Shown here piece after piece: positions 1-64,000 of a stretch of DNA of 64,000 bases. Positions within the stretch are counted from its first letter, which is position 1. The number at the start of each line of letters is the position of its first letter. Source of the stretch: Bacteroidota bacterium (GTDB lineage: Bacteria > Bacteroidota > Bacteroidia > Chitinophagales > JADIYW01); contig CAUJCO010000009.1 in assembly GCA_963169645.1 (NCBI GenBank), positions 1-64,000 on the forward strand, read 5' to 3'. Both the position numbers and the translations under genes were made by a program. The notes beneath the pieces were generated by a model. That model saw only the letters and a program-made list of their open reading frames with translations. It did not search any database and was not told where the DNA came from.

Positions 1-571
1 TGTCGCTTTCTTTCTTTTTCGGCGCAACACTTTTTCTTTCTTTTTTTTGAGTCGCTTTTGAGGCATAGATTTGTTGTTCGATGTTTTCAATTTCATCGTG
101 GTCGAGGAGAGGGGTCGAACTTGTTTCGACAATCTCTTCTGTTGTATTCTCTGTAGTAATCTCCTGTGTATTCTCTGTACCTATAATAGTTCGTAGGTTA
201 ACGCCGCGCTGGCTAGTAGATAACCTACTACCTGGTTCGTAGGTAAACGACGAACTGAATTGTTGAAGAACTACTAACAGATTGGTATGATTTACACTAT
301 ACCATGTGCGACATGGAACCCCTTTTCGCTGGATTGTGATGAAGGGTAAATCGCCTATAATCTTCTTTGCTGTCTTAAATTCGGATTGAGTTAGGCGGGT
401 TTCTTGCATAAACTCAGCATCGTTTTTGTAAAACTCGTTGCCTTTCATTTTGCTGTCCCAATACATTACCTGCGAAAGTAAAACCCCCGCTGTCATGCTT
501 CCGGTAATGTCAATGTAGATTGGATAAACAGCAATAGGTTGCTGGTTCAGTGCTATAAGTACTTCTTTCAT
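1..571 (-). CDS. Winged-helix phage/plasmid replication-type protein, partial (3' end outside window)
   Basis: The reading frame opens at the ATG read from 571 and runs without a stop through 190 codons to the window edge, so the C-terminus is missing. Residues about 12-100 resemble the winged-helix domain at the N-terminus of phage and plasmid replisome-organiser proteins: a GSMTAGVLLSQVMYWD stretch, then a predicted helix-turn-helix around LTQSEFKTAKKII and the RKGVPCRTWYSVN wing. The tail is Thr/Glu-rich, then Lys-rich. Its G+C content is visibly higher than in the genes after 1.1 kb. It has its own good promoter and lies on the 3' side of a tRNA gene. Membership in the replication-initiator class is inferred from sequence pattern; a transcriptional regulator is the alternative. 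Confidence 0.72.
   Translation of the reverse strand, partial: MKEVLIALNQQPIAVYPIYIDITGSMTAGVLLSQVMYWDSKMKGNEFYKNDAEFMQETRLTQSEFKTAKKIIGDLPFITIQRKGVPCRTWYSVNHTNLLVVLQQFSSSFTYEPGSRLSTSQRGVNLRTIIGTENTQEITTENTTEEIVETSSTPLLDHDEIENIEQQIYASKATQKKERKSVAPKKKESD
190..249. repeat. Iteron-like repeats inside the replication-type gene
   Basis: The 8-mer GTAGGTWA occurs three times within 54 bases: GTAGGTTA at 193-200, its reverse complement TAACCTAC at 221-228, and GTAGGTAA at 239-246. The two direct copies are embedded in a longer near-identical unit, TTCGTAGGTTAACG at 190-203 and TTCGTAGGTAAACG at 236-249. Origins lying inside the initiator gene are known from lambdoid phages. An origin role here is inference. 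Confidence 0.45.
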
Positions 572-602
572 ATCGAAAAGTTTAAAGTTTGCTAAAATAG
601 AA

Positions 603-633
603 AATGCCGGGGTATTGTGGAAAGCCCGGCATT
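603..633. other. Perfect 9-bp inverted repeat in the leader of the replication-type gene
   Basis: AATGCCGGG at 603-611 is the exact reverse complement of CCCGGCATT at 625-633, with a 13-base spacer. It falls between the predicted promoter (703-733) and the start codon at 571, so it would form a G+C-rich hairpin in the 5' leader of the minus-strand mRNA. There is no T-run on either side, so it is not a clear terminator. It may be an operator or a translation-control hairpin. Confidence 0.5.
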
Positions 634-702
634 GATTCTACAAAAAGTAAACATTTTCGATATGTGCTATGCTTTCCACGTCACGGCAAATATCCTGTAT
701 TG

Positions 703-733
703 CAAAAGTACTAAATAATTCTCAAAGTTCAAA
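703..733 (-). promoter_or_regulatory. Bacteroidota-type promoter for the replication-type gene
   Basis: On the minus strand, TTTG (730-733) is followed after exactly 19 bases by TACTTTTG (703-710). This matches the Bacteroidota sigma-ABfr consensus TTTG-N19-TAnnTTTG in every defined position. It would start transcription near 697 and leave a leader of about 125 bases before the ATG at 571. Confidence 0.75.
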
Positions 734-836
734 ATAAGGGTAGTCTTTTGGTATTTACGGCAGCCCCTACCGAATGGGGTTCACTGTTTTCTGAATCGCA
801 AAACTACCCGGGCGACTCCGCAGAATCTAAAAATCT

Positions 837-968
837 AAAAAACCGCCAACCCGTGAAAGGAACCAGGCCTTGGGCAGTTCCAGGTCGGCGGTGTTGCAAG
901 GCAGCGAAAAGGATGGTACGGGCTTCGATGAATCGACTAATGTACCACACTGCAATGCAGCCTATTTG
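837..968 (-). ncRNA. Candidate structured small RNA with terminator, downstream of tRNA-fMet
   Basis: No coding frame is convincing here. On the minus strand, CCGCCGACC (from 891) pairs with GGTTGGCGG (ending at 843), with an inner stem GGAAC/GTTCC, and is followed at once by six T (842-837): a Rho-independent terminator. The single difference between the arms is a G-U pair in minus-strand RNA but an A-C mismatch in plus-strand RNA, which supports minus-strand transcription. Nearer the tRNA, GCAGUG can pair with CGCUGC around an inner UGGUAC/GUACCA hairpin. G+C is well above the surroundings. It may be a separate small RNA or the 3' trailer of the tRNA transcript. No known family was recognised. 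Confidence 0.5.
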
Positions 969-1041
969 TTGCGAAGGTGGGACTCGAACCCACGACCTAC
1001 GGGTTATGAGCCCGACGAGCTACCAACTGCTCCATCTCGCG
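969..1041 (-). tRNA. tRNA-fMet (initiator, anticodon CAT)
   Basis: Read on the minus strand, a 73-base cloverleaf folds with D stem GAGC/GCTC, anticodon loop CTCATAA, T arm GTGGG-TTCGAGT-CCCAC and discriminator A. Three features mark it as an initiator: the unpaired C1 x A72 at the acceptor end, the A11:U24 pair in the D stem, and three consecutive G:C pairs closing the anticodon loop. CCA is not encoded (CAA follows the discriminator). The A7-C66 and U27-U43 positions look mispaired, which is slightly unusual. Confidence 0.93.
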
Positions 1042-1049
1042 GTGTGGTG

Positions 1050-1057
1050 CAAAGATA
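1050..1057 (-). promoter_or_regulatory. -7 element of the tRNA-fMet promoter
   Basis: TATCTTTG on the minus strand matches TAnnTTTG and lies eight bases upstream of the mature tRNA 5' end. No good TTTG box is present at the expected -33 distance, so only the -7 half is supported. Confidence 0.5.
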
Positions 1058-1188
1058 CAACTTTATTTATCTTTTTTCAGATTAAGTTTGAGTAAATATT
1101 TTTTAAAAATCATTTCAAAGAAAAAAATAGCTGGAACTACAAAAGCAAAAAATATGTTATCTTTATTTCAATCAAAAAAAATAAACAC

Positions 1189-1770
1189 ATGAAAAAAGTT
1201 TTTTATTCTTTAGCTATTTTAATGAGTACTTTATTTTTACAAAGTTGCTCATATAATACACTTGTTTCCGGTGATGAAGGTGTAAAAAAAGCGTGGGCAG
1301 ATGTGGAAGCATCTTACCAACGAAGAGCTGATTTAATTGGTAATTTAGTTGAAACCGTTAAAGGTGAAGCAAAATTTGAGAAAGAAACTTTAACCGCTGT
1401 TATCGAAGCAAGAGCCAAAGCAACATCTATCCAATTAAAAACAGACGATTTGACACCGGAAAATATTGCTAAATTCCAACAAGCTCAAAGTCAACTTAGT
1501 GGTGCATTATCTCGTTTGTTAGTGGTAGCTGAACAATATCCAAATTTAAAAGCAACTCAGGCATTTGAAAATTTAATGAATGAATTAGAACGTACTGAAA
1601 ACAGAATAAACATAGCACGTAGAGATTACAATGCTGCCGTGCAAGATTACAACACACATGTACGTTCATTTCCATCTAATTTAATTGCTAAAATGTTTGG
1701 TTTTAAAACACATGAGCCTTTTAAAGCAGATCCGGGTTCTGAAAAAGCACCTAAAGTAAATTTTGACTAA
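1189..1770 (+). CDS. lemA: LemA family lipoprotein
   Basis: This 193-residue protein begins with a lipoprotein signal (hydrophobic 5-17, lipobox LQSC, Cys20) and continues with the all-helical LemA domain, including the family stretch NLVETVKGEAKFEKETL. Length is typical for LemA. The biochemical role of the family is not firmly known; it is associated with the cell envelope. The next gene starts inside its stop codon (TAATG at 1768-1772), so it is the first gene of a lemA-TPM-TPM operon, an arrangement common in Bacteroidota. Translation probably starts at the ATG given, since it directly begins the signal peptide. Confidence 0.93.
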   Translation: MKKVFYSLAILMSTLFLQSCSYNTLVSGDEGVKKAWADVEASYQRRADLIGNLVETVKGEAKFEKETLTAVIEARAKATSIQLKTDDLTPENIAKFQQAQSQLSGALSRLLVVAEQYPNLKATQAFENLMNELERTENRINIARRDYNAAVQDYNTHVRSFPSNLIAKMFGFKTHEPFKADPGSEKAPKVNFD

Positions 1771-2207
1771 TGGTATCGGCACGAAATTTTCTGACAGATG
1801 AAGAAAAAGATTTACTCGTACAAACTATTCGAAAAGTAGAAGCACATACGAGTAGTGAAATTCGCATCCATTTTGACGACCATTGCGAGCAAGATGTAAT
1901 GGATAGAGCCATTTCAGTTTTCTATCAACTAAATATGGAAAAAACCATTTTCAGAAATGGCGTGCTGATATACTTTGCTATTAAAGACAAACAGTTTGCC
2001 GTTATTGGCGACGAAGCGATACATCAAAAAGTAGATGCCGATTATTGGAAAACAATTAGCAATGAACTACATCAAAATTTAAGAGACGGAAGCCCTTTTC
2101 AAGCAATAGTGAAAGCTGTTCAACATATAGGTCAAACATTAGCTATCTATTTTCCGGATATCGATAAACTAAATAAAAACGAACTTTCGGATGAAATTTC
2201 ATTTTAA
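1770..2207 (+). CDS. TPM domain protein, soluble
   Basis: The 145-residue product consists of one TPM (TLP18.3/Psb32/MOLO-1) domain: the N-terminal LTDEEKDLLVQTIRKVEAHTS helix, the SSEIRIHF strand, GVLIYFAIKDKQFAVIGD and a C-terminal helical part. There is no signal peptide or membrane segment, so it is probably cytoplasmic, unlike its downstream paralogue. Plant TPM proteins act in photosystem II turnover and some show phosphatase activity; the bacterial role is unsettled. The start codon overlaps the lemA stop, and its 3' end overlaps the next gene by 17 bases, indicating coupled translation. Confidence 0.88.
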   Translation: MVSARNFLTDEEKDLLVQTIRKVEAHTSSEIRIHFDDHCEQDVMDRAISVFYQLNMEKTIFRNGVLIYFAIKDKQFAVIGDEAIHQKVDADYWKTISNELHQNLRDGSPFQAIVKAVQHIGQTLAIYFPDIDKLNKNELSDEISF

Positions 2208-2955
2208 AAAAATAGGATTTTTATTTTTCTTCATTATCTCTTGTTTTGTTACAGCACAAACAGTGGATAAAGAAGGAATTCCTATTCCACCTCAACCACC
2301 TAAATTGGTGAACGATTATGCCGAATTAATGACGATTTCTAATCGTGAAAATTTGGAAAATAAATTACTGGCTTACAACGATTCAACATCCACACAAATT
2401 TGTGTAGTAACCGTCAATACAATTGGCGACTATGAAATCAGCGATTATGCCGTCCGGTTAGGAAGAAGTTGGGGCATCGGACAAAAAGATAAAAACAATG
2501 GCATTTTAATTTTAGTAGCAAAGAACGAACGAAAAGTAGATATTGAAATTGGCTATGGTTTAGAAAGTTATATTACCGATTACGATTCAAAAGAAATAAT
2601 TGATGCCATTCTTGTTCCTGCATTTAAACAAAATCATTATTACCAAGGTATTGACGAAGCCACCTCAAGAATTATAGCACAATTACAAGGCACGTATTCT
2701 GCACCGGCCAAATCAAAATCAGCCGTTGATGCATTACCGGATTGGGCTTTTATTCTAATAATGACGGTTATTTTTATCATCATTATTTCAATTATATCAT
2801 CCGGAAAATCTACCGTGTCTATTGGCGGTGGCGGTTGGACATGGACAAGTGGTGGCGGCGGTGGAAGCTCATGGAGTGGCGGCGGAAGCAGTAGCAGTTT
2901 TGGTGGTTTTGGCGGTGGCAGTTTCGGTGGCGGTGGTAGCTCCGGAAGCTGGTAA
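2191..2955 (+). CDS. TPM domain membrane protein with Gly/Ser-rich tail (YgcG-like)
   Basis: The 254-residue protein has a Sec signal peptide (about 1-22), a TPM domain (about 35-165) with the typical VNDYAELM start and GILILVAKNERKVDIEIGYGLE core, one membrane helix (about 185-205) and a tail of about 45 residues made almost only of Gly, Ser, Phe and Trp. This is the classic YgcG architecture: an extracytoplasmic TPM domain anchored by one helix, with the Gly-rich tail in the cytoplasm. It is the last gene of the lemA operon. Confidence 0.92.
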   Translation: MKFHFKKIGFLFFFIISCFVTAQTVDKEGIPIPPQPPKLVNDYAELMTISNRENLENKLLAYNDSTSTQICVVTVNTIGDYEISDYAVRLGRSWGIGQKDKNNGILILVAKNERKVDIEIGYGLESYITDYDSKEIIDAILVPAFKQNHYYQGIDEATSRIIAQLQGTYSAPAKSKSAVDALPDWAFILIMTVIFIIIISIISSGKSTVSIGGGGWTWTSGGGGGSSWSGGGSSSSFGGFGGGSFGGGGSSGSW

Positions 2956-3075
2956 AAAATCAAATTACTTCGTATTAATTGCGGTTCTATTTTATTAAAA
3001 ATAGATTGGTAAGCTTTTTGATACTACTAATTTGTGAAGAATACTTAAAACGATAAAAAATTAAATGGGTTTAAA

Positions 3076-3083
3076 TATTTTTG
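3076..3083 (+). promoter_or_regulatory. -7 promoter element
   Basis: TATTTTTG matches TAnnTTTG. It covers a possible TTG start at 3081, which therefore cannot be translated from this transcript, and supports the ATG at 3102 as the start of the next gene. No convincing -33 TTTG is seen. Confidence 0.5.
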
Positions 3084-3101
3084 CGTGATAAAATTTCCGA
3101 C

Positions 3102-3632
3102 ATGAAAAAATTGCTCTACTTAGCACTTACCTTGCTTTTATTTTCTGCTTGTAATAAGGATAAAAAGTCTATTGAATTTAAGAAAATAGTCAACTTAGAT
3201 TTGGGGAATTTAGCCAAAGAGAATGCCACCATACGAGCAACAGCCGTATTTATGAATATCACGGATGAAGAATATCATTTAAAAGATTTGGTTTTAGATT
3301 TTACGATTGATGGCAAAAATGTTGGAACGATTGTATCTAAGACAGATAAGGTAATTCAACCGAATTCCGAGTTTTCCATTCCAATAAGATATTCATACGA
3401 AACCAATGCATTTAAATTAGAAAATCATGAACCTGCAAGCACGTATGCCATTCAACTTTTAGGTGATTTAAATGTGAAAGATAAAAACGGACAAGATATC
3501 AGTACAAAAGTAAAATTCGCAGAAACGTACGAATATTTATCCAATAAAGAAGAACGCATCGAGAAAAGAGAAAACAGACGTGAAGAACGTAAAAGAAAAC
3601 GTGAAGAGCGTAAAAAAGAAAAACAAGACTAA
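3102..3632 (+). CDS. LEA14/WHy-like lipoprotein
   Basis: The 176-residue protein starts with a lipoprotein signal (lipobox FSAC). Residues about 30-140 look like a LEA type 2 (WHy) beta-sandwich: alternating strands with TAVFMNITDEEYHLKDLVLDF, a short loop, then GKNVGTI. The last 30 residues are a strongly charged Arg/Lys/Glu helix. The start is taken at this ATG because it begins the signal peptide and lies downstream of the -7 box; a TTG 21 bases upstream is inside the promoter. A second LEA14-like gene follows 19 bases downstream. Function is unknown beyond a periplasmic, probably protein-stabilising, fold. Confidence 0.75.
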   Translation: MKKLLYLALTLLLFSACNKDKKSIEFKKIVNLDLGNLAKENATIRATAVFMNITDEEYHLKDLVLDFTIDGKNVGTIVSKTDKVIQPNSEFSIPIRYSYETNAFKLENHEPASTYAIQLLGDLNVKDKNGQDISTKVKFAETYEYLSNKEERIEKRENRREERKRKREERKKEKQD

Positions 3633-3651
3633 ACTATATTGAACAACTACT

Positions 3652-4182
3652 ATGAAACCACTACAACTATTTGTTATTTTATTTCTTTCCATTTCTACTT
3701 TAATTGCTAAAGATGATAAAGAGCCATATTTGGTAAAAACAAAAGATTTTAAAGTAGAAAATTTTTCATTGAAACAAATAGGATTTGGAATTACTGCTGT
3801 TATCTACAATCCATACAAAGTAAAAGTAACAGTAGATGAAATATTAATAGATGTATTTATTGGTGATAAAAAATTAGGCACTATCACGGAAGCTGAAGAT
3901 GTAAAAATAAAAAAAGAAAGTGCTTTTGATTTACCTTTAAAAATAGATGTAAAAACAGCCAATACGGCAGCAAAGTTTTTTACGGAAGGTACCAAAATGG
4001 TATTGTTAGGTAAAAAAATTCGCGTTGATTACAAAGGTTATGTAAAAGTAAAAGCATTAGGTTTTATTCCGGTAAAAGTAAAAATAGATCAATTTGAATA
4101 CTTTACGTTGAAAGACATTATGAGCACTCCGGAAAAACCAACGGAAACAAAAAATGAAACAGCACCGGCTGCAAAACCATAA
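3652..4182 (+). CDS. LEA type 2 family protein, exported
   Basis: The 176-residue product has a Sec signal peptide (about 1-19, ending STLIA) without a lipobox. It contains a LEA14/WHy domain with the family pattern FKVENFSLKQIGFGITAVIYNPYK, GDKKLGTI and VDYKGYVKVKALGF. The end is Pro/Ala/Lys-rich. Its neighbour upstream is a lipidated paralogue, so the pair is probably co-transcribed. No enzymatic role is expected; LEA14 domains are thought to protect or bind other macromolecules. Confidence 0.78.
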   Translation: MKPLQLFVILFLSISTLIAKDDKEPYLVKTKDFKVENFSLKQIGFGITAVIYNPYKVKVTVDEILIDVFIGDKKLGTITEAEDVKIKKESAFDLPLKIDVKTANTAAKFFTEGTKMVLLGKKIRVDYKGYVKVKALGFIPVKVKIDQFEYFTLKDIMSTPEKPTETKNETAPAAKP

Positions 4183-4212
4183 TGCTTGTAAATAAATTGT
4201 AACTTAGCATGG

Positions 4213-5424
4213 ATGAATGCAACATCCGAATCCAATTTTATTTTTTCCAATTTTGCTAAACTATTTTCCGGATTAGCATTGGTGCAAGTCATCAATTTTA
4301 TTTTTTCTCTCATCTTACCAAAATATATTTCAGCCACTTCGTTTGCTGAATTTGGTATTTTTATTTCCATAATATATATTTTTATTGAAATCATCAATGC
4401 AAAATTAGACATTGCTGTCATGCTGGGAAATAGCAAAGCACAGGCAGAGAACATTGTAAACACAGCCATTGGTATAGCCATTATTCTTTCTGGCTTATTA
4501 TTGTTGATAGCATTGTTATTTTTCTTTTTTGTTCCAAAAATATTTTTAATAATTCCGTTCATTACATTGCTGTATGGCATTCATCAACCTATAATTACAT
4601 TATTAAACAAGCAAGAGCAATATCAACAAATCAATTTATTTCGAGCTATACAAGTAAGTACCACTGCATTTGCAACCTTAGCTTTGGCATACTTAAAAAT
4701 TCCACATGCACTCATTATAGGTTTTAGCATTGGTTTATTTATAAGCACTTGGTACACGCTACGATTTATTAAATTTGACATCCATTTTGAACAAATAAAA
4801 GCAACATTAAAACAGTTTGACCAATTTCCAAAATATGGAACGTGGTCATCTTTATTAAATAATGTTTCCAGAAATAGTGTGCCTTTAATTATGTCACCAT
4901 TTTTTGCACCGCAACTCATCGGTTATTATACGTATGCTACACGCTTATTAAATGCACCAACCGGAATGTATAGCAATGCATTGGGTCAAGTATATTTTAA
5001 AATTGCAACACACACAGACACCAAAATAGTAAAATCAACCACCATAAAAATTTGTATTACCACATTTTTTATAGGATTTGTACCAACCATCTTATTTTTA
5101 TTATTTGGTCAAGATATATTTCTACATTTATTTGGCACTGAATGGCAAACAGCAGGAAAAGTGGCTCAACACCTTATTTTATGGTACTTTGCAGGCGTCA
5201 TCGTCTCTCCTATTTCCAGCATATTAGATATAAAATACAAACTAAAATTTGAATTCATTTATAATCTAATAGTTTGTATTGCGAGAATTTTAGCCATTGT
5301 TATCGGTGGAATTTTACAACAATTTTATTTGTCCATTTTTTTATTTTCCATAGTCGGAATTATGTCTAACGTATATCTGTTGTTCTATATTCATACGCAA
5401 TTATTAAAAGATGATTCAAATTAA
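4213..5424 (+). CDS. Polysaccharide flippase (Wzx/MATE-like)
   Basis: This 403-residue protein is almost entirely membrane helices, about twelve, with the N-terminal amphipathic FSNFAKLFSGLALVQVINFIFSLILPKY pattern of oligosaccharide flippases. It probably moves a lipid-linked glycan across the inner membrane. The stop overlaps the start of the asparagine-synthetase-like gene by 14 bases, so the two are translationally coupled and likely act on the same glycan or surface polymer. An ATG four bases upstream is out of frame. Confidence 0.85.
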   Translation: MNATSESNFIFSNFAKLFSGLALVQVINFIFSLILPKYISATSFAEFGIFISIIYIFIEIINAKLDIAVMLGNSKAQAENIVNTAIGIAIILSGLLLLIALLFFFFVPKIFLIIPFITLLYGIHQPIITLLNKQEQYQQINLFRAIQVSTTAFATLALAYLKIPHALIIGFSIGLFISTWYTLRFIKFDIHFEQIKATLKQFDQFPKYGTWSSLLNNVSRNSVPLIMSPFFAPQLIGYYTYATRLLNAPTGMYSNALGQVYFKIATHTDTKIVKSTTIKICITTFFIGFVPTILFLLFGQDIFLHLFGTEWQTAGKVAQHLILWYFAGVIVSPISSILDIKYKLKFEFIYNLIVCIARILAIVIGGILQQFYLSIFLFSIVGIMSNVYLLFYIHTQLLKDDSN

Positions 5425-6922
5425 GTTAGCATATCATGCGGTGCATCATTGGCATCAATCTGCTTCTATTGCGGTAATTGGAAATCCATTTTATGAAGAT
5501 GAAATATGTAATGAAGTTAAATTAGCTTCGCTCTTTTCAATTGATGATGCAATAGAATCACATCTACAAAAAATAAAAAAACTAAATGGACATTTTTCCG
5601 TCGTTATTGAGTCAAACGATTATATTTTATTGGCAGTTGACAAGATGAGGACATTTCCTATCTTCATAAAAAAAACAACAAATTCTATTTGTATCAGTGA
5701 TAAAATTTATGTTGATGAATGTCATTATAACGATGAACAGGCCGAAGTTTTCAAAAAAATATATTGCACGGAAGGAAATCATACCTTACTTAAAGAATGG
5801 AAACAATTACAAGCAGGACAATACGCTATCATAAATAAAAAAGATTCTACAATATTTATTGCAGATTATTATCAGCATAAAAAAAATAAAAACTACGAAA
5901 GAAAAACAGAATATGAATCTAAAATTGAGTTACAACAATTAGAAGTACAACTCATTGATAAAATTAAAAAACAAACACGCGGAAAAAACATACTCTTGCC
6001 ACTTTCCGGTGGTTACGATTCGCGTTATTTATTATTACTTCTTTTATCCAACAAAATAGAAAACATTACATGTTTCACCTATGGCCGTAGTGAAAGTTAC
6101 GAAGTAAAAACAGCTGAGAAAATATGCAGAAAGTTAAACGTAAAATGGCATTTCATTGAATATACCGATGCATTATTAAGTCGATTTTTCACCGATGAAT
6201 GGCAACAATATACACAACAAAATCATGCATTTTCTTCATTACCTCATGAACAAGATTTTTTTGCACTATCTTATTTAAAATCTAAAAATTTACTACCTAA
6301 AAATGCCATTTTAATAAATGGTTTTTGTCAAGATGGAATTGCCGGAAGCATTTTTGAACCGATAATACAAACGGATGTAGTAAAATATATCAACAATAAA
6401 TATGGCGTAAACATTGACACTTCCGAAATAGAAAACTCTTGGGATGGTTATCAGCATTGGTTTATACAAAATAGAGTTTCAAAATTTATTATTAATTCTG
6501 TTCGTGTATATACTTATTTTGGGATTGATTTTTATTTGCCATTTTGGGAAAACAATTGGATTCAATTTTGGTATAATTTACCCATGTCATTCAAAATTCA
6601 ACAAGCATTTTACAATGATTATATCTTCAAAAATTGGTTTGAAAAATATGCGATTAGCTATCGTAAACCAAACTATGATACCACGTTAAAATATTATGCG
6701 ATAAAAAAAATTGCAAAAAAATATCTACCTAAAAAAATAACAAAATTTATACAAAACAAAAACAGCCAAAACATAAACAAAGATGCCAATAATACGTTAT
6801 TCCTATACGATGCCATTTATAATAAATTGAATGATACATCTATCTCAAAAAATTATAAAATAAATGACATTCATGCTTTATATTTATTACAGCAATTAAA
6901 ACAACTTTTTCAACTTAAATAA
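5411..6922 (+). CDS. Asparagine-synthetase-like ATP-pyrophosphatase without glutaminase cysteine
   Basis: The 503-residue protein has the PP-loop SGGYDSR near residue 200 and the following TYGRSESYEVKTAEKI helix typical of the AsnB synthetase domain. The N-terminal part resembles the class II glutamine amidotransferase fold, but residue 2 is Ile instead of the required Cys, so it cannot hydrolyse glutamine in the usual way. Such proteins occur in surface-polysaccharide clusters as amidating or acyl-adenylating enzymes; the coupled upstream flippase fits this. The C-terminal half is very AT-rich with Lys/Asn-rich runs. The substrate is unknown. Confidence 0.8.
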   Translation: MIQIKLAYHAVHHWHQSASIAVIGNPFYEDEICNEVKLASLFSIDDAIESHLQKIKKLNGHFSVVIESNDYILLAVDKMRTFPIFIKKTTNSICISDKIYVDECHYNDEQAEVFKKIYCTEGNHTLLKEWKQLQAGQYAIINKKDSTIFIADYYQHKKNKNYERKTEYESKIELQQLEVQLIDKIKKQTRGKNILLPLSGGYDSRYLLLLLLSNKIENITCFTYGRSESYEVKTAEKICRKLNVKWHFIEYTDALLSRFFTDEWQQYTQQNHAFSSLPHEQDFFALSYLKSKNLLPKNAILINGFCQDGIAGSIFEPIIQTDVVKYINNKYGVNIDTSEIENSWDGYQHWFIQNRVSKFIINSVRVYTYFGIDFYLPFWENNWIQFWYNLPMSFKIQQAFYNDYIFKNWFEKYAISYRKPNYDTTLKYYAIKKIAKKYLPKKITKFIQNKNSQNINKDANNTLFLYDAIYNKLNDTSISKNYKINDIHALYLLQQLKQLFQLK

Positions 6923-6929
6923 AATTATC

Positions 6930-7760
6930 ATGACAAAATATTTTATCGGTATTACAACTTTGATTATCTCCGTTTTAGTTTTCAATCAATGCAATCGGAA
7001 AGCCAATGCAACCAACTCAGGCGTAGAAAATCACAAAACGGCAAAATTAATTAGCATGGAAAAAAATGGAATTACCTTAACAGAGTTCTATGCTCCGGAA
7101 ACATTTGAAAACGCAAGCATCCTACAATCTATGAATGCGAGTATGGAAGAGTTGGACAATAATATTATCAGCCTTAATTTTTCCACTACCAATTATAAAT
7201 TGGGCGAACAAACCAATAGAACTTCTATAAAAAATTGTGCCAATGCTGTGGATGGTCAACATATTCATTGTATTGTTGACAATCAACCGTATAATGCATT
7301 ATATAAAGATAGTGCTAAAGTAAAAACCCTGAGCGACGGACAGCACATTGTATTGTCGTTTTTGTCGCGTTCATATCATGAAAGTATAAAAAATAAAAAT
7401 GCGTACACATTAACCTCTGTCATTACAGGAAAATCAAGATATACCGCTCGGTACGCTGCTCCGGATTTAACCAGCCCAATGTTATTTTACAGTCGCCCGA
7501 AAGGTGAATACAAAGGCGATGACACTAAGGCTGTTTTATTAGATTTTTATTTAGTAAATGTTGATTTATCAAAAGATGGGTACAAAGTAAAAGCCGAAAT
7601 AAATGGCAATGTATTTATGTTAGATAAATGGTGTGGTTATTTTATAGAAGGTTTGCCATTAGGTGAAAACACCATCAAATTAACTTTAGTAGATGCTAAA
7701 GGTAAAAAGGTAGAAGGTGCATTTAATGAAACAGAACGAAAAATAAAATTAAGCAACTAA
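6930..7760 (+). CDS. Putative lipoprotein of unknown function
   Basis: The 276-residue product has a hydrophobic N-terminus ending in FNQC, a plausible lipobox. The body is predicted beta-rich, and the end (VDLSKDGYKVKAEINGNVF, WCGYFIEGLPLGENTIKLTLVD) looks like an immunoglobulin-like fold. Similar Bacteroidota proteins have, as far as I recall, been labelled phosphopeptide-binding, but nothing here shows such binding. It begins seven bases after the asparagine-synthetase-like gene and may be the third gene of that operon. It converges on aroQ with one base between stops. Confidence 0.7.
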   Translation: MTKYFIGITTLIISVLVFNQCNRKANATNSGVENHKTAKLISMEKNGITLTEFYAPETFENASILQSMNASMEELDNNIISLNFSTTNYKLGEQTNRTSIKNCANAVDGQHIHCIVDNQPYNALYKDSAKVKTLSDGQHIVLSFLSRSYHESIKNKNAYTLTSVITGKSRYTARYAAPDLTSPMLFYSRPKGEYKGDDTKAVLLDFYLVNVDLSKDGYKVKAEINGNVFMLDKWCGYFIEGLPLGENTIKLTLVDAKGKKVEGAFNETERKIKLSN

Positions 7761-7761
7761 A

Positions 7762-8178
7762 TTAATCAAAATATTGGAGAGCCAACTCGTAGCTTTTTAA
7801 TCCAAAACCAACAATAACACCTTTAGATACAGGCGAAATGAAAGAATGATGTCTGAATTCTTCGCGTGAAAAAGTATTGCTGATATGCACTTCAATTACC
7901 GGTGTTTTTATAGCACGGATGGCATCGGCAATGGCAATAGATGTGTGTGTATAGCCGGCAGCATTTAAAATAATTCCATCATACGAAAAACCAACTTCAT
8001 GTAATTTTGAAATCAACTCACCTTCTATATTACTTTGAAAATAACTTACTTCAATATTCGCATATTTCTTTTTCACAACAGCTAAAAAATCTTCGAACGT
8101 TTCTGAACCGTACACATGTGGTTCACGCTTTCCTAATAAATTTAAATTGGGTCCGTTGATGATGATAATCTTTTTCAT
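7762..8178 (-). CDS. aroQ: 3-dehydroquinate dehydratase, type II
   Basis: This enzyme converts 3-dehydroquinate to 3-dehydroshikimate in the shikimate pathway, in the cytosol. The 138-residue frame shows all family marks: GPNLNLLGKREPHVYG at the start with the catalytic Arg and Tyr on the mobile loop, NAAGYTHTS, EVHISN and the EFRHHSFISP segment with the catalytic His region. The frame extends 31 codons upstream, but those residues are not part of the family and the ATG at 8178 gives the usual length. Confidence 0.97.
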   Translation of the reverse strand: MKKIIIINGPNLNLLGKREPHVYGSETFEDFLAVVKKKYANIEVSYFQSNIEGELISKLHEVGFSYDGIILNAAGYTHTSIAIADAIRAIKTPVIEVHISNTFSREEFRHHSFISPVSKGVIVGFGLKSYELALQYFD

Positions 8179-8283
8179 AAACCAAATATAAAAATTATAC
8201 GCTAAAAGCAATGAAAAAAATAACATGTGTGCATGTTTTTTACACGAATGTTTTAAAACACTTTCCGACATTTACAACATACT

Positions 8284-9192
8284 ATGAGCAATTGGAATGT
8301 ATATATTAAAAATTTTGAGGCCTATTTAAAAATAGAAAAATCCTTGTCGCCCAATTCTGTAGATGCGTATTTGCACGATGTTGCCTTGTTGGTGCAATAT
8401 TATTCTGTAGATGGAAATATAAAACAAGCAGACGAACTGCAACTGAAAGATTTGGAAAATTTTATTGCACACTTACACGATTTGGGTTTAAGTGACAGAA
8501 GTCAGGCACGAATTATTTCCGGTTTAAAAGCGTTTTATAAATTTTTAATTTTAGAAGCATTCGTAAAAGAAGATCCAACCGTTTTATTAGAAGGTCCAAA
8601 GTTGAGCAAAAAATTACCTGACACCTTATCGTTTGACGAAATTGAAATGCTCATAGGTGCATTAGATTTAAGTAAAGATGAAAACGTACGCAATAAAGCT
8701 ATGCTGGAAACACTATACAGCAGTGGTTTGCGGGTTACAGAATTAATCAACTTGCAAATATCGCATATCTATCGCGAAGTAGAATTTATTCGCGTAATTG
8801 GAAAAGGCAATAAAGAACGTTTAGTTCCAATTGGTAGCGAAGCATTGAAACATATTGATATTTACTTAGAACATGTACGCAATAAATTGCCACAATATCC
8901 CAAATATTCAAACGTATTATTTTTAAATAGAAATGGAAAACCAATTTCGCGCGTGATGGTATTTTTAGTGATAAAAAATTTAGCAGAGAAAATTAATTTA
9001 AATAAAAATATATCACCGCATACATTCCGACATTCGTTTGCAACACATTTAATTGAAGGTGGTGCCGATTTACGTGCAGTGCAACAAATGCTCGGACACG
9101 CGTCCATCACCACTACAGAGATATATACACACTTAGACCAACAGTATTTAAAAGAATCTTTAGCATTACATCATCCAAGATTTAAAAATTGA
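8284..9192 (+). CDS. xerD: Site-specific tyrosine recombinase XerD
   Basis: The 302-residue protein has the N-terminal SAM-like DNA-binding domain (about 5-90) and the tyrosine recombinase catalytic domain with Arg150 (SSGLRVTEL), Lys174 (GKGNKERLVP), His246 and Arg249 (HTFRHSFATHL), His272 (GHASITTTEIYTH) and nucleophile Tyr281. Length and motifs are those of the chromosomal XerD that resolves dimers at dif. It is transcribed divergently from aroQ with housekeeping neighbours, so it is unlikely to belong to the mobile element at the left edge. Confidence 0.95.
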   Translation: MSNWNVYIKNFEAYLKIEKSLSPNSVDAYLHDVALLVQYYSVDGNIKQADELQLKDLENFIAHLHDLGLSDRSQARIISGLKAFYKFLILEAFVKEDPTVLLEGPKLSKKLPDTLSFDEIEMLIGALDLSKDENVRNKAMLETLYSSGLRVTELINLQISHIYREVEFIRVIGKGNKERLVPIGSEALKHIDIYLEHVRNKLPQYPKYSNVLFLNRNGKPISRVMVFLVIKNLAEKINLNKNISPHTFRHSFATHLIEGGADLRAVQQMLGHASITTTEIYTHLDQQYLKESLALHHPRFKN

Positions 9193-9205
9193 AATACGCT
9201 TCAAT

Positions 9206-9271
9206 CGGACTTTATTTTTTGCAAAAAAAAACGTATTTTAAAAAACATTTAAAAAATTAAAATAAAGTCCG
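9206..9271. repeat. Perfect 13-bp inverted repeat in front of yitT-like gene
   Basis: CGGACTTTATTTT (9206-9218) and AAAATAAAGTCCG (9259-9271) are exact reverse complements separated by 40 AT-rich bases. The right arm ends three bases before the ATG at 9275, so in mRNA it would cover the translation start region. It begins 14 bases after the xerD stop. It could be a regulator site, a long-loop hairpin controlling translation, or a weak terminator. Confidence 0.7.
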
Positions 9272-9274
9272 TTT

Positions 9275-10228
9275 ATGTTCGATGCTATTAAAAATATTGT
9301 AAGTCTGCAATTTCTATCTTCCAAGAATCCGGAAACAAAAGAAAAAGGAATTAAAAAATTAATTACGCTAAAGCGATATGTAAAAGATTATTTCTTTATC
9401 GTTGCCGGTATTTTTTCTGCCGGTTTTGGATTGCGTGGTTTTTTAATGCCCAATGATTTTATTGATGGCGGTGCTGTTGGTATTTCTTTATTAACAAATG
9501 AAATAACGAGCCTTCCGGTTCCGTTGCTCATCGTATTAATAAATATTCCTTTTATTATTTTAGGAATACGTGTTATCAACCTAACATTTTCTATTAAAAC
9601 AGCGTTAGCTATTTTGGCTCTTTCCATTTTAGTTGCGTACTTTCCGTTTCCACATATTACAGAAGATAAATTGTTAGTTGCCATTTTTGGTGGATTCTTT
9701 TTGGGTGCCGGTATTGGTTTGGCAATTCGTGGTGGTTCGGTAATTGATGGCACAGAAATTTTAGCCATATTTTTAAGTAGAAAATATAGTGTTGGAATTG
9801 GCGATATTATTATTGTTATAAACGTAATTATTTTCTCATTTGCAGCTTATCTCCTTTCTATTGAAACTGCGATGTATGCTATGCTAACGTATATTTCGGC
9901 ATCTAAAACTGTTGATTTCTTAGTGGATGGTATTGAAGAATATTTTGGTGTTACTATTATTTCAGAAAATTCTACAGAAATACAAGAAATGATTAAAGAA
10001 GTAATGCAGCGTGGTTTCACGGTGTATATACAAAAAAAAGGAATTGGTAAAAAAGGCGAACGCCTTATTGATGCAGAAGTTACTTACACGGTAATTACAC
10101 GTTTAGAATTAGGCAAACTACAATCTGAAATTGAAAAGATTGATACGGATGCATTTGTTGTAATACAAAGTGTAAAAGATATTAAAGGCGGAATGGTTAA
10201 AAAACGTCCATTAGATCATCATGCATAA
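9275..10228 (+). CDS. YitT family membrane protein (DUF161/DUF2179)
   Basis: The 317-residue protein has five or six membrane helices from about residue 38 to 220, with the family segments GLRGFLMPNDFIDGGAVGISLL, GAGIGLAIRGGSVIDGTEILAIFL and SASKTVDFLVDGIEEY, followed by a soluble C-terminal DUF2179 domain (about 225-305). The YitT family is thought to contain transporters; the substrate is not known. It may be read with xerD, though the inverted repeat between them suggests its own control. Confidence 0.93.
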   Translation: MFDAIKNIVSLQFLSSKNPETKEKGIKKLITLKRYVKDYFFIVAGIFSAGFGLRGFLMPNDFIDGGAVGISLLTNEITSLPVPLLIVLINIPFIILGIRVINLTFSIKTALAILALSILVAYFPFPHITEDKLLVAIFGGFFLGAGIGLAIRGGSVIDGTEILAIFLSRKYSVGIGDIIIVINVIIFSFAAYLLSIETAMYAMLTYISASKTVDFLVDGIEEYFGVTIISENSTEIQEMIKEVMQRGFTVYIQKKGIGKKGERLIDAEVTYTVITRLELGKLQSEIEKIDTDAFVVIQSVKDIKGGMVKKRPLDHHA

Positions 10229-10250
10229 TTATATTAAACCAACACTCAAA

Positions 10251-11153
10251 TTATGGTCGAGTCATTTTGGCATGCGAATAATTATAAAGTTGATAGCCGA
10301 TTAATTGAATACCGGATTTGCCCGCATACGTTGCCGCATTATTGGCATTATTAATAAAATTATAAGCATCCACAAATTCATGTGTAGTAAAATAAGCTCC
10401 GGAAAAAGTAGGATTTTCTGCACTAAAAATTATGGCCACTTTTAGCACTTTTCCTTGTGCAATTGCTTTTTGACCTAAAATATCCAATCTGGGTTGCACA
10501 TAACTAAACGATAAATTTTGTTGGTAATCGTGTAGTAATAATCTATCAACTACCAACACAATACTATCCGCAATTTGTGCTTCACGTATTGGATTAGATG
10601 GTGCACCCGAAGAATCTTGCAACCAACCTATATATTGCTCTGTTGGTACAATAGGTGTTTGCGTGTTGCCCCAATTTTTCATGAGTTGTAACTGCGTAAA
10701 TGAATACGTAAACGTATGATCGCCGTTCCAAAATTCTCGTTCTAAATTTGACCAATTAAATCGTTCTAAGGTATCGCTTCTTGAATTGTTATAATTGTGT
10801 ACATACGTTGTAAAATCTACTGCTTTGCCGCGAGTTGCGTTCACTTCTTTTATGCCATATCCTGTTTTTGCTCTTAAAATAAAAGCTGCTAAAACCGGAT
10901 AATTAGAAGTTTTGGGAAGAATATTTCCTAAACCATACAATGTAAGTGCATTGATTTGTTGCTTTTTTGACCATCGTAAAAGTGTATTTTCTTTTGCTGT
11001 ATCACCTAAAATAGTATCAAATTTATTGACATACAAACCACGATAAGCCGGATATCTTTTTATTGGATTGGTTCCAATTGGAATACAAGCAACTGCGAAT
11101 AAAGAAATAAATACAATAGAAATTAAAGCACGCATAAATTGGTTTTTATGCAT
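10251..11153 (-). CDS. Putative lipoprotein of unknown function
   Basis: The product (300 residues, or 294 from a second ATG at 11135) begins with a hydrophobic signal and lipobox FAVAC. The rest contains alternating predicted strands and helices, for example LRWSKKQQINALTLYGLGNIL and VLKVAIIFSAENPTFSGAYFTTHEFVDAY, which recalls a TIM-barrel layout such as chitinase-like or glycoside hydrolase proteins. No catalytic DxE motif is evident, so no function is assigned. It is the last gene of the minus-strand run that starts at trxA. Confidence 0.65.
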   Translation of the reverse strand: MHKNQFMRALISIVFISLFAVACIPIGTNPIKRYPAYRGLYVNKFDTILGDTAKENTLLRWSKKQQINALTLYGLGNILPKTSNYPVLAAFILRAKTGYGIKEVNATRGKAVDFTTYVHNYNNSRSDTLERFNWSNLEREFWNGDHTFTYSFTQLQLMKNWGNTQTPIVPTEQYIGWLQDSSGAPSNPIREAQIADSIVLVVDRLLLHDYQQNLSFSYVQPRLDILGQKAIAQGKVLKVAIIFSAENPTFSGAYFTTHEFVDAYNFINNANNAATYAGKSGIQLIGYQLYNYSHAKMTRP

Positions 11154-11190
11154 TAAAATTATACAAAATAAAAAACAAATGGAATATATT

Positions 11191-11958
11191 TTAATCGAGC
11201 AAAATTTGTTTCAACTTTTCTGTAAATTCTAACGGATTATCGGCGTGCACCCAATGTCCTGCATTTTTAATTTCAATTAATTTATTTTTTGGAAAATATT
11301 TATCGCATGCATCAAAATTATCTGGATTGATATAGTTGGAGTTTTCTCCTTTTATAAAATATGTGTTACCTAAAAATGCCATTTCTATTTTTGGAAAATC
11401 CATCAACAACCGATAATTATTTATCAATGAAATGAAATTACATTTCCAAATAAATTGCCCATTTTCATCTCTGCTCAAATTTTTTAAAATAAATTGACGT
11501 ACACCAAAATCTCGGATTCTATTTTGCAAATACAAATCTATTTCATCGCGTTTGGTTGCTATTTTTAATGGAGCTTCAGCCATTGCAAATAAAATATCTT
11601 CATGTCCGCCATCGTAAAATGTGGGTGCAATATCTACCACAATCAACTTTTCTATTAATTCCGGTTGGGTTAATGCTAACACCATTGCAACTTTTCCTCC
11701 CATAGAATGGCCGATGATATGGCATTTTGAAATATGTTGTTGAGCACAAAATTCAATCATATCATTTGCCAATAAACCATAATTAATTTCATCGGTGTGC
11801 GGCGAACGACCGTGATTGCGTTGGTCAACAATGTACACTTGATGATTTTCTGCAAGTTGTTTGGCAATAGTATGCCAATTATCCAAAGAACCTAACAAGC
11901 CATGTAAGATAATAAGATGGTTTCCGGAGTCGCCTAATTTTTTATAGTTTAATTGCAT
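11191..11958 (-). CDS. Alpha/beta hydrolase, YbfF-like esterase
   Basis: The 255-residue cytosolic protein has the alpha/beta hydrolase core: oxyanion region HGLLGSLDNW, the DQRNHGRS loop, the nucleophile elbow GHSMGG (Ser85) and the catalytic His in NAGHWVHADNP near the end. This pattern is that of the YbfF acyl-CoA/ester hydrolase group. The physiological substrate is not known. It is 18 bases downstream of an unknown 149-residue gene, in the same direction. Confidence 0.92.
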   Translation of the reverse strand: MQLNYKKLGDSGNHLIILHGLLGSLDNWHTIAKQLAENHQVYIVDQRNHGRSPHTDEINYGLLANDMIEFCAQQHISKCHIIGHSMGGKVAMVLALTQPELIEKLIVVDIAPTFYDGGHEDILFAMAEAPLKIATKRDEIDLYLQNRIRDFGVRQFILKNLSRDENGQFIWKCNFISLINNYRLLMDFPKIEMAFLGNTYFIKGENSNYINPDNFDACDKYFPKNKLIEIKNAGHWVHADNPLEFTEKLKQILLD

Positions 11959-11976
11959 GATGAATACGGCAAAGGT

Positions 11977-12426
11977 CTATTTATCATTAATATGTTTTTC
12001 CAAATAAGAAGTATCCATTCTTGAGAAAGCATTTAAACAATCTAACGCATCTTGTAAAGATTGTTCATCTTTAAAAAATATAGCATTTTGAATTTTTTCT
12101 TTTTCTCCAAACAAGCCAAAGAAAAATTTCTCAATCACTCGTTCTTGATAAGAATACGACAATGAAAAAATCATTTCTTTCGGAAACTGACCTTCATTGT
12201 CTTCAACAAAATAAAACTCAACACTATAATTGTATTCTAAGTTGGCTTCATCAAAATAAGTAACCAAAAAATAAGGACCGAAATAATCTTCATTTGTAAG
12301 GCACAATTGGTATTGTGCTTTCCAATCAATGGTATTAAAAACATCATGAATTTGCGAAGCATTCAAATTTTTATGCACTTTTTCTTGTCCATCAATTTCC
12401 AATGTAACATCCATTTTTCGAATCAT
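11977..12426 (-). CDS. Conserved-looking protein of unknown function
   Basis: This 149-residue frame (or 145 from Met5) has no signal peptide or membrane helix. It is acidic and rich in aromatic residues, with a central NYSVEFYFVEDNEGQFPKEM stretch that suggests a mixed alpha/beta fold. No family was recognised. It lies one base after the DUF58 gene stop and 18 bases before the hydrolase gene, so it is probably in the same operon. Good codon use and tight spacing argue that it is real. Confidence 0.7.
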   Translation of the reverse strand: MIRKMDVTLEIDGQEKVHKNLNASQIHDVFNTIDWKAQYQLCLTNEDYFGPYFLVTYFDEANLEYNYSVEFYFVEDNEGQFPKEMIFSLSYSYQERVIEKFFFGLFGEKEKIQNAIFFKDEQSLQDALDCLNAFSRMDTSYLEKHINDK

Positions 12427-12427
12427 A

Positions 12428-13342
12428 TCAAATCATTTTATTTCGTTTCACTAAATACGCTGATAAAATGGGATAATATCCATCTTGAATAGCTGCTTCA
12501 ACAAAATCAATTTTATATTGTGCACATTTCAATTTAAGTTTCATTTTTCGCTCATTCATTTTTTGTATATACACATCTTTCACTTGATTCGGTTGCAACT
12601 TCAAGGCTTCTCCGGTTTCTAAATCTATAAATTGATATGGTCTGTTTTCAAATTCAAAATCCAATTCCAACGATTTATCAAGAACATGAAATAAAACCAC
12701 TTCATGTTTATTGTGTTTTAGATGTTGTAGTGCTAAAAAAAGTTCATTTTCATTAGCGCCATCCAACATATCACTAAAAATGATAACCATAGATCGTTTA
12801 TGAATCGAATCTGCAATTTGATGTAAACATTTTACGGCATTGGTATTTTTCTGCGTTGATGTTTGTTGCCAAGTTTTATAAAGCTCATTCATCAATAATT
12901 GATGGTGTAATGCAGTAGTTTTGGCAGTGGTTTGTGTGCGAATTTCGCTGTCAAAAATAGTTAATCCAACGGCGTCGCGTTGTTTTTTTAGCAAATACAT
13001 CAATGCCGCTGCGGACACGCAAGAGAATTCTATCTTATTTAAAGTGGATTGTTTTTTTTCTTCAGGGAAATACATCGAAGAAGATGCGTCAATCACAATT
13101 TGACAACGCAAGTTGGTTTCTTCTTCAAATTTTTTGGTGTATAATTTTTCGGTTCGGGCAAATACTTTCCAATCAATATCTTTAATGGAATCGCCGGTAT
13201 TGTGCAAGCGATGCTCGGCAAACTCTACCGAAAAGCCGTGATACGGACTTTTATGCAATCCAATAATAAAACCTTCCACTACTTGTCGTGCCAATATTTC
13301 TAATTGGTCGAGTTGAAAAAAATCTTGATGTTGAATTTGCAT
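12428..13342 (-). CDS. DUF58 domain protein (vWA-like)
   Basis: The product, 304 residues from the ATG at 13342, matches DUF58: ARQVVEGFIIGLHKSPYHGFSVEFAEHR, then GDSIKDIDWKVFARTEKLYTKKFEEETNL and a von Willebrand A-like part with the metal site motif DASSSM. The frame can be extended 14 codons upstream, but family proteins begin near this Met. DUF58 proteins usually sit beside a MoxR AAA ATPase and aerotolerance (Bat) genes; here the gene stands between trxA and an unknown gene, with no MoxR in the window. No membrane helix is seen. Confidence 0.9.
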   Translation of the reverse strand: MQIQHQDFFQLDQLEILARQVVEGFIIGLHKSPYHGFSVEFAEHRLHNTGDSIKDIDWKVFARTEKLYTKKFEEETNLRCQIVIDASSSMYFPEEKKQSTLNKIEFSCVSAAALMYLLKKQRDAVGLTIFDSEIRTQTTAKTTALHHQLLMNELYKTWQQTSTQKNTNAVKCLHQIADSIHKRSMVIIFSDMLDGANENELFLALQHLKHNKHEVVLFHVLDKSLELDFEFENRPYQFIDLETGEALKLQPNQVKDVYIQKMNERKMKLKLKCAQYKIDFVEAAIQDGYYPILSAYLVKRNKMI

Positions 13343-13410
13343 GCTTAAAATTAAAAATGGTTGACCGAAATTGTATTCGCTCAACCATTAAAAATAGTGA
13401 ATAAATTGTA

Positions 13411-13731
13411 TTATGCTAAATGAGCATCTAATTTCTTTTTCAAATCAGCTTTGGAAGCTACACCGACATGTTTATCAACGATTTCTCCATTTTTGAAAAA
13501 CAATAAAGTGGGAATGCTCATGATTCCGTATTGTGCTGCAATTTCTCTATTGTCGTCAACATTTAATTTACCGATGGTAGCTTTTCCTTCGTAGTCTTTC
13601 GATAAATCTTCCACGACCGGTCCGATTAATCGGCAAGGTCCACACCATTCTGCCCAAAAATCAACTAAGGCAACGCCTTGATTATTTATCACTTTTTCTT
13701 GAAAGTTGTCGTTTGTGAATTCTAATGCCAT
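13411..13731 (-). CDS. trxA: Thioredoxin
   Basis: The 106-residue protein is a complete thioredoxin with the redox centre WCGPC at 29-33, preceded by VDFWAE, and the cis-proline segment SIPTLLFFKNGE. It reduces protein disulfides in the cytosol with electrons from thioredoxin reductase. It lies upstream of the DUF58 gene in the same direction and may share its transcript. No signal peptide. Confidence 0.97.
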   Translation of the reverse strand: MALEFTNDNFQEKVINNQGVALVDFWAEWCGPCRLIGPVVEDLSKDYEGKATIGKLNVDDNREIAAQYGIMSIPTLLFFKNGEIVDKHVGVASKADLKKKLDAHLA

Positions 13732-13857
13732 AACTTAGTATTTTTATTTTTTATAACAATATTTTATCTATTGAGTTCAAAAATAGAAAAAACTGTGTAC
13801 ATTTTTTATAAGATTTATTGATGTGTTCATAAGTAATGTTTATAGTTACCTATATGC

Positions 13858-14157
13858 TTATCTAAAAATAATTTCTTGGATGAGTTGTTCTTGTAATCGC
13901 TCGTTTAAATTAGATTTTATTTTCTCTCTTGCCATGAATAATTCTTGTTTTAATACGGAAGAAGGTATGTACACAAATAATTTGCCTTGCTTGTAAAATA
14001 TTTTAGAAGTTTGGTTAGCAATATAGGTTCCCATAAGTTCATGCCAATATTTTCGAACTTTCATTTCGTCCATTTTTCCGCCGATACGCATTTCTTTTAT
14101 CATATCGTCGAGTACCTCTTTTAAAGGAATAAATCTACTATTACGCTGATTCGCCAA
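13858..14157 (-). CDS. DUF721 (DciA-like) protein
   Basis: The 99-residue protein matches the DUF721 family, whose studied member DciA loads the replicative helicase in bacteria lacking DnaC. It has the conserved pattern of an N-terminal helix, the WHELMGTYIANQTSKIFYKQGKLFVYIPSSVLKQEL core and a charged C-terminal helix (KIKSNLNERL). It overlaps the recF stop by 17 bases, a coupling typical for recF and DUF721 genes and consistent with a replication role. Confidence 0.87.
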   Translation of the reverse strand: MANQRNSRFIPLKEVLDDMIKEMRIGGKMDEMKVRKYWHELMGTYIANQTSKIFYKQGKLFVYIPSSVLKQELFMAREKIKSNLNERLQEQLIQEIIFR

Positions 14158-15250
14158 GTTGTATAATATTATATTGTGTGATAGAATGTGTATTTATAAT
14201 ATCTTGTATTCTTTTGATGTCTGTATCTGAAATAAAAACCTGCCCAATGCTATTTTCATGTATTAATTGAAAAATTTTGGCAATTCGTTCCGTATCTAAT
14301 TTATCAAAAATATCATCCAAAAGCAACAAAGGTTGAATTTGTTTTTCAGATTGAATGATTTGATATTGTGCCAATTTCAACGATAATAAAAATGTTTTTT
14401 GTTGACCTTGAGAGCCTGTTTTGCGAATTGGAAACTGATTTAACTCAAACACTAAATCATCGGTATGAATGCCTTTTGTCGTTCGTTGTGCTTGTCTATC
14501 TTGATTTTCATTATTTCGTAATAAAATTTCAAAATCATTGTCGTTTAAATCTGATTCGTATCGTATTTGCACTTGTTCATTACCATTAAAAATTCGATGA
14601 TACACTTCATGAAAAATAGGAATAAAACGATGTATAAATTGTTTACGAGCATTAAAAACAAAATTTCCGGCTTGCACCAACTGTTGATTATAAATTTCCA
14701 ACAATGATGAATCATAATTTCGGTGTTCAAAACAAGATTTTAAATAGGCATTTCGTTGCGTAATAATTTTGTTGTACAACATCAACTGTTGCAAATATGG
14801 TGCTGAGAACTGAGAAATTGTTGCATCCAAAAATTTCCTTCTAAGCTCACTTGTCCCGATAATGAATTGGTTGTCATCCGGTGTGATGATAACACAAGGA
14901 AATTGACCTACAAAATCAGTCAACCTTTCAATTTTTGCATTATTTAATAAAATTTCTTTCTTTTCTTGCTTTAAGTATTTCACTTCAACCAATTGATTAT
15001 CTGATTGTAAAGTGAGATTTGTTTCAATTCTAAAAAAAACACTATCAAAATTCGTAGCTAAAATATCGGAAGAAGTGAGATAACTTTTTGTAAAACAAGT
15101 ATAGTAAATAGCATCCAAAAGGGTGGTTTTGCCAATGCCATTTTTCCCAACAATAAAATTCAACTTATCACCAAAAACAAAATGTTGGAAAGTATAATTC
15201 TTATAATTTGTCAGCTTTAATTGTTGAACTTGTAAAGTTTGTATCGGCAT
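14141..15250 (-). CDS. recF: DNA replication and repair protein RecF
   Basis: The 369-residue SMC-like ATPase shows the Walker A GKNGIGKT (35-42), the ABC signature region GSQGQQKTFLLSLKLAQ and Walker B PLLLLDDIFDKLD. RecF acts with RecO and RecR to load RecA at single-strand gaps. Length is normal. It is followed by a coupled DUF721 gene. The neighbours dnaA, dnaN and gyrB that accompany recF in many bacteria are absent, as is usual in Bacteroidota. Confidence 0.96.
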   Translation of the reverse strand: MPIQTLQVQQLKLTNYKNYTFQHFVFGDKLNFIVGKNGIGKTTLLDAIYYTCFTKSYLTSSDILATNFDSVFFRIETNLTLQSDNQLVEVKYLKQEKKEILLNNAKIERLTDFVGQFPCVIITPDDNQFIIGTSELRRKFLDATISQFSAPYLQQLMLYNKIITQRNAYLKSCFEHRNYDSSLLEIYNQQLVQAGNFVFNARKQFIHRFIPIFHEVYHRIFNGNEQVQIRYESDLNDNDFEILLRNNENQDRQAQRTTKGIHTDDLVFELNQFPIRKTGSQGQQKTFLLSLKLAQYQIIQSEKQIQPLLLLDDIFDKLDTERIAKIFQLIHENSIGQVFISDTDIKRIQDIINTHSITQYNIIQLGESA

Positions 15251-15327
15251 ACCAGGTCAAATATACATCCAATCATAAAAAGTAACCGTTTCGTGGATAA
15301 ATATTTTTAAAAATTGGTATAAAATCG

Positions 15328-15335
15328 TACCTTTG
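15328..15335 (+). promoter_or_regulatory. -7 promoter element of the TPR protein gene
   Basis: TACCTTTG, followed by C, is an exact TAnnTTTG match, with a T-run (15304-15308) instead of TTTG about 19 bases upstream. A TTG codon at 15333 lies inside this box and so cannot be the translation start. The transcript would begin about 15341, leaving a short leader before the ATG at 15357. Confidence 0.65.
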
Positions 15336-15356
15336 CAAACTATTTTAAATAAAATT

Positions 15357-16061
15357 ATGGCAAAGAACAAGAATAAATCAGTAGAACCGGATATTTTAGA
15401 AGAAGGTAATGCAAAATTATCGGATGTTTTTAACAACGCAGAATATTATTTTGAACAATATAAAAATATCATACTTGGCGTAGTTGCTGCAATCGTGTTA
15501 GTAATAGGCGGAATTTGGGGTTATAAAAATTTAGTAAAAGGCCCTAAAGAAAGTAAAGCTCAAGATGCAATTGTGTATGCACAAAAATATTTTGAAATAG
15601 ACTCTATGGCTTTAGCTCTTAACGGAGATGGGCAACATTTAGGTTTTGAAGCAATTGCTAAACAATACGATGGAACTCCGGCAGGAAACAGAGCTAATTT
15701 CGGTGCCGGCGTTGCTAGTTTAAAATTAGGCAAATATGCAGAAGCTGTTAAGTTCTTAGATAAATTTTCAACAGAAGATCCCATTTTAGAAGCACGTAAA
15801 TATGGTTGCTTAGGTGATGCGTATGCAGAACAAAACCAAATGGACAAAGCAATTGAAAACTACAAAAAAGCAGCTGAAAAAGCAGATAATGAACTTACAG
15901 CACCAACTTATCTTTTCAGAGCAGCATTAGCATTAGCACAAAAAGGTAAAAACGATGATGCTTTGAAATTATTCAAACAAGTAAATGACAACTATCCTGC
16001 TACGCAAGAAGGTGCAGCAGCTGAAATGTATATAGCTAAAATGGAAGCAAAACCATTGTAA
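15357..16061 (+). CDS. Membrane-anchored tetratricopeptide repeat protein
   Basis: The 234-residue protein has a charged N-terminus, one membrane helix (about 37-58, IILGVVAAIVLVIGGIWGY) and a periplasmic part with TPR units, for example AEAVKFLDKFSTEDPILEARKYGCLGD and DKAIENYKKAAEKADN. The layout resembles the YfgM-like family of envelope chaperone partners. The start is the ATG at 15357 because upstream codons overlap the promoter. It precedes ribH by 15 bases, probably in one transcript. Confidence 0.85.
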   Translation: MAKNKNKSVEPDILEEGNAKLSDVFNNAEYYFEQYKNIILGVVAAIVLVIGGIWGYKNLVKGPKESKAQDAIVYAQKYFEIDSMALALNGDGQHLGFEAIAKQYDGTPAGNRANFGAGVASLKLGKYAEAVKFLDKFSTEDPILEARKYGCLGDAYAEQNQMDKAIENYKKAAEKADNELTAPTYLFRAALALAQKGKNDDALKLFKQVNDNYPATQEGAAAEMYIAKMEAKPL

Positions 16062-16076
16062 TAATATCGTTATAAA

Positions 16077-16553
16077 ATGGCAACCGCATTACATAATTTA
16101 TCAGAATACGACACCGACAAAGTGCCAAGTGGCGAAGGGAAAGCGTATGGTATTGTTGTTGCAGAATGGAATAAACATATTACTTTTGAACTATTAAATG
16201 GATGTATTGAAACGCTACATAAACATGGTGTTTTAAAAGAAGATATTCATATTTCTATCGTTCCCGGAACATTTGAATTGCCATTTGCAGCAAAAATGTT
16301 GGCAAAACAACACCATTTATCATCCGTTATTTGTTTAGGGTGCGTAATTAAAGGCGAAACAGACCACGATATTTATATCAATACTTCGGTTGCAAACGCT
16401 TTGCAAAACTTAAATATTGAATTTGATATTCCATTTATATTCGGCGTGTTGACACCGAACAATGAACAACAAGCACTCGATCGTGCCGGCGGAAAACATG
16501 GAAATAAAGGCGTTGAAGCTGCAGTTACTGCACTCAAAATGTGCACCATATAA
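16077..16553 (+). CDS. ribH: 6,7-dimethyl-8-ribityllumazine synthase
   Basis: RibH condenses 5-amino-6-ribitylaminouracil with dihydroxybutanone phosphate in riboflavin synthesis, as a large cytosolic oligomer. The 158-residue frame contains the substrate-binding blocks VAEWNKHIT, VPGTFELPFAAKM, LGCVIKGETDHDIYI (with the catalytic His) and FGVLTPNNEQQALDRAGG, and ends normally. No other riboflavin genes are nearby, so it is not in a rib operon. Confidence 0.97.
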   Translation: MATALHNLSEYDTDKVPSGEGKAYGIVVAEWNKHITFELLNGCIETLHKHGVLKEDIHISIVPGTFELPFAAKMLAKQHHLSSVICLGCVIKGETDHDIYINTSVANALQNLNIEFDIPFIFGVLTPNNEQQALDRAGGKHGNKGVEAAVTALKMCTI

Positions 16554-16672
16554 AACATTTATATTTTTATTATATTTTAATAAATATAACGCATAACATC
16601 TAATTCATATATTTATTATTGTTTCGTATTTATCCATCTCTTTTCGTAACTTAGCATATATAAACACGCAAC

Positions 16673-16700
16673 TACAAACAAATAAAACGATTTGTTTGTA
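16673..16700. promoter_or_regulatory. 11-bp palindrome upstream of MBL hydrolase gene
   Basis: TACAAACAAAT (16673-16683) and ATTTGTTTGTA (16690-16700) are exact reverse complements with a 6-base spacer. The site ends 16 bases before the ATG at 16717, in a 163-base AT-rich gap after ribH. Its short spacing and position suit a dimeric regulator or a hairpin near the start; it lacks the G+C of a normal terminator. Confidence 0.6.
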
Positions 16701-16716
16701 ATTATTATATACTAAC

Positions 16717-17556
16717 ATGAAACTGTACACCATTGATACCGGATTTTTTAAATTGGATGGCGGAGCTATGTTTGGCGTCGTACCTAAAACAATGTGGCAA
16801 AAATTAAATCCACCGGATGAAAACAACATGTGCACATGGGCAATGCGTTGCTTACTCATAGAAGATAAAAATAGGTTGATGTTAGTAGATACCGGAATGG
16901 GCGATTTTATCGATGATACCTATAAAAAAAGATATGAACCATTTGGCGAAGATACCTTAGAATCATCATTGGCAAAACATGGTTTCTCTCCGTCTGATAT
17001 CACGGATGTATTTCTCACACATCTTCATTTCGACCATTGCATTGGAGCATTAAAAGATGATGGAAAAGGCTTGCCTACGTTGCGATTTCACAATGCTACG
17101 CATTGGACTTCGGCAACACAATGGCAATCGGCGATGCAACCCAATGCACGCGAAAAAGCATCTTACTTAAAAAATTATTTAGAAGCAATTCAATATTCCG
17201 GCAAATTAAAATTTGTTGAAAAAGAAGATATGAATATGCCCAATATTGAAATTGAATTTATGTACGGACATACAGAATCTATGATGATTTTACATCTTTA
17301 CAACAATGATCAAACATTTACGTATTGTGCAGATTTGATTCCATCGCATCACCATATTCGTTTGCCCTACATCATGGCGTATGATATTCGTCCTTTAGAT
17401 TCATTGAAAGAAAAAACGATTCTATTAGAAAAAGCATTGGAAAACAATCATATTTTATTTTTTGAACACGATAAAGAGGTGGAATGTTGCACCTTAAAAC
17501 GTTCTGAAAAAGGAATAGAATTTGACCGATTAATGAAATTAGCAGAAATAATTTAA
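16717..17556 (+). CDS. Metallo-beta-lactamase fold hydrolase
   Basis: The 279-residue cytosolic protein has the MBL metal motif HLHFDH (His102, His104, Asp106, His107), the VDTGMGDF loop and a later His in MYGHTESM, which complete a two-metal site. Sequence style resembles the AHL-lactonase/quorum-quenching-like group, but many other substrates are possible. It starts after a palindromic site and lies ten bases before the PD40 protein gene. Confidence 0.9.
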   Translation: MKLYTIDTGFFKLDGGAMFGVVPKTMWQKLNPPDENNMCTWAMRCLLIEDKNRLMLVDTGMGDFIDDTYKKRYEPFGEDTLESSLAKHGFSPSDITDVFLTHLHFDHCIGALKDDGKGLPTLRFHNATHWTSATQWQSAMQPNAREKASYLKNYLEAIQYSGKLKFVEKEDMNMPNIEIEFMYGHTESMMILHLYNNDQTFTYCADLIPSHHHIRLPYIMAYDIRPLDSLKEKTILLEKALENNHILFFEHDKEVECCTLKRSEKGIEFDRLMKLAEII

Positions 17557-17566
17557 ACCCAAATAA

Positions 17567-19063
17567 ATGCACACACTAAAAGTTAGTATTTTATTTATTG
17601 GATTATTGGTTTCTTTATCTTGTTTTGCACAAATGGATAAAGCGGATAAACTCTTTGATGTTTACAAATATGCACAAGCTATTGAATTATATAAACCCAT
17701 AGCAGAAAAAGGAAACATAAGAGCTGTTCGAAAAATTGCTGAATGCTATCGTAAAATAAATGACTATGTGAATGCAGAGAAATATTTTGCCATTGTCGTA
17801 GCAGATAAAAATGCTGTACCTAAATCTAATCTATATTATGCGCAAATGTTGATGGCTAATGAGAAATATGACGAAGCAAAAAAATGGTTTCAAAAATATT
17901 TAGATTTAAAACCGGATGCTGATACCATTGTTGCACGCACTCAACTAACTGCTTGTGAAAAATCGCCACAAGAAAACAATACAAATAGAAAAGTAATAAT
18001 CCAAAATTTAAAAGCAATTAACTCGGATGCAGCTGACTTTTGTGCTACACCTTATGAAGATGGCATTATCTTCACCTCATCCAGACATGGAAAACTGAAC
18101 GGAGCATCGGGAAGTGCGTATCAGCAAGTCTATTTCGCACATTATGGCAAAGATTCTAGTTATCAGATTGAAGCATTAAAAGGAGTTGTTAACTCCAGAA
18201 ATTATAATAGCGGACCAGCTTGTATAGATACCACTAAAGACATTATCTATTTTACTAAAAATAATTTTCAATTTGGCGATGCGATTACAAATAAAAAAGG
18301 TGATGTAACGCTTAAAATTTTTTCAGCTAAAAAAGGAATGGTTGATGGTTGGAAAGATATCAAAGAATTAGAATTTAATGATAAAGAATATTCTTGTGCA
18401 TTTCCGAGTATTAATGCACAAGGTAATATTATCTTTTTTACTTCTGACAGAGCCGGTGGATACGGTGGAAAAGATATCTATTTCTCAACTAATACAAATG
18501 GTATTTGGAGTAAACCAAAAAATGCCGGACCAAAAATAAACACCAAAGGTGATGAACGATATCCATTTATTCATCCGGATGGCACTTTGTATTTTTCTTC
18601 TACCGGTTGGCCGGGTTTTGGCGGAATGGATATTTTTAAATCTACACCAAATAAAATGGGTGAATTTGGAAATCCGGAAAACTTAGGAAAACCAATTAAT
18701 AGCCCGACAGATGATTTTGGATTTTATATCGACCAAGAACATACAAAAGGATATTTTTCTTCTGACAGAAATGGTGGATTAGGAAGTGATGATATTTATG
18801 AATTTGAATATTTAGATATTCCGCTTACGTTGAATTTATATTGTGATGGCAAACCGGCAGATGATATTAAAATCAATATAAGAAAAAATGGAATTCCCAT
18901 TTCAGAAACATGGCAAAATAAAAAAGTTAATATCTTGCTTGAGCCATCCTCAACGTATATTATAGAATGCTCAAAAGTTGGTTTTCAAACTGAAAATATT
19001 GAAATCAAAACCCCAAAAAAAAATAAGCCAATTATAAAATCAATTAGTTTAATAATGAACTAA
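17567..19063 (+). CDS. TPR-PD40 envelope protein, PorE-like without OmpA domain
   Basis: The 498-residue protein has a signal peptide (1-21), TPR helices (about 22-130), a PD40/WD40-like propeller (about 140-410) with repeats such as IIFFTSDRAGGYGGKDIYFSTN and LYFSSTGWPGFGGMDIFKS, and a C-terminal carboxypeptidase-regulatory-like beta domain (about 415-498). This is the domain order of PorE-type proteins of the type IX secretion system, but the final peptidoglycan-binding OmpA domain is missing and the stop is clean. It is probably periplasmic or outer-membrane associated; a T9SS role is only inferred. Confidence 0.85.
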   Translation: MHTLKVSILFIGLLVSLSCFAQMDKADKLFDVYKYAQAIELYKPIAEKGNIRAVRKIAECYRKINDYVNAEKYFAIVVADKNAVPKSNLYYAQMLMANEKYDEAKKWFQKYLDLKPDADTIVARTQLTACEKSPQENNTNRKVIIQNLKAINSDAADFCATPYEDGIIFTSSRHGKLNGASGSAYQQVYFAHYGKDSSYQIEALKGVVNSRNYNSGPACIDTTKDIIYFTKNNFQFGDAITNKKGDVTLKIFSAKKGMVDGWKDIKELEFNDKEYSCAFPSINAQGNIIFFTSDRAGGYGGKDIYFSTNTNGIWSKPKNAGPKINTKGDERYPFIHPDGTLYFSSTGWPGFGGMDIFKSTPNKMGEFGNPENLGKPINSPTDDFGFYIDQEHTKGYFSSDRNGGLGSDDIYEFEYLDIPLTLNLYCDGKPADDIKINIRKNGIPISETWQNKKVNILLEPSSTYIIECSKVGFQTENIEIKTPKKNKPIIKSISLIMN

Positions 19064-19067
19064 GTAT

Positions 19068-20390
19068 TTAATCCACGTTTACATTTTCTACAAAACTTCT
19101 ATCGATATTTACGGTTGCATTTAAGTTGTACAAGATAGAATATAAACCGAAAAATGCCCGATGTAAATAAATAGAATGCCGCGAACCACGCATAGCATTG
19201 GAATTTCGGAACGCTTTATTATCAAATATTTCTTTTCCATGTTCGTGTAATTGTTCATAGAAATCAACATCGCCAAAATAAAAAACATCACTTTTCATTG
19301 GTTTAGAGATGTCGTGTATTGCTTTGAGAGCCGTATTGAAAAATAAACTATCTAATTCTTGTGTATCACTTTCACGCAACAAATCCAATCCGTTGAGGCA
19401 TTTACGCAATTTTCGTTCATCATGCACAACATCATCACGTACTAATGAAAAATAATAATTATAAAAATCATGCGGAATGGTTTTCACACAACCAAAATCC
19501 AACACTACTAATTTCAAATCATCAGTAACCATAAAATTTCCGGGATGCAAATCGGCATGAAAACTTTTTTGTTCATGTATGCAGGTATGAAGAAAATCCA
19601 ACAAAGCCTGCCCTATCTTATTTTTATTCTCTTGTTTGGTTTCTGTTTGAATGAATGTTTGCAACGTCATCGCATCTATCCATTGCATTGTTAGTATTTT
19701 TTTGGCTGATAAATCGTTATAATATTTTGGAATAATCAAATTGGGAATATCTTTACAAGCAGCACCAAATTTTTGTCCGTGAAATAATTCTAAATCGTAA
19801 TTACATTCTTCATTTAAACGCTCTTCAAATTCTTCTAAATATTCATGCACATCTTTTTCTTGCACACCAATAAAGCGCAATAACAAAGGTTTCACCAAAT
19901 TGATATCTGAATGGATGCTTTCAGCCACGCCCGGATATTGCAATTTTACAGCAAGAAGATTTCCATCTTTAGTTGCTTTATGTACTTGTCCGATAGAGGC
20001 TGCGTGTGCGGCTTTCATATCAAACGTATCAAAAACTTCAGTAGGTGTTTTGCCAATATATTTCACAAACGTATTCATCACCAATGGCGAACTTAATGCC
20101 ATTGCACTATTTTGTGCCAATGCAAATTTCTCAGCATACGATTTAGGCAAAATCCCGGTATCCATGCTCAACATTTGAGCAATTTTCAACGCACTTCCTT
20201 TTAATTGACTCATCAATTGGAAAAGTTCCTCTGCATTTTTATTATTCAACTCTTCTTCGCTCACATTTGAGCCCACCATTCGTTGAGCACTATGTTTAAT
20301 ATAGTTTGCACCCACACGCATACTCGTGCGAAACACACTGGAAGCACGAGCCACTTTTGAAGTAGGAATCTTATTTTGTTCTTCAATCAT
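19068..20390 (-). CDS. ABC1/UbiB-family atypical kinase
   Basis: The 440-residue protein has the UbiB/ADCK hallmarks: an A-rich loop region AHAASIGQVHKA, VKLQYPGV with the ATP-binding Lys, HADLHPGNF as catalytic loop and VLDFGCVK as the DFG region. The N-terminal KxGQ motif reads KIAQ, with Gly replaced by Ala. Family members act in quinone or isoprenoid lipid handling at the membrane. The start is set at the second Met (20390). The gene follows a TetR-C-like gene and a divergent polyprenyl synthase, which agrees with an isoprenoid role. Confidence 0.92.
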   Translation of the reverse strand: MIEEQNKIPTSKVARASSVFRTSMRVGANYIKHSAQRMVGSNVSEEELNNKNAEELFQLMSQLKGSALKIAQMLSMDTGILPKSYAEKFALAQNSAMALSSPLVMNTFVKYIGKTPTEVFDTFDMKAAHAASIGQVHKATKDGNLLAVKLQYPGVAESIHSDINLVKPLLLRFIGVQEKDVHEYLEEFEERLNEECNYDLELFHGQKFGAACKDIPNLIIPKYYNDLSAKKILTMQWIDAMTLQTFIQTETKQENKNKIGQALLDFLHTCIHEQKSFHADLHPGNFMVTDDLKLVVLDFGCVKTIPHDFYNYYFSLVRDDVVHDERKLRKCLNGLDLLRESDTQELDSLFFNTALKAIHDISKPMKSDVFYFGDVDFYEQLHEHGKEIFDNKAFRNSNAMRGSRHSIYLHRAFFGLYSILYNLNATVNIDRSFVENVNVD

Positions 20391-20451
20391 TGGTTTAAAA
20401 ATCAACAAATAGTTAGTAAAAAAACGAACAGGTTTTTATAAAATTCTCGCT

Positions 20452-20979
20452 TCAAAATCTCTTTCTAATTTTAATAAAATATTGCAATAAGTCAATACCG
20501 GAATCTATGGGATTGGGTGCAAATAAATCAAACGTGAAATGGATGGTTTTTTCGACCATAACATCCGTATTTTCTTTCATTTCACTCGTATCGGATGCCC
20601 AAAAATGTAAGATACCCACTAAAGCATTCCATAGAATAGGTTTATAAAAAGAAGCAATAAAAGGCCTTGCTTGTATTTCTCCGGAATTGGTAGCATCTAA
20701 AATAAGTTCATCCGCAAACGAATCAAATTCTCTGCGGAGTGCTTTCAAAAATCCGGAGTTTAAAAATGGGATTTTTTGTTTTCGTATGAGCTGGGAAAAA
20801 TCAGTATCATGAGATTGTAAAGATTGCAAAAAAGTAAACGTAAATGCCAACATTTTTTCTCTGGCTGAATAGCTTGCATAAAATTCATCTGCAGTACAAA
20901 TTGCTATCGTTTTATGAAAAACGGACGACCATTCATCTTTTAATTGTATATCCATGTAATTTAATAATGTATTCTTCAA
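20452..20979 (-). CDS. TetR C-terminal-like domain protein without HTH
   Basis: The 175-residue product (167 if Met9 is used) resembles the ligand-binding domain of Bacteroidota TetR-type regulators: YASYSAREKMLAFTFTFLQSL, then a helical stretch with EFDSFADELI, ARPFIASFYKPILWNALVGILHFWASDTSE and a final amphipathic helix. The N-terminal helix-turn-helix normally in front of this domain is absent; the frame has no room for it. It may be a partner protein, not a regulator. It is 61 bases upstream of the ABC1 kinase gene and in the same direction. Confidence 0.72.
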   Translation of the reverse strand: MKNTLLNYMDIQLKDEWSSVFHKTIAICTADEFYASYSAREKMLAFTFTFLQSLQSHDTDFSQLIRKQKIPFLNSGFLKALRREFDSFADELILDATNSGEIQARPFIASFYKPILWNALVGILHFWASDTSEMKENTDVMVEKTIHFTFDLFAPNPIDSGIDLLQYFIKIRKRF

Positions 20980-21025
20980 AATTAGTTGTATTAAAACATT
21001 TATTTTTGTTAGAAATTGTTAATCA

Positions 21026-22000
21026 ATGCATTCTATTGAAGAAATACGCGAACTTTTTACGGCATACCTAAATCAAGAATCGTTCCAAAGTGAACCACAA
21101 AATTTATACGAACCCAATAATTATTTTCTACAAATTGGCGGCAAACGATTGCGTCCATGTTTATTGATTTTGGCAACTGAAATTTTTTGTGGCAAAACGG
21201 AAGACGCCTTATCCGCTGCATTAGCAATAGAATATTTTCACAATTTCACGCTTATTCACGATGATGTAATGGATAAAGCACCGATGCGTAGAGGTTTTAC
21301 AACAATTCATGAAAAATATAATTTAAATACTGCCATTTTAAGTGGCGATGTGTTGATGATTAAAGCTTGTGAATACTTGGCAAAAGTTAATCCGATTTAT
21401 TTTAAAACCATTTTTGATATTTATACCAAAACAGCAATCGAAGTATGCGAAGGACAACAATATGATATGGATTTTGAAACGCAACAAATTGTTTCGCATT
21501 CCGACTATATAGAAATGATTCGACTGAAAACTGCTGTATTGCTAGCTGCTGCCATGAAAATTGGTGCAATTTTGGGTCATGCCAAACAGGAAGATGCCGA
21601 ATTACTTTATAGTTATGCAGAAAATTTAGGAATTGCCTTTCAAATTCAAGATGATATTTTAGATTGCTATGGAGACGAAAATTTAGTGGGCAAACAAGTA
21701 GGCGGTGATATAATTCAAAATAAAAAAACATTGTTACTAATTCATGCTTTAGAAGCCGAAAAAGTAATTGAAAGCAATGTTTTAGAAAACGTATTAAAAA
21801 CAACGCACACTCATAACAGAGAAAAAGTAGAAGCCGTTTTAGCTGTATTCACACAACATCAAACGAAAGAATTTGCCATACAAAAACGCGATTATTATGT
21901 GCAGCAATCTATCTTGGCATTAGAGAAAATAAACTTACAAGAATCTGAAAAACAGGTATTGTTTAAATTAGTAGATTATCTGGTGATGCGTACATATTAA
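21026..22000 (+). CDS. Polyprenyl diphosphate synthase (trans-isoprenyl)
   Basis: The 324-residue enzyme has both aspartate-rich motifs: DDVMDKAPMRRG (first DDxxD plus the Arg pair) and QDDILDCYGD (second), as well as GGKRLRPCLLILA near the start. It elongates prenyl diphosphates with isopentenyl diphosphate; chain length cannot be told from the sequence, and the product may serve menaquinone side-chain or undecaprenyl-type synthesis. It starts divergently from the TetR-C-like/ABC1 kinase pair, 46 bases away. Confidence 0.94.
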   Translation: MHSIEEIRELFTAYLNQESFQSEPQNLYEPNNYFLQIGGKRLRPCLLILATEIFCGKTEDALSAALAIEYFHNFTLIHDDVMDKAPMRRGFTTIHEKYNLNTAILSGDVLMIKACEYLAKVNPIYFKTIFDIYTKTAIEVCEGQQYDMDFETQQIVSHSDYIEMIRLKTAVLLAAAMKIGAILGHAKQEDAELLYSYAENLGIAFQIQDDILDCYGDENLVGKQVGGDIIQNKKTLLLIHALEAEKVIESNVLENVLKTTHTHNREKVEAVLAVFTQHQTKEFAIQKRDYYVQQSILALEKINLQESEKQVLFKLVDYLVMRTY

Positions 22001-22010
22001 AATACAAAGC

Positions 22011-22451
22011 TTATTTCATAGCACTCTTAGCCCAATCTATTACTAATTTCTTTTGGGCATCGGATAACTTTGCATCACGATGTATAATTACATAACTAAA
22101 TAAAGGCATTTCATCTTTTTCCAATGTTTCAATTACTTCGTCTAATTTATGATTCGCTTTTTTGGTATCATAATTACCAAATTCTGAGAAATTGAGATGG
22201 CGTTTTCCATTATTAATATGCTTATTCATCCACCAAGCAACCGGCTGGATAGTATTATACCATGGATACACCGTATTATTGCTATGACAATCATAACAAG
22301 CGGTTTGTAGAATTTGTAACACATCATTCGGAACTGTTCTTACGTTAGTAATATCTGATGCGGATATTTCTTGACTGATATTTTTCTTTGGATGAATAAA
22401 CTGAATTGCAACCAAAAGTACAAGAACTGTTAAACCAATTTTTTTCTTCAT
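22011..22451 (-). CDS. Haem-binding domain protein (cytochrome c-like)
   Basis: The 146-residue protein has a signal/anchor helix (about 4-20) and one c-type haem site CYDCH (Cys52, Cys55, His56), followed by the Haem_bd family pattern SNNTVYPWYNTIQPVAWWMNKHINNGKRHLNFSEF. It should be exported to the periplasm and loaded by the cytochrome c maturation system. Likely role is electron transfer or sensing; the partner is unknown. It converges on the polyprenyl synthase gene with ten bases between. Confidence 0.9.
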   Translation of the reverse strand: MKKKIGLTVLVLLVAIQFIHPKKNISQEISASDITNVRTVPNDVLQILQTACYDCHSNNTVYPWYNTIQPVAWWMNKHINNGKRHLNFSEFGNYDTKKANHKLDEVIETLEKDEMPLFSYVIIHRDAKLSDAQKKLVIDWAKSAMK

Positions 22452-22552
22452 GGTAAATAATTTTAGTATAAATGTATAAAAATAAAAGTAACTTCAAACT
22501 TCGATAAATCAAACGAAATTAATCGCTATTTGTTCAATAAATCTATTGATTT

Positions 22553-23227
22553 ATGCTAATAAATTTAATAAAACATTCCATAACAAGTTTGCTTCTTTTC
22601 GCTACATCTATTGCCTATGCAAATAGCTATTTAAAAGTACTATACATTGCAGATTCCACAGCAACATTAAATGGTAAACCCTACTTTTTTACAAAAAACA
22701 CACCAACTGATTCATTGGTGTTATTTCCTTACAACATTGAAGGTTTTAATTATGAAACCGGCTTTGAATACTGCATTTTGGTAGATGTTATAACTACTCA
22801 ACAAAACAACGACTCTTCCCTTACAAAATACATTTTAAATGATATAAAATACAAAAAGAAAACAACGCAAAACCTAACGGCTAAAAGTGCATTTCAAGAT
22901 AGTAGCAAATGGATGTTATACAAATTAAAGATGAAAGATGGCACAAAAACATTTTCCATATCAAAAGCGTATATACAATTTGATATTGTCAACAACACCA
23001 TCAACGGAAATACGGATTGCAACACGTTTCACGCCGATTTTACAGAAGATTCGGCTACATTACAATTCAAAAATATGATTACAACTAAAATGGCTTGCTC
23101 TAAAAGAGCCATAGAACCGGCATTTATAAATATGTTGCACAACACGACACATTTTGCCATCAAATCAAAATTATTATACGTATATCAACACAAAAAATTG
23201 TTGGCTATTTTTATCCGAAAGAAATAA
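22553..23227 (+). CDS. DUF4377 and META domain protein, exported
   Basis: The 224-residue protein starts with a signal peptide (about 1-24). Residues about 26-105 look like DUF4377 (LKVLYIADSTATLNGKPYFFT, FEYCILVDV). Residues about 110-224 are a META/HslJ-like domain with its usual NGNTDCNTFHADF and TTKMACSKRAIEPAF stretches. META proteins are small periplasmic or outer-membrane proteins of uncertain role, linked to stress resistance in some species. Confidence 0.83.
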   Translation: MLINLIKHSITSLLLFATSIAYANSYLKVLYIADSTATLNGKPYFFTKNTPTDSLVLFPYNIEGFNYETGFEYCILVDVITTQQNNDSSLTKYILNDIKYKKKTTQNLTAKSAFQDSSKWMLYKLKMKDGTKTFSISKAYIQFDIVNNTINGNTDCNTFHADFTEDSATLQFKNMITTKMACSKRAIEPAFINMLHNTTHFAIKSKLLYVYQHKKLLAIFIRKK

Positions 23228-23231
23228 AAAA

Positions 23232-23259
23232 TGGCTATTTCCACTTTCGAAAATAGCCA
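23232..23259 (-). terminator. Rho-independent terminator between convergent genes
   Basis: TGGCTATTT (23232-23240) pairs with AAATAGCCA (23251-23259) around a 10-base loop. On the minus strand the hairpin is followed by six T, making it a good terminator for the gene at 23280-24278. The plus side has only a weak T-rich tail, so termination of the META gene is less sure. Confidence 0.75.
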
Positions 23260-23279
23260 CTCATTTTCCATAAATTCTT

Positions 23280-24278
23280 CTACTTTTTAGTCACTTTTAC
23301 ATTGTAAAAACCAGAATTTCCTTTATCATAAACTGTTTCGTAAATAGAAACATAGATAGTACCTTCTTCTTCTGCCGTTCCATCAAATTTAGAACCGGCT
23401 TGTATAGCAGTGCCATATTTACCAATGCGATACACAACTGAACCATATTTAGGATTCATATCATCAGTGTAAGCACCATCTTTGGTGCCACTTACATAAC
23501 CATCCGGATTGTAGGTTCCGCCGGACAAGCTTTTTAAAACAACTTTTCCGGATGCCGTAATCGAAAATTTATCACCCGGTTTTACAGAAACGCCTGTATT
23601 CACCCATCCTTTGTCGTTATCATTTCCGGAAATGCTAAAGTTTCCTTTAAGTTTAAAACTTCCATCCGGATTTGCTACATCCGCACCAACGATTGGTGAA
23701 ATATCTAAACTTTCAATTTTTTCGCGTTTGAAAAGCAAATTTCCGTATTCCGACTGGATATTTATATCTCCAAAAGCTATTGTACCTTCAACATAATTAC
23801 TTCCATCGTATGTAACTGCATCATTTACATTCGTACCATTTGATAAACCTGCTTTAGCATATAATTCATCTATTAATTGTTCTATCGTATAATTTTCATT
23901 ATCCGAAATTTTATAAAAAGGATTTTGTGTAAATGTGATTACAGTAGATAAAATTGGTGTTCCATAACCTAATAATCGATCATAAATAATTTTTGCATCC
24001 GCTTCTTTGGCTGTTTGCAATTTGTTCAAATCCGGTAAAACGGCACCATCTTTCGTATGGTCAGAAATGATACCTAATTTCAAGTTAGAAATTTTTTCTA
24101 CCGGAATAGATAACGTGCCATACGCAGTTACCACTGTTATTTTAGGTAAATTGGCTTTTCCAGAAACAATGTCACCATTTTTTAATTTCACGGATAACTC
24201 TACATTATTAGCACCACCGGCCGCAAAAGTAAATAGTGTGCTAAAGCAAAAAACAAATAATAATTGGATTGATTTCAT
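23280..24278 (-). CDS. Exported protein with C-terminal PA-IL (LecA)-like domain
   Basis: The 332-residue protein has a signal peptide (1-19), then a beta-rich part beginning VELSVKLKNGDIVSGKANLPKI that resembles an SH3-like unit. The C-terminal third (about 205-330) has the layout of the PA-IL/LecA-like galactose-binding jelly roll: WVNTGVSVKPGDKFSITASGKV, PDGYVSGTKDG, GSVVYRIGKYGTAIQAGS and NSGFYNVKV. It may bind calcium and sugar on the cell surface, but binding residues were not checked. A terminator follows. Confidence 0.75.
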   Translation of the reverse strand: MKSIQLLFVFCFSTLFTFAAGGANNVELSVKLKNGDIVSGKANLPKITVVTAYGTLSIPVEKISNLKLGIISDHTKDGAVLPDLNKLQTAKEADAKIIYDRLLGYGTPILSTVITFTQNPFYKISDNENYTIEQLIDELYAKAGLSNGTNVNDAVTYDGSNYVEGTIAFGDINIQSEYGNLLFKREKIESLDISPIVGADVANPDGSFKLKGNFSISGNDNDKGWVNTGVSVKPGDKFSITASGKVVLKSLSGGTYNPDGYVSGTKDGAYTDDMNPKYGSVVYRIGKYGTAIQAGSKFDGTAEEEGTIYVSIYETVYDKGNSGFYNVKVTKK

Positions 24279-24367
24279 AATTTAGTATTTATTGATGCTA
24301 AAATTAAACTATTCTAAGTAGAATTGCAAAGCAAAAAAAATGCATTAACACAAAATAAGAAAATGGA

Positions 24368-25357
24368 TTAAGATGCTATAGATGAGCATTTATCGCAAGA
24401 AGAAAGTGCTACATAAGGCGGCACATCGGCAACGGTATGATGAATATATTGTTTGATGATTTTTCCTTTATGCATTAAAAAAATTCCGGGCATTTGAAAA
24501 ATATCGGCATCTTCAATATTCGTAAATTGAATTCCTTTTCGCAACCATAAATATATACCGCGTACAAGCACTTTCAATCCAAATAATTGGAATAAAGTAC
24601 CTCGTTTTAAATCAAATGCTTTATATAAAATTGATTCCGGATCAGAAATAGAATCAACTGTATTGAATTGATACTTTTTCAATTCTTCGAGTGCAACATT
24701 TTTAGAATGCATGTGCACCAAAATAATTTTAGTACCATTCGCTTCTATTTCTTTTTGATATTTTTTTATGTGGCTTAAAGTTTCTTTGCAAAAAGTACAT
24801 CCAAAGTGGCGTAAAAAAACCAATAAAGCAGGTTGGCTATTTATGATAGATTGCACACACTCGCCTTTGTCTGTTTCATACAAACCTAATAAATCCACTA
24901 CTTCAGATTTATTGAGATGAATCATTTCATTATCCAAAATATATTGATGATGATAGGCATTATATAAAATAATAGCAAAAGGAATTAACCAAAATAAATG
25001 ATTGGTCAAAATCATATTAAATACAACAAATGGCTCTTCACAGATTGAATAAAAATATACAAAGCCAATGACAACGGAAATTTTAGCAATAAAACTCAAT
25101 AACAACAAACGCCAATGCCGTAGCGGATTAGCTGCAATCATTAAAAAGCCAACGCCAAAAATAGTTTCATACCAACCAATTAATTGCCAAATATGAATAT
25201 AGTTTGGATGCGACATAGAACCCAAATCGAACCAAAAACAAGGAAAAAACACGACAGACAAACCCCAAAAAATATGATAAACACCGGCAACGTAAAGTAC
25301 CGCTTTAAACCATGTTGTATTTTTGGAAGAAATTAAGCTCATGTAACTATTTTGCAA
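24368..25357 (-). CDS. Four-helix membrane protein fused to peroxiredoxin-like (SelL/AhpC-TSA_2) domain
   Basis: The 329-residue protein has four predicted membrane helices in residues 18-135 and a C-terminal thioredoxin-fold domain (about 155-325) of the peroxiredoxin-like AhpC/TSA_2 family. The redox motif is CTFC (Cys187, Cys190) after ALLVFLRHFG, and a VHMHSKN strand and DPESILYKAFDLKRG follow. SelL-type proteins carry a UxxC or CxxC centre and are thought to be thiol oxidoreductases. The membrane part may anchor it or pass electrons from a quinone or thiol donor. The start could be Met6 (25342). Confidence 0.85.
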   Translation of the reverse strand: MQNSYMSLISSKNTTWFKAVLYVAGVYHIFWGLSVVFFPCFWFDLGSMSHPNYIHIWQLIGWYETIFGVGFLMIAANPLRHWRLLLLSFIAKISVVIGFVYFYSICEEPFVVFNMILTNHLFWLIPFAIILYNAYHHQYILDNEMIHLNKSEVVDLLGLYETDKGECVQSIINSQPALLVFLRHFGCTFCKETLSHIKKYQKEIEANGTKIILVHMHSKNVALEELKKYQFNTVDSISDPESILYKAFDLKRGTLFQLFGLKVLVRGIYLWLRKGIQFTNIEDADIFQMPGIFLMHKGKIIKQYIHHTVADVPPYVALSSCDKCSSIAS

Positions 25358-25411
25358 TGTACTATGTAAACGAATGCAGTATAAAAAAGTTTAATTTTAT
25401 TTAAAATAGAT

Positions 25412-26692
25412 TTAAGACAATGGTTTAAATTGCAAAGCAACATCCGGTTGATAAATTGCAAAAGCTGTAAACCCATCTGCTTTTAAATCATCCAATTGTT
25501 TTTTCGTATTTTTTTTATGATGTAATTCAATGGAAACACTGTTCCCATTTTGGCGATGTTCAGCCGCCATTTTAAGTACATTGCACAATGTTTCCGGTGC
25601 ATCATCACTAAACAAAATAACAAGTTTTTGTTGTGTAGTCGGCACTACAAAATTTTGTTCTGTTAGAATGGAAATAACACGTTCAAAACCGATTGAAAAT
25701 CCACAAGCCGGAATATCTGTTTTTTCGTTTAATATTTTTGCAATCATTTTATTGTAACGGCCGCCGCCTGCAATAGAGCTGCCATAACCATCGATACCGA
25801 TTTCAAAAATTTGTCCGGTGTAATAACCCATTCCACGTACAAGAGACAAATCAAATTTGATATTTATTTTTCCATTTGATACAGAAGAAATTGTTTCTAT
25901 CACTTGGTTTAATGCCGCAACAACTTGCTCCGAAACGGTTGGCAACATCGAAGCAATTTCATGAACAGAAATAGTTGATTGTAATGCAACTTGTACTATC
26001 TGTATAAATTTTTGAATCGTTTCTGTTGGATATTCGGCTTTTTCCAACTCTTGTTGCACGCCATTAATTCCAATTTTATCTAATTTATCTAAAGTGATAA
26101 ATACTTTCTCAAACGAAGTAGCATCAAAACCACAATGTGTCGCCAATGCTTCCAACATTCTTCTGTCGTTAATCCGAATTGTAAAGTTGGAAAAACCTAT
26201 TGTCTGCAAAGCTTCCGAAGTAGCTAATATTAATTGCGTTTCTGCCAATACGGAATGAACGCCAATGATATCAATATCACATTGTGTAAACTGTCGAAAA
26301 CGGCCTTTTTGCGGACGCTCGGCACGCCAAACATTTCCAATTTGAATGGTCTTAAAATGTGTTGGTAATTTTGTTCTGTTGTTGGCGTAAAAACGGCAAA
26401 GCGGCACCGTCAAATCGTACCGCAAACCCATATCTACTAAATCGTGCACACCGGAAGCAGTTTCTAAATCTAGCTTCTCACCTCTTTTTAAAATTTTAAA
26501 CAACATTTTTTCGTTGTCGCCACCGTCACCACTTGTCAAAAATTGAATGCGTTCCACACAAGGTGTTTCTATTTGTACAAACCCAAATTTTTTATATACA
26601 TCTACTATTTTTGAAGCAACATACGTTCTTAATTCAATTTCTTTTGGCATAATATCGCGCATGCCTTCTGCCGGATTGGTATTTGTTTTCAT
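25412..26692 (-). CDS. hisS: Histidyl-tRNA synthetase
   Basis: The 426-residue class II synthetase shows motif 2 (FKTIQIGNVWRAERPQKGR followed by FRQFTQCDIDIIG), the histidine-specific LVRGMGYYTGQIFEIG and motif 3 (GFSIGFERVISIL). It charges tRNA-His in the cytosol. Length fits the short bacterial form including the C-terminal anticodon-binding domain (about 325-426). It lies eight bases downstream of a lipoprotein gene and may be in one transcript with gpmI and that gene. Confidence 0.97.
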   Translation of the reverse strand: MKTNTNPAEGMRDIMPKEIELRTYVASKIVDVYKKFGFVQIETPCVERIQFLTSGDGGDNEKMLFKILKRGEKLDLETASGVHDLVDMGLRYDLTVPLCRFYANNRTKLPTHFKTIQIGNVWRAERPQKGRFRQFTQCDIDIIGVHSVLAETQLILATSEALQTIGFSNFTIRINDRRMLEALATHCGFDATSFEKVFITLDKLDKIGINGVQQELEKAEYPTETIQKFIQIVQVALQSTISVHEIASMLPTVSEQVVAALNQVIETISSVSNGKINIKFDLSLVRGMGYYTGQIFEIGIDGYGSSIAGGGRYNKMIAKILNEKTDIPACGFSIGFERVISILTEQNFVVPTTQQKLVILFSDDAPETLCNVLKMAAEHRQNGNSVSIELHHKKNTKKQLDDLKADGFTAFAIYQPDVALQFKPLS

Positions 26693-26700
26693 TTCTTAGG

Positions 26701-27240
26701 TTAATATTTTATTTCAATTTCTGCATTAAAATCACGCATAAACAACAATTTTTGCTGTGTATTTATTTTAAAAGATTGAAATGGATAATAGATAATATGT
26801 TGTTTATTAGAAAACAGCAAAGTTGATGTTTCTTTATCTACTTCAACATACTTTATTTTTTGTGTGCTATCTGAAAAATAAATACTCATTTTTTTAATTG
26901 GTATTTTAGATGAGATAGTTGAATAAACTATTTTGTTATCTGCTGGAATTGATTGTGTCGTAAATTTATCTTTCCAATCCGTTTTATTGATGTCGCAATT
27001 CAACAATAATTCCATTTCTTTTTGCCAATCTACATTTTCCAATTGTTGGATTTCTTGTTTGCCATTCATCGTGATTGTTTTAGTTTCCTTTTTTTGATTT
27101 TTACTATTCGAATCAATATCCGATTGAACGATACTTTTCAAATCAAAATAAACCAACTTAGTTGAAGATGTTGGATGTTCCTTTTTACATGCAATTAGCA
27201 TGCAAAAACACAGTATTAAAATAGCAGTAATGAATCTCAT
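26701..27240 (-). CDS. Putative lipoprotein of unknown function
   Basis: The 179-residue product begins with a signal ending in the lipobox LIAC (Cys18), followed by a Lys/Ser-rich linker. The remainder has predicted beta strands (KKMSIYFSDSTQKIKYVEVD, TLLFSNKQHIIYYPFQSF) and no known motif. It sits between gpmI (15 bases upstream) and hisS (8 bases downstream) in the same direction. Function unknown; its reality is supported by the clear lipoprotein signal and tight packing. Confidence 0.75.
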   Translation of the reverse strand: MRFITAILILCFCMLIACKKEHPTSSTKLVYFDLKSIVQSDIDSNSKNQKKETKTITMNGKQEIQQLENVDWQKEMELLLNCDINKTDWKDKFTTQSIPADNKIVYSTISSKIPIKKMSIYFSDSTQKIKYVEVDKETSTLLFSNKQHIIYYPFQSFKINTQQKLLFMRDFNAEIEIKY

Positions 27241-27255
27241 ATTTATAAAAGTACA

Positions 27256-28782
27256 CTAAAACAATGGTGTTCCGTCCATTTCTTTTGGAATTTCTAATTG
27301 CATCATTTTTAAAATTGATGGTGCAATATCTGCTAAACGGCCAGGTTGTAATGTATCTTGAAATGTATTACTAATTAAAAAAAGCGGTACAATATTTTTG
27401 GTGTGTGCCGTATTTGGTGAACCATCTGTATTTACGATATAATCGGCATTGCCGTGGTCTGCTGTTAAAAATATAGCATAATTGTGTTCCAATGCTTTCG
27501 TTACCACATCTTGCACACAACTATCCACTGTTTCTGCGGCTTTCATTGCAGCACTAAATACACCGGTATGACCAACCATATCTGTATTCGCAAAATTTAA
27601 ACAAATAAAATGTGGTTTATCTTTTTCGATATAATCTATGACGGCATCTTTAATTTCAAATGCACTCATTTCGGGCTGTAAATCGTATGTAGCTACTTTC
27701 GGTGATGGAATCATGATACGTTCTTCGCCTTCAAATTTTTCTTCTCTTCCACCGGAAAAGAAAAAAGTAACATGCGGATATTTTTCTGTTTCTGCAATAC
27801 GCAATTGCGTTAATCCATTTTTAGCTATCACCTCACCTATTGAATTGGAGATATTATCTTTTCCAAAGATGGTATGCACTCGTTGGAACGATGCATCGTA
27901 TATTGTCATCGTAACATAATACAACGGTATTTTTTGCATATTAAAATCCGGCATATCTTGTTGCGTTAAAACTGTTGTAATTTCTCGACATCTATCTGTT
28001 CTAAAATTAAAACAGATTACCACCTCATCCTTTTGAATTGTTGCAATGGGTTGGTTTTGCTCATCCACCAATACAATTGGTTCAATAAATTCATCTGTAC
28101 AATTGGCATCATAAGATGCTTGAATAGCTGCTGTTGCAGTGGTAAATGTACTTCCTTTTCCATCTAACAATAAGTCGTATGCTTTTTTAATACGCTCCCA
28201 ACGTTTATCTCTATCCATAGCAAAATAACGACCACAAATAGATGCAATTTTAGTTGGTGTTGTTACACAAAATTGTTGTAAATCTTGAATAAAACCTAAG
28301 CCACTTTTGGGGTCAGTGTCTCTTCCATCCGTAAAAGCATGCACAAAACTTTTTTGTACACCATTTTCTTTTGCACTTTTTATCAATGCTTTTAAATGAT
28401 TGATGTGTGAATGAATTCCGCCATCTGAAACTAAGCCAATAAAATGTACCGCTTTGTTGTTTGATTTGGCATATTCAAAAGCGTTCAACAAAACTTCATT
28501 TTGTCCTAACTCACCACTTTGTACTTTCTTATTTATCAACATCAAATCCTGATAAACAACTCTTCCGGCACCTAAATTCATGTGTCCTACTTCAGAATTT
28601 CCCATTTGATCTTCGGGCAAGCCCACAAATTCACCATGCGTCAATAATCCGGTGTTTGGGTATTTTAAGTATAAACTATCTGTAAATGGTGTATGGGCTG
28701 CTTCAATTGCACTCGTTTCCGGATTGCGATTAATGCCCCAACCATCCATAATTATCAACATTGCTTTTTGTTGTTCGCTCAC
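27256..28782 (-). CDS. gpmI: 2,3-bisphosphoglycerate-independent phosphoglycerate mutase
   Basis: This glycolytic enzyme interconverts 3- and 2-phosphoglycerate with two manganese ions. The 508-residue frame has LIIMDGWG, the phospho-acceptor serine in MGNSEVGH, HAFTDGRDTDP, RYFAMDRDKRWER, and the metal-binding NFANTDMVGHTG and TADHGNAD motifs. Length is standard. It probably heads an operon with the lipoprotein gene and hisS. Confidence 0.97.
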   Translation of the reverse strand: MSEQQKAMLIIMDGWGINRNPETSAIEAAHTPFTDSLYLKYPNTGLLTHGEFVGLPEDQMGNSEVGHMNLGAGRVVYQDLMLINKKVQSGELGQNEVLLNAFEYAKSNNKAVHFIGLVSDGGIHSHINHLKALIKSAKENGVQKSFVHAFTDGRDTDPKSGLGFIQDLQQFCVTTPTKIASICGRYFAMDRDKRWERIKKAYDLLLDGKGSTFTTATAAIQASYDANCTDEFIEPIVLVDEQNQPIATIQKDEVVICFNFRTDRCREITTVLTQQDMPDFNMQKIPLYYVTMTIYDASFQRVHTIFGKDNISNSIGEVIAKNGLTQLRIAETEKYPHVTFFFSGGREEKFEGEERIMIPSPKVATYDLQPEMSAFEIKDAVIDYIEKDKPHFICLNFANTDMVGHTGVFSAAMKAAETVDSCVQDVVTKALEHNYAIFLTADHGNADYIVNTDGSPNTAHTKNIVPLFLISNTFQDTLQPGRLADIAPSILKMMQLEIPKEMDGTPLF

Positions 28783-28866
28783 TTTTGTTAATTTTTATTA
28801 AAAAAAAACTATTTTTAGCATCTGTTTGGCACAGAATATGTGTTATAATTTACGAAAATACAATTT

Positions 28867-29259
28867 ATGAAGGTTTTAAAGCCAATATTGATATTTATAT
28901 TTTGTTTACTTTTTTCTAAAAGTGTACAATGCCAAGAGATATTAAATACACTTCCGGCATCTATTAAAAATGGAAATGCCAATGCGATTGCCAAAAATTT
29001 TGATAAACGAGTGGACATCACCATTGATGAAAATTCCGATAATTACAGCAGTGCACAAGCTGAAGTAATTTTAAAAGGTTTTTTAGGTAAATTTTCTAAT
29101 CGTGATTTCACTATTGTTCACAAAGGTGCATCTACGGATGCAGCACAATATGCAATTGGAAATATGAAAACAAATTCCGGTTCGTATCGAACGTATATCT
29201 TCATAAAAAAATCGAACAATATTAATCTTATTCAAGAAATACGCTTCGAAAAAGAATAA
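28867..29259 (+). CDS. DUF4783 protein, exported
   Basis: The 130-residue protein has a signal peptide (about 1-22, cleavage near VQCQ) and a compact cystatin/NTF2-like domain with the pattern LPASIKNGNANAIAKNFDKRVDITID, AEVILKGFLGKF and IGNMKTNSGSYRTYIFIKK that I associate with DUF4783. This family is typical for Bacteroidota and often lies next to nadC, as here (91 bases upstream). Biochemical role unknown. Confidence 0.88.
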   Translation: MKVLKPILIFIFCLLFSKSVQCQEILNTLPASIKNGNANAIAKNFDKRVDITIDENSDNYSSAQAEVILKGFLGKFSNRDFTIVHKGASTDAAQYAIGNMKTNSGSYRTYIFIKKSNNINLIQEIRFEKE

Positions 29260-29350
29260 ACATTAAAACTCCATTTCCTCTATTTATCAACAAGAAAAGA
29301 AGATTTCCGTTGATGTACGTATCTTTGTATTTTATTGAATACCATTTTTT

Positions 29351-30205
29351 ATGATACATCCACATGAACTCGATCAATTTATAACAAATGCGTTACAGGA
29401 AGATGTACGTGAAGGCGACCATTCCTCTTTAGCATCAATTGACAAAAACACACAAGGCAAAGCTCGACTATTAGTAAAAGATGATGGTATTCTATGTGGT
29501 TTAGATGTTGCCAAAGCCATCTTTGCCAAAGTAGATGCCAATTTAAAAATGGAAGTGCATATAAACGAAGGTGCTCCTATAAAATATGGCGATATAGCTT
29601 TTCATGTGTACGGCTCAGCCATTTCCATTTTAACTGCTGAAAGATTGGTGTTAAATTGCATGCAACGCATGAGTGGTATAGCAACCAAAACTAAAGCGTA
29701 TGCACAAATAATTGAAGGCACCAAAGCATCCGTAATTGACACGCGAAAAACAACACCGAATATTCGATTTTTAGAAAAATATGCCGTTACTGTTGGCGGT
29801 GGCTCTAATCATCGTTTTGGATTGTACGATATGATAATGTTAAAAGACAATCATATTGATTTTTGCGGTGGTATTACCAAAGCAGTACAAAAAGTACACA
29901 ATTATTTAAAAGCAAACAATTTGTCTTTACGCATCGAAGTGGAAACGCGTAATTTAGCTGATGTACAAGAAATTTTGAATTGTGGTGGTGTAGATAGAAT
30001 TATGTTGGATAATTATAAACCGGAAGATGTAAGAACCGCGGTAGAAATGATAAATGGAAAATATGAAACGGAAGCGAGTGGTGGCATTACATTAGAAACT
30101 ATTCGTTCGTATGCGGAAACCGGTGTTGATTTCATTTCGGTTGGAGCCTTAACGCATTCTGTTCGCAGCCTGGATTTAAGTTTAAAAGCAGAAATTGGCG
30201 TTTAA
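29351..30205 (+). CDS. nadC: Nicotinate-nucleotide pyrophosphorylase (quinolinate phosphoribosyltransferase)
   Basis: NadC makes nicotinate mononucleotide from quinolinate and PRPP in de novo NAD synthesis. The 284-residue frame includes AERLVLNCMQRMSGIATKT, DTRKTTPNIRFLEKYAV, GGGSNHRFGLYDMIMLKDNHI, EVETRN and the GGI and SVG phosphate-binding loops near the end. A TATCTTTG promoter -7 box lies at 29320-29327, so it probably has its own promoter. nadA and nadB are not in the window. Confidence 0.97.
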   Translation: MIHPHELDQFITNALQEDVREGDHSSLASIDKNTQGKARLLVKDDGILCGLDVAKAIFAKVDANLKMEVHINEGAPIKYGDIAFHVYGSAISILTAERLVLNCMQRMSGIATKTKAYAQIIEGTKASVIDTRKTTPNIRFLEKYAVTVGGGSNHRFGLYDMIMLKDNHIDFCGGITKAVQKVHNYLKANNLSLRIEVETRNLADVQEILNCGGVDRIMLDNYKPEDVRTAVEMINGKYETEASGGITLETIRSYAETGVDFISVGALTHSVRSLDLSLKAEIGV

Positions 30206-30280
30206 TTTATTTTAATTTTTAAGAAGATTTCGTATTAGCAAGAAAATATATCTTCAAAAAATAAAACATCTATTTAAAAG

Positions 30281-31180
30281 ATGAAAAAGAAAGTACGTTT
30301 TATTGTAAATCCAAAATCCGGAAGTGGAATTGGAAAAAAATTCTCCGAAAAATTGGTTAAACAAAATCTTGATTTAACAAAGTTTGATTACGATATTTTT
30401 GTTACAAAATATGCCGGACATGCCATAAAAATTGCCCAACAATCGCTCATAGAAAATGTAGATATTATCGCAGTTGCAGGTGGCGATGGCACACAAAATG
30501 AAGTAGGGCAAATGCTACTAAACAAACCCATTATTATGGCAAGCATTCCTACAGGTTCTGGAAATGCCAATGCACGAAAAATGAAAATTCCGATAGATGT
30601 AGCAAAATCTATTCAACTCATCAACACCGGAAAACCACTCAAAATTGATGCCTTAATTTTGAACGGTCAACCATTTTTTATGACAGCCGGCATTGGTTAT
30701 GATGCGAAAGTTATAGAACAGTTCAATAAGCTGCCATTTCGTGGTGTAAACGCCTATTTGACCGGAATTTTAACCACTGTATTTTCATACAAGCTGCCGA
30801 CATTTACCATCGAAATAGACAATGAGAAAACCATAGAAACAGAAGCATTTACGGTTTTAGCAACGTCAACCGGACAATTGGGTTACAATGTAGAGTTCAC
30901 TAAAAACAGTGTATTGAATGATGGTAAATTTGAAGTATGTATTGTACGAGATTTTAATAAAACAAGATTACCTAATTTAATTTATGAAAGTTTTTTTGGT
31001 GATATTGCTTCGCAAGATATTATAGAAACTCATCGTGTAAATAAAATATTGAAAGTTAGAGCCAACAATATTGAAAGCATACAAATGGATGGCGATTACA
31101 AAGGAAAAACGAATTACATTGAAGTTACTTGTCAAAAACAAGCATTAAATTTCTTAGTAGATAAAGATTATGAAATTTAG
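30281..31180 (+). CDS. Diacylglycerol/sphingoid-type lipid kinase (YegS/BmrU family)
   Basis: The 299-residue protein has the DAGK catalytic signature: VNPKSGSG at the start, AGGDGTQNEV (nucleotide-binding) and PTGSGNANA, then a C-terminal beta-sandwich domain ending with MDGDYKG. The family phosphorylates diacylglycerol, sphingosine or similar lipid alcohols at the membrane. Because Bacteroidota make sphingolipids and a ceramidase-like gene lies in this window, a sphingoid base is a possible substrate, but this is inference. Confidence 0.92.
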   Translation: MKKKVRFIVNPKSGSGIGKKFSEKLVKQNLDLTKFDYDIFVTKYAGHAIKIAQQSLIENVDIIAVAGGDGTQNEVGQMLLNKPIIMASIPTGSGNANARKMKIPIDVAKSIQLINTGKPLKIDALILNGQPFFMTAGIGYDAKVIEQFNKLPFRGVNAYLTGILTTVFSYKLPTFTIEIDNEKTIETEAFTVLATSTGQLGYNVEFTKNSVLNDGKFEVCIVRDFNKTRLPNLIYESFFGDIASQDIIETHRVNKILKVRANNIESIQMDGDYKGKTNYIEVTCQKQALNFLVDKDYEI

Positions 31181-31210
31181 AATCGTAAACAACGTCAAAA
31201 TATAGTACAG

Positions 31211-31552
31211 ATGATAGAAGACTGGAAAAAGAAATTAGGAAATGCGACTGTGTATTCTACCAATCCGGATTTCAAATATGAAACGGATGAAGAAGAAATA
31301 GAAACGTTGCCCAATCATCAACAATCATTGGTTATTTCAATAGATAAAAAACAACGAAAAGGAAAAACAGTAACATTGGTGGAAGGCTTCGTTGGCAAAC
31401 AAGACGACTTAGAAAACTTAGCTAAAATATTAAAAACAAAATGTGGTGTTGGTGGCTCTGCTAAAGATGGAATTATTGTAATTCAAGGTGATTTTAAACA
31501 AAAAATCAAAGAGATTTTAGAAAAAGAAAATTTCAAAGTAAAATTGCGATAA
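31211..31552 (+). CDS. SUI1/eIF1-like translation factor
   Basis: The 113-residue protein has the SUI1 domain in its second half: VTLVEGFVGKQDDLENLAKILKTKCGVGGSAKDGIIVIQGDF, the characteristic basic strand and KCGxGGS loop, and a final beta strand. Bacterial homologues (YciH type) influence start-codon choice in initiation. It starts 31 bases after the lipid kinase gene. The N-terminal 35 residues are acidic and less conserved-looking. Confidence 0.93.
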   Translation: MIEDWKKKLGNATVYSTNPDFKYETDEEEIETLPNHQQSLVISIDKKQRKGKTVTLVEGFVGKQDDLENLAKILKTKCGVGGSAKDGIIVIQGDFKQKIKEILEKENFKVKLR

Positions 31553-31606
31553 ATCTCATTTCGTTTCATATAGAATATTTATTATCCAAGCTGATTAACA
31601 AGATAT

Positions 31607-32101
31607 ATGAATTTTCAAGATGAAATAAAGCAACTTAAAAATCAATCTGCTCTACAAAAAAAGACATATCAAAAAACTATCCAGTATTTAAAAAATTTGA
31701 AGCCGTTGGATGCGGATGAACTCATTCATTCGCAACACGACTTAGTATTTGAAGAAATAGATTGTTTGCAATGTGCCAACTGTTGCAAAACTACACCGGC
31801 CTTAATTTCTAATGAAGACATTAATAGAATCTCGAAACATCTACAAATTTCCACGAAAGAATTTATCGTAAAATATACACGAAAAGATGATGATGGCGAC
31901 GTAGTTTTAAACCAAACACCATGTACATTTCTAAATGCAGATAATACTTGTGCTATATATGCAGTTCGGCCATTTGCCTGCAAAGATTATCCGCACACAC
32001 ATCGCAAAAAAATGCACCAAATATTAGATTTAACCTTGAAAAACACGGAAATTTGTCCTGCAGTAGCACGTATTCTACAAAATATTGAACAAAATTATTA
32101 A
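31607..32101 (+). CDS. YkgJ-type Cys-cluster protein
   Basis: The 164-residue protein has the YkgJ/CxxCxxCC pattern CLQCANCCKTTPA (about 55-67) followed by CTFLNADNTCAIYAVRPFACKDYPHTHR, eight or so cysteines likely to bind zinc or an iron-sulphur cluster. An amphipathic helix forms the N-terminus. Function is unproven in this family. It converges on the GbsR-type gene with only three bases between the stops. Confidence 0.93.
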   Translation: MNFQDEIKQLKNQSALQKKTYQKTIQYLKNLKPLDADELIHSQHDLVFEEIDCLQCANCCKTTPALISNEDINRISKHLQISTKEFIVKYTRKDDDGDVVLNQTPCTFLNADNTCAIYAVRPFACKDYPHTHRKKMHQILDLTLKNTEICPAVARILQNIEQNY

Positions 32102-32104
32102 AGT

Positions 32105-32623
32105 TTAATGTTTTGCAAAAAGTTTTAATACTTTGTCCCAAAACCAATTTTGTTCTGCTTTAAAAATTCCTTCTATTAATCTATCTACATTAGTGGCTAA
32201 TTTATGTACATCGTCCACCATTTTTTGAAAATGTTTCACTTCTTCAGATTTCGAACTGTCATCTAAATTTTTGATAGAATTTAGCAAGTTTAAAATCGGG
32301 TCTAACTCTCTCGTCTTTCTGATTTTCGCCACTTGTTTAGCAATTTTCCAAACATCCTTCTCTCCTACAAAATAATCTCGACGTTCTCCGGCTTTAAAAA
32401 CTTTGGAAACTAAGCCCCAATCTGTCAATTCACGAATATTCATATTCGCATTTCCGCGTGAAATCGAAAGTTGCTCCATAATATCTTCCGTGCTTAATGG
32501 CTCATTCGACAACATCATGAGTGCATGAATTTGTGCCATCGTTTTATTTATTCCCCACTGTGATCCTAAAGCTCCCCAAGCTTGAACAAATTGCTTTTTC
32601 GCATCTATAAGTTGCATATTCAA
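32105..32623 (-). CDS. GbsR/MarR-type transcriptional regulator
   Basis: The 172-residue protein has a winged helix near residues 25-90 (IHALMMLSNEPLSTEDIMEQLSISRGNANMNIRELTDWGLVSKVF, then the wing GERRDYFV) and a long C-terminal helical dimerisation part. This is the GbsR-like branch of MarR, which controls osmolyte or membrane-related genes in other bacteria. A pair of 15-base direct repeats lies 62 bases upstream of the start and may be an autoregulatory site. Confidence 0.92.
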   Translation of the reverse strand: MNMQLIDAKKQFVQAWGALGSQWGINKTMAQIHALMMLSNEPLSTEDIMEQLSISRGNANMNIRELTDWGLVSKVFKAGERRDYFVGEKDVWKIAKQVAKIRKTRELDPILNLLNSIKNLDDSSKSEEVKHFQKMVDDVHKLATNVDRLIEGIFKAEQNWFWDKVLKLFAKH

Positions 32624-32685
32624 ATATAGTAAAAAATATTAAAGTTTCAATTAATTATGAAAATTATCAAATTCTAAGCGATTTT

Positions 32686-32721
32686 GACCGAATACTCACT
32701 GAAAACGACCGTTTACTCATT
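32686..32721. repeat. Pair of 15-bp direct repeats, period 21
   Basis: GACCGAATACTCACT (32686-32700) and GACCGTTTACTCATT (32707-32721) share 12 of 15 bases and start 21 bases apart, two helical turns. They stand between the divergent GbsR-type gene and an FNR-type box. Such spacing is expected for two regulator dimers on one face of the DNA; the bound protein is unknown. Confidence 0.6.
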
Positions 32722-32725
32722 ATTT

Positions 32726-32739
32726 TTGATTTACATCAA
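32726..32739. promoter_or_regulatory. Perfect FNR-type box
   Basis: TTGAT-TTAC-ATCAA matches the FNR/CRP-family consensus TTGAT-N4-ATCAA at every defined position, and its flanks extend it to TTTGAT/ATCAAA. It lies upstream of a terminator-ended transcript candidate (ends near 32880) and 271 bases before dnaE. The window contains no FNR/CRP gene. Binding is inferred from the motif alone. Confidence 0.6.
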
Positions 32740-32756
32740 ATAAACACATAATATTG

Positions 32757-32884
32757 TAGTACAAAAACAAACCATAAAACAAAAATTTAACCATAAAACT
32801 ATGACTACCCTTTTATGAGTTCCTCATAATGTTAATAATTCTTAGTTGCGTGTAGCTCAGGTGCAATGCCTGAGCTTTTCTTTT
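32757..32884 (+). ncRNA. Candidate small RNA under an FNR-type box
   Basis: From about 32757 to the terminator at 32855-32880 there is no gene-sized frame; the only ATG frames are five and four codons. Upstream stand the FNR-type box and a weak -7-like TAATATTG (32749-32756). A short transcript of roughly 120 bases or slightly less is therefore plausible. It might instead be a leader attenuated ahead of dnaE. The exact 5' end is not fixed by the sequence. Confidence 0.42.
32855..32880 (+). terminator. Rho-independent terminator
   Basis: GCTCAGG (32855-32861) pairs with CCTGAGC (32869-32875) around a 7-base loop and is followed by TTTTCTTTT. There is no T-run on the other side, so it terminates plus-strand transcripts. 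No annotated plus-strand gene ends here: the nearest upstream gene on this strand ended at 32101 and the gene between is on the other strand. Confidence 0.8.
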
Positions 32885-33010
32885 GCTATGTTGATAAATT
32901 TTAGCCCCAAAAACAGGAGAATTAATTTTCAAGCAATCAATTTCTAAAAATTTCAACCTAATTTCATTGCATCAATTTTTAGTTTCATTTTCTCAAAATA
33001 ACCTATTACT

Positions 33011-36000
33011 ATGTGTGATTTTGCTCCACTTCATTGCCATACTCAATACTCTTTATTAGACGGTGCTGCCGATATTGAATTAATGATAAAAAAGGCAAAA
33101 GAAGATAATATGCCGGCTGTAGCGATTACAGACCACGGAAATATGTTCGGTGCTTTTAAGTTTTTTAGCGCTTGTAAAAAACACGATGTAAAACCCATTT
33201 TAGGCTGTGAAGTGTATGTAGTGGAAGACCGTTTTAATAAAAAATTTTCCAGAGAAAATAAGGACAAACGATACCATCAACTTTTATTGGCAAAAAATGA
33301 AATTGGATACAAAAACTTGATGAAAATTGTTTCACTTGGTTTTATAGATGGAATTTATATGGATTTCCCTCGAGTGGACAGAGCATTGATTAAAGAATAC
33401 AGTGAAGGTATAATTGCCACTTCGTGCTGTGTTGGAGCCGAAGTACCTCAAACCATAATATATAAAGGTGTTGAAGCCGGCGAAAAAGTATTGTTAGAGT
33501 GGTTAGATATTTTTGGAGAAGATTATTATATCGAATTACAACGACACGATATTAAGGATTTAGATGGAAGTGGATGGAGCCAAGAAGCGGTAAACCAAGT
33601 TCTACTAAAATTGGCTCAAAAACACCAAATAAAAGTAATTGCTACCAATGATTCGCATTATGTGAACCAAAAAGATAGTGAGGCACATGATATTTTATTG
33701 TGTTTACAAACCGGTAAAGATTTTATAGATACGAATAGATTTAAATTTCCAAATGATAATTTTTTCTTCAAGACGCAATATGAAATGAAAGAATTATTTA
33801 AAGATGTACCATTTGCAATTGAAAACACGTTAGATATTGTTCAAAAAGTACAACCATTAGATTTAAAAAGAGATATTTTATTACCTGCTTATAAATTACC
33901 GGTCGGTTTTAAAACTCAAGATGAATACTTGCATTTTCTAACCTTTGAAGGTGCTAAAAAAAGATGGGGCGACATCTTGCCTCTAGATGTTATTGAGCGT
34001 TTAGATTTTGAACTAAACACAATTAAGAATATGGGATTTCCGGGTTATTTCTTAATCGTGCAAGATTTTATAAATGAAGGAAGAAAGTTAGGCGTTTCTG
34101 TTGGTCCGGGACGTGGTTCAGCGGCCGGTTCAGCGGTTGCTTATGCTATCGGCATTACCAATGTTGACCCGATAAAATACAATTTACTTTTTGAGCGTTT
34201 CTTAAATCCGGATCGTATTTCCATGCCGGATATCGATATTGATTTTGATGATGAAGGAAGAGAACGAGTCATAAATTATGTGATTGATAAATACGGAAAA
34301 AATCAAGTAGCACAAATTATCACGTATGGAACAATGGCTGCCAAATCATCTATTAAAGATGTAGGTCGTGTATTAAAAGTTCCATTATCCGATACCGATA
34401 AAATGTCGAAGTTAGTGCCGGAAAAACCAAAAATTACATTGCAAAAAGCGTATGAAGAAGTAGAAGAATTGCGAACACTACGCGAAGATCCGATGTTTAA
34501 ACAAACGTTGCAATTAGCGGAAGAATTAGAAGGCTCCATTCGAAGTAGAGGTATTCACGCATCGGCAGTAATTATTGCACCGGACGATATTGTAAAGTAT
34601 GTTCCGGTTTGTACAGCAAAAGATGCCAACCTATTAGTAACACAATTCGACGGAAGCATCATTGAAAGTGCAGGCATGCTTAAAATGGACTTTTTAGGTT
34701 TAAAAACCTTAACTATTTTACGAGATGCGACTAGTTTAATCAAAAAAAATCACAACATTGAAATTGATTTAAATGCGGTACCATTAGATGATAAAAAAAC
34801 ATTTGAGCTCTATCAACAAGGCGATACAATTGGTACTTTCCAATTTGAAAGTGCCGGCATGCAAAAATATTTACGCGAATTAAAACCCGATAAATTTGAT
34901 GACTTAATTGCGATGAATGCCTTGTACCGTCCGGGACCGATGGATTATATTCCGAACTTTGCAGCCCGTAAAAATGGCTATGAAGAAGTGGAATACGATT
35001 TACCCGAAATGGAAGAATATTTAAAAGAAACATACGGTATTACCGTTTATCAAGAACAAGTAATGTTGTTGTCGCAAAAATTAGCCGGCTTCACGAAAGG
35101 AAAAGCAGATGAGTTGCGAAAAGCAATGGGTAAAAAAGATAGAGCAAAATTAGATTCTTTAAAACCTCAATACATTGAAGGTTGTAAAAAGAATAATTTA
35201 GACGAAGAAAAATGCGAGAAAATTTGGTTGGATTGGGAAAAATTTGCTTCGTATGCATTTAATAAATCACACTCTACTTGCTATGCATTTTTAGCTTTTC
35301 AAACTGCATATTTAAAAGCTCATTTTCCGGCAGAATATATGGCGGCTGTTTTATCACACAACATGAGTGATATTAAACAAATTAATTTCTTTTTAAGTGA
35401 ATGTAGAAGAATGAATATTCCGACATTAGGTCCGGATATCAATGAAAGTGAATTAAAATTTTCAGTAAATAAAGCAGGAGAAATCCGATTCGCTTTATCT
35501 GCAATTAAAGGTGTAGGTGAAGCAGCTGTAACGGATATTCTTCTAGATAGAAATTCCAATGGAATTTATAAAAATATTTTCGATTTCACAAAACGTATCA
35601 ACTCCAGAACTGTAAACAAAAAAAATATTGAATCGTTAGCACAATCCGGTGCTTTTGATAGCTTTCCAAATGTGCATCGTGCTCAATATTTTCATATTTA
35701 TAAAGATGAATCAAGTTTTATTGAATTAGCCATAAAATACGGTAATAACGTAAAAGAACAAAAAGCATCTAATGCACTTTCATTATTTGGCGGAACCAGC
35801 GATGCCGAGATTCCAGAACCGGAAATTCCGCATACACATCCATGGCCATCTTTTGAAAAATTACAAAAAGAAAAAGAAGTAATTGGCATTTATATTTCCG
35901 GACATCCTTTAGATGATTTTGAACTAGAAACACAGTTATATGCTAACACTACAATTGAAAACATAGAACGATATAAAGATGCTGAGGTATCAATTGTATG

Positions 36001-36481
36001 CATGGTAACTAGTGTTTCGAAGAAAATAGCTAAAAATGGGAGACCATGGGCTAGTGCAATTTTTGAAGATTTAGAAAGTAACCTTGAAGTTGCATTCTTT
36101 GGAGATCAATACAATACTTTTTTACCTTTCTTAGAGCAAGGAAATAGATTATTAATTAAAGGTACCTACAAACAAAGTTTTCGTGATAAAAATGCATATG
36201 AACTAAGAATTACTCAAATAGATTTCTTACAAGATGTGCTTGAAAAACAAAGTAAAGAATTGCGTTTAATGATGCGCTATGAAAGACTGTCAGATACAAA
36301 AGTTGAGGTTATTTATAAAATAATATCAAAATATCCGGGAAAGAAAAAATTCACCGTATATCTATATGATGACAACGATCAACCACTTACCTTCCAGTCT
36401 GCTAAATCAGGCGTTAGGGTATGTAACGAACTAACGACAGAATTGGATAGAATACAAGATGTAGTGGTAAAAGTGTTATAA
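33011..36481 (+). CDS. dnaE: DNA polymerase III subunit alpha
   Basis: The 1156-residue protein is the replicative polymerase. The N-terminal PHP domain shows LHCHTQYSLLDGA and ITDHGNMFG. The catalytic palm contains GPGRGSAAGS, the aspartates in PDIDIDFDDEGRERV and the third carboxylate in KMDFLGLKTL. Tandem HhH and a C-terminal OB fold (about 1000-1080, VSIVCMVTSVSKK) follow. Length is typical of type 1 DnaE. It has a long 387-base upstream gap with an FNR-type box, repeats and a terminator. Confidence 0.97.
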   Translation: MCDFAPLHCHTQYSLLDGAADIELMIKKAKEDNMPAVAITDHGNMFGAFKFFSACKKHDVKPILGCEVYVVEDRFNKKFSRENKDKRYHQLLLAKNEIGYKNLMKIVSLGFIDGIYMDFPRVDRALIKEYSEGIIATSCCVGAEVPQTIIYKGVEAGEKVLLEWLDIFGEDYYIELQRHDIKDLDGSGWSQEAVNQVLLKLAQKHQIKVIATNDSHYVNQKDSEAHDILLCLQTGKDFIDTNRFKFPNDNFFFKTQYEMKELFKDVPFAIENTLDIVQKVQPLDLKRDILLPAYKLPVGFKTQDEYLHFLTFEGAKKRWGDILPLDVIERLDFELNTIKNMGFPGYFLIVQDFINEGRKLGVSVGPGRGSAAGSAVAYAIGITNVDPIKYNLLFERFLNPDRISMPDIDIDFDDEGRERVINYVIDKYGKNQVAQIITYGTMAAKSSIKDVGRVLKVPLSDTDKMSKLVPEKPKITLQKAYEEVEELRTLREDPMFKQTLQLAEELEGSIRSRGIHASAVIIAPDDIVKYVPVCTAKDANLLVTQFDGSIIESAGMLKMDFLGLKTLTILRDATSLIKKNHNIEIDLNAVPLDDKKTFELYQQGDTIGTFQFESAGMQKYLRELKPDKFDDLIAMNALYRPGPMDYIPNFAARKNGYEEVEYDLPEMEEYLKETYGITVYQEQVMLLSQKLAGFTKGKADELRKAMGKKDRAKLDSLKPQYIEGCKKNNLDEEKCEKIWLDWEKFASYAFNKSHSTCYAFLAFQTAYLKAHFPAEYMAAVLSHNMSDIKQINFFLSECRRMNIPTLGPDINESELKFSVNKAGEIRFALSAIKGVGEAAVTDILLDRNSNGIYKNIFDFTKRINSRTVNKKNIESLAQSGAFDSFPNVHRAQYFHIYKDESSFIELAIKYGNNVKEQKASNALSLFGGTSDAEIPEPEIPHTHPWPSFEKLQKEKEVIGIYISGHPLDDFELETQLYANTTIENIERYKDAEVSIVCMVTSVSKKIAKNGRPWASAIFEDLESNLEVAFFGDQYNTFLPFLEQGNRLLIKGTYKQSFRDKNAYELRITQIDFLQDVLEKQSKELRLMMRYERLSDTKVEVIYKIISKYPGKKKFTVYLYDDNDQPLTFQSAKSGVRVCNELTTELDRIQDVVVKVL

Positions 36482-36560
36482 ATAGCTTGTTCTTTCTATT
36501 GAATTATTGTGTGATAACGTATCTTATACCTCATCAACAAAAGTTGGCACAGCGATTGTA

Positions 36561-36589
36561 ATACGATTTTTAATTAAAATAAATCGTAT
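36561..36589. repeat. 9-bp inverted repeat overlapping a start codon
   Basis: ATACGATTT (36561-36569) and AAATCGTAT (36581-36589) are exact reverse complements with an 11-base spacer. The right arm ends on the first two bases of the ATG at 36588. In mRNA the hairpin would hide the start of the DUF4476 gene; in DNA it could be an operator. Confidence 0.6.
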
Positions 36590-37427
36590 GAAAAAAATAG
36601 CTACACTCGCAGTTTTCATTTTCCTTTTAGGAAACATATTTGCCTCCGGCGAATTCTTTCTAAAAATTAATGGATATGGAAAATATAAAGTATCATTAAA
36701 CAATCAAACTATTATTTCATCCTCTAATATTTTTCGCTTTTTTGATTTAGATAATGGAAGCTATTATTTAAAAGTTGAGGAAAATAGTTTTTATGGAAGA
36801 ACTATCTACAACAAGAAAATAAACATCACAAATAACTACAGAACAGTAGCTGAATTGGATAAATTTTCCGACTTAAATATTATTGCAAAAATACCATTTA
36901 CACAAAGCTCTTGGTACGTCGATCATCTGCAAGGTTATTATCCAAATAATCAGCCTAACTGTAATAATAATAACACGTTTCCTAATGGAAATTGCAATCA
37001 CAACAACCCTAATTGCAATCATAATTGGAATGGTAACTGGAACAACGATTGGAATAATAACAACCATAATAATTCCGGCTGGAACAATAACAATGATTGG
37101 AACAATTACCCGTATAACAACGGAAATTTCGGCTATGGAAATTTAATGAATGACAACGATATTCAAACGTTATTACAAGCAATGAAAAATGCTACTTTTG
37201 ATGAAAAAATGGTATCTACTGCAAAAACAGCATTGAAAAATAGAACCATAAAAACTGCTCATGTGCACCAACTTTTAGAACAAATAACATTTGAGCAACA
37301 AAAGTTAGATTTAGCTAAATACTGTTATGATAAAACTATTGATAAAAACAACTATTTTACACTTTATAACGATTTTAAATTTAGTAATTACAGCGACCAA
37401 TTAGACAAATATATCAACAGTAAATAA
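36588..37427 (+). CDS. DUF4476 protein with Asn-rich central region
   Basis: The 279-residue protein begins with a signal peptide (about 1-17, ending NIFAS). A beta-rich part (about 18-105) precedes a low-complexity segment of about 75 residues made mostly of Asn with Trp, His, Gly and Tyr. The C-terminal about 90 residues match the DUF4476 helical domain (NDNDIQTLLQAMKNATFDEKM, AKTALKNRTIKTAHVHQLLEQITFEQQKLDLAKYCYD). The frame extends 27 codons upstream, but the signal peptide fixes the start at 36588. It is probably periplasmic or surface-exposed; role unknown. Confidence 0.85.
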   Translation: MKKIATLAVFIFLLGNIFASGEFFLKINGYGKYKVSLNNQTIISSSNIFRFFDLDNGSYYLKVEENSFYGRTIYNKKINITNNYRTVAELDKFSDLNIIAKIPFTQSSWYVDHLQGYYPNNQPNCNNNNTFPNGNCNHNNPNCNHNWNGNWNNDWNNNNHNNSGWNNNNDWNNYPYNNGNFGYGNLMNDNDIQTLLQAMKNATFDEKMVSTAKTALKNRTIKTAHVHQLLEQITFEQQKLDLAKYCYDKTIDKNNYFTLYNDFKFSNYSDQLDKYINSK

Positions 37428-37429
37428 AC

Positions 37430-37636
37430 ATGGAAAAATTTGAGATTTCAGGCGAATACATACAACTCAACCAATTATTAAAAGCATTGAATTGGTGCGA
37501 AAGTGGTGCACACGCCAACACAGTTATAGATGAAGGTTTAGTAACGGTAAATGGAAAAACAGAGCTCCGCAAACGTAATAAAATCTATAAAAACTCGATT
37601 ATCTCATTTGAAAACTACAAAGTAAAAGTTGTATAA
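37430..37636 (+). CDS. S4-domain RNA-binding protein (YbcJ/YaaA type)
   Basis: The 68-residue protein consists of one S4 RNA-binding domain: IQLNQLLKALNWCESGAHANTVIDEGLVTVNGKTELRKRNKIYKNSIISF, with the usual Arg-rich turn. Such small S4 proteins bind ribosomal or other structured RNA. It starts two bases after the DUF4476 gene, so both are probably co-transcribed. No signal peptide. Confidence 0.93.
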   Translation: MEKFEISGEYIQLNQLLKALNWCESGAHANTVIDEGLVTVNGKTELRKRNKIYKNSIISFENYKVKVV

Positions 37637-37809
37637 GAAGCTAAAAATTGTCATTGTAATAACAATTTTTATAATTTTCACGACAAATACATTGATATCA
37701 ATATCAAATAAATCAATGAATATTACTATTGTACGGTATCTGCACCGACCAAAATTTCAACTGTCATTTCCTTGAAAAATGAAATCTCAAACATACTCTC
37801 AAATAGCCA

Positions 37810-37902
37810 TGGTTTGTGTCTTCACAAACCAAAATAATAATGGTTCGTGTGGACACGAACCATGGCTTGAGTTGTTCGTGTGGACACGAACCAGGGCTTG
37901 AG
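37810..37902. repeat. Cluster of three extragenic palindromes
   Basis: In the 316-base gap between the S4 gene and acs stand three related hairpins: GGTTTGTG/CACAAACC (37811-37830), TGGTTCGTGT/ACACGAACCA (37841-37862) and GTTCGTGT/ACACGAAC (37874-37891). The second and third share a flank, giving 30-base direct repeats at 37842-37871 and 37873-37902. They resemble REP-type elements. No tnpA-like gene is present. The first base changes in both arms (GTTTGTG and CACAAAC), which keeps pairing. Nothing else was recognised in the gap. Confidence 0.75.
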
Positions 37903-37952
37903 AACCATGTAATGAGAATCCACTACGTGAGGCTCTTATTGCAAAGAAAAAC

Positions 37953-39914
37953 TTATTGTGCATTTTTCACAATCTCATCTACAATAGAAGGATCTAACAA
38001 GGTTGTTGTATCACCTAAATTACTTATATCATTTTCAGCCACTTTACGCAAAATACGACGCATAATTTTTCCACTTCTCGTTTTGGGTAATCCGGAAACA
38101 ATTTGAATTTTATCAGGCTTGGCAATAGGTGAAATTATCTTACTTACAATATCTCTAATTTCATTTTTGAAGGCAGTAATATTAAGCAGTCGCAAGCTAT
38201 CTGCTTCCGCATCACCTGTGTCTGGATCGGTGTCAACTATGCCTTTTTCAATGCTTTGTTTATCTACAATTACAAAAGCATAAATACCTTGTCCTTTTAT
38301 ATCATGCGGATAAGCAACCACCGCACTTTCCACCACATTAGGATGTTCGTTTATGGCATTTTCTACTTCTGCTGTTCCTAAACGATGTCCACTAATATTC
38401 ATTACATCATCTACCCTACCAATAATTCGATAATAACCATCTTCATCTCTTCGGCAACCATCACCCGTAAAATATAAATTCTCGTACGTAGAGAAATAGG
38501 TTAACCGACAACGCTCGTGGTCGCCATAAGTTGTTCTTAAAATACTTGGCCAAGGAAACTTCATACATAAAAAGCCTTCCACATTATTGCCGCTTACTTC
38601 GTAACCACCGCTATCTACCAAAATAGGTTGCACGCCGGGCAATGGCAAAGTAGCAAATGTTGGTTTGGTTGGTGTTACACCCGCAATTGGTGAAATCAAA
38701 ATTCCACCTGTTTCTGTTTGCCACCAAGTGTCTACAATCGGGCATTTTTGTTTTCCGATATGTTCATGATACCAATACCAAGCTTCTTCATTAATAGGTT
38801 CTCCCACGGAGCCAATTACTTTTAACGTATCCAATTTGTATGGATACACAAATTCCAATCCACTTGCCATTAACGAACGAATTGCGGTAGGTGCAGTATA
38901 AAATTTGGAAACGCTTAACTTGTCTATTACAGCCCAAAAACGACCGGCATCCGGAAATGTTGGAATACCTTCAAACATTACACTTGTTGCACCATTTAAC
39001 AATGGACCATAAATAATGTAAGAATGGCCTGTTATCCAACCAACATCAGCAGTGCACCAAAAAACATCATCCGATTCGTATTGGAATACATTTAAGAACG
39101 TGTAATACGTAAACACCATATAGCCGGCTGTTGTGTGCACCACACCTTTTGGTTTTCCGGTACTTCCGGAAGTATATAAAATAAACAATGCATCTTCACT
39201 ATCTACTTCTACAGCATCAAAATGTGGTGTAGCTTTTTGCATTTCGCTGTGCCACCATACATCTCTACCTATTTGCATGTTAATTGCTTCATTCGTTCTT
39301 TTATAAACAATTACTTTTTCTATGCTTGAGGTGGTTTGTAAAGCTTCGTCGCAAATTTCTTTTAGGGCTACGGTTTTATTTCCTCTATATAAACCATCTG
39401 CTGTAACTAATAATTTGCAGGTTGCATCATTAATTCTATCAGATAAAGATTTTGATGAAAATCCGGCAAATACTACCGAATGGATAGCACCCACTCTGGC
39501 ACAAGCCAAAACAGCTATGGTAAGCTCCGGAATCATGGGCATGTAAATACAAACTCTATCACCTTTCTCTATCCCATTATTTTGCAAAACATTCGAGAAA
39601 CGACAAACTTCATCGTGTAATTCTTGATAAGTTAATATTCGATTTGGTTCGTTAATATCATTGCTTTCCCAAATAATTGCCGGCTTTTGTGCATTCTTTT
39701 CTAAATGTCTATCTAAACAATTCTCTGTAATATTTAATTTTCCATTGATAAACCATTTTACGGATGGCTCTTTAAAATTCCAATCTAAAGTAGTATCCCA
39801 TTTTTTTTTCCACGAAAAAGTATGGGCAATTTCATCCCAAAACTGCTCCGGATGTTCAACGCTTTTTTTATAGGTTTCTTGATATTGTTCAAAAGAAGTT
39901 ATTTTATGTTGCAT
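37953..39914 (-). CDS. acs: Acetyl-CoA synthetase
   Basis: The enzyme makes acetyl-CoA from acetate, ATP and CoA. The 653-residue frame contains the adenylation motif YTSGSTGKPKGVVHT, WWQTETGG, the GRVDDVMNISGHRLGTAEVE hinge and the C-terminal PKTRSGKIMRR with the catalytic, regulatable lysine. The frame can be extended to 39968, but MQHKITSFEQY at 39914 gives the normal start. It is transcribed divergently from the prolyl oligopeptidase gene. Confidence 0.97.
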   Translation of the reverse strand: MQHKITSFEQYQETYKKSVEHPEQFWDEIAHTFSWKKKWDTTLDWNFKEPSVKWFINGKLNITENCLDRHLEKNAQKPAIIWESNDINEPNRILTYQELHDEVCRFSNVLQNNGIEKGDRVCIYMPMIPELTIAVLACARVGAIHSVVFAGFSSKSLSDRINDATCKLLVTADGLYRGNKTVALKEICDEALQTTSSIEKVIVYKRTNEAINMQIGRDVWWHSEMQKATPHFDAVEVDSEDALFILYTSGSTGKPKGVVHTTAGYMVFTYYTFLNVFQYESDDVFWCTADVGWITGHSYIIYGPLLNGATSVMFEGIPTFPDAGRFWAVIDKLSVSKFYTAPTAIRSLMASGLEFVYPYKLDTLKVIGSVGEPINEEAWYWYHEHIGKQKCPIVDTWWQTETGGILISPIAGVTPTKPTFATLPLPGVQPILVDSGGYEVSGNNVEGFLCMKFPWPSILRTTYGDHERCRLTYFSTYENLYFTGDGCRRDEDGYYRIIGRVDDVMNISGHRLGTAEVENAINEHPNVVESAVVAYPHDIKGQGIYAFVIVDKQSIEKGIVDTDPDTGDAEADSLRLLNITAFKNEIRDIVSKIISPIAKPDKIQIVSGLPKTRSGKIMRRILRKVAENDISNLGDTTTLLDPSIVDEIVKNAQ

Positions 39915-40085
39915 ACTGAAATTATTAATAATGATATCCAATTTATAAATAAAAAAACAATCCGGCAATTTAAAGTGTTTAATATTTCTAAAAAATGGAC
40001 GCCATATCTATAATGAATCACCTATACATCGTTGTGATTCTTAGTTATTAGTATAATTGTGTAATTTTGTTTAAAATATTGATAG

Positions 40086-42227
40086 ATGAAAAAAGTATTT
40101 CTATTAAGCTTTATTTTTTTAATAGGTTTTAATGGTTTTTCTAAAAAATCAAAAAAAATGAATGCTACAATTCCGTATCCGGTTTCTCAAAAAATAAATC
40201 ATACAGACACTTATTTTGGAACGACTGTAGAAGACCCATATCAATGGTTAGAAAATGATACTTCTGCACAAACCGAAGCTTGGGTAAATGCTGAAAATAA
40301 AATAACCTTTGATTATTTATCGACAATTCCATATCGCCAACAATTAAAAGAACGATATAAAGAATTGTATGATTATGCAAAAGTGGGCAATCCTATTGTT
40401 GCGGGAAATTATATTTTATATTCCAAATTAGAAGGATTACAAAACCAATCAGTTCTATATATTCAAAATGGAATAAAAGGAACGCCGGAAGTTTTTTTAA
40501 ATCCAAATGAAATAGACCCAAGTGGTTTATCTGCTGTGTCTATTTCAGGAATTTCTAACGATAATAAATATGTTGCTATCTCCATTAATAAAGCAGGTAG
40601 TGATTGGGCTGAAATGTTTGTATATGAATTGGCCACCAAAAAGAAATTAGCCGATAAATTAAATTGGGTTAAATTTAGCAATGCCAGTTGGCAAAACGAT
40701 GGTTTTTATTATTCCAGATATCCTGCACCGGAAACAGGTACAGAATTATCTGCAAAAAATGAATATCACTCTGTGTATTATCATAAGCTTGGTGATGCAC
40801 AAGAAAACGATAAATTAATTTATAAAGATGAGACCAATCCACTTACATACAACTCTGTAGGAATAACGGAAGATGAGCAATACCTTATTTTGTATAAATC
40901 TGCCGGAACGTACGGCAACGAAATTTATTACAAGAAAACAAATGTTCAAGGCAATTTTATTCCATTATTTACAGGTTTTAAAAACGAATATTCGGTTATT
41001 GATGTAATTAATAATCAATTTTTAGTATTGACGGATGATGGTGCAGCACAAAAACATTTAGTGTTGGTAGATCCGAGTAAACCGGAAATGAATCATTGGA
41101 AAAAAATTCTTCCGGAAGAAAAAAATGCCTTGTTGGAATCTGCTACTATTTTAAATGGAAAATTGGTGGCTAATTACTTACAAAATGCCACGAACAAATT
41201 ATTTGTATTTGATTTAAATGGAAAAAATAAAAAAGAAGTAGCCTTGCCCGGCTTAGGAACAATGTCGATTTATGGTGGTAAAAAAACCGATCAAATTTTA
41301 CTGTACACTTTTACTTCTTTTAATTATCCAACTTCCATTTTTTATTACAATACACAATCCAATTATTCTGAATTATTTTATAAACCAACATTAAAATTTA
41401 ATCCGGAAGATTATGTATCAGAGCAAGTATGGTATAAAAGCAAAGATGGAACAAAAGTATCTATGTTTATTGTGTATAAAAAAGGCATACAACTAAACGG
41501 ACAAAATCCAACTTATTTATATGGTTATGGTGGATTTAGTGTAAATATGACACCAACATTCTCTGCTTCCAGAATTTTATTATTGGAAAATGGTGGCATT
41601 TTTGCAATGCCCAATTTACGCGGTGGTGCTGAGTATGGCGAAGAATGGCACAAAGGCGGCATGTTATTTAATAAACAAAATGTATTTGATGATTTTATTG
41701 CTGCAGCACAATATCTAATTAAGAAAAAATATACTTCTAAAGAAAAATTAGGCATTGCCGGTGGCTCCAATGGCGGTTTATTAGTAGGTGCTTGCATGAC
41801 ACAAAAACCGGAATTATTTAAAGTTGCCTTTCCGGCTGTGGGCGTTATGGATATGTTGAAATACCATCAATTCACTATTGGTTGGGGCTGGGTTGTTGAA
41901 TATGGCAGCAGCGAACAAAGCAAAGAAATGTTTAACTATTTATATAAATATTCACCGTATCACAATATCAAAAAAGGAATTAAATATCCGGCAACTATGG
42001 TTACTACTGCCGACCACGATGATCGTGTAGTGCCGGCACATAGTTTTAAATTTGCCGCAAGATTACAAGAATACGGCGATAAATCAACACCTTTATTAAT
42101 TCGTATTGAGAAAAATGCCGGGCACGGAGCCGGAAAACCAACCTCTAAAATCATTGAAGAAATAGCGGATATTTGGAGTTTCTTTTTTTGGAATACCGGA
42201 AACAAAACGTTACCTATCAAAAAATAA
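40086..42227 (+). CDS. Prolyl oligopeptidase family serine peptidase (S9A)
   Basis: The 713-residue protein has a signal peptide (about 1-20) and thus acts in the periplasm or outside. After the N-terminal PVSQKINHTDTYFGTTVEDPYQWLEND comes a beta-propeller (about 90-430), then the hydrolase domain with nucleophile GGSNGG (Ser near 560), Asp in DHDDRVVP and His in NAGHGAG. Length and order match prolyl endopeptidase. A TAATTTTG -7 box lies at 40062-40069, 17 bases before the start. Confidence 0.95.
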   Translation: MKKVFLLSFIFLIGFNGFSKKSKKMNATIPYPVSQKINHTDTYFGTTVEDPYQWLENDTSAQTEAWVNAENKITFDYLSTIPYRQQLKERYKELYDYAKVGNPIVAGNYILYSKLEGLQNQSVLYIQNGIKGTPEVFLNPNEIDPSGLSAVSISGISNDNKYVAISINKAGSDWAEMFVYELATKKKLADKLNWVKFSNASWQNDGFYYSRYPAPETGTELSAKNEYHSVYYHKLGDAQENDKLIYKDETNPLTYNSVGITEDEQYLILYKSAGTYGNEIYYKKTNVQGNFIPLFTGFKNEYSVIDVINNQFLVLTDDGAAQKHLVLVDPSKPEMNHWKKILPEEKNALLESATILNGKLVANYLQNATNKLFVFDLNGKNKKEVALPGLGTMSIYGGKKTDQILLYTFTSFNYPTSIFYYNTQSNYSELFYKPTLKFNPEDYVSEQVWYKSKDGTKVSMFIVYKKGIQLNGQNPTYLYGYGGFSVNMTPTFSASRILLLENGGIFAMPNLRGGAEYGEEWHKGGMLFNKQNVFDDFIAAAQYLIKKKYTSKEKLGIAGGSNGGLLVGACMTQKPELFKVAFPAVGVMDMLKYHQFTIGWGWVVEYGSSEQSKEMFNYLYKYSPYHNIKKGIKYPATMVTTADHDDRVVPAHSFKFAARLQEYGDKSTPLLIRIEKNAGHGAGKPTSKIIEEIADIWSFFFWNTGNKTLPIKK

Positions 42228-42236
42228 GAAAGAAGC

Positions 42237-43121
42237 ATGTTGCATAAAAAACGGTACATTTTATTTTGTAAAAACAGAACAGATGTTCCGATTTTTATGC
42301 AGCCATTTTGGTTAGATGCCGTTGCAGAAAATTGGGATGTTTGTTTAATGGAATCAGCATCCGTCCACTCCGCTTCACCAGATATTATTGCAGCATTTCC
42401 ATTTTGTTGGAAAGGTAATTTTTTGACAAAAAGAATTTATTTACCTTTTTTAAGTTTCTATCAATCGCCAATTTTTTTTCATTCTTTCGATGTAAAAGAA
42501 CAACAAAAAATACTCGATACTTTATCGAAACAATTACCTAAAACAATCAAATCGTATTTTAAATTTTTACCTGAATACAATGCTATTCAACTAAAAAAAT
42601 CAACGTATAAAAAATACGAAACATATATGCTGCATCCGAACGATGCAATTACGCTAACGAATAACCACAAACGCAATGTGCAAAAAGGAATTAAATCCGG
42701 TTATCACATAGAAATCAGTAAAGATATTGATGCATCTTTTGAATTAATCAATGCTACTTTCATTCGAAAAAAAATGACCACCAAAATAGATTTGGATACA
42801 TTTCGCACCATAAATAAAGTGGTAAAGAAACAGCATGCCGGCAACACCTATAATTGTTACGACAACAACCATCATTTATTAGCTACTGCTTTTGTTGTTC
42901 ACGATACAACATGTGCTTATTATTTATTAAGTGGGTATGATACAAAAAAAAGTAATTCAGGAGCAATGACTTATTTACTGCATGAACTCATCCAACTACA
43001 TCAAAAAGAAAGTAGAACATTTAATTTTTGCGGAAGTACTCAAAAAACAATTGCACATTTTTTTGAAGGATTTGGAGCTAAAAAACAAGCAATTTCTATT
43101 TGGGAAAATTCCATTTTTTAA
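42237..43121 (+). CDS. FemAB/GNAT-like acyltransferase
   Basis: The 294-residue protein resembles the double-GNAT FemAB or BioF2-like group: an N-terminal half with FMQPFWLDAVAENWDVCLM, then a second half with NNHKRNVQKGIKSGYHIEI, ATAFVVHDTTCAYYLLSGYD, GAMTYLLHELIQLHQ and a final FNFCGSTQKTIAHFFEGFGAKK. These enzymes transfer amino acids or acyl groups to envelope or cell-wall acceptors. The acceptor is unknown. It starts nine bases after the peptidase gene and converges on the glycan operon with interlocked stops. Confidence 0.82.
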   Translation: MLHKKRYILFCKNRTDVPIFMQPFWLDAVAENWDVCLMESASVHSASPDIIAAFPFCWKGNFLTKRIYLPFLSFYQSPIFFHSFDVKEQQKILDTLSKQLPKTIKSYFKFLPEYNAIQLKKSTYKKYETYMLHPNDAITLTNNHKRNVQKGIKSGYHIEISKDIDASFELINATFIRKKMTTKIDLDTFRTINKVVKKQHAGNTYNCYDNNHHLLATAFVVHDTTCAYYLLSGYDTKKSNSGAMTYLLHELIQLHQKESRTFNFCGSTQKTIAHFFEGFGAKKQAISIWENSIF

Positions 43122-44035
43122 TACCACAAACGAGCTTTCACTTGCTTTAGATATTGCATTCCATTTTCGTTCATCACTATTCGTCTGGCGCGTTGCATAC
43201 GTTTAAGCATGCTTAAAATTGTTTTAAAATATACTACAACAGAAAATTTAGATTTGTATAAAAAAAATCCGCTCCAAAGTATAAAATGAGTAAGCACATA
43301 CAACCAAGGTAAATGTTTATATACAACAATCATTTTATTTTCAAACATGCGTGCTTGCGTAACAACACTCGGTTCTCTTCCGTTCGGATTTTGTTTGTGA
43401 ATAACTAAAATATCTTTGGTAAATAAAATAGAATAACCGGCTTTTACGGTGGCATAACTTAAATCATATTCTTCCATTCCATAAAAAAAATCTGTTTGAT
43501 AAAATCCGGTTTCTACAATTAAATCGCGTGGAAAAACATGGCCATAACCGAAAAACAAATTGTAAAATATTTCTTGTTTCCCTTCTATTAATGTTGGATT
43601 TTTTAAAGGCATATCGAATTTTCCGGTAAATGGATTTTGACCTAAAAAACCAATTATAGCTAACTTTTCTTTTTCATATTTTAGATACAAATCCAATACT
43701 TTTTGAATAACATCTTTATTGGCTATTTCAGCATCATCATCCATAAACAATACGTATTTTCCGGTAGCTTTTTGAATGCATAAATTTCGTCCACCTGAAA
43801 CACCTAAGTTTTTGGCACTGTTTATATAATTAATACAACTTCTATCTACTTCATTGAGTTGATTAATATAATTTGGAATGATGGAATAATCTGTTGTGGA
43901 ACCATTGTTTAAAACAATAATTTCTTTTTTCCATCCATCAACATTATCTAACTGCAATACATTTTTAATGGCATCAACGGTATCTTCTGCCCTATTAAAA
44001 CTGATTATTAAAAATGAAAAGACATCCAACTTCAT
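43118..44035 (-). CDS. Glycosyltransferase family 2
   Basis: The 305-residue enzyme has a GT-A fold: an N-terminal SFNRAEDTVDAIKNVLQ region, the DDDAE metal motif after GKYVLFM, and an ED-like acidic loop near FFYGMEEYDLS, followed by a hydrophobic C-terminal segment. It likely adds one sugar to a lipid-linked glycan at the cytosolic side of the membrane. It is the last gene of the minus-strand glycan operon; its start overlaps the YfhO stop by one base. Confidence 0.9.
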   Translation of the reverse strand: MKLDVFSFLIISFNRAEDTVDAIKNVLQLDNVDGWKKEIIVLNNGSTTDYSIIPNYINQLNEVDRSCINYINSAKNLGVSGGRNLCIQKATGKYVLFMDDDAEIANKDVIQKVLDLYLKYEKEKLAIIGFLGQNPFTGKFDMPLKNPTLIEGKQEIFYNLFFGYGHVFPRDLIVETGFYQTDFFYGMEEYDLSYATVKAGYSILFTKDILVIHKQNPNGREPSVVTQARMFENKMIVVYKHLPWLYVLTHFILWSGFFLYKSKFSVVVYFKTILSMLKRMQRARRIVMNENGMQYLKQVKARLWY

Positions 44036-46713
44036 TACGCAATAGTTTGTTCATCTGTCGGTGAAACAGCTTGTTTTCTTTTTCTAAAAAACAATACTAA
44101 TGCACCAACTATTATCAAGTTAAATAAAACATTGCCTGCTAACAAAACATTTTCAGTAGATGCATATAATTTTGGTTTAAACTCAAAAGTAATTTTATGG
44201 TTACCGGCCGGAACCTTCATACCGCGTAAAATATAATTCACACGAATATGGTCTGCTTGTTTGCCGTCGATGTACGAAATCCAATCTTCATTTGGACGAT
44301 AAATAACTTCGGAGAAAACAACAAACTCATCTTTTGGCGATTGAAACTGATATTCAAATTTCATCGGATTTTTAGCATCAACCAATCGGATATTTCTTAT
44401 TTCATTTTGCGAAGAAGAATCAGCATTCGGCGTAAAACCATTTATATATGCATTAAACTCCGTATTTACGATTGCAGTTTGTGCAGGATTAATGTCGCGT
44501 ACTTTCAAAATCTCATCTTCCGGAGTGCTAATCGTTTGAAAATTATTGACAAACCAAGCATTACCTAAAGCAAAATTGTTTATAGCAACACCATTAGCTT
44601 CCGGTGATTGCTTAATATATTTTGTATTGAGCATATTTAAAAAATTGGCTTTCGAAAAACCAACTTTATTAATTAATTGAAAATCGTAGCTTAATCCATA
44701 TTGAATTACATCTTGATAACGACGTAATTTTGCCGGATTGTAACCACCAATTGTGCGGTGATAATAAGCCGGATTGGCACTGTTAAACAAATCAACCGTA
44801 AAATCTACCATTCTGGCACCATCTTTATTTTGTGCTAAGATAGCAGCATCTGCGGGTGTTTCCGGAAATGTATTTACTTCAACCGTTGATTTATCTTCAA
44901 AATCTGTATCATTTAAATAGCGTTTGTTTATCATCCAAAAATCTATCAATATCAATATTGTAATGATGGATAAAACAACATTTTTTTGTTTCCATTTTCC
45001 GGAAGCAAATACCAATAATAATCCGGCAACAAGTGCTACAAACAATAAAGAACGCATCGCATCGGAACGCATCATGCTTGCTCTATCTTGTTTTAATGCA
45101 GTATAAATTTCAGTTGCAAACTGCTCACCTGCCATTTGCACTATTTGTGCTTTAAATTGATCATCTGTTGATTGACCATTTTCGATTGCTTTGGATTGGA
45201 AAGAAAAAACACTGCCTAACACAATAAAAAAAACCAATAATCCGCCAACTATTCCGCCGGACATTTTCAACGATTTTAATCTATCTTTTTGGGTCGAAAC
45301 CGTATCATCCATAAAATCTTTAATACCTAACACACCCAATGTTACCATGAGAATTTGCGTGAGTGATAAAATCATCGTTGGAGCTCTGAATTTGTTGAAC
45401 ATTGGTACCATGTTATACAATAAGCGATAGAAGAATTCCAAGTTTTTACCAAATGCAATTAAAATAGTAAATACAATGCTTCCAATTATCCAAGGTTTTA
45501 AATTTCCTTTATAGGCAAAACATCCAAAGAAAAATAAAAATAAAACAATCGCACCTAAATACATTGGTCCTTGCACAAAAGGTTCAGAACCCCAATACAA
45601 CGGCATTCGTTGCACAAACTGACTTGCCTGTTGTGCAGGAACTCCTTTATTGGCAAGTGTTTTATAAACATTGGAATTTTCATCTAATGCACCACCGGAT
45701 GAACCACCCACAAAATTGGGTACTAAAAATGAACCTAATTCTTCTACTCCAAAACTCCATTGTGTCGCATAATCAAAGCCTACACCTTTTTCTTTTTCTG
45801 TTGTTGTTGTTGTTGTTGTTGTTGCGGATGGATTCATTTTTGCTTCGTGCAATATATCTCCACCGCGTGTAGTATCTTTAGAAAAATCATTAATAAAATA
45901 ATTATTGAAATTCATCATGCCTGCCACCACAAAACAAACTCCAATAATAGATGAACTAATGAACGCATGCTTTATATCTTTTTGTAAGATGGAACGAACA
46001 AACTCTATCAATATAAAAATAGCTATGAGCATAAAACTATAATAGGCAATTTGTACGTGTGCACCTGTTATAATTTCATACGCAAAAACAAGGCAAAGAA
46101 TTGTTCCAAGAATATATTTTTTTTGAAATATTAGCCAAACACTTGTAAACAAAGGTAAGAACATAGCAATGGTTATCACTTTTGTGATATGTCCGGCATC
46201 TAAATTGACAAAATTCACCGTACAAAATCCGATGGCAATTGCACCAATGGATGCAAACGACACACTACGAAGTAATACATAAAATGCTAAAAACGAACAA
46301 AGCAATAAAAAAACAATTTCCATTGCCGGATCGGGAATAACACGAAATAGTTTATGTATATACAAAACTGCCGGTTGTATAATTGGTTCAAATTGCAAAC
46401 CGCCAATCATATACGACGGCATACCACTAAACATTCGAGACGACCACAACGAAGTATGTCCGTTAGCTGCTTTAAAATCAGCGGTTTCTTTGTTCATTGC
46501 TATATATTGATTGGAGTCATGTGTTGACAATTGCATACCATCCATCAAAGGTTTACAATAGAAGTATGCCAATGCAATAAAAATCAATAAAACAATTGGA
46601 ATTACGATTTTATTGGATATTTGAAATGAACTATCTGAATTATTTTTTGATGTAGTTACCGTTGATTTTTTAGGAATAGAAGTTAATGGCTTCTGTGGTT
46701 GTTTTTTGGACAT
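44035..46713 (-). CDS. YfhO-like membrane protein (GT-C type)
   Basis: The 892-residue protein has about a dozen membrane helices between residues 33 and 600 and a large extracytoplasmic C-terminal domain, followed by one last helix and a short charged tail. Members of the YfhO family in Gram-positive bacteria glycosylate lipoteichoic acid with lipid-linked sugars. The Asp-rich loop with DGMQLSTHDSNQY after helix 1 is typical of GT-C folds. A run of eight Thr codons lies in an outer loop. It probably modifies the glycan made by this operon on the outside of the inner membrane. Confidence 0.85.
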   Translation of the reverse strand: MSKKQPQKPLTSIPKKSTVTTSKNNSDSSFQISNKIVIPIVLLIFIALAYFYCKPLMDGMQLSTHDSNQYIAMNKETADFKAANGHTSLWSSRMFSGMPSYMIGGLQFEPIIQPAVLYIHKLFRVIPDPAMEIVFLLLCSFLAFYVLLRSVSFASIGAIAIGFCTVNFVNLDAGHITKVITIAMFLPLFTSVWLIFQKKYILGTILCLVFAYEIITGAHVQIAYYSFMLIAIFILIEFVRSILQKDIKHAFISSSIIGVCFVVAGMMNFNNYFINDFSKDTTRGGDILHEAKMNPSATTTTTTTTEKEKGVGFDYATQWSFGVEELGSFLVPNFVGGSSGGALDENSNVYKTLANKGVPAQQASQFVQRMPLYWGSEPFVQGPMYLGAIVLFLFFFGCFAYKGNLKPWIIGSIVFTILIAFGKNLEFFYRLLYNMVPMFNKFRAPTMILSLTQILMVTLGVLGIKDFMDDTVSTQKDRLKSLKMSGGIVGGLLVFFIVLGSVFSFQSKAIENGQSTDDQFKAQIVQMAGEQFATEIYTALKQDRASMMRSDAMRSLLFVALVAGLLLVFASGKWKQKNVVLSIITILILIDFWMINKRYLNDTDFEDKSTVEVNTFPETPADAAILAQNKDGARMVDFTVDLFNSANPAYYHRTIGGYNPAKLRRYQDVIQYGLSYDFQLINKVGFSKANFLNMLNTKYIKQSPEANGVAINNFALGNAWFVNNFQTISTPEDEILKVRDINPAQTAIVNTEFNAYINGFTPNADSSSQNEIRNIRLVDAKNPMKFEYQFQSPKDEFVVFSEVIYRPNEDWISYIDGKQADHIRVNYILRGMKVPAGNHKITFEFKPKLYASTENVLLAGNVLFNLIIVGALVLFFRKRKQAVSPTDEQTIA
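45800..45823. repeat. (GTT)8 trinucleotide repeat inside the YfhO-like gene
   Basis: Eight perfect GTT units (AAC on the coding strand, read in the frame ACA) encode eight consecutive Thr residues. Unit changes would keep the frame and alter only the length of the Thr run in a loop predicted to face outside. Confidence 0.85.
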
Positions 46714-46733
46714 GAAAATGATTTTGTGCTAAT

Positions 46734-47621
46734 TTACAATTTTATCCATTGCTGTGGAATAATATCTGCTGAATTTATGTGGTTATCTGCAAACCAATTT
46801 TTGGGTGCAATTACTATTTTATGTGGGTTATTATTCAACCAAGCTGCCCACCAACTGAAAGTACTATTACAGATAATTTGATGCTGACACATCGACATTA
46901 ATTGCATATCAATATAGCTGGATTTGGCAGTATGATTATTGGAAACAAAAACAAGTGGAAAATCCACTTTTAAATGCGTTTTCACCCAATTTATATCATC
47001 TGAAAAAACATAAAAAACAGGATTTTCTATTTTATCAGAAATTGTGTGAATGGCTTGATGATAAAACGACAATGGAATTTGAGCAAATTTTTGAACATTT
47101 TGTTTTAAGGCAATATAATCACCTCGACGAATATGTAAAGCCACTGCATTCGAAGTATTGATTTGTGCAGCTAATTCTTTATTTAAACCTGTTAAAGGAT
47201 TTTTGAAAGTAAAATCAGAACGAATAATATTTTCATACGCTTTAAAATATAACTCGGATTGGAAATTTCCTTTTAGATAGGAATTATCTTCCACTTCTAA
47301 AAAAGTGGGTTGAAAATGATGTGCTGTTTCTGCAACATATTGGAATTTAGCTTGATTATACTGATGACGCAATAAATATTCTGTTTTGGCAAAAGGATAT
47401 AATCGGCTCGTTCGTATAATATTCCGCTCAACAGTTGCTTTAATATCAAAAATATCTAACTCATACCGCATAGGTGTACTGATAGATTTTATGGGCAATT
47501 TGCTATCTACATACGATGTATTTAAAACTAAATCGGTATGGTTTTTTAAAGACAATGCTCTTCCCAATGCATATTGAAACATTTGATTTCCTAATCCGCC
47601 GGTGAGTAATATTTTTATCAA
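46734..47621 (-). CDS. Glycosyltransferase family 11 (alpha-1,2-fucosyltransferase-like)
   Basis: The 295-residue enzyme shows GT11 marks: the N-terminal GGLGNQMFQYALGRAL (8-23), the GDP-fucose-binding HIRRGDY (163-169) and STFSWWAAWL (253-262). GT11 enzymes transfer fucose alpha-1,2 to galactose or similar acceptors, giving an H-antigen-like end. It is directly downstream of the GT6 gene (12 bases) and upstream of the YfhO-like gene, so the two glycosyltransferases are probably used on the same glycan. Confidence 0.95.
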   Translation of the reverse strand: MIKILLTGGLGNQMFQYALGRALSLKNHTDLVLNTSYVDSKLPIKSISTPMRYELDIFDIKATVERNIIRTSRLYPFAKTEYLLRHQYNQAKFQYVAETAHHFQPTFLEVEDNSYLKGNFQSELYFKAYENIIRSDFTFKNPLTGLNKELAAQINTSNAVALHIRRGDYIALKQNVQKFAQIPLSFYHQAIHTISDKIENPVFYVFSDDINWVKTHLKVDFPLVFVSNNHTAKSSYIDMQLMSMCQHQIICNSTFSWWAAWLNNNPHKIVIAPKNWFADNHINSADIIPQQWIKL

Positions 47622-47633
47622 CTTGAGAATTTA

Positions 47634-48446
47634 TTAAATAAAAGAATATCCAAAAATTTTATACAAACCGGCACGCACCACTAATTTAAGGTAAAACATT
47701 TTTGATTTGATAAATTGAAAATTGCTTTGCTTATTTTCACCGCGTAAAAATGCATGACCGCCTAATTTATTTTTATCTAGCAACCATGTTTTCTGTTCAA
47801 ATGGTAAATACCAACCTTGCGGATAACAATAACCCGGATGTAATTTTTTGGGTTCTAACTGGGAAAAATATTGATTGATATGCGATTCATCGTGCCATTG
47901 TGCCAGTAAGTTATTCGATGTATCTATATCAATTTGTTGTTTAAGTGTTCGGCACATCTTTAAAAATTCCGAAGTTCTGCCACCAATCAAACCACCGGCA
48001 AAATAATAGTTACCTGCTGAAGCCGGAATGTATGCTGTTGATGCAGGATTCTTTTCGTAATCAAATTGCGAACGTTGCTTGTGATACGCCACCGGATGAA
48101 TTTGACCAACTAAAAAATTATCGGTTGCTGTTGGCAATAATTCGTTGGCATATATTGGTTGAATAAACGTATAATTGGCATTAAAAAAAAATAGATAATC
48201 CATTTCATTTAAAGCGGTTTCAATATTTAAAAACAAATGAAAACGCATCAATGTATCATTTGGCCATCCTAATCTTTCTTGATAGATAGTATGTACAAAT
48301 GTTGACTTTTCGATGTTTTTACTTTCTGTAAAAACAAAATAATGTTTCTCAACATTGGGCAACAAATATTGTTCGGCACTTTCGTAAAAGCCATTCCAAA
48401 ATACATCGTATTTTCCGGTACAGATATATAGAATGCCTATTTTCAT
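47634..48446 (-). CDS. Glycosyltransferase family 6 (ABO blood-group transferase family)
   Basis: The 270-residue protein matches GT6 at several known sites: NAN (89-91) replaces the DxD metal motif, as reported for bacterial members; HPVAYHK (117-123) and AYIPASAGNYYFAGGLIGG (138-156) correspond to the donor and acceptor pocket of human ABO transferase; WHDESHINQY (184-193) is the family hallmark with the catalytic Glu. GT6 enzymes add alpha-1,3-linked Gal or GalNAc to a fucosylated galactose. A Gly at the position of human Gly268 agrees more with GalNAc, but this is weak evidence. It overlaps the flippase gene by four bases. Confidence 0.93.
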   Translation of the reverse strand: MKIGILYICTGKYDVFWNGFYESAEQYLLPNVEKHYFVFTESKNIEKSTFVHTIYQERLGWPNDTLMRFHLFLNIETALNEMDYLFFFNANYTFIQPIYANELLPTATDNFLVGQIHPVAYHKQRSQFDYEKNPASTAYIPASAGNYYFAGGLIGGRTSEFLKMCRTLKQQIDIDTSNNLLAQWHDESHINQYFSQLEPKKLHPGYCYPQGWYLPFEQKTWLLDKNKLGGHAFLRGENKQSNFQFIKSKMFYLKLVVRAGLYKIFGYSFI

Positions 48447-49891
48447 TTCAACTTATTTCTAAATTGTTGTAAAATATTTCGCCAAAGATAACTTATCACT
48501 ATTAAATAAATAACCGCTTTGATGGTTATTTGAAGATAGATATTAGCTACTAGAATGGTAATAAAATAATTGAGTATCAAAACAATGGCTATGATGATAA
48601 AATAATCAACAAAACGAATGGCTGCCGGAACACGCATCGTAACTATCTTTTTACATATTAAATAGGTGCAAATCATCATAAAACCATAAGAAGCTAATGT
48701 GGTATATGCTGCGGCTACATAGCCATATTTTGGAATAAAAATAAGATTCAAAACAAAATTTACGATGGCAGAAACCGCAAAACTGTAATAGAAATACTTT
48801 ACTTTTTTTTCGTAATGAAAATAGAAGCTATAAATCTCATTTATGTCCGAAAAAATATAAGATAAAATTAAAATCGGCATTAGATGCAAACCATCGTAAA
48901 AGGCTTTATTGAGTGCTAAAATTTTTCCACCATCTGCTGCAAAGAATATAAATAATGCAGATAGTGCCACCACCATTTTAAACATACTTCGCATTTGCGC
49001 TATAACTGCTACTTCGTTATGTTGATTGAGTAACTCAAATAATTTAGGACGATTTGCCGTGATGAAAGATGTGGTAACGCCGGAATAGATTACTGCAAAC
49101 TTATACGCATAACTATACAAACCGGCATCATGACTGCCTTCAAAATTATTAATCATAATGGTGTCCAAATATCCAAGTGCGAACCCACTTAACCCAATTG
49201 GTATAAAACTAACTGAATACGAAAGGATTTCTTTTTTATGTGTTTTTGAAATGTGGTCGTTGATGCCAATGTAATTTCTAAAATAAACGATTATAATTAG
49301 AATAGACAGAATAAACAAAATCAAATTCTCACCTACTATTCTGCCCTCATAGTTTTTTTGCCAATAGATAACAAATAATACGGCTGTTACTACTCGAAAT
49401 AATTGAGAAATTATTTGCCAAATTCCGGATTGTGTACTAAAGCGTTGTGCAGTGTTATATGTATTAAAAAAATTAAAAATGATATTTGCAAATACGGCAA
49501 GTAAAATCCAAGCTAATAAATTGGTAGGCAAACTCACTAATTCCATAAATGGACGTTGAAACAGCCATAAAACCAGCACACTTATGAAGAAAGATAGTAA
49601 GGAAGTGCGTAACACATATCGCATTAAATCTTGCTTATCCAAATTTTCATCAAAATAAAAACGATAAAAACCATTGAATAAATTTAAAGAAACTAAAATT
49701 CCTAACACACGAACGGTGTTATTAAATACTTCATAAATTCCAAAATCGGCAGGCTGTAATAACTTTGTAAAAATAGGTAACGAAACAACGCTAATAAATT
49801 GAGTTACTACAAATGCAATCGTATAAACAGAGCCATGTTTGAGTGTCTCGTAGAATGCAAGCGATTGAATATATGTAATTAATTTCTTCAA
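48443..49891 (-). CDS. Oligosaccharide flippase (Wzx-like)
   Basis: The 482-residue protein has 12 to 14 predicted membrane helices, with the N-terminal GSVYTIAFVVTQFISVVSLPIFTKLLQPADFGIYEV pattern of Wzx/MVF proteins. It should turn a lipid-linked oligosaccharide to the periplasmic side. Start and stop overlap the neighbouring genes by four bases each (GT2 upstream, GT6 downstream), so it belongs to the same operon. No Wzy polymerase candidate was seen in the window. Confidence 0.92.
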   Translation of the reverse strand: MKKLITYIQSLAFYETLKHGSVYTIAFVVTQFISVVSLPIFTKLLQPADFGIYEVFNNTVRVLGILVSLNLFNGFYRFYFDENLDKQDLMRYVLRTSLLSFFISVLVLWLFQRPFMELVSLPTNLLAWILLAVFANIIFNFFNTYNTAQRFSTQSGIWQIISQLFRVVTAVLFVIYWQKNYEGRIVGENLILFILSILIIIVYFRNYIGINDHISKTHKKEILSYSVSFIPIGLSGFALGYLDTIMINNFEGSHDAGLYSYAYKFAVIYSGVTTSFITANRPKLFELLNQHNEVAVIAQMRSMFKMVVALSALFIFFAADGGKILALNKAFYDGLHLMPILILSYIFSDINEIYSFYFHYEKKVKYFYYSFAVSAIVNFVLNLIFIPKYGYVAAAYTTLASYGFMMICTYLICKKIVTMRVPAAIRFVDYFIIIAIVLILNYFITILVANIYLQITIKAVIYLIVISYLWRNILQQFRNKLK

Positions 49892-50928
49892 TTGGATAAA
49901 GATATAATCTGCTTATGTAAAAATGAAAATACAAATATGGCGATTTCTTTTTTTCTCAGTTCCATTGAAATTGTTGGCTGTAATTGTTTCTTAAACTGTC
50001 GAAGCGTTTTATAAACGGAGAAATTATATTGTTTTAAACGCAATAATTTTTTCAAAATACGTTCATACAAAACTTGTTTTAAAATGGCGTCATCAAAATG
50101 TTGGAAGGTTGCATTGAGTGCTAATAATTTAGTTATCCATTTTTGCAATTCCGGCAAATCATCGATATTATTTTTTAGAGAAAACTCTACAAGGCTGAGG
50201 TGCACTTGTTCTTCTTCTTTTGAAAATTGATTAGGAAAATAATATTCTAATTGATTGACGATAATCTTGTTTCTATTCTCGCGAGCTTCTTTCTCTTTTC
50301 GATGCGATACGCTTGTATTGTAAGACCTATAAATTGCTAAATAGGTAGGCAATATTTTTCCTTTTTTTTTCAATAACATTCGAACCCACAAATCGTAATC
50401 TTCACAAGGTGGATAATCTTCTCTGAATATTTCGGTTGGCAAAATAGCTTTCTTAAACATTACAGTTGATGTGACAATCGGATTGAAAAACAATAAGTTT
50501 ATTTTTAATTCTGAAGAGTTACAATCAAACTTTAGTGCATCTAAATTCTGCTTACCGTCATCTGTTTGAACAACAACACTACTAGAAATAAAATCTAAAT
50601 CATCCTGATTTTTCAAAAAATTATATTCTACTTCTAAACGATTCGGTTCAGCTATATCATCACTATCTAAAAAAGCAACAAAAGGACAATTTGCCAATTG
50701 AATCAATCTATTACGTACAAATGCCAATCCTTTATTGCCCTCATTTTGGTAATATTTAATTCTCGTATCAATAAAAGAAGAAATTAGTTGATGTGTTTTA
50801 TCAGTAGAGCCATCATTCACAATAATTAATTCAAAATCTTTAAAAGTTTGATTTAAAATACTGTTGATTGCTTGTTCTATATATTTTTCGGCATTATATG
50901 CCGGCATTAATACACTTATTTGAGGCAT
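49888..50928 (-). CDS. Glycosyltransferase family 2
   Basis: The 346-residue protein is a GT-A enzyme: SVLMPAYNAEKYIEQAINSILNQTFKDFELIIVNDGSTD at the N-terminus, the DxD-like FLDSDDIAEPNR and the acceptor-side ED in CEDYDLWVRMLL. The last 100 residues form basic helices. It likely adds an internal sugar of the glycan. It starts the second part of the operon after a 144-base AT-rich gap and overlaps the flippase gene by four bases. Confidence 0.93.
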   Translation of the reverse strand: MPQISVLMPAYNAEKYIEQAINSILNQTFKDFELIIVNDGSTDKTHQLISSFIDTRIKYYQNEGNKGLAFVRNRLIQLANCPFVAFLDSDDIAEPNRLEVEYNFLKNQDDLDFISSSVVVQTDDGKQNLDALKFDCNSSELKINLLFFNPIVTSTVMFKKAILPTEIFREDYPPCEDYDLWVRMLLKKKGKILPTYLAIYRSYNTSVSHRKEKEARENRNKIIVNQLEYYFPNQFSKEEEQVHLSLVEFSLKNNIDDLPELQKWITKLLALNATFQHFDDAILKQVLYERILKKLLRLKQYNFSVYKTLRQFKKQLQPTISMELRKKEIAIFVFSFLHKQIISLSN

Positions 50929-51072
50929 AGATTATATTCGATTATAAAAATACAAAACCTTTATTACATTAGAATTATCTATACAAAGATATAGTGCTCA
51001 TTTTATTCCTGTTAATTTTTTGATTGTATTAAATAGTACAAGAATAAAAGAATAAATAGAACTTGATATAAC

Positions 51073-51876
51073 TTATTTCAATATTGTTCTTCTAAATTTT
51101 TTATATGATTTTTTAAATGAAATAAAGGCTTGTTGCTTCGCCAAATACCATTTCGATTTCTTATTTATAATAAAATCGCGTTGCACCCAAAACTGATCAC
51201 CGGCAGTGGTATATACCGTATCTTCAATTTTTACAAAGTGATGTTGCAACATAAAATTGGCAATATCTTTTTCTAAAGGTTGTCCTTTATACAATTCTTC
51301 GGCTTCTACTTCAAGCCAAATCATTTTTATTTGATTGATAAAATCGCCAGCACCTTGCAACACCATTAATTCAGCACCTTGCACATCCATGTGTATATAA
51401 TCAACAGTACTTATGGCATGTTGCTTACAAAAATCAATCAGTGTAGTCGTTGGCACTTTAATGGTTTTTTCAAATTTTAGCCAAGGATGTACTTCTAAGG
51501 TTTTTTCCGGTGGCAATATGGAACTACTTTTGTTTCCAAAATTCCAATCTTTCATTTCTTTATCATCTGGATTTCCGGATGAAAGATGAAAGGTTGTCTC
51601 TCCAATTGTATTAGATAAACAAGACGAAATTGGATGCATATTTTCCACTCGATATTTTTCTTTATTTTGAATTACTAAATCAAAATTAGAAGGCAATGGC
51701 TCAAAGGTATAAATGGTTGCTTTGGGAAAAAGTCGTGCATAACGGATAGAATTTTCACCTTCACAGGCACCAATATCAAAGATGCAAATCGACTCATCCT
51801 TCGAAATTATAGAGGTTAATATCTTTTCTTGTAATTGTAAAGTCGGGTTGTGGATATACTTTTCTCGCTCACTCAT
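51073..51876 (-). CDS. FkbM family methyltransferase
   Basis: The 267-residue protein has the FkbM S-adenosylmethionine fold: FDIGACEGENSIRYARLFPKATIYTFEPLP, then VPTTTLIDF and YIHMDVQGAELMVLQGAG. Such enzymes O-methylate sugars in several surface glycans. The start is placed at the ATG at 51876, which overlaps the upstream GT11 stop as TAATG; an upstream Met 15 bases away would overlap more. A 144-base gap separates it from the downstream GT2 gene. Confidence 0.92.
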   Translation of the reverse strand: MSEREKYIHNPTLQLQEKILTSIISKDESICIFDIGACEGENSIRYARLFPKATIYTFEPLPSNFDLVIQNKEKYRVENMHPISSCLSNTIGETTFHLSSGNPDDKEMKDWNFGNKSSSILPPEKTLEVHPWLKFEKTIKVPTTTLIDFCKQHAISTVDYIHMDVQGAELMVLQGAGDFINQIKMIWLEVEAEELYKGQPLEKDIANFMLQHHFVKIEDTVYTTAGDQFWVQRDFIINKKSKWYLAKQQAFISFKKSYKKFRRTILK

Positions 51877-52748
51877 TATTTTAAAATCCAATTTTTAGGT
51901 GCTAAATCTACGGATTCAGTCAAAATATTATTCATCCAATGTTTAGGCAATATTACTTTTTTAGATTCATACTTATTTAACCAAGCAGCCCACCAACTAA
52001 AGGTGCTGTTCGCTATTATGTTATGCTTGCACAGGCTCATTAAATAAAAATCTTCAATAGTTGATTTTTTTTCAATCAACGTACAATTGATAGCCCAATC
52101 CATTTCTTTTTGCACCCAAGCCGCATCATCCGTAAATAAAAAGAATTGCAAATCCGAGCCAAGCTCCTTTTTAATCCATTCAATCGATTTAAAATAATAA
52201 TCTTTAGAGCATAATCCATGCACTTCCATAGCCGATAAATTTCGAATATAATCGCCTCTACGAAAATGAATAGATACGGAGGTTGTATCTTGAATTTTTT
52301 GAATTAATTCTATGTCCTTTGATAAATAATCCGCTTTTATCGTAAAATCTGATTTAATGGTGTCTGCAATCTCTTTAAAATATTTCTCAGACTGAAAAAA
52401 TCCACGAATGTAATAGTTGCCTCTTAATTTCAAGAAATCTTCATCGAAACCATGTTCATTAAATTTGTATTTATTTCTATTGCCAAACGATTTGATTTTA
52501 GTTATCAAACAATCACTTGTAGAAAAATCTGGTCCATGAAAGGATTTCAGTAAAGCATCATCTGCAATGTTGAAAGATGCATTAAATGCATTTAATTCAA
52601 AAGGACGTTTAGTGGTATTTGGAACATCTAACTCTAAGAATGTCGTATCCACAAACACCTCCGCATTGTTTAGTAAGGCCAAATGCTTGGCTGCCGCATA
52701 TTGAAAAAGTTGGTTGCCTAAGCCACCCATTAATCGTACAACTATCAT
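51876..52748 (-). CDS. Glycosyltransferase family 11 (fucosyltransferase-like), second copy
   Basis: The 290-residue protein has the GT11 marks MGGLGNQLFQYAAAKHL (7-23), HFRRGDY and STFSWWAAWL near the end, as in the other GT11 of this operon, but the two are only moderately similar in the middle. It is the first gene of the operon and couples to the FkbM gene (TAATG). It may add a fucose at a different position, which would make the glycan doubly fucosylated. It is divergent from the ceramidase-like gene, 45 bases away. Confidence 0.94.
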   Translation of the reverse strand: MIVVRLMGGLGNQLFQYAAAKHLALLNNAEVFVDTTFLELDVPNTTKRPFELNAFNASFNIADDALLKSFHGPDFSTSDCLITKIKSFGNRNKYKFNEHGFDEDFLKLRGNYYIRGFFQSEKYFKEIADTIKSDFTIKADYLSKDIELIQKIQDTTSVSIHFRRGDYIRNLSAMEVHGLCSKDYYFKSIEWIKKELGSDLQFFLFTDDAAWVQKEMDWAINCTLIEKKSTIEDFYLMSLCKHNIIANSTFSWWAAWLNKYESKKVILPKHWMNNILTESVDLAPKNWILK

Positions 52749-52793
52749 TTTTTATTTGAATACAAATTTTGTATTTTGCCGTAAAATTACAAA

Positions 52794-54563
52794 ATGTTAT
52801 TCATAGGTTTAGGAAAAGGTGATATTACTGCGTTTTTTAAAGGAATTGGAATGTTGGGTTACGGATTACCACAACATTATATGTTATCCATAGAGACACC
52901 ACTCTATGCACGTGCTTTTATTTTTGAACAATTAAACCAAAGTAAGAAAGTGTGTTTGGTGAATTGCGAATTAGGGTTTATCACACCAGCCTTAAAACAA
53001 GGCGTTCTTGGAATATTACAAGAAAAACATCCTGAACTAAAATATACTGCAAGTAATTTATTACTAAGTGCCCAACATACACATTGTGGTCCAAGTGGCT
53101 ATTCGCATCATGTACTTTATAATATGTCCACACCGGGTTTTCATAAAGGTGTGTATGAAAAAATTGTCAATGGCATCGTTGAAGCCATCTTGCATGCTGA
53201 AAAAAACAAACAAAAAGCTACGATTCAGTTAGGAAAAAGCTCATTTGCACCAGATATTCCGGTAAGTTTTAACAGAACGATTGATGCGTATAATACCAAT
53301 CCGGAAGTTCGAAAATTATCACACGAAAACCGACATTTAGGTGTTGATAGAGAAATGACCTTATTGCATTTCATTTCAGAAACGGGACAAGCATTAGGTA
53401 GTATCAATTGGTTTGCGGTACATACATCTAATCTACCCAATAATTTTTTCCGACTTTGCTCTGATAATAAAGGTTTTGCAGCTTCTTATTTAGAAGAAAG
53501 TATGCAAACCGAAAACCAACATTATATTGCAGCGTTTGCCCAAGGCGCTTGTGGTGATGTATCTGCACGCGTAAAATACAATCCAAAACTACCGACACAA
53601 CGTGGTAAATGGGAAGGTTATTTTCCGGATGATTTAAAAAGTTCCAAATTCAACGGAAATCTTCAGTTTGAAAAAGCAAAAGAAATTATCCATAATTCAA
53701 CAACCGAAATAAAAGATGAAACAATTGATAGCATTTCCGTATTTGTTGATTTTAGTAAAATAGACATTCATCCAACTTTCACGAATGGCGTAGAAGGCTG
53801 TGTAACAAGTCCATCTTGTATGGGTGTTGCATTTTTAGAAGGCTCTATCATGGATGGACCGGGATTGCCTTTATTTTTAGGAAAAATTGCACGTGCCGTA
53901 GCACGTAGGGCACGCAAAAAAGAACTAAAAGTTGCTGTACGCGATGGTGGAGAATATGAACAATTCATATATAGAAAAAATAAAGCACAAGCAGTAAAAG
54001 ATATTGGTGTTGCAAGTGGTGAACGAAAATTTTTAGGAAATTTTGCTGCCGATAAAATTCCATTGCCCGGTTTTAGTGATGAGATGATTTTAAACATCAA
54101 AAAAGTAGCAAAACAAGGTGGATTTGACTCTCCAAATCCATGGGCACCGCAAATTCTTACCTTACAAATTTTAAAAATTGGCAATATCGGTATTTGTGCT
54201 TTCCCTTTTGAAATAACAACTGTGGCTTCATGGAGATTAAAGAAAACCTTAGAAGATGCTCTACAAGCAAAAGGAATTGATTGTGTTATACTTTGTCCAT
54301 ATTCAAACGAATACAATGGATACATCACTACAAATGAAGAATATCAATTGCAGCTATACGAAGGTGGTCATAATGTTTTTGGACAATGGAGTTTAAATGC
54401 ATTACAACAAAAATTCACAGAATTAGCTATTAATTTTTGCAAACAAGAATCGGAAAGAATACCGACCGATGTGCAACAAGAAATATTTACAGAAGAAGAA
54501 TTACAAAAGCAAGTATTTTTCCAAAGTAAACGCATTAAAAAATTAAACAAAACCAACAACTGA
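52794..54563 (+). CDS. Neutral ceramidase-like amidohydrolase, no signal peptide
   Basis: The 589-residue protein matches the neutral ceramidase catalytic domain: GKGDIT near the start, zinc ligands in QHTHCGP (His95, His97), NRTIDAYNTNP, His210 in FAVHTSN and the nucleophile Ser257 in GACGDVSA. It ends soon after NEYNGYITTNEEYQLQLYEGGHNVFG, so the C-terminal beta-sandwich of secreted ceramidases looks absent. No signal peptide is visible, unlike the secreted enzymes. It may hydrolyse ceramide or another N-acyl lipid inside the cell. Confidence 0.88.
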   Translation: MLFIGLGKGDITAFFKGIGMLGYGLPQHYMLSIETPLYARAFIFEQLNQSKKVCLVNCELGFITPALKQGVLGILQEKHPELKYTASNLLLSAQHTHCGPSGYSHHVLYNMSTPGFHKGVYEKIVNGIVEAILHAEKNKQKATIQLGKSSFAPDIPVSFNRTIDAYNTNPEVRKLSHENRHLGVDREMTLLHFISETGQALGSINWFAVHTSNLPNNFFRLCSDNKGFAASYLEESMQTENQHYIAAFAQGACGDVSARVKYNPKLPTQRGKWEGYFPDDLKSSKFNGNLQFEKAKEIIHNSTTEIKDETIDSISVFVDFSKIDIHPTFTNGVEGCVTSPSCMGVAFLEGSIMDGPGLPLFLGKIARAVARRARKKELKVAVRDGGEYEQFIYRKNKAQAVKDIGVASGERKFLGNFAADKIPLPGFSDEMILNIKKVAKQGGFDSPNPWAPQILTLQILKIGNIGICAFPFEITTVASWRLKKTLEDALQAKGIDCVILCPYSNEYNGYITTNEEYQLQLYEGGHNVFGQWSLNALQQKFTELAINFCKQESERIPTDVQQEIFTEEELQKQVFFQSKRIKKLNKTNN

Positions 54564-54595
54564 TATAATCATAAATTTGTTATAAACTAAAGACG

Positions 54596-55297
54596 ATGAA
54601 AAAAGTATATCAAAACGCAGAGGAAGCTACACATGACATTACAGATAACATGACCATTATTTTAGGTGGCTTTGGGTTGTGCGGATTACCGGAAAACAGC
54701 ATTGCTGCTTTAGTAAATAAAGGAGTAAAAGGTTTGACATGTATTTCCAATAATGCCGGTGTGGATGATTTTGGGTTAGGATTATTACTAAAAAATCATC
54801 AAATAAAAAAAATGATAGCTTCCTATGTGGGCGAAAATGCAGAATTTGAACGGCAATTATTAAATGGAGAATTGGATGTTGAGTTAATACCACAAGGTAC
54901 TTTAGCTGAACGTTGCAGAGCCAGTGCAGCCGGCATTCCGGCTTTTTTCACTCCGGCCGGTTTTGGAACAGAAGTGGCAATTGGAAAAGAAACGAGAGAA
55001 TTTGATGGAAAAATGTATATCATGGAACGTCGTTTTCATGCTGACTTTGCCATTGTAAAAGCTTGGAAAGGTGACACCAATGGAAATTTAATTTATAGAG
55101 CAGCTACTCGAAATTTTAATTTACCGATGGCTGGTGCAGGTAAAATAACCATTGCTGAAGTAGAAGAATTAGTACCGGCAGGTGAACTCGATCCGGATCA
55201 AATACATACACCCGGAATTTTTGTAAAACGAATTTTCCAAGGTGCTAAATATGAAAAACGAATTGAGAAAATAACAGTACGGAAACGAGAGATTTGA
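54596..55297 (+). CDS. scoA: 3-oxoacid CoA-transferase subunit A
   Basis: The 233-residue subunit has [13 protein letters not shown] at the start, [51 protein letters not shown] and AGFGTEVA. With subunit B it moves CoA from succinyl-CoA to acetoacetate or another 3-oxoacid. It follows the ceramidase-like gene by 32 bases and precedes scoB by 128 bases. Confidence 0.96.
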
Positions 55298-55425
55298 AAA
55301 AAAAAGAATTGGAGATTAAGTATTAAGTAGAAAGAAATTTGTTTTTAAATTTTATCTTAATACGTACGACTTATATCTTAATACTCATAATAATAGGATT
55401 TTTTAAAAAAATAAAACGATACATC

Positions 55426-56079
55426 ATGTTAGATAAAGATGGTATTGCAAAAAGAATCGCCAAAGAATTACAAGATGGTTTTTATGTAAACTTAGGTATT
55501 GGAATCCCAACATTGGTAGCTAATTATGTGCCCGAAGGCATGAATGTTACTTTCCAATCAGAAAATGGAATGCTTGGCATGGGACCATTTCCTTACGAAG
55601 GTGAGCAAGATGCTGACGTAATTAATGCCGGAAAACAAACTGTAACCATGTTGCCCGGTGGCGTTTATTTCGATTCTGCGACCAGCTTTGCCATGATACG
55701 TGGTGAACATGTAGATTTGACCGTTTTGGGTGCCATGGAAGTATCCGAAAAAGGCGATATTGCTAATTGGAAAATTCCCGGAAAAATGGTAAAAGGTATG
55801 GGCGGTGCAATGGACTTAGTAGCATCTGCCAAAAACATTATTGTTGCCATGCAACACGAAAATAAAGCCGGAGAAAGTAAATTATTACCACAATGCACAC
55901 TTCCGTTAACAGGAATTGGTTGTGTCAAAAAAATAGTAACCGAATTAGCTTTTTTAGAAGTAACAGAAGATGGTTTCAAACTATTAGAACGTGCACCGGG
56001 CGTTAGCGTAGATGACATCAAAAAAGCAACATTAGGTAAACTAATAATTGAAGGTGAAATACCTGAAATGGTTATCTAA
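55426..56079 (+). CDS. scoB: 3-oxoacid CoA-transferase subunit B
   Basis: The 217-residue subunit has the N-terminal GIGIPTLVANYV, the catalytic Glu in SENGMLGMGPFP, GGVYFDSATSFAMIRGEHVDLTVLGAMEVSEKGD and a typical end. The frame can be read from 55339, but the extra N-terminal 29 residues are hydrophobic and not part of the family; the ATG at 55426 gives the usual length. The gap after scoA is AT-rich and holds several copies of CTTAATAC and its complement, of unclear meaning. Confidence 0.96.
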   Translation: MLDKDGIAKRIAKELQDGFYVNLGIGIPTLVANYVPEGMNVTFQSENGMLGMGPFPYEGEQDADVINAGKQTVTMLPGGVYFDSATSFAMIRGEHVDLTVLGAMEVSEKGDIANWKIPGKMVKGMGGAMDLVASAKNIIVAMQHENKAGESKLLPQCTLPLTGIGCVKKIVTELAFLEVTEDGFKLLERAPGVSVDDIKKATLGKLIIEGEIPEMVI

Positions 56080-56084
56080 CCAGC

Positions 56085-57374
56085 TTACAATAACGGAACA
56101 TCTATAAACAACTTCACGTTTCCATCGTTTCCTTTGGAGCGTTCTTTCATTGCATTTAATTTATCTACATCATTACAGATAATTAAAAACAAATATTCGT
56201 CATTTAATGCACTTTTCTTAATTTGATGATACGGATCACCCGCATACGAATTTAAGTTGGTTACTTTACATTTATATGTTTTATTATAGTGCGAAGCAAT
56301 CCCTTTTAAAAGTATTTCCACATTAGCTGGTGTACCGGTAATCATAATTGGATATAAGATATTATCCGTTAATTTCATTTTTGCCAATGCTTTAAATAAT
56401 CCTTGAGGATTTTCTAATTGGAAGGCAAAATATTCGCCCCAATTAATAGCAAAACAGGCTGCATCCATATTTCCATTTGCATCCGGAACCATATATACTC
56501 TAGATGATTTAGAGTACGCAAATATTCTATCTAACGTGTCTAAAAAATCCTCTTCCGTTTTTAAATGATAGAAAGTATAATGTTCTTTTTGTGCTTTTAA
56601 TTTTCTATAAAATTCTAAAAGCAATTCTTTATTATCAGAAATGTCTATGCAATTTTTAAATGCATCTTTGCTGCCAAAAAATTTATTGATTTTAGTATTA
56701 TTGGTAAAAGCCCATTTCTCGTAATGTTTTTCGTATAATTTAGTATTGAGTTCCAAAGCTTCATTAATAGCTTGGTTTTCTTTTCCCATTGCACCATACG
56801 TAAAAGCAATATTCTCTTCTACACCAACAATACTATGCATGATGCTAAACATGAGTGTAAATATTTTTTTACGTCGATAAATTTTTTTGTTATTTTCTAC
56901 TCGTTCACTTACACGCAACATATTATAATAATACGCATCGTAACGTTCGCCATCTAAATGAACATCCATTAAGTTGACATGTATATAGCCAACTACATTA
57001 AACTCGCGTTGTCCTTGTGCATTCAATTGTTGCGGATGCAAAACAATTACCACTAATGCATCTTTATTTATAGACAATACAGAATTTGGAAAATTATGAA
57101 AATACGCTTGGAAAGCAAATTTTCCTTGACCTTTATTATTTATATGCTTTTCCGGAACAGAAATTATATCTCTACATTGATGAAAAAAATAGGATGTATC
57201 CGGAACATATCCTAAGTTATTTAAGATATCACCCATTTGTGGCAGATAATTGATATTCGTTACAATAATTTCTAATGGTTCTTCAAAAATATCATACGAA
57301 TCGATATCGATGGTTTTATAAGTAAAACTACCATCCGGATTTTTATCTACGCGTTTATAATTTCTTTTTTGCAT
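56085..57374 (-). CDS. Protein of unknown function, 429 residues
   Basis: The protein is soluble and mixed alpha/beta, without signal peptide or membrane segment. Segments such as FVVGYIHVNL-like strands (about 126-135), LDGERYDAYYYNMLRVSERV and a C-terminal MITGTPANVEILLKGI recall an acyltransferase-type (GNAT) layout, possibly twice, but no diagnostic motif was found. The stop converges on scoB, five bases apart. Codon use and length support a real gene. Confidence 0.7.
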   Translation of the reverse strand: MQKRNYKRVDKNPDGSFTYKTIDIDSYDIFEEPLEIIVTNINYLPQMGDILNNLGYVPDTSYFFHQCRDIISVPEKHINNKGQGKFAFQAYFHNFPNSVLSINKDALVVIVLHPQQLNAQGQREFNVVGYIHVNLMDVHLDGERYDAYYYNMLRVSERVENNKKIYRRKKIFTLMFSIMHSIVGVEENIAFTYGAMGKENQAINEALELNTKLYEKHYEKWAFTNNTKINKFFGSKDAFKNCIDISDNKELLLEFYRKLKAQKEHYTFYHLKTEEDFLDTLDRIFAYSKSSRVYMVPDANGNMDAACFAINWGEYFAFQLENPQGLFKALAKMKLTDNILYPIMITGTPANVEILLKGIASHYNKTYKCKVTNLNSYAGDPYHQIKKSALNDEYLFLIICNDVDKLNAMKERSKGNDGNVKLFIDVPLL

Positions 57375-57524
57375 AATATGAATTAATATGCAAAAGTAAT
57401 TTTGAATATTGAGCTAACACATAGCAAAAGATAAATTTAGCACTGCATTAACGCAGAAAGTATTGAAAATCATAAAAATACCAACTAATTGGTACTTAGT
57501 ATCTATGAGTAATTTTTTGTTTTT

Positions 57525-58637
57525 TTATGAAACTAACTTATAAAATTTCCCGGGCAAAGCAGTTACCATTCCTTTTAACTCTAATTGCAATAAATGAGTG
57601 GCTACTAAACTTTGTGGCAAATTGGTTTGCAAATACAATTCATCTATCGACTTTTTATCCGCTGTTTTTAAACAATCTACAATTTGATTTTCTTCTCTCG
57701 TTAACTCAATAAATAGTTGTGTTTGGACATCAATTTTTGGAATTATTTTTTCATCTTGTTGCCAATTCATGCAAGCAATAATATCCGAAGCACTTGTAAC
57801 CAACATGGCTTTATTTTGTTGGATTAATTGAAGACATCCTCTTGAATATTCATCCGTTATTTTTCCGGGAAATGCAAACACATCGCGATGATAAGAGTTG
57901 GCAATCTCTGCTGTTATAAGTGCTCCTCCGGAAACCGCCGATTCAACTACAATTGTAGCATCTGTCATACCGGCAACTATCCTATTTCTACTCGGAAAAT
58001 TTTGTTTATCCGGAATGGTATTGCTCAAAAAATCCGAAACAATGGCTCCGTTATGTTGCATTTTTTCTGCAAATCTTGCATGTTGAGCCGGATAAATTCT
58101 ATCCAAACCATGAGCTAAAACTGCAATATTTTGCATATCGTATTTCAAGGCTGCTTTGTGTGCACAAATATCAATTCCATACGCTAAACCACTCACTAAA
58201 TGGACATTGTGTGCCGCTAATTCTGCAACCAATTTTTCTGTAATTTCTTGTCCGTACGAAGTACTGTTTCTTGTACCAATAATATTGACAAACCGTTCTT
58301 TATTAAAATCAACTTTTCCTTTACTGAAAATATACAACGGTGCATCTGCACAATTCAACAACCTTTTTGGATATCTACTATCGAAATAAAATAGTACATC
58401 TATCTTATTTTTTTCGATAAATTTTATTTCTTGTTCTGCTCGCAGCAAAGCCTCTTTTGTATCTTTAAATACCGCGGCTGTTTTAGGTCCAATGCCATTA
58501 ATTTTTTGAAGTTTTGATACAGCTAACTTAAATACATTGGAAGCACTTCCGGCATGACTAATTAAAACCTTCGCACTGTTGTCTCCTATTCCTTTTAATA
58601 AACGCAAAGCAATTCCGTAGTGTATCTCTTCTATCAT
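57525..58637 (-). CDS. dprA: DNA processing protein DprA
   Basis: The 370-residue protein has an N-terminal helix-hairpin region (LRLLKGIGDNSAKVL, INGIGPKTA), the Rossmann-like core LVSGLAYGIDICAHKAAL and FPSRNRIVAGM, and a C-terminal winged helix (about 310-370). DprA loads RecA onto incoming single-stranded DNA during transformation. The start is set at 58637, since the nine codons before it are not part of the family. The upstream gene ends 48 bases before. Confidence 0.96.
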   Translation of the reverse strand: MIEEIHYGIALRLLKGIGDNSAKVLISHAGSASNVFKLAVSKLQKINGIGPKTAAVFKDTKEALLRAEQEIKFIEKNKIDVLFYFDSRYPKRLLNCADAPLYIFSKGKVDFNKERFVNIIGTRNSTSYGQEITEKLVAELAAHNVHLVSGLAYGIDICAHKAALKYDMQNIAVLAHGLDRIYPAQHARFAEKMQHNGAIVSDFLSNTIPDKQNFPSRNRIVAGMTDATIVVESAVSGGALITAEIANSYHRDVFAFPGKITDEYSRGCLQLIQQNKAMLVTSASDIIACMNWQQDEKIIPKIDVQTQLFIELTREENQIVDCLKTADKKSIDELYLQTNLPQSLVATHLLQLELKGMVTALPGKFYKLVS

Positions 58638-58685
58638 ATTATATAAAGAGTAACATTTTTTCAAAATTCCATAAAAAAAATGGAA

Positions 58686-59840
58686 TTATTTACGAAGGTC
58701 TTGCTGGCATTGATGTATAAATGCATCAATATAATTATTCCAAGTAAAATTTTGAACGGCTTGATGTGCTTCTAAACATAGTTGACCATACGACATTGAT
58801 TGAAAAATATCCAAAATTTCTTGAGCTAAATGGGATGTTTCGTGATACGTTCCCATCGTTAATTTGTCGCCGAATGTTTCTACAAATTCATCATATTTAG
58901 TGATGATGATTGGATTATAAAAATACATGGCTTCTACCGTAGCAGAAAATGCACTCCACAAGGGTGTGGTATTGACAAATACTTTGGCATCTTGCATTAA
59001 ATCGTAATATAGTTTCCGGTCTGCGTCTTTGCCTTTATCTAAATAACCATGGCATTTTACAAAAGGTGGTAATATATCAAAATCCGATGCATTCATTCCA
59101 ATTATATCTAAATGTATTGTTGGTATAATTTGTTGTAATTGTTCGATGGATTGTATCAAAGCATCGGCGCCTTGTTTATATTTAATTCCACCGATAAACA
59201 ATACGTTGGTTGATGCTGTTTTTCGTTGAATGATTTCATCTGCAGAAATTTGTACTTCTGCATTTATCACATTTCCAATATAATGTATTTTCTTGTTCGC
59301 ATAGCGTTGTTGCATATAATTTGCCACTTTAGGAAATAATACAAAAACGCTGTCTGCATTTTCTATATACGAATTTTCTCGCTCTAAGAATTCATGTTCT
59401 AAATAACCGGCATTTCTTTTTTTAAAATAATCAAAGAAGTATTCATACGTCCAATCGCCAAATAAAATTGTTGGTTTTAAGCTATATTGCTTCGCAGAAA
59501 AACTAAACGACAAAAACAAATTCCAATCGGCATTTGGATATTTTTTGATGGCACGTCGAATAGAAAATTGTGTTAGATAATGATGGATGCTACTTCTATA
59601 ATAATCATACGTATCGTGCTTTTTTAATCGTTTAAAAATTTGCCAAATCGTAAAGCGATACAAGGTTTTTACAATGCGGTTCGTGCCAATATTAATCCGG
59701 TTTACTTTTATTCCTTTACGCATCAACGTTTCGGTAAAAAAGTACGGCACATTCGACCAAGTACTCGGTTTAGCAGCATCACCGTTGGTGAAAACATTTA
59801 TTTCTTTTGGGAAAGATGTATGGACATTATTTTCTATCAT
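58686..59840 (-). CDS. Glycosyltransferase (GT4-like)
   Basis: The 384-residue protein has a GT-B layout: an N-terminal acceptor half with INVFTNGDAAKPSTWSNVPYFFTETLMRKG, and a C-terminal donor half with NVLFIGGIKYKQGADALIQSIEQL and AFSATVEAMYFYNPIIITKYDEFVETFG, similar to the GT4 ExGmPxLE region, where the Glu is retained in TVEAMY. The donor is unknown. It is followed by dprA and preceded by the RemB/Wzi-like gene at 24 bases. Confidence 0.85.
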   Translation of the reverse strand: MIENNVHTSFPKEINVFTNGDAAKPSTWSNVPYFFTETLMRKGIKVNRINIGTNRIVKTLYRFTIWQIFKRLKKHDTYDYYRSSIHHYLTQFSIRRAIKKYPNADWNLFLSFSFSAKQYSLKPTILFGDWTYEYFFDYFKKRNAGYLEHEFLERENSYIENADSVFVLFPKVANYMQQRYANKKIHYIGNVINAEVQISADEIIQRKTASTNVLFIGGIKYKQGADALIQSIEQLQQIIPTIHLDIIGMNASDFDILPPFVKCHGYLDKGKDADRKLYYDLMQDAKVFVNTTPLWSAFSATVEAMYFYNPIIITKYDEFVETFGDKLTMGTYHETSHLAQEILDIFQSMSYGQLCLEAHQAVQNFTWNNYIDAFIHQCQQDLRK

Positions 59841-59863
59841 CCACCATTTTATTATAAAACGTC

Positions 59864-61477
59864 TTAGAAATCGGTATAGCGATTGGTAATATTGGTACGC
59901 AAACTAATACCAAAATAAGCACGATTTGATTTCAAATTAGCTGTTTTTTGAAATCTATAATTGATAAAAGCTTCTGCTGATAAATTAATTTTTGGGTTGA
60001 TTAAATAACCACCACGTGCTTCCACATTTACAATTTGAGTGCGTTTGCCCTGTAAAAAATAATTACTATAAGCTGTCCCTAAATTTGGTGCTATCAAATA
60101 ATCCGAAACAAAGATATTACTTCCTTGATGTTGATATGGATTATCCAATCCTTGAGCTACGTATTGCACTTTTGCAGAAGCCGTCCAGTGTTTATGCCAG
60201 AAATTTAAGAATGTAATAGACTCTAGAAAATTAGCTCCTAACGGATGAGCTAATGCTTGATTGAAATTGGTATAACTTTGTTCCGGTGCTTTGTGTGCAT
60301 ACACAAACGGACGAACAACATTAAATTCGGTTTGAAAATCGAGGTGTTTTACTTTAAATATATCATACGATTTAAAGCCAAATTGAGCCGCTACCTTGGT
60401 TCTATAAAATCCTTTTCCTTTGCGTGCTGCTGCAACATCCATATCATCTAACATCACTTGTGTGTAAAAGATATTTTTAGGCGATGCTTTAAATTTCATT
60501 CCAATACCAAGAACCACGTTATCCGGCGAACCTAATGCAAACTCAACCGGACGAATAAATGCCATTGGAATCATATAGCTGAATTCGATGCCTCGTGTGC
60601 GAGTAGAGTCGCCTTTGTACCATGTAACACCTTCAAAGAAGGTAAACTGCATCCACTTTGCAACATCAACAGAAATTAAATGAAAAGTGGCATATTTCGT
60701 TCTAAATTTTGAAACATCGTTTCCAACATTAAAACCATCTATCGGTGCATAACGCATTAAATTATACAAACAAGTGTATTTAATACGCCAAAAATTTGCT
60801 GTTAATTTTATGAAAGGTGTATTCGATGCATTATCACTCAAAAACAAAGAACGATAACCTTCTCCAAAAAATTGTTTATCGTTTCCAATTTGAAAATTAA
60901 AATATTTATTAGGCGAAACGGATAAATAGCCGGAAAACAATTGGGAATTGATTCGATTACCTTTAAACGTTGCTTTTCTATAACCCGGAAGCACGCCGTA
61001 TTGTGTAGCATAGTCATCTACTTGTTGTAAATAATCTTCTGTAACACCTTGATACGTAAAAGATAAAGATAGTTTTTTAGTAATATTTGCATCAAAACGA
61101 GCTCCATAACCAACGGAATATCTCATTTTTTTACTATTAATATCATATCCAAACTGAACATCTAAAACCGGATTGATAGCGAAATAAAATTTCTTTTGCT
61201 TCGCAGAAGCTGCCAACATATCTCCTTTTAAAAATCCAAATTTAAAACCATCTTTTGAGGAATCCGTATCAAAACCTAATTCTTGTAAAGCCGAATCACC
61301 AATTGCAGTTGTAACTTCTGCCATATTATACGGTTTGGCTCCGGTAATAAATTTTGAAGAGGTAGCAATATATCGTTCCAATCGGTTTTGCATTTCATAA
61401 TTCAACGGAAAATTAAGTTGCTGTGCAAATGCTGAAATAAATAGGCTACAAATAATAAATGTAAGGAGTTTTCTCAT
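59864..61477 (-). CDS. Outer-membrane beta-barrel of RemB/Wzi type
   Basis: The 537-residue protein begins with a signal peptide (about 1-19, ending SAFAQ) and a short helix, then about 18 predicted beta strands with alternating residues. It ends in a Tyr/Phe-rich strand (NRYTDF), as outer-membrane proteins do. Parts such as KPYNMAEV and NQALAHPLGANFLESITFLNF resemble the gliding protein RemB and capsule assembly protein Wzi. A role in gliding or in holding surface polysaccharide is possible; the nearby GT4 gene agrees with the latter. Confidence 0.82.
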   Translation of the reverse strand: MRKLLTFIICSLFISAFAQQLNFPLNYEMQNRLERYIATSSKFITGAKPYNMAEVTTAIGDSALQELGFDTDSSKDGFKFGFLKGDMLAASAKQKKFYFAINPVLDVQFGYDINSKKMRYSVGYGARFDANITKKLSLSFTYQGVTEDYLQQVDDYATQYGVLPGYRKATFKGNRINSQLFSGYLSVSPNKYFNFQIGNDKQFFGEGYRSLFLSDNASNTPFIKLTANFWRIKYTCLYNLMRYAPIDGFNVGNDVSKFRTKYATFHLISVDVAKWMQFTFFEGVTWYKGDSTRTRGIEFSYMIPMAFIRPVEFALGSPDNVVLGIGMKFKASPKNIFYTQVMLDDMDVAAARKGKGFYRTKVAAQFGFKSYDIFKVKHLDFQTEFNVVRPFVYAHKAPEQSYTNFNQALAHPLGANFLESITFLNFWHKHWTASAKVQYVAQGLDNPYQHQGSNIFVSDYLIAPNLGTAYSNYFLQGKRTQIVNVEARGGYLINPKINLSAEAFINYRFQKTANLKSNRAYFGISLRTNITNRYTDF

Positions 61478-61576
61478 ACGTTATCGTTTGCTAAAATAAT
61501 TGTTTAATTTTTAATAAAATAGATAAAGCCTAAAAACTTCACCTCAAAAGTTAATTTAGCCTTGAAATTTATTGAA

Positions 61577-62071
61577 ATGCGTATAAGAACGATAGCCAAA
61601 CTGATAAAATTTTACCCGGCTTTTATGGGTGCAGGAATTACTGTAAAATCCATTAACAATGATTTTACGCAAGTTGTATCGCAAATGAAAATGCATTGGT
61701 ACAATAGAAATGCCGTTGGCACACATTATGGCGGCTCGTTATATAGTATGTGCGATCCGTTCTATATGTTTATATTAATGGAACATTTGGGTTTAGATTA
61801 TATTGTTTGGGATAAATCAGCTTCTATAGATTTTATTAAAGCAGAAAAGAAAACGGTTTCAGCTACTTTTGAAATACCCAAAGAGAAAATAGCAGAAATA
61901 AAGAAATATGTAGATGAAAATGGAAAAGGTTTATTTACTTTCCATACAAATGTTGTGAATGAACAAGGCGAAACCGTTGCTGCGGTAGAAAAAGTGCTTT
62001 ATGTAAAAAGTAAACAATTTTATAAAAACAAGGAGAAATCAACCAAAGCAACAAAAAAAAGTACTAAGTAG
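61577..62071 (+). CDS. DUF4442 hotdog-fold protein (thioesterase-like)
   Basis: The 164-residue protein has the hotdog elements of DUF4442/PaaI-like proteins: FYPAFMGAGITVKSI, NAVGTHYGGSLYSMCDPFYMFIL as the central helix, and VSATFEI and LFTFHTNVVNEQGETVAAVEKVLYV strands. A TTG 15 bases upstream is possible, but the ATG at 61577 is preferred. The Lys-rich end is 8 bases inside the convergent transporter gene. It probably hydrolyses an acyl-CoA; the substrate is unknown. Confidence 0.87.
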   Translation: MRIRTIAKLIKFYPAFMGAGITVKSINNDFTQVVSQMKMHWYNRNAVGTHYGGSLYSMCDPFYMFILMEHLGLDYIVWDKSASIDFIKAEKKTVSATFEIPKEKIAEIKKYVDENGKGLFTFHTNVVNEQGETVAAVEKVLYVKSKQFYKNKEKSTKATKKSTK

Positions 62072-62948
62072 TTTTACGTTTTCCGTGCAACATAGCATGC
62101 ATAAAAACAGCCAACAGAATAATAAGTGTTCCAAGATAAAATTGCCAAGTCAACTCTTTGTTTTCACCTAATATAATTGCCGCCAAGATAATGCCATAAA
62201 CCGGCTCTAAATTATTGATGAGTGATGTCGTAAATGCATCGCTGGCTTTAAGTGCATATAAAAACAAATTCTGAGGAATAGCGGTACAAAAAACTGCCAA
62301 AATCAGTAAATAAAAAAAGTCTGTCCAGCTTGGCAAATAAAATGCTCCGGGATTCCATTGCATATAAAATGGTAAACAAATAGTCATAAATACCCAAGCA
62401 CTCACCATTTGTATAAATGTGATGGTATTAGGTGCAATATCTTGTGTATATTTCTTATTCAAGATATTGTAAATAGCAGCCAAAAATGCAGCTAAAATGC
62501 CTAATAAAAATCCTTTTTTATACTGTATATCTAAGGAATGATTGATTAACAAAATAGCCGGAATCACTATAAAACCTAACAACAAATTTGAAGTATCAAA
62601 TTTTGTTTTATTGATAAATGGCTCTAAGATTGCCACAAATAAGCTAACACCGGCAATACAACTCACAGCAACACTTGCATTCGAATGTTTAATGGAACCG
62701 TACCAAGCTATCCAATGTAAACACAACACTACACCGATTCCACTTACTTTCCATATTGATGCTTTTCTCAATCGTTTTACTTGCGGAAGCAATTTAGGTA
62801 AAAACAACATGCTTAGGCTAACCAACAAAACACGATACCAAACCAATGGAAATTCCTGAATGGAAATCACCTTTCCTAATACGGCAGTCAAGCCCCAAAG
62901 AAAGGTAGCTATGTTCATTTGTAAATAAGCTTTACTGCGTATTTCCAT
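62064..62948 (-). CDS. EamA/DMT family transporter
   Basis: The 294-residue protein has ten membrane helices in two homologous halves, with PLVWYRVLLVSLSMLF in the first and NNLEPVYGIILAAIILGENKELTWQFYLG in the second, as in the drug/metabolite transporters of the EamA type. The substrate cannot be told from the sequence. It converges on the hotdog gene with an 8-base overlap. Confidence 0.93.
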   Translation of the reverse strand: MEIRSKAYLQMNIATFLWGLTAVLGKVISIQEFPLVWYRVLLVSLSMLFLPKLLPQVKRLRKASIWKVSGIGVVLCLHWIAWYGSIKHSNASVAVSCIAGVSLFVAILEPFINKTKFDTSNLLLGFIVIPAILLINHSLDIQYKKGFLLGILAAFLAAIYNILNKKYTQDIAPNTITFIQMVSAWVFMTICLPFYMQWNPGAFYLPSWTDFFYLLILAVFCTAIPQNLFLYALKASDAFTTSLINNLEPVYGIILAAIILGENKELTWQFYLGTLIILLAVFMHAMLHGKRKTT

Positions 62949-63031
62949 TGTACAAAATTACAGAATAGAATATCGAAACAAAAATGTATGTGCCATTATA
63001 TCTTATTTATATGTATCTTTAATCTACACAA

Positions 63032-63385
63032 ATGAAAAAAATGGAAAAGAAATACAAAACATTTTGGAGCTTTTATCCATATTATCTTACCGAGCATAGC
63101 AATCCTATTTGTAGATTAACACACTATATTGGCACAAGTGGATTATTATTGGTAATTGCTGCAGCAATTTATTATAGCAATGCTAAAATCTTATTTTTAT
63201 TACCTGTTGTAGGCTATGGTTTTGCTTGGGTTGGCCATTTTGTATTTGAGAAAAATAAACCGGCTACATTTCAATATCCATTATATAGCTTAGGTTCTGA
63301 TTTTGTGATGTATTTCCATTTTTTAACAGGACAAATCGATAAAAAAGTGGAAGAAGCACATAAAATCATCCAAAATCAGGCTTAA
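63032..63385 (+). CDS. DUF962 (Mpo1-like) protein
   Basis: The 117-residue protein has the Mpo1/DUF962 pattern: FYPYYLTEHSNPICRLTHYIGT, two membrane helices (about 35-75) and GHFVFEKNKPATF, with the conserved histidines in EHSNP, LTHYIG and GHFVF. Yeast Mpo1 is an iron-dependent dioxygenase that shortens 2-hydroxy fatty acids from sphingoid-base breakdown. The first codons allow a start at Met4. No clear operon partner. Confidence 0.93.
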   Translation: MKKMEKKYKTFWSFYPYYLTEHSNPICRLTHYIGTSGLLLVIAAAIYYSNAKILFLLPVVGYGFAWVGHFVFEKNKPATFQYPLYSLGSDFVMYFHFLTGQIDKKVEEAHKIIQNQA

Positions 63386-63465
63386 AACTCTTATCTTATA
63401 TTAAAAAATTAACTATTTAGGCAATCTTAACACTTTGCAATACGAACTCATTGTAATTTTAGATT

Positions 63466-64000
63466 GTGAATAAGAATATTATCCTATTTACTTCTGTATT
63501 ATTAATTCTCGGACTCTTCGGAATCGGGATGGTACAAATATTTTGGCTTAAAGGTGCCATTAAATCCAGAGAACAGGATTTTGACAAGGCGGTTTTCGAG
63601 AGTATGCATGAGATTTCTAAAAAAATTGAAGATTTATCATACAAGCCAATTCTTTCTAAATTAATACAAACACAAAAAATTCATGTTGATGAAAATGGTG
63701 AAATTGTCATCGAAATGTCGAATATGGATGAAGATGATAATGCTACTTTTTACAGAAATAGAGAAGAACCGCCTATGCAGCACCGCGTGTTTCCGCATGT
63801 AGAAGGCAATTCTTTTTACCATCATCCGGACGAAGAAACTTTCCCAACGGAAGTAGATAATTTGCAAGAATTTATGGTGCAACAGATGACGAGCTTGCAA
63901 CCCATTTCCGAATTATTGGATACATCAAAATTAAATCAAATTATTAGTGAGTCATTGCAATCACATGGCATACAAACCAAATTCAAATACGGTATAACAG
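63466..64000 (+). CDS. Probable sensor histidine kinase, N-terminal part (cut by window end)
   Basis: An open frame starts at GTG 63466, right after an in-frame TAG, and runs to the end of the window (178 codons). It encodes a membrane helix (about 5-27, IILFTSVLLILGLFGIGMVQIFWL), then KSREQDFDKAVFESMHEISKKIEDL, a pattern seen in the sensor part of many Bacteroidota histidine kinases, and an acidic extracytoplasmic part. The kinase core lies outside, so the function is only likely, not shown. Confidence 0.65.
   Translation, partial: MNKNIILFTSVLLILGLFGIGMVQIFWLKGAIKSREQDFDKAVFESMHEISKKIEDLSYKPILSKLIQTQKIHVDENGEIVIEMSNMDEDDNATFYRNREEPPMQHRVFPHVEGNSFYHHPDEETFPTEVDNLQEFMVQQMTSLQPISELLDTSKLNQIISESLQSHGIQTKFKYGIT

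Follow-up and report, generated by a model that had tools for sequence, protein, structure and literature searches.

The window, by which we mean the whole stretch of 64,000 nucleotides analysed, holds a run of minus-strand genes (52748 to 43118) whose predicted product is an A-like, not a B-like, surface glycan with GalNAc-alpha1,3-(Fuc-alpha1,2)-Gal as its cap. On the basis of the sequence we give this reading slightly better than an even chance. A preliminary description had proposed an A- or B-like antigen made by adjacent GT6 and GT11 genes in one operon with a flippase. Humans make their blood-group antigens with the same two kinds of enzyme, one adding the H-type fucose and the other finishing the A or B end. 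Matches to PF03414 and NF041524 (GT6, 47634-48446) and to PF01531 (GT11, 46734-47621) bear out the adjacency. The antigen itself stands in part: a pathway that makes an H-type end and then converts it to A or B is still the best reading, given the enrichment of the gene pair and its precedents, and it narrows to A-like since the AGG donor pocket is of the A type found in BoGT6a; against it, the acceptor loop departs from that of characterised H-specific GT6 enzymes, and GT11 genes persist without GT6. The genes of the run, in minus-strand order, are as follows.

51876..52748, minus strand: GT11b, the run's first gene and its second predicted alpha1,2-fucosyltransferase (PF01531, 4.8e-34)
51073..51891, minus strand: FkbM-type methyltransferase, possibly for sugar O-methylation (PF05050, 2.1e-22)
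49888..50928, minus strand: GT2a, GT2 glycosyltransferase (PF00535, 1.8e-32)
48443..49891, minus strand: Wzx-type polysaccharide flippase (PF01943, 1.4e-21)
47634..48446, minus strand: GT6 glycosyltransferase, 270 aa (PF03414, NF041524, likeness to BoGT6a)
46734..47621, minus strand: GT11a, predicted alpha1,2-fucosyltransferase with a TTG start (PF01531, E=1.4e-36)
44035..46713, minus strand: 892-aa protein, apparently rich in hydrophobic stretches, without Pfam family
43118..44035, minus strand: GT2b, GT2 glycosyltransferase, last gene of the run (PF00535, 4.1e-19)

The spacing of these genes is operon-like and places the flippase, GT6 and GT11 in one run, as had been claimed: GT2a and Wzx overlap by 4 bases, as do Wzx and GT6, GT11a lies 12 bases downstream of GT6, and the 892-aa gene begins 20 bases beyond GT11a. 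The sole gap of more than 100 bases (144) separates the FkbM gene from GT2a. Plus-strand genes flank the run on both sides – ceramidase and CoA-transferase genes on one, and on the other a FemAB/GNAT-like gene and a prolyl oligopeptidase, followed by a minus-strand acetyl-CoA synthetase-like gene. Absent from the preliminary description were GT11b (51876-52748), the FkbM gene, the two GT2 enzymes and the large membrane protein; the 892-aa protein (44035-46713), which resembles YfhO-type proteins by eye only, is conserved in the genus after GT11a. No Wzy polymerase was recognised in the run and no Wzy_C in the cluster, and for this reason we term the locus Wzx-exported rather than Wzx/Wzy. Horizontal acquisition, considered from base composition, was rejected: GC3 of the cluster is 0.259 and that of 38 other window genes is 0.258, leaving no compositional signal.

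We infer the following order of steps for a surface glycan of the Wzx-exported, undecaprenol-linked kind. The GT2 enzymes would assemble a short chain with a terminal beta-galactose; one of the GT11 enzymes, with GDP-fucose supplied through gmd and fcl, would add an alpha1,2-fucose to give an H-type end; this end would be the acceptor for GT6, which would add GalNAc in alpha1,3 linkage from UDP-GalNAc – needing no metal ion, as in BoGT6a – and so produce a blood-group-A-like end. After flipping of the unit by Wzx, the glycan would be completed on its presumptive final carrier by an O-antigen ligase or polymerase whose gene lies outside the run. The genome holds candidate genes for these outer steps. 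There is a gmd (591 bits, cut-off 415) with a probable fcl (GDP-fucose synthase) two small genes downstream, both at G000:C13 ~353.8-356.6 kb, far from the glycan run; the fcl was called from its N-terminal sequence and context, its Pfam match being to the general Epimerase family only. Outside the cluster there are also two Wzy_C genes and two PF02397 (Bac_transf) genes, that is, members of the ligase/polymerase and initiating-transferase families. A toxin-antitoxin pair, an MntA-like nucleotidyltransferase and a HepT-like protein, lies between gmd and the probable fcl (L038:4843-7551).

The central enzyme is a full-length GT6. Profile searches gave 115 bits with PF03414 (E=3.1e-33; cut-off 25) and 296 bits with NF041524 (cut-off 250), and the top match among PDB sequences was BoGT6a (E=1.3e-74; 52.7% identity over 237 aligned residues); identity to human ABO is ~32%. 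Its AlphaFold model (mean pLDDT 90.8) has BoGT6a as best Foldseek match (4cj8, TM 0.93 by target, 49% identity), and the top matches are BoGT6a with UDP-GalNAc bound. The NAN motif and family hallmarks noted earlier are in place: NAN at residues 89-91, the catalytic WHDE at 184-187, and NXN instead of DXD together with the conserved C-terminal Lys (N89-A90-N91, K225), with E187, W184 and H117 invariant across a 10-sequence alignment. The features expected of the CAZy family – a match over the family length, the GT-A fold, the catalytic Glu in WHDE and the acceptor-site His – were all found. Among 18 residues listed in PMC3961637 as contacting UDP-GalNAc or products, 16 are the same as in BoGT6a (K225, E187, W184, R68 and N89 included) and the other two, N69 and T134 in BoGT6a numbering, are both D here. 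We predict a metal-independent (NAN) UDP-GalNAc:Fuc-alpha1,2-Gal alpha1,3-GalNAc transferase. By analogy with the tail of BoGT6a, the helix at its C-terminus (242-265) may bind the membrane.

The donor pocket reads A150-G151-G152 (AGG), exactly as in BoGT6a, a GalNAc transferase, and UDP-GalNAc is predicted as donor on that account. Human GTA carries L266/G268 and GTB M266/A268, and Gly at 266 or 268 has been proposed as a requirement for GalNAc use (PMC4692239); the window enzyme has Gly at the human-268 position (G152, equivalent to G157 of BoGT6a). If the donor were instead UDP-Gal, the end would be B-like. Such use has a bacterial precedent in the GT6 WbnI of E. coli O86 (PMC4202792), and only a few residues decide which donor is used; nevertheless, with a BoGT6a-type pocket and Gly where human GTB, a Gal-using enzyme, has Ala, we consider it very improbable.

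The acceptor site retains its His (H117) and Trp (W184). All five GT6-bearing species of the genus read HPVAY at the loop that follows this His: V119, A120 and D/N129 correspond to G124, F125 and T134 of BoGT6a. At the same loop the other GT6 rows mostly have HPG, then F or Y (n=94: bacterial, phage and human rows, many of the phage rows related to each other), and Val at position 119 is confined to the genus, occurring in 0 of those 94. Since the change (HP-VA in place of HP-G/S-F/Y) is common to all five species, it calls for caution: the true acceptor could differ from the plain H disaccharide. GT6 could be an alpha1,3-GalNAc (or Gal) transferase with a pocket re-shaped for another fucosylated or methylated sugar, making a product A-like in linkage only. 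Consistent with this are the genus-fixed VA, the D/N for T134, the presence of an FkbM methyltransferase within the cluster, and the place within the changed loop of human residue 235, which belongs to the set of four positions that determine A or B (PMC4692239). Yet the catalytic and donor residues are intact, position 134 varies freely across GT6 (T, S, P, D, A), and a GT11 gene is directly adjacent, as in known A/B-antigen systems; we therefore rate this alternative as unlikely, if still deserving attention. A GT6 with so unusual an acceptor loop could be a useful enzyme.

For the A-like reading a GT11 must provide the fucose, and both GT11a and GT11b are predicted alpha1,2-fucosyltransferases. 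They are 34% identical and share the motifs GGLGNQ, HxRRGD and NSTFSWW (in GT11a, GGLGNQMF, HIRRGD and NSTFSWW); a search of the GT11a sequence against solved structures gave no match. WbgN of E. coli O55 also belongs to GT11. It is named a colitosyltransferase (PMC12723683): GT11 enzymes can thus use other donors, which counts against a path from H to A.

Comparison across the genus separates the fixed from the variable parts of the locus. Gene content and relatives point to membership of the Bacteroidota. GT6 is present in 5 of 8 genomes. The locus is syntenic with the same flanks in G002, G003, G007 and G008 (GT6 69-75% identical), and an ortholog of GT11a adjoins GT6 in every GT6-bearing genome of the genus, in G008 across a contig break. 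G004 and G006, in whose genomes no GT6 was found, have GT11b and GT11a at the same locus edges with a different assembled interior: fucosylation therefore does not need GT6. Neither GT6 nor GT11 was found in G005, a genome 85% complete. The FkbM gene is absent from its position in G003. GT2a falls into different types (86% identity to the window's in G003, 48-56% in G002, G007 and G008), so that the interior varies as O-antigen loci do, with GT11a and GT11b constant. In effect the genus offers a natural comparison of one locus in states that have GT6 and states that lack it. The GT6 phylogeny that had been suggested recovers the genus as a clade (support 100/100); deeper order is unresolved, and donor lineages thus cannot be named. 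The glycan locus of G007 also contains, on the opposite strand, a gene for a 1849-aa CHU_C/PKD secreted-type protein (L020:6527-12076).

The preliminary description was right that GT6 is rare. Carriers number 11 of 398 genomes of the order (five of them from the window's genus), 2 of 395 in the class sample and 3 of 395 in the phylum sample – samples that share some genomes – which amounts to ~1-3% in the wider Bacteroidota samples. GT11 is carried by 72 of the 398 order genomes, and its distribution is far from even: it occurs in 10 of the 11 genomes with GT6 vs 62 of the 387 without (Fisher p=2e-7, related genomes not being independent) and, outside the genus, in 5 of 6 vs 60 of 384 (p=6e-4, with the same dependence among relatives). 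Of 12 Bacteroidota genomes with GT6, counting G1090, 11 have a GT11 gene within ~3.5 kb of it on the same contig; the exception, G265, has a broken GT6 remnant only. Around the other flippase genes of 15 genomes, GT11 was found within 5 kb only at the orthologous loci of G004 and G006. G117 has a DAD-motif GT6 fused to a longer N-terminal part, beside a broken GT11 with an in-frame stop (L024:12884-15074); the tree places this enzyme beside human ABO and viral locus L057 (99/98), the ABO branch being long.

Linkage of this kind bears on whether the two enzymes act in sequence. They might merely be co-clustered, each with its own target sugar in the repeat unit, and form no H-to-A pathway, as the presence of two GT11 genes, the retention of GT11 without GT6 in G004 and G006, and the several genes separating the pair in G319, G359 and phage ACG-2014f would allow. 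We think this quite improbable: the linkage is strong, crosses phyla, often involves overlaps of a few bases and exceeds the GT11 background, and the pairs characterised in E. coli O86 and H. mustelae do act in sequence.

A contig scan for relatives returned one only, a Burkholderiales MAG (L002). Here, as in Phocaeicola massiliensis (L049), Prevotella oral taxon 299 (L050) and the cyanophages B23 (L043:3213-4723) and Bellamy (L045:3198-4717), GT6 and GT11 are adjacent with overlaps of a few bases. In cyanophage ACG-2014f (L044:2435-4726) they are two genes apart, and gmd and a fucose-synthase-like epimerase lie just upstream; to judge by gene content, the cyanophages carry an apparent H-to-A/B module. 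GT6 with GT11 thus occurs in marine cyanophages besides the gut or host-linked species stressed earlier. GT11 lies within 5 kb at 32 of 49 dereplicated GT6 loci in IMG/VR, 31 of them same-strand (raw count); none was found on L046 and L047, two short contigs of faecal phages that carry GT6. As of 2014, GT6 was known in 36 bacterial species and two cyanophages, and bacterial GT6 enzymes were almost all NXN (PMC3961637). A simple motif match to the 49 dereplicated viral GT6 sequences (loci L051-L130) gave DXD (DAD, DVD, DID) in 34 and NAN in 3. In the uncultured phage LR756502 (642 kb), a GT6 domain is part of a 530-aa protein with extra sequence (L048:4242-5834), and a GT11-like gene lies ~4 kb downstream (L048:9914-10672).

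Blood-group-like glycans of bacteria are usually explained as host mimicry, and have been proposed as one source of the natural antibodies against A and B. To us the more interesting part is that the pair turns up again in unrelated bacteria and in phages: together with the conserved locus of the genus, its presence in marine phages suggests that such structures may have roles that do not involve vertebrates, for instance in phage defence or surface variation. A tentative extension, possible but doubtful, is that GT11 and GT6 form an old, portable two-gene 'H-to-A' module circulating among Bacteroidota, Proteobacteria and marine phages and remodelling surface glycans outside vertebrate hosts; the genus would have fixed the module at one locus and re-tuned the GT6 acceptor pocket, and sister species with a different interior would have kept the fucosyltransferases only.

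Several known systems invite comparison. B. ovatus BoGT6a makes the A antigen and E. coli O86 WbnI the B antigen, the latter from an H precursor made by WbwK, a GT11 (PMC4202792); BgtA and WbnI accept fucosylated galactose (PMC12723683). H. mustelae displays the A antigen, and its AB-type glycosyltransferase HMU12050 and single predicted fucosyltransferase HMU12060 have neighbouring tags (PMC2846917). BoGT6a (PDB 4AYJ, 4CJ8) is like the window GT6 in the NAN and WHDE motifs, the AGG pocket and the GT-A fold (53% identity), and its C-terminal K231, H239 and R243 are shared; it differs in the loop (HPGFY...T vs HPVAY...D) and in N69, which is D in the window. H. mustelae, with BgtA (HMU12050) and HMU12060 under neighbouring tags and the A antigen on its LPS, is a host-associated pathogen with one predicted fucosyltransferase, whereas the window cluster has two GT11 genes. 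E. coli O86 resembles the window cluster in the sequence of a GT11 (WbwK) and then a GT6 (WbnI) making a blood-group structure on an O-antigen-type glycan, a likeness that concerns GT6 and GT11 alone; its donor is of B type (Gal), unlike the predicted A-type pocket here. P. massiliensis and Prevotella oral taxon 299 have GT6, an overlapping GT11, then a GT2, with a candidate flippase directly upstream in Prevotella and one gene upstream in Phocaeicola; their GT6 enzymes are 43-45% identical to that of the window, and the Phocaeicola cluster includes gmd and fcl, which in the window's genome are far off. The Synechococcus phages B23, Bellamy and ACG-2014f have GT11 adjacent to or near GT6, but the genes are phage-borne and the GT6 only ~30-35% identical. 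A GT6 beside a fucosyltransferase is thus already known, and the window locus is a further case in another lineage; it is marked by a conserved genus-wide arrangement, an unusual acceptor loop, and a pattern of presence and absence within the genus.
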